Below, one piece after another: positions 1 through 22,793 of a stretch of DNA of 22,793 nucleotides (positions are counted from its first letter, which is position 1; every line of letters starts with the position of its first letter). The translations under genes were made by a program, and so were the position numbers. The notes beneath the pieces are model-generated. The model was not told where the DNA came from. It saw only the letters and a list, made by a program, of their open reading frames with translations, and made no database searches. The stretch covers positions 1 to 22,793 of the IMG/VR virus record IMGVR_UViG_3300025645_000494; one strand, given 5' to 3'. Source of the DNA: a virus.

Positions 1-28
1 ACTGAATAAATAAAAAATGGGATTTGTT

Positions 29-57
29 AGGGGGATGCTTTTTTATCCCCCTTTTTT
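29..57 (+). terminator. Hairpin with T-run beyond the tape measure gene
   Basis: AGGGGGAT (29-36) pairs perfectly with ATCCCCCT (45-52) across an 8-nt loop and is followed on the plus strand by six T (52-57). In that orientation it is a textbook intrinsic terminator for a plus-strand transcript arriving from the left, although no plus-strand gene is visible here. For the minus-strand tape measure transcript the hairpin lies just past the stop codon, but the U-run comes only about 12 nt after the stem, so termination in that direction would be weaker. Confidence 0.6.
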
Positions 58-2089
58 ATCCTTTAGCCATTTTATTTGATGCTTGACCAAAGACATAAAC
101 CAAGTCTTGACCCCTTACCACTAATTCACCGGATAAACTCCGATCCGCTACAAAGTCTGATATTCCCGTACCTCCGAATGATTGAGAACTAGCACCGCTT
201 GAAGCACCAACTCCACCACCTCCGCCACGACTTCCACGGCCTCCACCTTTGCCAAATGCGCCTGATATTAAAGCTAATGCGCCACCAATGAATACAGGCA
301 ATAAAGCTAAACCAATAGGCCCTAATGCATTTGCAGCTTTTGCAGCAACTGCAATGCCTTCACCCGCAGCCTCAGTTTGTGATGCTTGACTGGATATTAA
401 AGAAGCTGCTTTTTTTGCTGCCACTTGTTGAAATATTGCAGTAATTATTTTAGGGGTATTTGAAAGTAATGTTGATACAAATCCTCTTAAAGCATCACTT
501 CCAATATTTAAGGAATTAGCTATCTGAGTTCCCAAAGCTGCATAAGCACTTGATAAATCTAGTAGTTTTGCCTTTGTTTCTTCTACTATTTCATCTGGTA
601 TATCTGGAACTAGAGGTCCATCAGGTAATCCAATATCAATTCTTTGAATACCTCCTTGATTGGCAATACTCTCATCTTTTAATTGACCTGCTAAAATATT
701 TCCTGCTCCAGATTCAATACTTGCAGTTAATCTGTTTGTTTCTGCTAATTGTTCATTGAATAATCTTGCATTTTCAGCACCATCAAGAAAGAATTTTTTA
801 TTTAGATCGTCTGCAACCTTTGAAAAATCTTCAAATGATTGCTTAGTATTGGTTGTTGTGGTTGATACACTATCTAATGAATCTTTAAAATCATCTACGG
901 CTTTTACTCCTTCAACCCCTAATCCAGAAATAATACTTTCGGAAACTGATTTACCAAAATTTTCTAAGATAAGTATTGCACCTTGACTGACTCCTGATAA
1001 TCCGGGTATAATTCCTGATAGTAAATTAACGGCTTTAGCAATTTTTAAAGCTCCGTCAACAAATTCCAAGGTCATAACCTTAGTGTTAAAAACAATTTGA
1101 TCAAAATTAGTAGCAACCAAAACGCCTAAACCTACAACTGCAATTCCTATTATTCCGATAGGGCCTGAAAGTGCTGTGAATCCTGCTGCTAATAATGGCA
1201 ATGCTTTTATGACTCTTCCAATTCCAATTAATAATGGCCCGATTGCAGCCGTAATTCCTGCTATAATTACAATAGTTTCTCTAGTTTCTTTATCTAGGCT
1301 TAAAAATCCCTGAACCAATTCATTTATTCCTGTTACTATTTTATTGGTAATTGGTAGTAAAACTTGCCCAAAAGAAACAGATAAATCCTGAATCCTTTCT
1401 TGCAATAACCTTGTTTGATTTGCTAAACCATCCTTTGTTTTGGCATAATCTCCAATAGCATTTGTGCTTTGTTGTAAAGCAATATCTAAAGTCGCTTGAG
1501 CCTTTGCCTGTCTTTCAGTTTCAAAAATTAATCCTTTAGCCGTATTGATTGCAACCTGCTTTTTTACATCCTCTTCTAATATGGATATTCCTAAAGCCTT
1601 AACTGATTCCCTTTCTCCTAATAGTGCCTTTGTTAATGCCTGACTAGCACCTTCTGCACCTCCTGCAAAGTTTGTAAATGATGCCAAATCAACCGCCAAC
1701 TTATTTACCTCTAATGACAAATCTAAAGCAGCTTTCTGACCAAACCCAAAACCTGTCAATAAATCTCCTGTATCTGAAAGAAGTTGTTTTGATGCTAAAG
1801 AAGAAAGTCCATAGCTATCTCTTAAACTTGTAAAAGCATCATCAGCCGATTTCTGAACATCCCTAAAAACGGTATTGAACTTTGATGCAGTTTCTTCAAA
1901 ATCACTTGCAGTTTTTACCGCTGCAACTCCAATAGCTAATAACGGAGCAGTAACCGCTAGAGATAAAACTTTACCTAATGCAGTTGCATTTTTACCGAAC
2001 TTTTGAAGTGAACCCTCAGCATCAAGTAAGGCACTTTTTAAGTTGTCAATCTTTGCCCCTATCTCAACGTCTATTCTAGGATTTGCCAT
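56..2089 (-). CDS. Tail length tape measure protein
   Basis: A 677-residue protein resembling TP901-type tape measure proteins. It should lie inside the tail tube, set tail length and be ejected with the DNA. The N-terminal 60 residues combine a charged start with a hydrophobic stretch (about 38-60). An Ala/Gln/Lys-rich helical region follows (about 60-260), then a long hydrophobic Ile/Gly/Ala segment (about 275-345), another near 575-615, and a Gly/Ser-rich tract near 620-650. At the usual rule of about 0.15 nm per residue it predicts a tail near 100 nm, which is an inference. The gene overlaps the T part of the chaperone pair by 14 nt, the order seen in most siphophages: tube, G, GT, tape measure. 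It starts at ATG 2089. The family assignment comes from composition and position; no catalytic motif is visible. Confidence 0.9.
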   Translation of the reverse strand: MANPRIDVEIGAKIDNLKSALLDAEGSLQKFGKNATALGKVLSLAVTAPLLAIGVAAVKTASDFEETASKFNTVFRDVQKSADDAFTSLRDSYGLSSLASKQLLSDTGDLLTGFGFGQKAALDLSLEVNKLAVDLASFTNFAGGAEGASQALTKALLGERESVKALGISILEEDVKKQVAINTAKGLIFETERQAKAQATLDIALQQSTNAIGDYAKTKDGLANQTRLLQERIQDLSVSFGQVLLPITNKIVTGINELVQGFLSLDKETRETIVIIAGITAAIGPLLIGIGRVIKALPLLAAGFTALSGPIGIIGIAVVGLGVLVATNFDQIVFNTKVMTLEFVDGALKIAKAVNLLSGIIPGLSGVSQGAILILENFGKSVSESIISGLGVEGVKAVDDFKDSLDSVSTTTTNTKQSFEDFSKVADDLNKKFFLDGAENARLFNEQLAETNRLTASIESGAGNILAGQLKDESIANQGGIQRIDIGLPDGPLVPDIPDEIVEETKAKLLDLSSAYAALGTQIANSLNIGSDALRGFVSTLLSNTPKIITAIFQQVAAKKAASLISSQASQTEAAGEGIAVAAKAANALGPIGLALLPVFIGGALALISGAFGKGGGRGSRGGGGGVGASSGASSQSFGGTGISDFVADRSLSGELVVRGQDLVYVFGQASNKMAKG

Positions 2090-2422
2090 ATTTTGGAATC
2101 ATTTTATTGTTTCTTACAATTTCAGCTAATTTACGCAATCTTTCAGCTTCTTTTACTGGCATTTTTGTAACCTCCTTTGATTTCTCCCAAGGGAATTTAT
2201 AAAGCGATTCAGGAGTAAGATTAGACCCTTTCTTGAGGTGTGGAATGATGGATAAATAACCCACCAATCTAGACTGTTCCCAAGAATCCCTAATGTCAAT
2301 CTCATGCCCTTCAATCATATCCTTTAGATCATCTAAGCCCAATAAAAAAAGGTCATTCTGGGATAGTTTTAACCGCCCCGAAATGACCCTAATTTCCTTT
2401 TCAAAGTTGAACCCTTCGTCTA
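2076..2422 (-). CDS. Tail assembly chaperone T part, made by -1 frameshift
   Basis: This frame opens at the stop of the preceding gene and runs without a stop to 2076. Read after a -1 slip on the A9 run, protein G continues through about 115 more residues, giving a GT fusion of about 220 residues. No ATG begins this frame; the only start-like codon near its head is TTG at 2342, which supports expression as a fusion. The sequence is helical and charged, with a basic C-terminus. In lambda-like and many other siphophages G and GT coat the tape measure and recruit tail tube subunits. Order, size, frame relation and slippery run all fit that family, although sequence similarity to known T proteins could not be tested. 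The end overlaps the tape measure start by 14 nt. Confidence 0.8.
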
Positions 2423-2737
2423 TTTTTTTTTATCAGCAGGTGCAGAACTACCAAGGTCAACCCCTAGCATAGTTGCAACCGAACTAACCAATTCATTCAT
2501 ATCTAGTAAATCCAAGAAATCTTCTGAGCTGTATTTCTCTTGTTTTTCTTCCAATTTGCAAGCTGACTTGTAAGCGAAATAAAGCGCATCCGCATAGCCT
2601 TCCATGTCGTGTGGATGCGCTTGAATGAACTCGAAAACGCTTAACTTATGCTTTGCTTGAAATAGTGTAAATACTCTCGCACTCGCAAAAATAGGAAACT
2701 CAATCCTATCATTTTTAATAGTGTGAATCTTAGCCAT
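2420..2737 (-). CDS. Tail assembly chaperone G
   Basis: A 105-residue, mostly helical protein directly downstream of the tail tube gene (9 nt gap) and upstream of the T frame. It ends in a Lys-rich tail encoded by GAT followed by nine A and TAG. Position, size and the terminal slippery run identify it as the unshifted product of the tail assembly chaperone pair (gpG-like). The protein is needed for tail assembly and is absent from the mature virion in characterised phages. The start ATG at 2737 follows an A/T-rich leader. Function rests on synteny and the frameshift architecture rather than on a conserved motif. Confidence 0.8.
   Translation of the reverse strand: MAKIHTIKNDRIEFPIFASARVFTLFQAKHKLSVFEFIQAHPHDMEGYADALYFAYKSACKLEEKQEKYSSEDFLDLLDMNELVSSVATMLGVDLGSSAPADKKK
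2423..2431 (-). other. Programmed -1 frameshift slippery run (A9)
   Basis: On the minus strand nine consecutive A (2431-2423) precede the TAG stop at 2422-2420. In the zero frame they read AAA AAA AAA, so the heptamer A AAA AAA is in the phase needed for tandem -1 slippage. After a slip the next codon is ATA, and the frame stays open for about 115 codons into the downstream T frame. I checked this codon by codon across 2423-2337. No strong downstream stimulatory structure was obvious by eye. Confidence 0.85.
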
Positions 2738-2746
2738 AAATTTTTA

Positions 2747-3166
2747 TTAGGTTGTAACTTGACTTCTTACAGGAGTTCCCGCAAAGTTTAAAGTTGCTGA
2801 AAATGTAATTTGTGAATCCTGATCTGAAGTAATTTCAAGACTGTCTATTGCTACAATTACAGTAATGATTTCTTCGCCTGGATCAGTACCGCCCCAAATA
2901 GCAGTAACCAAATCCCCTAACTGTTCAAATAAATCAAAGGCAGAAATATTTGGATTTGTTGGAGTTGAGTTATAATCACCTGTAAAGGAAATTGATCCTT
3001 CTTTTTGACCTCCGGCAATTCTTTTGCCATAATCACCCTCGCAACGATTACGAACTAATACGGAAGAGTTAGAGACAGAAAGCGTTGATGATTGCTTGCA
3101 AACTAGTTCAATTCCTGATCCAAGTAGCAATGCGAAGTTTTGACCGAGCGTGTATGTTGATGCCAT
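2747..3166 (-). CDS. Major tail tube protein
   Basis: A 139-residue protein starting MASTYTLGQN at ATG 3166. It is beta-rich (alternating Thr/Ser/Val) and has a central Gly/Ser-containing segment typical of TP901-1-like tail tube subunits. It lies immediately before the chaperone pair and tape measure, the standard siphophage position for the tube protein. An in-frame ATG at 3205 would add 13 residues, but the shared late-promoter layout puts the -7 element 18 nt upstream of 3166, so 3166 is preferred. Expected to polymerise as hexameric rings. Function rests on synteny plus fold-like composition. Confidence 0.8.
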   Translation of the reverse strand: MASTYTLGQNFALLLGSGIELVCKQSSTLSVSNSSVLVRNRCEGDYGKRIAGGQKEGSISFTGDYNSTPTNPNISAFDLFEQLGDLVTAIWGGTDPGEEIITVIVAIDSLEITSDQDSQITFSATLNFAGTPVRSQVTT

Positions 3167-3184
3167 GTTGCTTATTCGTTTTAC

Positions 3185-3216
3185 CAAATATGCCAATAAT
3201 CGCAATAAAAAACAAA
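3185..3216 (-). promoter_or_regulatory. Late promoter A (tail tube operon)
   Basis: On the minus strand TTTG (3216-3213) is followed after 20 nt by CATATTTG (3192-3185), close to the Bacteroidetes promoter TTTG/TANNTTTG. The leader then carries AAACG, and the ATG of the tail tube gene is 18 nt from the -7 element. The same arrangement occurs upstream of the protease, portal and small terminase genes. Confidence 0.7.
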
Positions 3217-3267
3217 AATAATTTTTTTTCTATGGTTTTAATTCTTAATATTGGATTAATATTTAAC

Positions 3268-3391
3268 GGATAACGGACGAGTGTATGAGCAGTAGTTTTG
3301 CACAATCTTTGATAAATAAACAGAACTTTAAATTAATAACCAAGCGATAGTTAAAAGGCTGACAGGCTATTGCTTATACACATTGTTAGCC
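3268..3391 (+). repeat. attC-like integron recombination site 1
   Basis: R'' GGATAAC (3268-3274) and R' GTTAGCC (3385-3391) are complementary at 6 of 7 positions. Between them, L'' GTGTATGAGCAGTAG (3281-3295) and L' CTATTGCTTATACAC (3367-3381) are complementary at 13 of 15. They enclose a 71-nt central spacer. The order R''-L''-spacer-L'-R', with short unpaired spacers between R and L, is the architecture of integron attC sites. The expected cleavage point is between G3385 and T3386. A TANNTTTG match lies in the spacer (3293-3300), without a clear -33 partner. Confidence 0.7.
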
Positions 3392-3680
3392 ACCGTTTTA
3401 TTATGCAAAAACATTTGATTAGAGATGAAAAGAAAGCACTTGAGTATATTGTTGATTGCACTCTTGCAACAGTAAGCCACATGGCAATGCTTAAAAGTAG
3501 AAAAAAAGGTGAATATGAAAGACAAATACAAATAGCACAAACAGGCGTAAATTGGCTTGCGGATTTTGATGTAAAAATAGAAGTTAATAGTAGAGCTTAT
3601 CAAGTGCTTTCTTGCCCTTCCAAGACAGTAAAAGAATGGGTTGAGAAGTACGAGTCTTAAATTGTGGCTAACGGACAGGG
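3386..3680 (+). mobile_element. Integron-like gene cassette 1 (3' site truncated)
   Basis: The unit begins after the G/TT point of attC-like site 1. GTTAGCCAC (3385-3393) is the exact inverted complement of GTGGCTAAC (3664-3672) beyond the ORF. In integron cassettes the first bases of a cassette pair with the R'' box at its own 3' end, because both form one attC in the circular molecule; that relation is met here. The 3' site keeps R'' and GGACAGGG but no matching L'/R' arms follow, so it looks truncated. The right boundary is approximate. Confidence 0.6.
3403..3660 (+). CDS. Cassette-borne protein of unknown function
   Basis: An 85-residue soluble protein (start MQKHLIRDEK) on the strand opposite to the tail genes. 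It has a helical, basic first half (Arg/Lys near 30-45) and a C-terminal part ending VKEWVEKYES. The frame is open upstream to 3370, but that part lies inside the attC-like arm, and ATG 3403 follows the TTATT leader also seen before neighbouring cassette ORFs. It is bracketed by the matched cassette ends at 3385-3393 and 3664-3672. No family was recognised. Integron cassettes commonly carry such small orphan genes. Confidence 0.65.
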   Translation: MQKHLIRDEKKALEYIVDCTLATVSHMAMLKSRKKGEYERQIQIAQTGVNWLADFDVKIEVNSRAYQVLSCPSKTVKEWVEKYES

Positions 3681-3716
3681 ATGTATTTAGTGCGAAATTT
3701 AATTACAAAACATATT

Positions 3717-3953
3717 ATGGAAAACGAAGAAATATTACAAAAATTAAGATCGGTAAAACTAACTCTTATGGCACATCCAGACAATGAGCCGAATAGCGAA
3801 TTTGAAGATCAGATAAGTACAATCGAAGAAATAGAGCAAGCATTGAATACATCTAATGTTGTAGATATGTTAAAACCTTTAAAAAGAATGTGCTTTGATT
3901 GTCAAGAACCATTATTAGACAATGAGGATGTTTGGTGTAGTGAATGTATGTAG
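3717..3953 (+). CDS. Small protein with C-terminal zinc ribbon
   Basis: A 78-residue acidic protein starting MENEEILQKL. The first 55 residues are helical and Glu-rich. The C-terminus carries CFDC, then a 12-residue spacer, then CSEC, a CxxC/CxxC pattern expected to bind one zinc. The longer frame from 3681 begins with TTG-type codons inside cassette-end sequence, so ATG 3717 with its CATATT leader is preferred. It lies between two attC-like regions. The partner gene at 4376 has the same kind of ending, which suggests two related zinc-ribbon proteins. The function is not known; the ribbon could bind nucleic acid or protein. Confidence 0.6.
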   Translation: MENEEILQKLRSVKLTLMAHPDNEPNSEFEDQISTIEEIEQALNTSNVVDMLKPLKRMCFDCQEPLLDNEDVWCSECM

Positions 3954-3965
3954 GTTTTAATTATA

Positions 3966-4098
3966 TACAACTTCCGATGGCTTTGCTGTCGGGCGGGACT
4001 TTTGGAAATGAAATTATCAACCTAAACAGAATTTTATATGGAAACTCAAACATCAATTAACCACCAAACCCCGCCTGCGGCAAAACCATTGTTAGCGG
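3966..4098 (+). repeat. attC-like integron recombination site 2
   Basis: L'' (3977-4005, beginning ATGGCTTTGCTG) and L' (4061-4089, ending GCGGCAAAACCAT) pair along most of their length, with a few mismatches and one bulge. Outside them lie an AAC-ending R'' box (TACAAC, 3966-3971) and R' GTTAGCGG (4091-4098). R''/R' complementarity is poor apart from AAC/GTT. The loop contains the ATG used by the next ORF. The geometry matches attC, but the R box is weaker than in site 1. Confidence 0.55.
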
Positions 4099-4319
4099 CT
4101 GGGCTTTCTGTTGGTGAAATAATAGTTGCTGATATTATTGGCGAAGGGTTTTACGAAATCCATTCTTTCGGAGAAATATTTGTAAATGTAAAGTTGCTTA
4201 AATTATTTGGAAAAGGATGGAAATGGCGTGGTCATATTACCAACTGCCATAATTACCCTGAGCCAATAAACTTAGAAAGATGGATGAGTTATCGGAGGGT
4301 TTCAAAGCCTTGCCGCTAA
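4038..4319 (+). CDS. Cassette-borne protein starting inside an attC-like loop
   Basis: A 93-residue protein whose ATG (leader ATTTTAT) lies in the central spacer of attC-like site 2. Its residues 9-19 are encoded by the L' arm and R' box, and the TAA stop is part of the R'' box GCCGCTAAC (4312-4320). After the site-encoded head the sequence is hydrophobic and then rich in aromatic residues (GKGWKWRGHITN), suggesting a small beta-type domain. No family was recognised. No other start codon is obvious after the R' box, so read-through from the site is the simplest reading. That would make the head a product of recombination rather than part of the ancestral gene. Confidence 0.5.
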   Translation: METQTSINHQTPPAAKPLLAAGLSVGEIIVADIIGEGFYEIHSFGEIFVNVKLLKLFGKGWKWRGHITNCHNYPEPINLERWMSYRRVSKPCR

Positions 4320-4345
4320 CGGACACAGATATGATTAGTTTTTTT
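4092..4345 (+). mobile_element. Integron-like gene cassette 2
   Basis: GTTAGCGGCTGGGCTTT (4091-4107) pairs with AAAGCCTTGCCGCTAAC (4304-4320) at 15 of 17 positions. GTTAGCGGC/GCCGCTAAC is perfect, and it differs from the first cassette's pair GTTAGCCAC/GTGGCTAAC at the same two positions on both sides. Matched ends within each unit and mismatched ends between units are what integron cassettes show. GGACA follows R'' in both. No convincing L'/R' arms follow, so this unit also has a degraded 3' site and its right edge is approximate. Confidence 0.55.
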
Positions 4346-4375
4346 TGATTATTAAACGAACAAATTTTAAATATT

Positions 4376-4540
4376 ATGAAAAAGGAAAATAAAAGTACAG
4401 AACCTAAAAACACGGATAAAAAATTAATTATATCTGATGTTATGGTTGAGTTGCCTGAATATGAACTTGATTTTTGTGATAAGTGTTTTCAGATGACTAA
4501 CCACTTAAATGGTATTTGCCAGAAATGTAAAGGCAATTAA
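4376..4540 (+). CDS. 54-residue protein with C-terminal zinc ribbon
   Basis: A short ORF (start MKKENKSTEP). The Lys-rich N-terminus looks disordered. A short strand region follows, then FCDKC, an 11-residue spacer, then CQKC near the end. The CxxC/CxxC ending resembles that of the protein at 3717-3953. The ATG follows an AAATATT leader like its neighbours. It comes directly after the R''-like box at 4312-4320, so it is probably the last gene of the cassette-like island. Function unknown. Its small size makes coding status less certain, but the cysteine pattern argues for a real gene. Confidence 0.5.
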   Translation: MKKENKSTEPKNTDKKLIISDVMVELPEYELDFCDKCFQMTNHLNGICQKCKGN

Positions 4541-4641
4541 CCATAACATAATATATACGCAACTATTAAAATGCATTTTAAAACGCTATAAAGGCTATTT
4601 TTTTGTGATTATTCAAAAAAAATATATGCGCAATAGGTATT
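4541..4641. other. A/T-rich spacer between convergent genes
   Basis: This stretch separates the last plus-strand small ORF from the end of the minus-strand tail terminator gene. It holds a near-perfect direct repeat (AATATATACGCAACTA at 4550-4565; AATATATGCGCAATAG at 4621-4636) and a 16-nt palindrome, TTAAAATGCATTTTAA (4566-4581). No intrinsic terminator with a strong G/C stem is visible on either strand. Confidence 0.5.
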
Positions 4642-5085
4642 TTAAAGCTCAAAAACATCAAATGAATAGTTGATTACTTTCCTAAATGCTACCTCAGTAG
4701 ATCCGAATTCAATCCTAGATAAAGCATTGATCTTATCCACTTTCAAAAGCTGAAATGATGATCCTAAATCCAAAGAGTTAGTAATCAAAGGCTGGATTAC
4801 CTCGCTAATCTTCTCACTTGCTAATTTTCCTCCTGAACCCTTTGGAAACTTAGTTATTATGTCAATGGTAAGGCTTAATGATTGCCGTTCGTTACATCTG
4901 TTTCCGGTTGTTTCTGATTCGTTCTGATCGGTTATTAGAACATAACATCTAGCACCTCGGTAAAGTGGTAAAACTGTATTAGGATTAAGAAATGAATCCT
5001 GTAAAGGAATTACAACCAACTCAACCGTTAAAGGACTGAGTGCCGTTAATACTGCCTGTCTAAGTGTTAATCCTGCTTCTATCAT
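4642..5085 (-). CDS. Tail terminator / tail completion protein
   Basis: A 147-residue protein in the gene slot usually held by the tail terminator (gp17/DUF3168-like). It is predicted to be alpha/beta, with an N-terminal helix (MIEAGLTLRQAVLTAL), and would cap the tail tube at the neck. It overlaps the gp10-like gene by 4 nt (ATGA), indicating translational coupling. The next late gene, tail tube, is normally adjacent; here it is separated by about 1.5 kb of opposite-strand island. Assignment rests mainly on order and size. Confidence 0.6.
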   Translation of the reverse strand: MIEAGLTLRQAVLTALSPLTVELVVIPLQDSFLNPNTVLPLYRGARCYVLITDQNESETTGNRCNERQSLSLTIDIITKFPKGSGGKLASEKISEVIQPLITNSLDLGSSFQLLKVDKINALSRIEFGSTEVAFRKVINYSFDVFEL

Positions 5086-5552
5086 TTCTTTGTTGCTTTA
5101 TCAATTACCTCTTTTAATTCCTTAACTATCCTGGACCTTACAATAAAAAAGAAAGGGAATAAATATCTTTTTGCTGGTATTGTTCCGTCACCTGTTCTAA
5201 AATATGATCGAGCTAACTTTTGAATGTCATCATCATATTCAGATCCTGCAAGTAAATTTTCAGCAGAAAGACCAGTTCCAAACTCATACCATGCCTCAAT
5301 TTGAAACTTTTTATCTTCAATGTCTAATCCAATATTAAAGGTAAGTTTGTCATCAGTAATGGGTTTTGCTTTTATCTTTTGAAAGAAATCTAAAGGTTTC
5401 CCTGCAAAATCTCTAGGAGCTGTTTTTACAGCGTTCTCTTCAATAAATTTAGCCTGATCGTTTAATTCACCTCTTACAGCATCAACAATAGCTTTATTTT
5501 TCTTATCAATATCCTTTAAAGCCTGCTGAAGTCCTATGATCTTGATTGACAT
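5082..5552 (-). CDS. HK97 gp10-like neck/tail completion protein
   Basis: A 156-residue protein with features of the HK97 gp10 family. It has an N-terminal helix after a short strand (MSIKIIGLQQALKDI), a segment of the type ENAVKTAPRD, a central AWYEFGTG motif matching the conserved EFGTG of the family, and a C-terminal PAKRYLFPFF segment matching the usual Pro-Phe-Arg-Pro region. It should act at the head-tail joint. It shares the last base of its start codon region with the preceding gene (1-nt overlap at 5552). Confidence 0.8.
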   Translation of the reverse strand: MSIKIIGLQQALKDIDKKNKAIVDAVRGELNDQAKFIEENAVKTAPRDFAGKPLDFFQKIKAKPITDDKLTFNIGLDIEDKKFQIEAWYEFGTGLSAENLLAGSEYDDDIQKLARSYFRTGDGTIPAKRYLFPFFFIVRSRIVKELKEVIDKATKK

Positions 5553-6145
5553 TATACTCTTAAGTCACCTGCGTAAATTCTTTCAAGAGTAATCTGCTTG
5601 TCCCAAATTAACATAGTATGTGATGGGTTAATCTGTAAATTTCCACCATTCGTAAAGAATGTGTCTCTACAAAATATGTTAGTCGTGAAGCTAAATCTTT
5701 GCGCTACATTAGCGCCTCTTGGAAAAGTTTCTACTTTAGTAAGAATATTTCCGATAAGGCCATTAATATCTATTTTAAAATCAAAGAAACCATTACTATT
5801 GGATATCTCTGCGCTAAAATCTATTCTCATTATGTAAGTATCACCAATAGCCATAGGTGTAATTTTATTTCCGACCCATAAATTACCGTCCCCTAATGCG
5901 AATGGTTTATAACCATCAATAGGAGTAATATCAACAATTGTTATAATATTATCTATATCTGACACTAAAGTTTGCTTATTGTCAACGTCATTTACAATGT
6001 CAGTGTAAACCATCCACCCTTTAGAATCATATAGGTTATTTATAGAAGCCTTTAATGAGTTTAGATCATCTGCAATTACTTTGTTAATTTCTGGCAAAGG
6101 GTTAATTATGCTGTCTACTTTATCGGTAAATGTAATTCTAGCCAT
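5552..6145 (-). CDS. Putative structural (fibre or decoration) protein
   Basis: A 197-residue protein in the connector block between head closure and gp10-like genes, a slot that is usually empty. Residues 1-45 contain PEINKVIADDLNSLKASINN, a helical motif I associate with Bacteroidetes phage fibre-like proteins. The remainder is beta-rich with many Asn, Phe and Thr and a repeated strand pattern to the C-terminus (ERIYAGDLRV), consistent with a jelly-roll or fibre-head domain. One-base overlaps at both ends place it firmly in the operon. A virion surface protein is the likeliest role, but this is inference. Confidence 0.5.
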   Translation of the reverse strand: MARITFTDKVDSIINPLPEINKVIADDLNSLKASINNLYDSKGWMVYTDIVNDVDNKQTLVSDIDNIITIVDITPIDGYKPFALGDGNLWVGNKITPMAIGDTYIMRIDFSAEISNSNGFFDFKIDINGLIGNILTKVETFPRGANVAQRFSFTTNIFCRDTFFTNGGNLQINPSHTMLIWDKQITLERIYAGDLRV

Positions 6146-6546
6146 TAGATTGTAAATTGAAGTGTTGGTTGTAAAGTATTTGATACTGTTACTGTAGGAG
6201 GAGTTACGACAACTTCTTGATTTGTTTTAATCAAAGTTACTATCCACTCTTTTTTATTCCGTTCATCATTCAGGAAAACCCCATTAATCTCATGCAAAAT
6301 ATCCCTATAAAGAACTTGCTGAGTTTGATCCGGTTGAAATCCTGACCTCCATTGAATACCCATTACATAGGTATTAGGTAATTTAAGCTGTAAAGACTCG
6401 ATTGAATTACTTGCTTTGGATTGAATCATTCTTGCTGAGGTTGTAAGCTCCACAACTTGATTAGGAATAAAGCCACCGTAACCATCTGGACTTTGCCCAT
6501 TAGTAATAAATGAAACCCGTTCTGTATATTTTCCAAAGTTTATCAT
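6145..6546 (-). CDS. Head closure protein (phage head-tail joining family)
   Basis: A 133-residue beta-rich protein with the pattern of the Phage_H_T_join family (SPP1 gp16, HK97 gp7 type). It begins NFGKYTERVSFIT, followed by a segment with DGYGGF, and includes a late motif NDERNKKEWIVTL that resembles the conserved family ending. It should form the ring that closes the head below the connector. It overlaps the connector gene by 4 nt and the next gene by 1 nt. Confidence 0.75.
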   Translation of the reverse strand: MINFGKYTERVSFITNGQSPDGYGGFIPNQVVELTTSARMIQSKASNSIESLQLKLPNTYVMGIQWRSGFQPDQTQQVLYRDILHEINGVFLNDERNKKEWIVTLIKTNQEVVVTPPTVTVSNTLQPTLQFTI

Positions 6547-7007
6547 ACGAAGTAATCTTCTCTGAATTTCAATTCATCAACTAGACTCATGTTCATGGTT
6601 GCATTTACAGCCTCTTCCATGCTGTTTTGCCTGTATGCAAATCCTGTCGCTATCCTTTTAAGCATAGCAGTTTTTAAGCGAATAGGCAAAGGATTAGCCA
6701 CATTGAACCCTGCTGAATATTGATAGTCGGTTGTGGTATCTAGGCTTTCATCAGCCCAAACAACATCCTCGATATACGGCCCCCAAGGGAATATCCTTTC
6801 ATCCTTTGAGTTATTTTGAATCTGAATAGTTCTGACCGTGTAGCATTGGCCCGAGGCTGATTCACTTGCTTCTATAGCACTTGGAATAAGGAAATCAGCT
6901 ATAAGGCTGTCAAAATCTGAATAGTCGATTTGCATCCATATTTTAGCCTCTTGCAGGGTTATTGGTTCGGTAACCGTTCCAAGTCTTGTTATTCTGAGTT
7001 GTGGCAT
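6543..7007 (-). CDS. Head-tail connector (gp6-like)
   Basis: A 154-residue protein with gp6-family features: an early PITLQEAKIWMQID motif, an acidic helix (DSLIADFLIPSAIEASE), and a C-terminal helix with RLKTAMLKRIATGFAYR. Members form a dodecameric ring below the portal. Its ATG at 7007 overlaps the TAA of the small upstream ORF (TAATG), so coupling is likely. Confidence 0.8.
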   Translation of the reverse strand: MPQLRITRLGTVTEPITLQEAKIWMQIDYSDFDSLIADFLIPSAIEASESASGQCYTVRTIQIQNNSKDERIFPWGPYIEDVVWADESLDTTTDYQYSAGFNVANPLPIRLKTAMLKRIATGFAYRQNSMEEAVNATMNMSLVDELKFREDYFV

Positions 7008-7147
7008 TACTTAGTATTGTAATGAGTTGATGAGATTTTTGTCCATATCGCTATTCCTTTCATAACCAATTCGGCATCTTTAACGCCTCCAAAGGATAGT
7101 ATTTCATCCTTTTTAAATGGTGGATAGTCATTGATTAGCTTTATCAT
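7007..7147 (-). CDS. 46-residue protein coupled to the connector gene
   Basis: A short ORF from ATG 7147 (MIKLINDYPPFKKDEI...) whose stop overlaps the connector start by one base. The sequence is soluble, with a Pro-Pro-Phe-Lys-Lys-Asp-Glu segment and a central Phe-Gly-Gly. The TAATG junction and lack of spare space argue for translation. No family was recognised. It separates the glycosyltransferase from the connector set and could be a minor connector-associated protein. Confidence 0.6.
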   Translation of the reverse strand: MIKLINDYPPFKKDEILSFGGVKDAELVMKGIAIWTKISSTHYNTK

Positions 7148-7167
7148 GCTGACAATTTACAAAAAAA

Positions 7168-8397
7168 TCATTTCAAATGGCTTTTTTCATCAAATGGATT
7201 TTTATCGCTCCATGCCCTGTATAGGTGAAAAACATAAAGATTGTCCATTATACCAATTTTTAGCCCTTTAGCCCTTACTTTCTGATTGAATATCGTATCA
7301 AATGCAATGTGGTTTTCTTCAAAGCCTCCTACCTCCTTCCAAGTGGATTTTTTAAAAGCCATAAAGCAGCCCGCTACACCTAATTGTTTTAAATCCGTTA
7401 TCCCTGGATCCTCATACTTTTCTGATTGAGCTATCTTAATATGATTTTTAATATTCATATCCTCAGAAAACGTGTTATTGTGGCATTGGTGCATTCCTCT
7501 AAGCCTATTTGTAAAGCATCCAATCAGCCCAAACCTTGATCCATGCAAAGCCAAAGACTTATAGATTCTTTCGCCCCAATCAGGAGTAAGATAGGTAATA
7601 TCTCCATCTTGTAATACGATCCAAGTATCATCCTCCCACTTTTCGCAAAACTCATTTAAAGCCCTTCCAATGTTCTTATTAATACTGAAAGGATTTGAAT
7701 AGACAATCTTTAAAGGTATCACATAACCGCCTTGATTTTTTTGCATAAAAAGATTTGCAGAATGATTGCCTAGCAACTTGAAATATGAGTACATTACAAC
7801 CCGTTTAATCGAATTGATCTTAGTTCCTGTCATGTAACTAGCATACGGAAAAGTTAATTGATCTCGATGGCTGTATTGATTCAATGCTTTTGCCCAAACC
7901 AACTCCAACCGCTTCACTTCATCTGACTTATCCCGAATTAAAACCCCATTAGCCCAAAGGCCAAAATCAACCCGACACCCTGATTCCTTTACAAATTTAA
8001 TCGTTCTTTCTACTGATTCCCTTGTATCTTTTCCTAGCTTGATAATCTTTTCACCCTCAGATATTATGTCTTGCCTCTCATTATGGATGCAGGTTAAAAC
8101 ACCTCCTTTGTAATAGGTATCAATAAACTGATTAGCATCTGAAATTTGCTGAAAGTTGCCATCAAAGTAAATGGTTAAATCGTATCCATCAGTATATTTA
8201 TGGGAAAGGATTTTGATTAACCTTTGTTGCTTATAGTTGTTTTGCTCTTTTGGAATGACCTTAATTTTCCATCCTAAAGCCTTTAGATTTGGATTATCTG
8301 TGAAAAGAATATAATCCCAACCAGGGCTATTCCTTGTTGATTTAGGAACATCATAATCATTTGTGATTACTGAATAGATTAACTTTTTGTTAGCCAT
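7168..8397 (-). CDS. Two-domain glycosyltransferase
   Basis: A 409-residue protein with two sugar-transfer-type halves. Residues 1-215 resemble the DUF616/TOD1-like fold: YSVITNDYD, then DYILFTDNP, YKQQRLIKIL, the acidic YFDGN near 77-81 and HRDQLTF near 177-183. Residues 228-400 look like a GT-A family 2 domain: PLKIVYSNPF, WIVLQDGDITYL with a DxD-like QDGD at 263-266, and VAGCFMAFKKSTWKEVGGFE near 341-360, the usual acceptor-side motif. It overlaps the methyltransferase gene by 19 nt. Likely targets are virion proteins or a host surface glycan; neither is shown by sequence. The pairing with a Methyltransf_24 gene suggests assembly of a decorated sugar. Confidence 0.75.
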   Translation of the reverse strand: MANKKLIYSVITNDYDVPKSTRNSPGWDYILFTDNPNLKALGWKIKVIPKEQNNYKQQRLIKILSHKYTDGYDLTIYFDGNFQQISDANQFIDTYYKGGVLTCIHNERQDIISEGEKIIKLGKDTRESVERTIKFVKESGCRVDFGLWANGVLIRDKSDEVKRLELVWAKALNQYSHRDQLTFPYASYMTGTKINSIKRVVMYSYFKLLGNHSANLFMQKNQGGYVIPLKIVYSNPFSINKNIGRALNEFCEKWEDDTWIVLQDGDITYLTPDWGERIYKSLALHGSRFGLIGCFTNRLRGMHQCHNNTFSEDMNIKNHIKIAQSEKYEDPGITDLKQLGVAGCFMAFKKSTWKEVGGFEENHIAFDTIFNQKVRAKGLKIGIMDNLYVFHLYRAWSDKNPFDEKSHLK

Positions 8398-8927
8398 CCT
8401 TCATTTTCTTTGTAATCTTCAAAGGTTGTTTCCATATCCACAAATCCTAATTCTAGTTTATGCCTTGACTTACGGATTATTCCCAGCCCATATTCGTCAT
8501 CCCAATAGTCTAGCTTTAACTTAGTATTGATTTTAAGGCCATTCCAAGCCCTCCATACATCTCCAGTCCATACCGTTTGAATCCTTGGCACTTGTTGCAT
8601 TTGAAACGTGTGTGGCTTAATATCATGGATCAAAATCATACCGCATTTATTCAGGAAATTCCAAGAGTTTACAATATCTCGTTCTACTTGGTCGGCATGG
8701 TGTAGGCTATCAATGAAAATAAGGTCAAAGGTATCTTGGCAATGCTCAAAGAAAGTGTCTGAGTCAAGAGTTCCAATGTCTTTTCCACTTACAGCCGGAT
8801 CAATTCCAATTTTGGTCTGAACATCAACCCCTTTAAAATTATTCCCATCACCTAACCCAATTTCCAAGTAGCTTGAAAATCCATTTGCTTTGATTAGCCC
8901 GTTTATGTATTCAGTTCTTTTGTTCAT
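8379..8927 (-). CDS. Class I SAM-dependent methyltransferase
   Basis: A 182-residue Rossmann methyltransferase of the Methyltransf_24 type. Motif I is YLEIGLGDGNNF (about 20-31), an acidic end of strand 2 follows (GIDPAVS), motif IV-like DLIFIDSLHHADQVERDI lies near 68-85, and a conserved HDIKP occurs near 100. This family often sits beside glycosyltransferases and modifies sugars or glycan-bearing proteins, which agrees with the overlapping downstream glycosyltransferase. The substrate cannot be read from the sequence. Confidence 0.75.
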   Translation of the reverse strand: MNKRTEYINGLIKANGFSSYLEIGLGDGNNFKGVDVQTKIGIDPAVSGKDIGTLDSDTFFEHCQDTFDLIFIDSLHHADQVERDIVNSWNFLNKCGMILIHDIKPHTFQMQQVPRIQTVWTGDVWRAWNGLKINTKLKLDYWDDEYGLGIIRKSRHKLELGFVDMETTFEDYKENEGWLTKS

Positions 8928-8932
8928 AGATT

Positions 8933-9259
8933 TTAGTTTTCTGATTCAATTACCTTTAATTCTCCTAAATCCCACGCTTTAATAATCTCTATTATTTCCT
9001 TAAATGAAGTTTCATCTGATGCTTTTTCCAATAATGATTCAAATAAATTAATCAGATCAAAGAAAACTAATTGTTCATCTTCAGTAAACATCACATGGGC
9101 CTGTTTACTAACCCTTTCAAAATTAGCCTTTAAATTTTTAAGCTTCAAATGCAATGATGGATCATAAACTTTGAGCATACTTGTATTTTCGTATTGACTT
9201 AACATGATTTCAGACATTGAGCAAAAAAGTAAGTATGCTATTGCTTGTTTGTTTTTCAT
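8933..9259 (-). CDS. Unknown helical protein
   Basis: A 108-residue, mostly helical and acidic protein. The N-terminus has a moderately hydrophobic helix (QAIAYLLFCSMSEIML), followed by charged helices with many Glu, Leu and Lys. Its ATG overlaps the stop of the small upstream ORF (ATGA), and it lies 5 nt before the methyltransferase gene, so all are co-translated. No family was recognised and no catalytic pattern is visible. Confidence 0.6.
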   Translation of the reverse strand: MKNKQAIAYLLFCSMSEIMLSQYENTSMLKVYDPSLHLKLKNLKANFERVSKQAHVMFTEDEQLVFFDLINLFESLLEKASDETSFKEIIEIIKAWDLGELKVIESEN

Positions 9260-9423
9260 AGCTTTTCAAGTATTGATTCTAAATGATTTTTAAACTCGCT
9301 TGCAGTTAATCCATTCGGTAACTGAATTTCAAAGTCCTTAGCCCTTTCATTAGGCTTTGAATAGACTCCGATAGCTGAAAACCCCGTAGTGTTGGGGATA
9401 AGTCGCTTAATCTTGTATTTCAT
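9256..9423 (-). CDS. 55-residue unknown protein
   Basis: A short ORF from ATG 9423 (MKYKIKRLIPNTTGFS...) ending in TGA that overlaps the next ATG by 4 nt. The head overlaps the end of the upstream gene by 17 nt. It is basic at the N-terminus and has a short hydrophobic turn followed by a C-terminal helix (ASEFKNHLESILEKL). Tight coupling on both sides supports translation. No homology was recognised. Confidence 0.6.
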   Translation of the reverse strand: MKYKIKRLIPNTTGFSAIGVYSKPNERAKDFEIQLPNGLTASEFKNHLESILEKL

Positions 9424-10054
9424 TGTTGAGGTATTTTTCGAGTTGGGAGGTTAGGAATTGACCGCTTTTATTAGCATTATTAACCTCATTAAAATTAGTT
9501 ACCTTAAATTGATAAGTAGGGCTAATTGATAAAGTTTCATGTATTAATTCAACCTCAATCCTTTTCGGGAGCTTGGTAGCCCATTTGCCTTGTTGGTAGA
9601 TAAAAATGCCCCATATATAAAAAGAGTCATCTGATTTATGGTAATGATAATTATCTAATCCAAAATCAGGACTTGATCCATTATAGCCTACAGTATTTAC
9701 AAAACTATCCCCCTTCTTAATCTCCCCGTACCTTTCAAAGGCTTCTTTCTTGAGATGATCGACGTATGCTTGTTCGGTTGATTTTTTGAATAATTGCTTT
9801 CCAAATGAGAAATCAAAGCCAATTAATTGAACGTAATTTCTATATATCGATGTAATTTTATACAACCTACCCATCTTCAATTCTGGTGTATCGAAAGCAA
9901 TATCAACACATTCAGCAAACTCCACCCCTTCCCAAATGTCTTTTGGCTTAATATGGATTAGTGTTCCGTTATCGTCGCTCTCTCTATAGGTTGAAATCTC
10001 AAACCCTTCTTTTTCACAAATAGCCTTTAGCCGTTCAAAATCATCTTGTTTCAT
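9407..10054 (-). CDS. Unknown protein at the start of the accessory block
   Basis: A 215-residue soluble alpha/beta protein. The N-terminal third has a helix (DFERLKAICEKEGF) and strands; the middle is rich in aromatics (DNYHYHKSDDSFYIWGIFIY). It is the first minus-strand gene after the tRNA-like element. The leader before ATG 10054 contains ACCAAAA and, further up, CATATTTT (10074-10081), a weak -7 match. No family was recognised. It is not an obvious structural protein. Confidence 0.6.
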   Translation of the reverse strand: MKQDDFERLKAICEKEGFEISTYRESDDNGTLIHIKPKDIWEGVEFAECVDIAFDTPELKMGRLYKITSIYRNYVQLIGFDFSFGKQLFKKSTEQAYVDHLKKEAFERYGEIKKGDSFVNTVGYNGSSPDFGLDNYHYHKSDDSFYIWGIFIYQQGKWATKLPKRIEVELIHETLSISPTYQFKVTNFNEVNNANKSGQFLTSQLEKYLNNEIQD

Positions 10055-10094
10055 AGTTTTTTGGTTAAGTGTTAAAATATGCTAGTCTTTCCTA

Positions 10095-10172
10095 GCAGTC
10101 ACCATTTAGTTTGCTTAGTGTTAGACTATACTGGTTTAGCCTCTATAAACTATCTAAGCTTAGCCTGACTGC
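10095..10172. other. 78-nt element closed by a 7-bp inverted repeat
   Basis: GCAGTCA (10095-10101) and TGACTGC (10166-10172) can close a 78-nt structure, the size of a tRNA with its acceptor stem. No T-arm motif (TTCGANTC) is present on either strand, so it is not a canonical tRNA. It contains a 10-nt palindrome, CTAAGCTTAG. A small hairpin (GCTAG, 6-nt loop, CTAGC) lies at 10081-10096, overlapping its left end. The rest of 10055-10222 shows no gene. Confidence 0.35.
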
Positions 10173-10222
10173 ATTTAAATAACACCTGTGTCAGTTTTCC
10201 TTATCGTGTTAATCATGCTATG

Positions 10223-10345
10223 TAATCGGGACAGGACTCGAACCTGTAAGATTAATTTATTGACTTATTAGCCCTTAACGGTGCTTATCATTTATGCCCT
10301 ATCTATTAGGGAAGTCTCAGTGTCTACCAATTCCGCCACCCGATT
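10223..10345 (-). tRNA. tRNA-Leu-like element with oversized middle part
   Basis: On the minus strand a perfect 7-bp acceptor stem (AATCGGG/CCCGATT) has discriminator A. The D-arm GCGGAATTGGTAGACAC is of Leu type, and the T-arm ACAGG TTCGAGT CCTGT is perfect. The part between D and T arms is 72 nt, about 40 more than normal, so the total is 123 nt. No clean anticodon arm is present. CCCTA/TAGGG forms a hairpin there, and GACTT/AAGTC could pair around it. CCA is not encoded, although CA follows the discriminator. It could be a degraded phage tRNA, one carrying an insertion, or a tRNA mimic. Confidence 0.6.
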
Positions 10346-10408
10346 GATTTACCAAATAAAGGAATAATTCAGATAAATTCAAAATCTTGTATTAATTTGT
10401 TTATAAAA

Positions 10409-10437
10409 AAAGCCCTAAAGAATATCTCTAGGGCTTT
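10409..10437 (-). terminator. Intrinsic terminator of the capsid gene
   Basis: AAAGCCCTA (10409-10417) pairs with TAGGGCTTT (10429-10437) over 9 bp with an 11-nt loop. On the minus strand the hairpin is followed by T-rich sequence (A-run 10405-10410 on the plus strand). It lies 27 nt past the end of the major capsid gene and separates the head operon from the tRNA-like element and accessory block. Confidence 0.85.
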
Positions 10438-10463
10438 ACCATTTAACTTAACCAAAAACTACT

Positions 10464-11720
10464 TTACGTTGTTTCCAAGATCGCTTTAGCAGCAGCCATT
10501 GTACCTTTAACCAATACCGGAGTATCATTTGCAGACACGAACTGAACAAGTCTTTGCTCCATCAAGATTGTTTTTCTGTTGTTGATGAAATCATTTCCAT
10601 CCAATCCGATTTGCAATCTCATTCCCTGTCTGAATCGTACGTTTACCGCTGACAAGTCACCACCAATGAAATCATTACCTCCAAGTGATGCATTTGTACC
10701 GATCAATCTGACACCCCATGCAGATACATTACCCTGAGCATCTACCAAAACACCCTGTGGGAGGATATAATGATTGTCAGTTGCTTTTGTAGATAGCATT
10801 TCATGGATAACACCATTCTTAACGAAGATAGCGTTTACAATTCCATTAGCTTCTTTCACCTGAGCAATGATTGCATTGATAACATCCCAAGAAGTAGCAT
10901 TGTCAACTGCTCCAGGCAAGGTAGTTCCTCCTGTAAATGCACTTGCATACTCAGTAAGACCTTTCAAATTGTCTCCTGTATTGTCACCTGAAAACAACTG
11001 ATTTTCAGTTACAATATCGGCTCGCTTCATCATATTCGTCTGAATATAAGAAACCAACTGAGGCAAATCTTCCAAGAACTCGGTAGTTACTTTACCGTAA
11101 ACAGCAATCTTTTTAGCTACTGCATTTCTTTCTTCATATCGAACTGATAGCTGAGTTTTGGTATCACCTTCACCAATGAATATAGGCGTACCCTGCTCGT
11201 CTAATTCTTCAATCCACATAGCGTAAGGCTTAGAGATTGTTCCCGTGCTTACGTTCTGCAAATAGGTTAGTACTCGCTTTCTGATTGAAGAGATAATACC
11301 TGTATTCTCAGTAAGTGAATATTGAGATGCAGATCCAACCGCTTCAATAGTGTTGAAATCTCCAATCGTTACCGCTGCTTTCAAGTCAAAGAATAATGGG
11401 CCTTCTTGTCTACCACCGTTATCAATGATAGCTTTAATTTCAGCTCCTTTTTCCTTGAATTGCTCCTCAAGTTCTACAATCCAGTTTTTAGCCTTTACTT
11501 CTGACCTTGTAGGCATTTTCTTCAGATCAATGGCAAGTGTATCCAATTGCTTCTGCATCACCTCCATTTGATCTTTTTTAGCCTTCTCAGATAAGAGAAT
11601 TTCTTGAGCCTTTGCAAACGCTTCATTAGCCTTTGCGATTGCATCGGAAGCATCTTTCTTGATTGCTTCGCCTGCTGACTTAATCAATAGATCAAGTTCT
11701 GTTTTTAATTCGTTTTCCAT
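10464..11720 (-). CDS. Major capsid protein, HK97 fold
   Basis: A 418-residue HK97-type capsid subunit. Residues 1-110 form a long charged coiled coil rich in Ala, Lys and Glu, which is the delta (scaffold) domain normally removed by the prohead protease. The shell domain follows: an N-arm-like segment, then IRKRVLTYLQN, the EGDTKTQ region, KKIAVYGKVTTEFLEDLP near 205-222, and the C-terminal FRQGMRLQIGLDGNDFINN region near 365-385. Length fits the family including the delta domain. It overlaps the protease gene by 16 nt and ends before a strong terminator, as expected for the most abundant product of the operon. Confidence 0.92.
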   Translation of the reverse strand: MENELKTELDLLIKSAGEAIKKDASDAIAKANEAFAKAQEILLSEKAKKDQMEVMQKQLDTLAIDLKKMPTRSEVKAKNWIVELEEQFKEKGAEIKAIIDNGGRQEGPLFFDLKAAVTIGDFNTIEAVGSASQYSLTENTGIISSIRKRVLTYLQNVSTGTISKPYAMWIEELDEQGTPIFIGEGDTKTQLSVRYEERNAVAKKIAVYGKVTTEFLEDLPQLVSYIQTNMMKRADIVTENQLFSGDNTGDNLKGLTEYASAFTGGTTLPGAVDNATSWDVINAIIAQVKEANGIVNAIFVKNGVIHEMLSTKATDNHYILPQGVLVDAQGNVSAWGVRLIGTNASLGGNDFIGGDLSAVNVRFRQGMRLQIGLDGNDFINNRKTILMEQRLVQFVSANDTPVLVKGTMAAAKAILETT

Positions 11721-12397
11721 GTTTCCAATGAGTTTTTTAAATGTTCGATTAGTTGTCTATTCTGATCGGCTTCTAGTTCTTTGGAAGTGTTCTTAAACGG
11801 CTTCAAAATTTCCTGAAGTGATTTAACGTGATTTTCAAGTTTTATTAGGGTATCATCCGTGCAAGTTGAAACCCTTAAATATTTTTCTAGTTTTCCCATG
11901 TAAGCAATTGCCTCTTCTGGGTCTGTGAAATCTTTTAATTCAATCTTGCTAGTGTTAGGATTCATACCAAGAAAACGAATTGCAGAAACTTCTAAAAGCA
12001 TTGATTCCTTTAAAATGTTAGCCTTTCTGCTCGAATCAAACATTTCTTTAATCGGGACATATCCGTATGAATGTTGATTTATAATGCCTGAATCAACCAT
12101 TTTGACAAAATCAACTCCATCGTTATGCGTTCCTGACTTCATCTCATATCCTGCCTCTTCGTGATTTTCCCAAACATCAGTTAAAATGCCTGGCACATTT
12201 TTCTTGTCATGGTCTAAAAGGAACTTAATTAGTTTTGATGATTTTGGCCCACGTTCATTAATTGACTTGGAAAAAACCCCAAATTCTGATATATCACCTC
12301 CTAAGTCCTTAACATTATGCTTGGCAAAAACCCCCGATACAATACCCTGTTTCAGATCAACGTCTTTAAATCCAATATCGACACCTTTAGTTAGCAT
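11705..12397 (-). CDS. HK97 family prohead protease
   Basis: A 230-residue serine protease of the herpesvirus-assemblin-like HK97 protease clan that cleaves the capsid delta domain during maturation. The expected residues are visible: His63 in FLLDHDKKNVPG, Ser110 in NQHSYGY, and Glu136 in LLEVSAI. The C-terminal part (155-230) is helical and charged, a likely scaffold or self-targeting tail. It starts at ATG 12397 behind late promoter B. Position directly before the major capsid gene is canonical. Confidence 0.88.
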   Translation of the reverse strand: MLTKGVDIGFKDVDLKQGIVSGVFAKHNVKDLGGDISEFGVFSKSINERGPKSSKLIKFLLDHDKKNVPGILTDVWENHEEAGYEMKSGTHNDGVDFVKMVDSGIINQHSYGYVPIKEMFDSSRKANILKESMLLEVSAIRFLGMNPNTSKIELKDFTDPEEAIAYMGKLEKYLRVSTCTDDTLIKLENHVKSLQEILKPFKNTSKELEADQNRQLIEHLKNSLETWKTN

Positions 12398-12414
12398 TTG
12401 TTTATTCGTTTAGC

Positions 12415-12446
12415 CAAATATGCTAATAAAAAAAATGATTTACAAA
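12415..12446 (-). promoter_or_regulatory. Late promoter B (protease-capsid operon)
   Basis: Minus-strand TTTG (12446-12443), a 20-nt spacer, then CATATTTG (12422-12415). AAACG follows in the leader and ATG lies 17 nt downstream of the -7 element. Nearly the same 28-nt core as promoter A, including TTATT...GAATAA-type flanks. Confidence 0.75.
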
Positions 12447-12465
12447 AAATAAATGTTTTACATAC

Positions 12466-12496
12466 TTTATAAATCCATTTTTTAGAATTAGATTTG
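12466..12496 (+). promoter_or_regulatory. Promoter of the PAPS-reductase-like gene
   Basis: TTTA (12466-12469), a 19-nt spacer, then TAGATTTG (12489-12496), a full match to TANNTTTG. The ATG follows only 3 nt later (12500), so transcription from this element would begin at or next to the start codon and give a leaderless or nearly leaderless mRNA. It is back to back with late promoter B. Confidence 0.6.
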
Positions 12497-12499
12497 ACT

Positions 12500-13312
12500 A
12501 TGAAAACAATCAACTCTTTAAGCGGTGGTAAAACCTCTTCATATATGGCAGTTCATTACCCTACTGATTTTAATATTTTTTCATTAGTAAGAACTGAGTC
12601 TGAATATTGCAGATCAAAAGACAAAAATCTTATAAAATACGTAAGTGATAAAATAGGCATAGATTTCATTGCAACTGCTGAAAGTGATAAAACTCTTTAC
12701 GTTGTTCGTGATTTGGAGCAGTTGATAGGCAAAGAAATACTTTGGGTATCAGGAGATTCATTTGAAAAGGTTATTGAAAAACGGAAGGCATTACCCAATA
12801 TGATGTGGAGGTTTTGCACTACTGAAATGAAAATGAAACCTATTTTTGAGTATTGCCAAAATGAAATAAAAGAGATTGTTCAGATGCAAATTGGTTTCCG
12901 GTATGATGAAAAGGAAAGGGCTAATAGAGAAAATACTACTTTCAAGGCTGTTGTAGGTCAAAGTGAAAATGGAAGAAACAAATGGGATGAAATCTATTGG
13001 AGGGAATTAAGCTATCCAATGATTGATGATAAAAAAACACATCCAACTATTTCAAAGTGGGCTAATGATTCAGGTTTAATTTTTCCAAACGATTCAAATT
13101 GTGTTGGTTGTTTTTGGAAACCATTTCAGCAACTTAGAAAGAATTGGGAAGATGAACCTTTAAAAATGAGATGGTTTTCTGAAATGGAAACCAAAATGAA
13201 TAGATCATTTAAAAAGGAAATGAATTACAAAAAGGTTAAAAAAATAGGCATTCAGCAGGATTTTAATTTTGGTACTGGCTCAGGATGTCAGGCAGGATTT
13301 TGTACAGATTAA
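12500..13312 (+). CDS. PAPS-reductase-like PP-loop protein (moron)
   Basis: A 270-residue protein of the phosphoadenosine-phosphosulfate reductase/adenine-nucleotide alpha-hydrolase superfamily. The PP-loop SGGKTSS is at 8-14, an RTES segment at 31-34, and MMWRFCTTEMKMKP at 101-114. Cysteines C106, C201, C204, C263 and C268 could hold an iron-sulfur cluster, as in the DndC/TtcA branches. Phage members are common but their substrate is largely unsettled: sulfur transfer to DNA or tRNA, or nucleotide chemistry, are options. It is transcribed against the surrounding head genes from its own promoter and ends 2 nt before the convergent head morphogenesis gene, the layout of a moron. The in-frame TTG at 12494 is less likely as the start than ATG 12500. 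Confidence 0.75.
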   Translation: MKTINSLSGGKTSSYMAVHYPTDFNIFSLVRTESEYCRSKDKNLIKYVSDKIGIDFIATAESDKTLYVVRDLEQLIGKEILWVSGDSFEKVIEKRKALPNMMWRFCTTEMKMKPIFEYCQNEIKEIVQMQIGFRYDEKERANRENTTFKAVVGQSENGRNKWDEIYWRELSYPMIDDKKTHPTISKWANDSGLIFPNDSNCVGCFWKPFQQLRKNWEDEPLKMRWFSEMETKMNRSFKKEMNYKKVKKIGIQQDFNFGTGSGCQAGFCTD

Positions 13313-13314
13313 GT

Positions 13315-14070
13315 CTAAAAAGCATCAGGATAGTACCGCCTAACATAACTTTCTTGCATGAAAACAATCGTACACCTGCAATTAATAGTCTGAGATGCGC
13401 CTCCATTTGGATCACCTGGTTTAGTCATTCCACCGCCTAAAGGGAACAAATTACCCTTTTGAATTGGTGGTTGACTATCCCAATACAAATGCTCAGTCCT
13501 TGGCTCTTTAGCTGATCCATGAATCCACTTCTTCCATAAAGATACGCCTGTCTGAGCCTCCCAATCATCTGCACTTCTTTCCTTGCCCATGTTATTAGCT
13601 CGAGTTCCTTCTGTCTTGGCAATGGCTAAGGCCCTAGCTTTACTTGGAATGATGGTCTGCAATTCTTCTGCAATCTCAAAGGTCTGCAATCCTATTTCAA
13701 GCCCTGTTGCTAAAACCTTCTGAATCTGATTTAGGGTATTTGCATTGACATCCGCAATCAACCATCCAAGGTTATCCAATACCCAAACCCTAATCCATTC
13801 CTTCCAAGTGTTAAGGAAGAACCCATCAGGCACAAATGCCTTTTCCTGTAATGGGTTCTGAACTCTGATCTGATTGTATTCGCGTTTGGCTGAATCCACG
13901 AAAACAAATTGATAGTATTCAATATAAGCCCTAATCATGGGCTGAGGATCAAAATCTATTTTTGCCTGTTCCTTTAATGCCCTTGTGAATAGCTTAATCC
14001 CTACTCGCTCATATTGAGCCATTAGGCGTAAATTCTTAACTCGGACATTTAAAAGGTTTATTCTTCGCAT
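13315..14070 (-). CDS. Head morphogenesis protein (SPP1 gp7 / Mu F type)
   Basis: A 251-residue minor head protein. The C-terminal half has the family signature: AIAKTEGTRANN near 148-160, KKWIHGSAKEPRTEHL near 180-195, GGGMTKPGDPNGGASQTINC, and the closing NCRCTIVF motif. Members bind near the portal inside the procapsid. The start ATG at 14070 overlaps the end of the portal gene by one base, the normal portal-then-gp7 order. Confidence 0.88.
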   Translation of the reverse strand: MRRINLLNVRVKNLRLMAQYERVGIKLFTRALKEQAKIDFDPQPMIRAYIEYYQFVFVDSAKREYNQIRVQNPLQEKAFVPDGFFLNTWKEWIRVWVLDNLGWLIADVNANTLNQIQKVLATGLEIGLQTFEIAEELQTIIPSKARALAIAKTEGTRANNMGKERSADDWEAQTGVSLWKKWIHGSAKEPRTEHLYWDSQPPIQKGNLFPLGGGMTKPGDPNGGASQTINCRCTIVFMQESYVRRYYPDAF

Positions 14071-15452
14071 TACGGCTGAAAATCTTGAAAGTCGGGATTA
14101 ATTCCACCTAAGAGCTGATCGCTAGCAGGAACCATATTAGACCCAATCCAATGCGCCTCTAATTCAGGCTTATCTTTGTTTTCTTCCCATCCTGCCATTA
14201 CTCGCAATTCATTACCAGTAAAAGCATAAGACTTACCATAGGTTTCAAATAGAAGCTTTAAATCAGGCTGAAGTTCTGCATAAGTGGTGGTATCAAAATC
14301 AATAATGTATTGATTTCCGAATCTGCTTTGAATCCACTCGGTTAGCTTTTCTTCAAAGTGCTGTAATTGTGGAACCACAACATCCGTAACAAGACCTTTC
14401 TGAGCGTGCTTAAAGTTCTGATCGGTTGCGTTAGGGACAAATAAAGCAGGAGATATGCCCCAAAGACCGCAAAGTTTTTCATCGTCATACTTCATTGAGT
14501 TTATAATGTCCAAAGATACCGGACTAAGCCCGATTGAATCGTATTTCAAAGGAATTGAGCTTGTAATCACTCTATTTCTGTTCTCTGATCCGTTTATGCG
14601 TTCATCTACTCTTTGATCTATCTTAGCCCTTTGCTCTGGATTAGGCCATAGGTCAGGGTTTTGGAGGTTAGGAGAAATGATACCCTTTGCACCTTCATTT
14701 TGCATAGCTTTATAACCTGCCGTTAAAGATTCGGAATTCTTTTGCATGAACTTCAACCCTGCCAATAAAGGACTTTGCCCCCTTAGCTGAGTTCCTTGAA
14801 CATCCCAAACCAGATTAGGCATTTTGATATGCAATACCTCTTCTTGTGGTATGTGGATAGTCTGATCTCCAATAGCTAATTTGTAGCCCTGAACAGGCTT
14901 GAACATATCTCCTTGGATTATCTCCACGTAATTGGAAGGCATCACCCAAAGTTCCTGAAACTTGCCTGCATTCACTCCCATATCAGGAGCAAAGCCATAG
15001 ATAAAAACTTCGCCTGTGGTATTGTACCAAATCGAAATATTATCTAAAAATTCCTTCCAAGTCTGATATGGATTTGGGTTTTTCATTAGCTTCAATACTG
15101 GATCTGAATCTACTACCAAATCCAATTCCTTTTTATAAATTTTAGCCTGCGCCCTTACCAGATCATCAGTTGATCTTTTCTTTTCCTTATAGCTTTTAGC
15201 ATTTTTAGACTCTTTGAACACTTGCAATTCACATCCCTTTGACTTGTCGGCAATCTTACGAATGATGCTGTAAACCATTGCATTACCCCTGTACCCCTCA
15301 TTGATAAAAGTGTCTTGCTTGCCATCATACCAGATTATAGCATTGTTGTTTGATAAGCCGTAAATAATGCGATTGAGTAGGTTTTCATCCCTTACAGGAC
15401 TGTTTAAAAAAGATTGACCGCCATTGAATATGTTTTTTAGCCTTTGAATCAT
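14070..15452 (-). CDS. Portal protein, HK97 family
   Basis: A 460-residue portal subunit that forms the dodecameric DNA gate at the unique vertex. Visible features: YRGNAMVYSIIRKIADKS near 54-71, DNISIWYNTTGEVFIYG near 137-153, LHIKMPNLVWDVQGTQLRGQ near 205-224 with the conserved S-P-L that follows, and LCGLWGISPALFVPN near 329-343, followed by a helix-rich wing. Length is normal. The start at ATG 15452 lies 17 nt past late promoter C. Confidence 0.9.
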   Translation of the reverse strand: MIQRLKNIFNGGQSFLNSPVRDENLLNRIIYGLSNNNAIIWYDGKQDTFINEGYRGNAMVYSIIRKIADKSKGCELQVFKESKNAKSYKEKKRSTDDLVRAQAKIYKKELDLVVDSDPVLKLMKNPNPYQTWKEFLDNISIWYNTTGEVFIYGFAPDMGVNAGKFQELWVMPSNYVEIIQGDMFKPVQGYKLAIGDQTIHIPQEEVLHIKMPNLVWDVQGTQLRGQSPLLAGLKFMQKNSESLTAGYKAMQNEGAKGIISPNLQNPDLWPNPEQRAKIDQRVDERINGSENRNRVITSSIPLKYDSIGLSPVSLDIINSMKYDDEKLCGLWGISPALFVPNATDQNFKHAQKGLVTDVVVPQLQHFEEKLTEWIQSRFGNQYIIDFDTTTYAELQPDLKLLFETYGKSYAFTGNELRVMAGWEENKDKPELEAHWIGSNMVPASDQLLGGINPDFQDFQP

Positions 15453-15469
15453 TGCAAGTACGTTTTAGA

Positions 15470-15477
15470 CAAATATA
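15470..15477 (-). promoter_or_regulatory. Late promoter C, -7 element (portal operon)
   Basis: TATATTTG on the minus strand, a full TANNTTTG match, followed by AAACG in the leader and the portal ATG 17 nt downstream. No TTTG at the expected -33 position; the upstream part is A/T-rich. Shares layout with promoters A, B and D. Confidence 0.65.
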
Positions 15478-15540
15478 CGTTTTTAATAAAAAAAAATGAT
15501 ATTTTTTAGTAGTGGGTAGTATTAATCTAAAATAAAGAAC

Positions 15541-15548
15541 TATATTTG
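15541..15548 (+). promoter_or_regulatory. Promoter -7 element of the YopX gene
   Basis: TATATTTG matches TANNTTTG and lies 29 nt before the ATG, with an ACCAAAA-type leader between. No clear TTTG -33 element is present. It diverges from late promoter C. Confidence 0.5.
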
Positions 15549-15577
15549 AATATCAATTTAACCAAAACTACAAGGAA

Positions 15578-16003
15578 ATGAGAGAGATACTATTTAGAGG
15601 AAAGGACAAAAACGGAAAATGGGAATACGGATTTTTAAGCTATTCCTCGCAAGAAGAAATCTATTACATAGGAGTGACTGAATTATTAACTCCTGTTGAT
15701 CCAAATACAGTCGGCCAATTTACTGGACTTCTCGACAAAAACGGAAAGAAGATATTTGAAGGGGATGTTATTAATGTCAATGTAGGGCATGAAAGCAGAA
15801 AAAATAATGATTTTTTAGCTTTATTTAGGCTTGGATGCGCTTCTATTTGGCCCGGTAATTCAGAAACCCCTGTAAGTTTTGCTTGCTATCAAGACCAAAT
15901 TTGGTATAACATAGGTCGATCATTTGAAAATAATATTGAACAATACATTGAAGTAATTGGAAATGTTTACGACAATCCCGATCTATTTAAAATTAAAAAT
16001 TAA
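15578..16003 (+). CDS. YopX family protein
   Basis: A 141-residue protein with the YopX pattern: opening REILFRGKDKNGKWEYG, central VGQFTGLLDKNGKKIFEGDV near 46-65, and closing IEVIGNVYDNPDLF. The family is small, beta-rich and common in phages of Firmicutes and Bacteroidetes; its role is unknown. It stands alone on the plus strand within the minus-strand packaging/head operon, with its own promoter and terminator, so it behaves as an independent accessory unit. Confidence 0.85.
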   Translation: MREILFRGKDKNGKWEYGFLSYSSQEEIYYIGVTELLTPVDPNTVGQFTGLLDKNGKKIFEGDVINVNVGHESRKNNDFLALFRLGCASIWPGNSETPVSFACYQDQIWYNIGRSFENNIEQYIEVIGNVYDNPDLFKIKN

Positions 16004-16048
16004 ATTAAGGCATTCATAAGTAGATAAATTGGGTTTAGATTGTTGATT

Positions 16049-16079
16049 AAGCCTCTGGGATATTCTCGGAGGCTTTTTT
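16049..16079 (+). terminator. Intrinsic terminator of the YopX gene
   Basis: AAGCCTC (16049-16055) pairs with GAGGCTT (16069-16075), and the stem extends inward through several G-C and G-U pairs to a very small loop. Six T end the element on the plus strand. The minus-strand side has no T-run, so late transcription from the terminase genes would not be stopped efficiently here. Confidence 0.85.
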
Positions 16080-16260
16080 ATTGGTCAAGCCAATAGAGAA
16101 ACCCTAAAAGACTAATTAGATAGCATCCACGCCCGTAAATCTCCCAATGGGTAGGATTAAGGCTTAGAAAGATAAAAGCGAATAGAAGCCATAAAAAGAC
16201 AACCGCAAACAGGATTTGAAATATGACCTTAGCCAATTCATTTTTAAGTAATTTTTTCAT
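16078..16260 (-). CDS. Small two-helix membrane protein
   Basis: A 60-residue protein with a basic head (MKKLLKNELAK), a strongly hydrophobic segment (about 13-33) and a second, weaker one (about 47-57), so it probably spans the inner membrane twice. Its ATG overlaps the end of the large terminase gene by 4 nt, so the two are translationally coupled. Size and topology would allow a holin-like or superinfection-related role, but no neighbour (such as an endolysin) supports lysis here. Confidence 0.6.
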   Translation of the reverse strand: MKKLLKNELAKVIFQILFAVVFLWLLFAFIFLSLNPTHWEIYGRGCYLISLLGFLYWLDQ

Positions 16261-17474
16261 ATCGAAAATTCAAAGTTAGAACCTAGCATTAAATCTGTAA
16301 AGCCCCAAACCATAGCATCAACCCTATCAGGACTCTTGCCTTTTTCTGGATCAAAGGAAATCATTTGAGATTCCAAGATAGGGAATAATCCAAAGTGATA
16401 AATTTTGCTTTGCTCATAAAGCGAATAGATAGGTTCAGCCCTGACATATTTGCCCTTGGTTGCCGTTACTAGCTTAACTCTATGCTTTGCGCCTGATGCC
16501 CTCAAAACACTTTCTACCATGTCACCTCCTTGGTTCTTTTCAGCTACTATGCAATCAGCTCCCCACCGTTCAAAGGCTTTGACCGCAACCATGCCCCATT
16601 CATTAGGGCTAAACTTGCCTGACAAATCTTCTAATACATAGCCATTCCCGTTCGCATCCTTTCCACATACCACAATACCTGTTTCATCTGATTCGAGATT
16701 AGCAGTTATAGCCGGGTCAATAGCAACCACTATTCGGGTTAATATCGGTTTATTCGTTACCCTTGACCTTTCAATTATCTGTCTATTCCATAGCAAGCCC
16801 TCAGCATCATCAAGCCATTTGCCTAAAAATAAGTGTTCGTATCGGTGGAGGTTTTCAGACTTAACCCGTTCGGCTTGCTGAATAAATGAATCTGAAAGGT
16901 TTTGAATATTATCCTGGTATGTGGTATGAATGTAAGTGCATTCATGCTTATGGTTGTGAACATACCTTTCATAAACCCAATGAGATTTAAAAGCAGGGTT
17001 CATTATTAAAAGCACTCGGTTTGGAATGTTCTTAGCCCTTACCGATAGGTCAATTCGATCAAATACATCTTCATCTATTAATTCCTCAGCCTCTTCCACC
17101 ACAAAGGTAGTAACCCCTGAAATTGACTTTAAATTAGCCGTTGCTGTTCCTTGACTTGTTTTGATCCCTCGGAAAAGAATCTTTGATCCTGTCTTTAAAT
17201 TGATAATCTCATTTTGGGTAATCTCAAAATCCGATACTCTGTTAAGCATTTCAATCTTTTCAATGAATTCTGGTATGATGGAAATATTCGCACTTGTCAA
17301 AGTCCATCTAGTAAATAGAATTACATGGTTTGGCTCATAGGTAAGATTAAGCAGGAATATTGCCACGTGAAAAGACTTAGCAGAACCCCTTCCACCTGTT
17401 AGAATAAAATACCTAGTCTTAGGTGGATTGATGAATAAAGGCTTGTATTGGCTAAGTAGTTTAATCTCATTCAT
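16257..17474 (-). CDS. Terminase large subunit
   Basis: A 405-residue packaging motor of the PBSX/Terminase_3 type. The ATPase half shows Walker A GGRGSAKS (27-34) and Walker B plus catalytic Glu in TTFVVEEAEE (122-131). The C-terminal RNase-H-like nuclease half shows Asp253 in VAIDPAIT, Asp263 in ESDETG and Asp386 in PDRVDAMVWG. All expected acidic residues are present, so it looks functional. It is preceded by the small subunit with an 8-nt overlap. It translocates DNA through the portal and cuts genome units. Confidence 0.93.
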   Translation of the reverse strand: MNEIKLLSQYKPLFINPPKTRYFILTGGRGSAKSFHVAIFLLNLTYEPNHVILFTRWTLTSANISIIPEFIEKIEMLNRVSDFEITQNEIINLKTGSKILFRGIKTSQGTATANLKSISGVTTFVVEEAEELIDEDVFDRIDLSVRAKNIPNRVLLIMNPAFKSHWVYERYVHNHKHECTYIHTTYQDNIQNLSDSFIQQAERVKSENLHRYEHLFLGKWLDDAEGLLWNRQIIERSRVTNKPILTRIVVAIDPAITANLESDETGIVVCGKDANGNGYVLEDLSGKFSPNEWGMVAVKAFERWGADCIVAEKNQGGDMVESVLRASGAKHRVKLVTATKGKYVRAEPIYSLYEQSKIYHFGLFPILESQMISFDPEKGKSPDRVDAMVWGFTDLMLGSNFEFSI

Positions 17475-17811
17475 TTTCCCAAATAATTGGAGGACTTACC
17501 AGTTCTTTGTCATTTGTGGTAATATCGGTTCTATCCTTCCATCCCATGTTTTTCAATGCGAAAATTACACCCGTTGGATTGTTGTCGTAAATAGCCCTTT
17601 CCTCATAAATTGATTCAACTTTTGCAGTCGCTTTTTTTATTATGTCGAAAAACTCATCCCTTTCCTTGTAGTTATAAAGCGTTTGTCTGTCTATTTCAAG
17701 GAATACCGCTAACCCTGATAAAGTTGGTCTTTCAGTTGAATTGAAGTAATCTGCAATCAAATCAGATAACTCAATCGGGTCTTTCCATATCATTGGTCTT
17801 CCTCCTGCCAT
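17467..17811 (-). CDS. Terminase small subunit
   Basis: A 114-residue DNA-recognition subunit. It has an N-terminal helix-turn-helix (LSGLAVFLEIDRQTLYNYKE, about 31-50), a central helix and the ending GVIFALKNMGWKDR near 81-94, which is characteristic of the GP3-package/Terminase_2 type. It recognises the packaging site and stimulates the large subunit. As first gene of the late strand it is placed next to the early/late divergence and is preceded by promoter D. Confidence 0.88.
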   Translation of the reverse strand: MAGGRPMIWKDPIELSDLIADYFNSTERPTLSGLAVFLEIDRQTLYNYKERDEFFDIIKKATAKVESIYEERAIYDNNPTGVIFALKNMGWKDRTDITTNDKELVSPPIIWENE

Positions 17812-17828
17812 AGTTTCTATCGTTTCCT

Positions 17829-17836
17829 CAAAAATA
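17829..17836 (-). promoter_or_regulatory. Late promoter D, -7 element (terminase genes)
   Basis: TATTTTTG on the minus strand matches TANNTTTG, lies 17 nt before the small terminase ATG and is followed by AAACG in the leader, as at the other three late promoters. No clear -33 TTTG. Confidence 0.55.
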
Positions 17837-17866
17837 CAAAATATTTAACTTTTTTTCTATTGCCAT

Positions 17867-17898
17867 ATTGTTAATACCAAAAAAGGTATTTATATTGC
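17867..17898 (+). promoter_or_regulatory. Early promoter with operator-like inverted repeat
   Basis: ATTG (17867-17870), a 20-nt spacer and TATATTGC (17891-17898) form a fair Bacteroidetes-type promoter for the plus-strand early operon. AATACC (17873-17878) and GGTATT (17885-17890) form a perfect 6-bp inverted repeat with a 6-A spacer that fills the gap between the two elements. A repressor bound there would block the promoter. Confidence 0.55.
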
Positions 17899-17928
17899 AT
17901 AAGATTTAAACCAAAAACAACAGAAACC

Positions 17929-18177
17929 ATGACATTTAATAAAAATTTTTACCAGCCAAACACAAATGCAACTTTAGAAATGGCTGAAAGCATCCTTATT
18001 AGCAAAGGAATTAAAGGAGCTGAGTTTAAAAATATGAGTCGATCTAACGGAGTATCTTTTTATTTTGACTTTAATGGAAGAGAGATAAGAGTTTCAGATC
18101 ATAGAAAAACATCATATTATGACGGTATTCAAATTGATCTTTATGAGATCAAAACGATAGGAATAAACAGAAAATAA
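17929..18177 (+). CDS. First early gene, unknown
   Basis: An 82-residue protein, first in the early operon. The N-terminal half is helical (NATLEMAESILISKGIKGAEF), followed by two or three strands (GVSFYFDFNGREIRVSDH) and a basic end. This simple helix-strand arrangement occurs in small phage regulators and anti-host proteins, but no family was recognised. The leader carries ACCAAAAACAA, as in other genes here. Leading position suggests very early expression. Confidence 0.65.
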   Translation: MTFNKNFYQPNTNATLEMAESILISKGIKGAEFKNMSRSNGVSFYFDFNGREIRVSDHRKTSYYDGIQIDLYEIKTIGINRK

Positions 18178-18218
18178 TCCAAATGCCCTTCAGTGCTTTA
18201 CTTAAACAAACCAAAACC

Positions 18219-18326
18219 ATGAAAAATCTAAAAATCACATTCTCGGAAATCATTGTAACGACAATCGCCTTATTAATTATAGCCTTTGGGATTTACTTTT
18301 CAGCTCAAGGTCTTTACATCTACTAA
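18219..18326 (+). CDS. 35-residue single-span membrane peptide
   Basis: MKNLKITFSEII followed by a hydrophobic helix (about 9-28, rich in Ile, Leu, Ala). The ATG is preceded by AAACCAAAACC, the leader typical of this operon. An in-frame ATG at 18183 would add 12 residues. It is followed after 1 nt by a second membrane peptide gene. Function unknown. Confidence 0.5.
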   Translation: MKNLKITFSEIIVTTIALLIIAFGIYFSAQGLYIY

Positions 18327-18327
18327 G

Positions 18328-18474
18328 ATGTGGAGGTTTACCGAGTGCCTAATTTTAGCAGGTCTATTTTACGGCATACTATTCAATCACAATTACATTA
18401 TCTCTTTTGTGATTTTTTACGCAATCTTCACTTTACTTGACATTCAAAAAACTATCAAAAGAAATGGACACTAA
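18328..18474 (+). CDS. 48-residue two-span membrane protein
   Basis: It starts at ATG 18328, one base after the previous stop. It has two hydrophobic segments (about 7-18 and 23-41) and a basic tail (KTIKRNGH), giving a small hairpin membrane protein. The stop overlaps the start of the next gene by 11 nt. Paired small membrane proteins early in phage operons are often host-takeover or superinfection factors; that role is only a possibility here. Confidence 0.55.
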   Translation: MWRFTECLILAGLFYGILFNHNYIISFVIFYAIFTLLDIQKTIKRNGH

Positions 18475-18721
18475 GACAATAATTTTAGACTCATTCGAGC
18501 ATAACGGCAAAGAATACCAAGCCGAAGCATCAGTAACTTATTCCATTAATGTTGAGGATGGAGATTTTGACACCCCTTCAAGTTCAGAAATCGACATTGA
18601 AGGAGTTGAAATCTGGGAGCTGAAAGTTTACCGACCTGCCTTTAATGATTGGGTAGAATGCAATCAATCATCAATTGCTAAAGCAGTAATTGAAAATATT
18701 AAAAACAATTTTGAAATCTAA
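18464..18721 (+). CDS. Unknown acidic early protein
   Basis: An 85-residue protein (start MDTKTIILDS). The frame extends upstream through a TTG at 18437, but ATG 18464 inside the end of the membrane gene is more plausible. It is beta-rich: AEASVTYSINVEDGDFDTPS, then a Glu/Asp-rich strand (EIDIEGVEIWELKVY) and a C-terminal helix (IAKAVIENIKNNFEI). The DUF-like pattern is not firmly recognised. It lies 3 nt before the next gene. Confidence 0.6.
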   Translation: MDTKTIILDSFEHNGKEYQAEASVTYSINVEDGDFDTPSSSEIDIEGVEIWELKVYRPAFNDWVECNQSSIAKAVIENIKNNFEI

Positions 18722-18724
18722 CTT

Positions 18725-19015
18725 ATGAAAATCACAATCAATAAAACAATTACTCAAGACATTGAGATACCTCCGTATTTCACGATTGACAAAAGCTACT
18801 ACATGCTAGTAGATGAGAATAAAGCTTATGTAAGGATAACCAATTTCGAATTGAATTCCGTTTTATGGCTATTCCCTCAAATCAATATGCAACCTATTTC
18901 AGCTCTAACCTATGAGATTAGCGAAATGAAATACCCGATTGTACCAATATCGGAGGCTGCTTTTAAAAACGAGTATTTAAGAACTTCTTTGAACATTGAA
19001 AAAATATGTAACTAA
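18725..19015 (+). CDS. Unknown early protein
   Basis: A 96-residue beta-type protein starting MKITINKTITQDIEIPPYFT, with an alternating strand pattern and a helical C-terminus (SEAAFKNEYLRTSLNIEKI). It ends in TAATG, overlapping the start of the ERF gene by one base, so it is co-translated with the recombinase. This slot before a single-strand annealing protein often holds small unknown genes. Confidence 0.6.
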   Translation: MKITINKTITQDIEIPPYFTIDKSYYMLVDENKAYVRITNFELNSVLWLFPQINMQPISALTYEISEMKYPIVPISEAAFKNEYLRTSLNIEKICN

Positions 19016-19611
19016 TGGAACGCACTGAAACAATTCAAAACCTTACCAAATCTTTAGCCTTATTCCATGTGAAAGTAGGTAAGATTAAAAAGGATGCTTC
19101 TAACCCTTTCTTTAAATCAAGCTATGCAAGTTTGAGCCATATTCTAGAAGAGATTGGAACGCCATTGCAAGAATCGGGATTGGTTATTAGCCAATTTCCG
19201 GATGGAGAAGGATTGGTAACAATGCTAATTCATGCCGAATCAGGTGAATATATTTCATCTAATTATGTGATGCCTGTATCTAAGCAAAATGATCCACAGG
19301 CTTTAGGTTCTGCTATTTCCTATGCTAGAAGATATGCAGTCACTTCAATCCTTAGCCTTAATGTTTCAGATGATGATGCAGAAGGAGCAATGAAAAGAGG
19401 TGCAGCAAACCCTAAGCAAACCAAACCACCTTACCAACCAAAAGCAGATCAGCCAGAAGATAATAGACCTTGGTTAAACAAAGGCGAACAGTTAGATAAG
19501 GCAATGGAATACCTAAGAACAGGTCAAGGCTCAATTGAGGTAATCAAAAAGAAGTACAAAATCTCAAAAGAAATTCAAGCATCATTAGACCAAGTAATCG
19601 AAAAACTATGA
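19015..19611 (+). CDS. erf: ERF family single-strand annealing protein
   Basis: A 198-residue recombinase of the ERF superfamily. The family core covers residues 1-130: FHVKVGKIKKDASNPFFKSSYASLSHI near 18-44, LQESGLVISQFP near 52-63, and the hallmark ALGSAISYARRYAVTSIL near 97-114, followed by the acidic VSDDDAEGA. A Pro/Lys-rich linker (135-155) leads to a C-terminal helical domain that probably contacts single-strand-binding protein or other partners. It promotes strand annealing for genome circularisation and recombination. Followed by a Gp157-type gene with a 4-nt overlap. Confidence 0.92.
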   Translation: MERTETIQNLTKSLALFHVKVGKIKKDASNPFFKSSYASLSHILEEIGTPLQESGLVISQFPDGEGLVTMLIHAESGEYISSNYVMPVSKQNDPQALGSAISYARRYAVTSILSLNVSDDDAEGAMKRGAANPKQTKPPYQPKADQPEDNRPWLNKGEQLDKAMEYLRTGQGSIEVIKKKYKISKEIQASLDQVIEKL

Positions 19612-20099
19612 AATCACTATTTGAAATATCCCAAAAAGCATATGATTTAGCATCTTTTCTAGAAGATGGGGAATTTACCCCTGAAATGGAAACAGCCTTA
19701 GCAATCAATCAAGAAGAATTGCAAAAGAAGGCTTTAAACTATGCCTATGTAATCAAATCATTTGAATCGGATGTAGATGCCATTGATAATGAGGTAAAGC
19801 GATTACAAGCCATGAAAACGGCAAAGAACAACGCTTTGAACAGAATGAAAGATACCATTAGCCATGCCATGCAGATTTACGGCATTGATAAGGTTGAAAG
19901 TCCTACCCTAAAACTGAGCTTTAGAAAGTCTTATCCAGTGGAAATCCAATTCCCTGAAATGATTAATTCAAAGTTTAAGAGAATCAAGATTACCGAAACC
20001 GAAACCATTGATAAAATTGCCATCAAGAAAGCAATTGATGCAGGCGAAACGGTTGAAGGTGCAGTAGTCAATGTAAACTATAACCTTCAAATAAAGTGA
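19608..20099 (+). CDS. Siphovirus Gp157-family protein
   Basis: A 163-residue protein with the Gp157 pattern: an N-terminal helix with FEISQKAYDLASFLEDGE, a long coiled-coil middle (about 40-105: VIKSFESDVDAIDNEVKRLQAMKTAK-type heptads), then a beta part with SPTLKLSFRKSYPVEI and ITETETIDKIAIKKAIDAGE. The family is linked to phage resistance and to recombination modules and is usually found beside SSAP genes, as here. The ATGA/GTGA overlaps on both sides show tight coupling. Confidence 0.85.
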   Translation: MKSLFEISQKAYDLASFLEDGEFTPEMETALAINQEELQKKALNYAYVIKSFESDVDAIDNEVKRLQAMKTAKNNALNRMKDTISHAMQIYGIDKVESPTLKLSFRKSYPVEIQFPEMINSKFKRIKITETETIDKIAIKKAIDAGETVEGAVVNVNYNLQIK

Positions 20100-20329
20100 T
20101 AAGCAAAATCATAGGGCTTTTAAGAGAAGGGAAAAGACCAAAAGAAATCCGGCAAAACTTAAAAGTTCCTATGGCTTTGATTCAGCAAGTCAGGCGAGAA
20201 AACGGATATTTAAAGCCTTACCTCCTTACACTTTGCGTAATATGTGGAGCAAAGAAAAAATCCAATCTATTTTGTGGATTCCATTATTACAGATACACTA
20301 AATCAAAAAAATACACTAACCAAAAATAA
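20096..20329 (+). CDS. Small HTH protein with C-terminal cysteines
   Basis: A 77-residue basic protein starting at GTG 20096, which overlaps the previous stop (GTGA). Residues 1-38 look like a resolvase-type helix-turn-helix (IGLLREGKRPKEIRQNLKVP). The C-terminal part holds CVICG and, 11 residues on, a CGFH segment, compatible with a zinc finger. It may bind DNA as a local regulator or replication accessory factor. No named family was recognised. Confidence 0.6.
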   Translation: MISKIIGLLREGKRPKEIRQNLKVPMALIQQVRRENGYLKPYLLTLCVICGAKKKSNLFCGFHYYRYTKSKKYTNQK

Positions 20330-20331
20330 CT

Positions 20332-20544
20332 ATGAAAGCATATTGGGAAGATTTACAAGAAATGGAATTACACGTTTATGTAAACAATCAAGAAAGATTA
20401 GCCTTTGCCTTTGAAGCAGGTAAGCCATTATTTGAGGCTGATTTAAAGCAGGCTCAAGAGATCCAAATGTGGATTAATCGCAAAGTTTCCGAAATGGAAG
20501 AAACTCAAAGAAATAAATTACCAATCTGGAAAAGAATATTTTAA
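20332..20544 (+). CDS. Unknown 70-residue protein
   Basis: A helical, charged protein, start MKAYWEDLQE. It begins with acidic and aromatic residues and is followed by AEAGKPLF-like and EIQMWINRKVSEMEE helices. Leader AACCAAAAATAACT matches the operon's non-SD style. Two bases separate it from the next gene. No family recognised. Confidence 0.55.
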   Translation: MKAYWEDLQEMELHVYVNNQERLAFAFEAGKPLFEADLKQAQEIQMWINRKVSEMEETQRNKLPIWKRIF

Positions 20545-20546
20545 TC

Positions 20547-20930
20547 ATGGAAAGAACTAGCCAAAAACGTGCGCAAAACCTCGGACTATCTAAGAATAAA
20601 AAAATCTTAGCTGAAATTGAAAAGAGTTACCGGAACAGCGAGCCTATCAATGATATTGCATTGAAATTACAGCTAACCCCTAGCCAAGTTAGCAGGATTG
20701 TTTACAAGGTCTTAAAATGCCCTAAGTCAGGAAGGAACAGCAACCAGGGAAGGCCAAAAAGTAACTGGAAACCTGAGCTAACCGAATATCAGAAAGATAG
20801 GATTCATCAATTAGCCCTGTTTGATTACACGGCAAGAGAAATATCAGAAGATACGGGAGTCGCTGTCAAGTCAGTAAAATGGACTATTGAAAGCCTTAAT
20901 TTGGCTGAGAACTTAGTAGAATTGGATTAA
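20547..20930 (+). CDS. Putative DNA-binding protein with two HTH segments
   Basis: A 127-residue basic protein. A first HTH-like segment spans about 34-53 (PINDIALKLQLTPSQVSRIV) and a second spans about 92-112 (YTAREISEDTGVAVKSVKWT). Between them is a basic linker (PKSGRNSNQGRPKSNWK). The arrangement resembles small phage regulators or transposase-type N-termini. It is the last gene before the structured leader and terminator at 20938-21045, so it could regulate that switch; this is inference. Confidence 0.6.
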   Translation: MERTSQKRAQNLGLSKNKKILAEIEKSYRNSEPINDIALKLQLTPSQVSRIVYKVLKCPKSGRNSNQGRPKSNWKPELTEYQKDRIHQLALFDYTAREISEDTGVAVKSVKWTIESLNLAENLVELD

Positions 20931-20937
20931 TAATTCT

Positions 20938-21046
20938 TATATTTGGATGTATGTAAGTAAGTTTTAGAGGTAGGAGTCTAAGACTTATTTAAAAAGGTTT
21001 ACACAACCTTAGCCCGATTAGCTCCTACCCTAGTCGGGCTTTTTTA
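20938..21046 (+). ncRNA. Structured leader/small RNA upstream of the replication gene
   Basis: TATATTTG (20938-20945), a full TANNTTTG match, could start a transcript near 20952. Within it, GGTAGGAG (20969-20976) is exactly complementary to CTCCTACC (21022-21029), which is precisely the 8-nt loop of the terminator hairpin. A second hairpin (AAGGTT, AACCTT, 20994-21010) lies directly upstream. The RNA can therefore form a pseudoknot with, or an alternative fold to, the terminator. No strong -33 element was found. Confidence 0.45.
21011..21045 (+). terminator. Intrinsic terminator with complementary loop
   Basis: AGCCCGATTAG (21011-21021) and CTAGTCGGGCT (21030-21040) pair over 11 bp with one G-U pair; a T6 run follows (21040-21045). 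It lies 11 nt before the ATG of the DUF6291-like gene, so it could act as an attenuator for the downstream replication genes as well as the end of the early operon. Confidence 0.85.
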
Positions 21047-21056
21047 TTTTACAGCT

Positions 21057-21665
21057 ATGGAAGGAAAAAGATCATTTTTATTGTATTGCGATTTAATGGA
21101 GATAGTCCATGATCTAACTGATGAAGAGGCTGGACAACTTATCAAAATGGTTGTTGATTATGTCAATGATAAAAATCCAATAACAGAAAATAGAATTTTA
21201 TCTCTTGCATTTAGGCCCATAAAAAACTCTTTGAAGTCAGATTTAAAGAAATGGGAAAGCATAAAGGAAAAAAGAGCTGAAACAGGAAGGTTAGGAGGCC
21301 TAGCAAAAGCTAGCAAAAGTAAGCAAGTGCTACCAAATGCTAAGCAAAACCTAGCAAATCTACCTGTAAGTGTTAGTGTAAGTGAGAATGTAAGTGATAT
21401 TATAGAAAACCATAATGAAATTTTTAGAAAGCTATGGAATAGTGATGGATGGATTGAACCCCTTTGCATTAAATGGAAATGCGAAAAGAAAGACTTTCTC
21501 AATCACTTGAATGGATTTAGAATAGACTGCATCTCAAAGGATGAAATCAAGGAATCTGAAAAGGATGCTAAAAGTCATTTTGTTAATTGGGTCAATAAAG
21601 GGAATCTAGTACCAGTAGAAGAAAAAAAATATACCAAATCAGAAATAGAAAATAATTGGTGGTAA
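21057..21665 (+). CDS. Replication protein, DUF6291-like
   Basis: A 202-residue protein. The N-terminal part (KRSFLLYCDLMEIVHDLTDEEAGQLIKMVVDYV) and RPIKNSLKSDLKKWE near 60-75 match the DUF6291 pattern found in phage replication modules of Bacteroidetes. A linker of repetitive Lys/Ala/Ser and Val/Ser residues follows (about 82-118). The C-terminal domain has FRKLWNSDGWIEPLC and SHFVNWVNKGNLV, typical of phage replisome-organiser/DnaT-like proteins. Its linker is encoded by ten-base repeats that may form the origin (see iterons). The stop overlaps the next ATG (TAATG). Confidence 0.8.
   Translation: MEGKRSFLLYCDLMEIVHDLTDEEAGQLIKMVVDYVNDKNPITENRILSLAFRPIKNSLKSDLKKWESIKEKRAETGRLGGLAKASKSKQVLPNAKQNLANLPVSVSVSENVSDIIENHNEIFRKLWNSDGWIEPLCIKWKCEKKDFLNHLNGFRIDCISKDEIKESEKDAKSHFVNWVNKGNLVPVEEKKYTKSEIENNWW
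21300..21395 (+). repeat. Iteron-like repeats inside the replication gene (candidate origin)
   Basis: Six tandem units of about 10 bp, consensus CTAGCAAAAG, run from 21300 to 21360: CTAGCAAAAG twice, TAAGCAAGTG, CTACCAAATG, CTAAGCAAAAC and CTAGCAAATC. They are followed by hexamers of the GTAAGT type (21366-21395) and then a strongly A/T-rich stretch (21396-21430). Iterons plus an A/T-rich region inside the initiator gene is the lambda ori layout. Confidence 0.5.
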
Positions 21666-21979
21666 TGAAATTAAAAGAAATAAAAAAAGTCAATAGGGCA
21701 TCTGATGACATTTGGAAGCTATTGAGGATGTCAGTTAATACTAAAAATTGGGCCTTACTTGAAAAGAATCTTAATAGGCTGCATTCCCTACAAGGATATT
21801 ATTGTGAACTGCTCACAAATCAATCCTCACTAATAAGGGTTTTAGAATCGGATAATAAATATCTAAGTCAAAGGGAAAGCGAACTAGAAAACGAAAATAT
21901 TATTCTTATTTGTAAAGATAAGGGATATGAATACCAAACTTTAAAAGACAGGCTAGATGAGCTATTCAAAGAAGGATAA
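21665..21979 (+). CDS. Coiled-coil protein between replication genes
   Basis: A 104-residue protein from ATG 21665, which overlaps the previous stop (TAATG). It is basic at the N-terminus (MKLKEIKKVNRASDD) and then almost entirely helical, with heptad-like Leu/Ile spacing (LLEKNLNRLHSLQGYYCELL, then SELENENIILI). It ends within the first codons of the helicase gene (23-nt overlap). It may be a helicase accessory or loader factor by position; no family was recognised. Confidence 0.6.
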   Translation: MKLKEIKKVNRASDDIWKLLRMSVNTKNWALLEKNLNRLHSLQGYYCELLTNQSSLIRVLESDNKYLSQRESELENENIILICKDKGYEYQTLKDRLDELFKEG

Positions 21980-22793
21980 AAAAGATTTTGACCTAGATTT
22001 TTGTGAGTCATCAATCAAAACTTTTGCAGGCCAAAGAGACTCAATGTTAAAAGCCTTTAGGAAGGGCAAAGAACCTGGATCAAAGACCTATGTAAGGGAT
22101 TTAGACTCAGTAGAGATAAAAGGATTCAAAAATAAACTATGGTCTTGGAGAATGGGAGAATTTAACCTTTGGACTGGGTACAATAATGAAGGGAAAAGCC
22201 AATTCCTGATTTTCCTTTGTGTTTTAAAAGCTATTAAAGAAGGATGGAAGTTTGCGTTTTTTAGTCCTGAAAACTATCCACCTGATGAATTTTTTGATGA
22301 CATTATCCATACGATAACTGGAAAAAGCACAGATAAGAATTATAAAAACTTTGACTTGAGTGAAAAAGAATATTTGGATGCTTTTGATTTAGTTAAAGAT
22401 AATTTCTTTTTTGTTTACCCTGAAAAAGACGGTCATCCAGATTTTAGAGTAGAACAAATTGAAGCTGTATTTGAGTATTTGGTATGGGAAAAAGGCGTTA
22501 AGGCTGTGATAATTGATCCATATATTAAGATTAGGCATGAAATGATGCCTGGAGAGCCTGAGCATTTGTATGCATCCCGTTTTATGATGGATAGGATAAA
22601 TTTTACTCGAAAAAATAATGTAAGCTATCATTTAGTAATGCACCAAACCACGCCAAGAAAAGAAAAGGATGGGAACTATCCTCCACCAAGCCTTTACCAG
22701 ATCAAAGGAGGTGGAACCTTTGCAGACAGTACCGATAATGTGATTTCAGTATGGAGGCCAATTAGAGGAACTGACCCTAGTGATACAACCGTA
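21957..22793 (+). CDS. DnaB/Twinkle-like replicative helicase, partial
   Basis: The gene runs to the window edge, so only the first 279 residues are seen. Walker A is TGYNNEGKSQ (73-82), Walker B is VKAVIIDPY (181-189), a sensor-like VMHQTTPRK lies at 228-236, and GGGTFADSTDNVISVWRP (251-268) corresponds to the DnaB/Twinkle segment that closes the RecA-like core. FFSPENYPPDEF resembles the usual FSLEM-type motif following helix 2. No primase domain is present in the visible part, so it resembles a Twinkle-like helicase or a RecA-like core lacking the N-terminal DnaB domain. ATG 21957 lies inside the end of the upstream gene. Confidence 0.82.
   Translation, partial: MSYSKKDKKDFDLDFCESSIKTFAGQRDSMLKAFRKGKEPGSKTYVRDLDSVEIKGFKNKLWSWRMGEFNLWTGYNNEGKSQFLIFLCVLKAIKEGWKFAFFSPENYPPDEFFDDIIHTITGKSTDKNYKNFDLSEKEYLDAFDLVKDNFFFVYPEKDGHPDFRVEQIEAVFEYLVWEKGVKAVIIDPYIKIRHEMMPGEPEHLYASRFMMDRINFTRKNNVSYHLVMHQTTPRKEKDGNYPPPSLYQIKGGGTFADSTDNVISVWRPIRGTDPSDTTV

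Follow-up and report, generated by a model that had tools for sequence, protein, structure and literature searches.

The integrase IntI is what defines an integron, and integrons are regarded as rare among Bacteroidota; Xer recombinases resolve chromosome dimers at one dif site. Integrase-less attC arrays on virulent phages are already known, and when two attC sites of the Polaribacter phage P12002L were assayed with IntI1, one of them (attC2) recombined (Qi et al., 2023, PMC9892861); that study links no recombinase or attI to the phage sites. A search of the open PMC literature returned no description of a cassette system without IntI. The DNA analysed here comes from IMG/VR, as a virus record that has 22,793 bases and may be incomplete; its full length is called the window. 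It is from a virus of Bacteroidota-type bacteria that bears four tiny swappable gene cassettes, and our main reading, which we hold at a probability of about 0.86, is that positions 3266-4567 contain an attI-like platform and four cassettes that belong to an integron-like system found in Bacteroidota and their phages. This system is widespread and appears to use an enzyme other than the classical integron integrase. Its likeness to an integron (IntI + attI + attC) lies in the tandem one-ORF cassettes with ends matched within each unit, in the folded sites with R''/L''/L'/R' boxes and AAC/GTT cores, and, in relatives of the array, in an insertion platform beside a tyrosine recombinase.

The array was delimited with a chain test, in which the best run is sought of alternating site links (AAC to GTT, with paired arms and fixed spacing) and cassette-body links (GTT to AAC, complementary in no fewer than 8 of 9 bases). 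The results of this paired-box chain analysis showed eight links in a row on the plus strand at 3266-4547, between two tail genes, and thus four cassettes head-to-tail: a site at 3274-3385, a body to 3672, a site to 3858, a body to 3971, a site to 4091, a body to 4320, a site to 4439 and a body to 4547. The maximum was three links in 400 dinucleotide shuffles and two links elsewhere in the window, and the opposite strand likewise gave two. The features of the locus and its two neighbours are listed below.

2747-3163, minus strand: phage major tail (tube) protein, left neighbour (phrog_1407, E 7.6e-9)
3266-3393, plus strand: attC-like site 0, opens cassette 1; R'' ACGGATAAC, L'' GTGTATGAGCAGTA, L' TATTGCTTATACAC, R' GTTAGCCAC
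3403-3660, plus strand: ORF1 of cassette 1, 85 aa, matches no known family
3664-3866, plus strand: attC-like site 1, with a long loop, opens cassette 2; R'' GTGGCTAAC, R' GTTGTAGAT
3717-3953, plus strand: ORF2 of cassette 2, 78 aa, CxxC...CxxC at its end
3963-4099, plus strand: attC-like site 2, opens cassette 3; R'' ATATACAAC, R' GTTAGCGGC
4038-4319, plus strand: ORF3 of cassette 3, 93 aa, ATG within the attC loop
4312-4447, plus strand: attC-like site 3, opens cassette 4; R'' GCCGCTAAC, R' GTTATGGTT
4376-4540, plus strand: ORF4 of cassette 4, 54 aa, ATG (4376) within the attC loop
4539-4567, plus strand: terminal R'' box AACCATAAC, then the attI-like sequence ATAATATATACGCAACTATT
4642-5085, minus strand: phage tail terminator, right neighbour (phrog_176)

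The matched ends agree in 9 of 9 bases for cassette 1 (GTTAGCCAC/GTGGCTAAC), cassette 3 (GTTAGCGGC/GCCGCTAAC) and cassette 4, which ends at 4547 (GTTATGGTT/AACCATAAC), and in 8 of 9 for cassette 2, which ends at 3971 (GTTGTAGAT/ATATACAAC); the matched box bases are intact in all four units and the outer bases agree within each. The L arms of site 0 (GTGTATGAGCAGTAG / CTATTGCTTATACAC) form 13 Watson-Crick pairs out of 15 plus two G.T pairs, and the arms are GATGTATTTAGTGC / GCATTGAATACATC in site 1 and CAGATATGATTAGT/ATTAATTATATCTG in site 3. With paired R''/R' and L''/L' boxes and an AAC/GTT core, the sites are of integron type, and four of them in a window with no recombinase agree with the description of a CALIN (at least two attC and no nearby intI). 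An earlier note on this DNA had reported that a phage bears cassettes of integron type and that no integrase is visible, with two attC-like sites and two pairs of matched ends, all of which we recovered, the sites at 3266-3393 and 3963-4099 and the pairs with 9 of 9 bases each. The two units it counted are real, but the total is four, and the sites at 3664-3866 and 4312-4447 were overlooked because in each of them the R' box falls within an ORF whose start is in the loop of the same site (ORF2 and ORF4); the ATG of ORF2 (3717) is within the attC loop and the reading frame passes through L' and R'. Folding of site 0 alone had a z of -0.81, which is not significant, and a covariance model (R1) built from trimmed sites of short-loop copies, which finds genomic short-loop copies, did not pick up the sites of the window (best E 1.1), probably because of their long loops. 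Simple DNA folding per site gave weak or no significance in general (z -2.3 for 3963-4099 on the plus strand), so the chain test was used instead, and an Rfam search returned no match. The cassette ORFs are small and AT-rich, and no homologues were found for ORF1 among the viral contigs or for ORF1 and ORF3 among phage records; the four cassettes probably supply the phage with a shuffled set of small accessory proteins.

Genes for tape measure, tail tube, tail terminator, head, portal and terminase form a structural block of siphovirus type on the minus strand of the window, and the array lies, as the earlier note had placed it, between the tail terminator and tail tube genes and in the orientation opposite to them. 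The comparison with related phages that had been suggested did reveal the empty site: in four contigs (L002-L005), whose tail terminator is 42-43% identical, terminator and tube are adjacent, 40 bp apart and without an array, in comparison to 1,478 bp in the window, and the tube leader TATTTGKTAAAACGAATAAGCA is common to the window and all four. No recombinase was found in the 22.8 kb of the window or in L004, a 37 kb relative without the array. Elsewhere in the window, glycosyltransferase (phrog_26101) and methyltransferase-like genes stand inside the structural block (7168-8397 and 8379-8927, both minus strand), a phosphoadenosine phosphosulfate reductase-like gene (12494-13312) lies on the plus strand, unlike the structural genes, and a short inverted repeat at 20669-20696 (ACAGCTAAC..GTTAGCAGG) resembles paired R boxes with a 10-base loop and has no L arms.

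Members of the site family occur on Bacteroidia chromosomes as well as on many viral contigs, among them P12002L (chains of 10 and 6 links) and the Cellulophaga phage phi18:3 (a chain of 6 links). In the first 195 loci, 43 strict sites were counted in comparison to 1 in reversed sequence. The viral loci that were fetched by pattern take in chance matches such as L006. An alignment of 38 sites gave a covariation score of 0.504 in comparison to 0.158 for shuffled sites, and 86% of its cells were paired, a figure inflated by a choice of sites made partly on pairing. Unlike in integrons, the spacers of the family have fixed lengths of about 6 and 3 nt and the G.T pairs are polar: position 27/50 is a near-fixed G.T in 35 of the 38 sites, and the wobble pairs numbered 73 G.T to 7 T.G in the first scan, which did not impose a polarity, and 242 to 44 over 80 viral loci with a recombinase. 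The latter asymmetry hints at one favoured strand. At the DNA level, site 0 is 75-91% identical to sites in L014, L131, L388, L335 and others and 75% identical to phi18:3, while site 3 is 73-77% identical to cassettes of the recombinase-bearing viral loci L335, L382, L357 and L344; the matches of cassettes 1 and 4 to cassettes of such loci extend over attC and leader.

In the recombinase-bearing viral loci, a conserved AT-rich attI-like stretch (TATTATATATAAACA...) comes directly after the last AAC. The array end of the window (ATAATATATACGCAACTATT) matches this attI in 17 of 21 positions when compared by shift-tolerant matching with a one-base shift, on account of which a strict position matrix mis-scored it. 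It ranks first among the 747 AAC sites of the window, the internal boxes reach at most 14, and a shuffled flank reached at least 17 in 2 of 2000 trials against an AT-rich background. The window has the same site family and attI type as the arrays beside an XerA/IntI-like recombinase; its attI-like sequence stands at the array end without a recombinase, and in the relatives attI adjoins the recombinase gene.

That recombinase was traced from a chromosomal locus (L218), where an array of 14 links adjoins a tyrosine recombinase other than IntI. At an E-value of 1e-30 or lower, 124 of 149 genomes have a relative of this protein, with ordinary Xer proteins among the matches counted. An array was present near 15 of its 40 best homologues (chromosomal loci), with many contigs among the array-less loci ending 100-1,400 bp from the gene, in comparison to 0 of 20 control recombinase loci, and 9 of the 15 arrays begin 48-159 bp beyond the recombinase stop codon. 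The linked recombinases match XerA, Xer and IntI models and are below the TIGR02249 (IntI) cut-off. Their best matches in sequence and fold are XerA and XerC-XerD (NF040815, PDB 5hxy), and the fold predicted for the recombinase (pLDDT 72) most resembles those of XerA and IntI4; unlike Xer, the gene adjoins cassette arrays, in comparison to the 20 other Xer-type loci without one. They lack the insert that separates the catalytic Lys from the HxxR motif in IntI. An IntI with its specific additional domain, by which an integron is recognised, is represented neither in the window nor by the linked recombinases. Beside the chromosomal recombinase, L218 (11227-11589, minus strand) and L162 (1115-1516, plus strand) encode a small protein that weakly matches the DUF2116 treble clef and could possibly be an accessory factor.

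A shorter relative, 266-267 aa long, is encoded on some of the viral contigs that have an array, and a search with three such phage recombinases yielded 80 viral loci, which contained 73 chains in comparison to 0 in reversed sequence. The array was directly upstream on the same strand in 47 of the 56 loci with at least 1.5 kb of upstream sequence, most arrays ending 33-61 bp before the recombinase match; in these 56 loci, 68 chains were upstream on the plus strand, in comparison to 1 each for the opposite strand and the downstream side. The gene order in viruses is thus array and then recombinase, in comparison to recombinase and then array in Bacteroidia chromosomes, with one exception (L299) in which a chromosomal 6-link array of the other polarity is upstream of the recombinase. 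The ORFs differ as well: in phage cassettes they run along the site polarity (91 versus 2, and 253 versus 10 in a separate count over the 80 viral loci), so that, unlike in chromosomal integrons, the ORF comes after its attC, whereas chromosomal cassette ORFs run against it (4 along, 56 against). An ATG lies inside attC in 95 of the 253 phage cassettes. It seems that the phage cassette carries its own start signals and that the chromosomal cassette is read from the recombinase side.

The strongest rival is a classical CALIN, in which a host IntI moved cassettes from a chromosomal IntI integron to a secondary site of the phage. We consider it unlikely, even though integrase-less attC clusters in phages and the recombination of attC2 by IntI1 (PMC9892861) are precedents, the P12002L sites have the same layout by eye, and IntI exceeds the TIGR02249 cut-off in 105 of 395 genomes sampled from the phylum of genome G006. 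In the class of G006, presumably Bacteroidia, only 1 of 295 sampled genomes has it, the site family is tied to a recombinase that is not IntI, the array end resembles a phage attI rather than a random secondary site, and the ORF polarity is opposite to that of chromosomal cassettes. The delivery by a classical host integron integrase that the earlier note had proposed is for these reasons not supported.

In each of two pairs of viral contigs, a unit recurs within unrelated flanks (351/351 and 357/359 bp identical), and both ends of the exchanged units fall at AAC boxes. Among 88 site pairs, the downstream flank was common in 5 and the upstream flank in 0. Because the exchanged units end at AAC boxes and only the downstream flank is common, the mobile unit, as read from the sequences, is a site plus the following body, that is attC and its following ORF, which fits a cut of the folded strand at AA^C; the unit boundaries of the earlier note shift to this AAC cut. 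The exact-ended mobile unit is seen in the relatives, and the window shows the anatomy. An exchange that swaps protein N-termini, with the ATG in the upstream attC, was rejected, since attC and the following ORF travel together.

Homologous recombination between similar hairpins or leaders, as in phage mosaicism, with the hairpins serving as transcription terminators or translation leaders, would find its shared homology in the conserved attC and leader stretches, and both the frequent start codons in the loop (95/253) and the G.T pairs are compatible with it, the latter also with folding as RNA. It is nevertheless improbable, as the breakpoints are at AAC boxes on both ends rather than random within shared sequence, the outer box bases are matched within each unit, and the linkage to recombinase and attI is tight. 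Least credible are chance inverted repeats or degenerate, currently inactive remnants, which would suit small AT-rich ORFs without homologues and a window without a recombinase, since chain significance and covariation refute a pure chance origin and the matched boxes are intact in four units.

Under the preferred reading of an attI-like platform with four cassettes, the recombinase would bind one folded strand of the attC-like site, cut it at AA^C, excise units as circles and insert them at attI, and a phage unit has its ORF after the attC, with a start codon that is often located in the attC loop. For the window array the recombinase may act in trans, from the host, a co-infecting phage or an unsequenced part of the genome, or it may have been lost. 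In general, the analysis suggested a second integron lineage, independent of IntI and spread across Bacteroidia and their phages, which we hold to be probable and in which a XerA-like recombinase would use an attI of its own to capture and shuffle cassettes; the phages would have a mirror-image form, each cassette with its own leader and a start codon inside attC, and the window would keep the attI and four cassettes and borrow its recombinase. If this is true, cassette capture with another recombinase is common in chromosomes and phages, which changes where cassettes are to be sought and accounts for part of the rapid turnover of small genes in phages, and the same site logic without the IntI insert offers a natural comparison for the evolution of attC recognition.

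Two sequenced phages may be added here. P12002L (L126, 14498-14640 and 31-41 kb) has, besides its 10-link and 6-link chains, a further site between tail genes, and its array content thereby exceeds the pair of attC sites in the assay of Qi et al. (2023). The Polaribacter phage Leef_1 (L404) has a 5-link chain at 2843-3930, about 1 kb upstream of an annotated integrase that is 34% identical to the L120 recombinase, which makes it a possible laboratory model.
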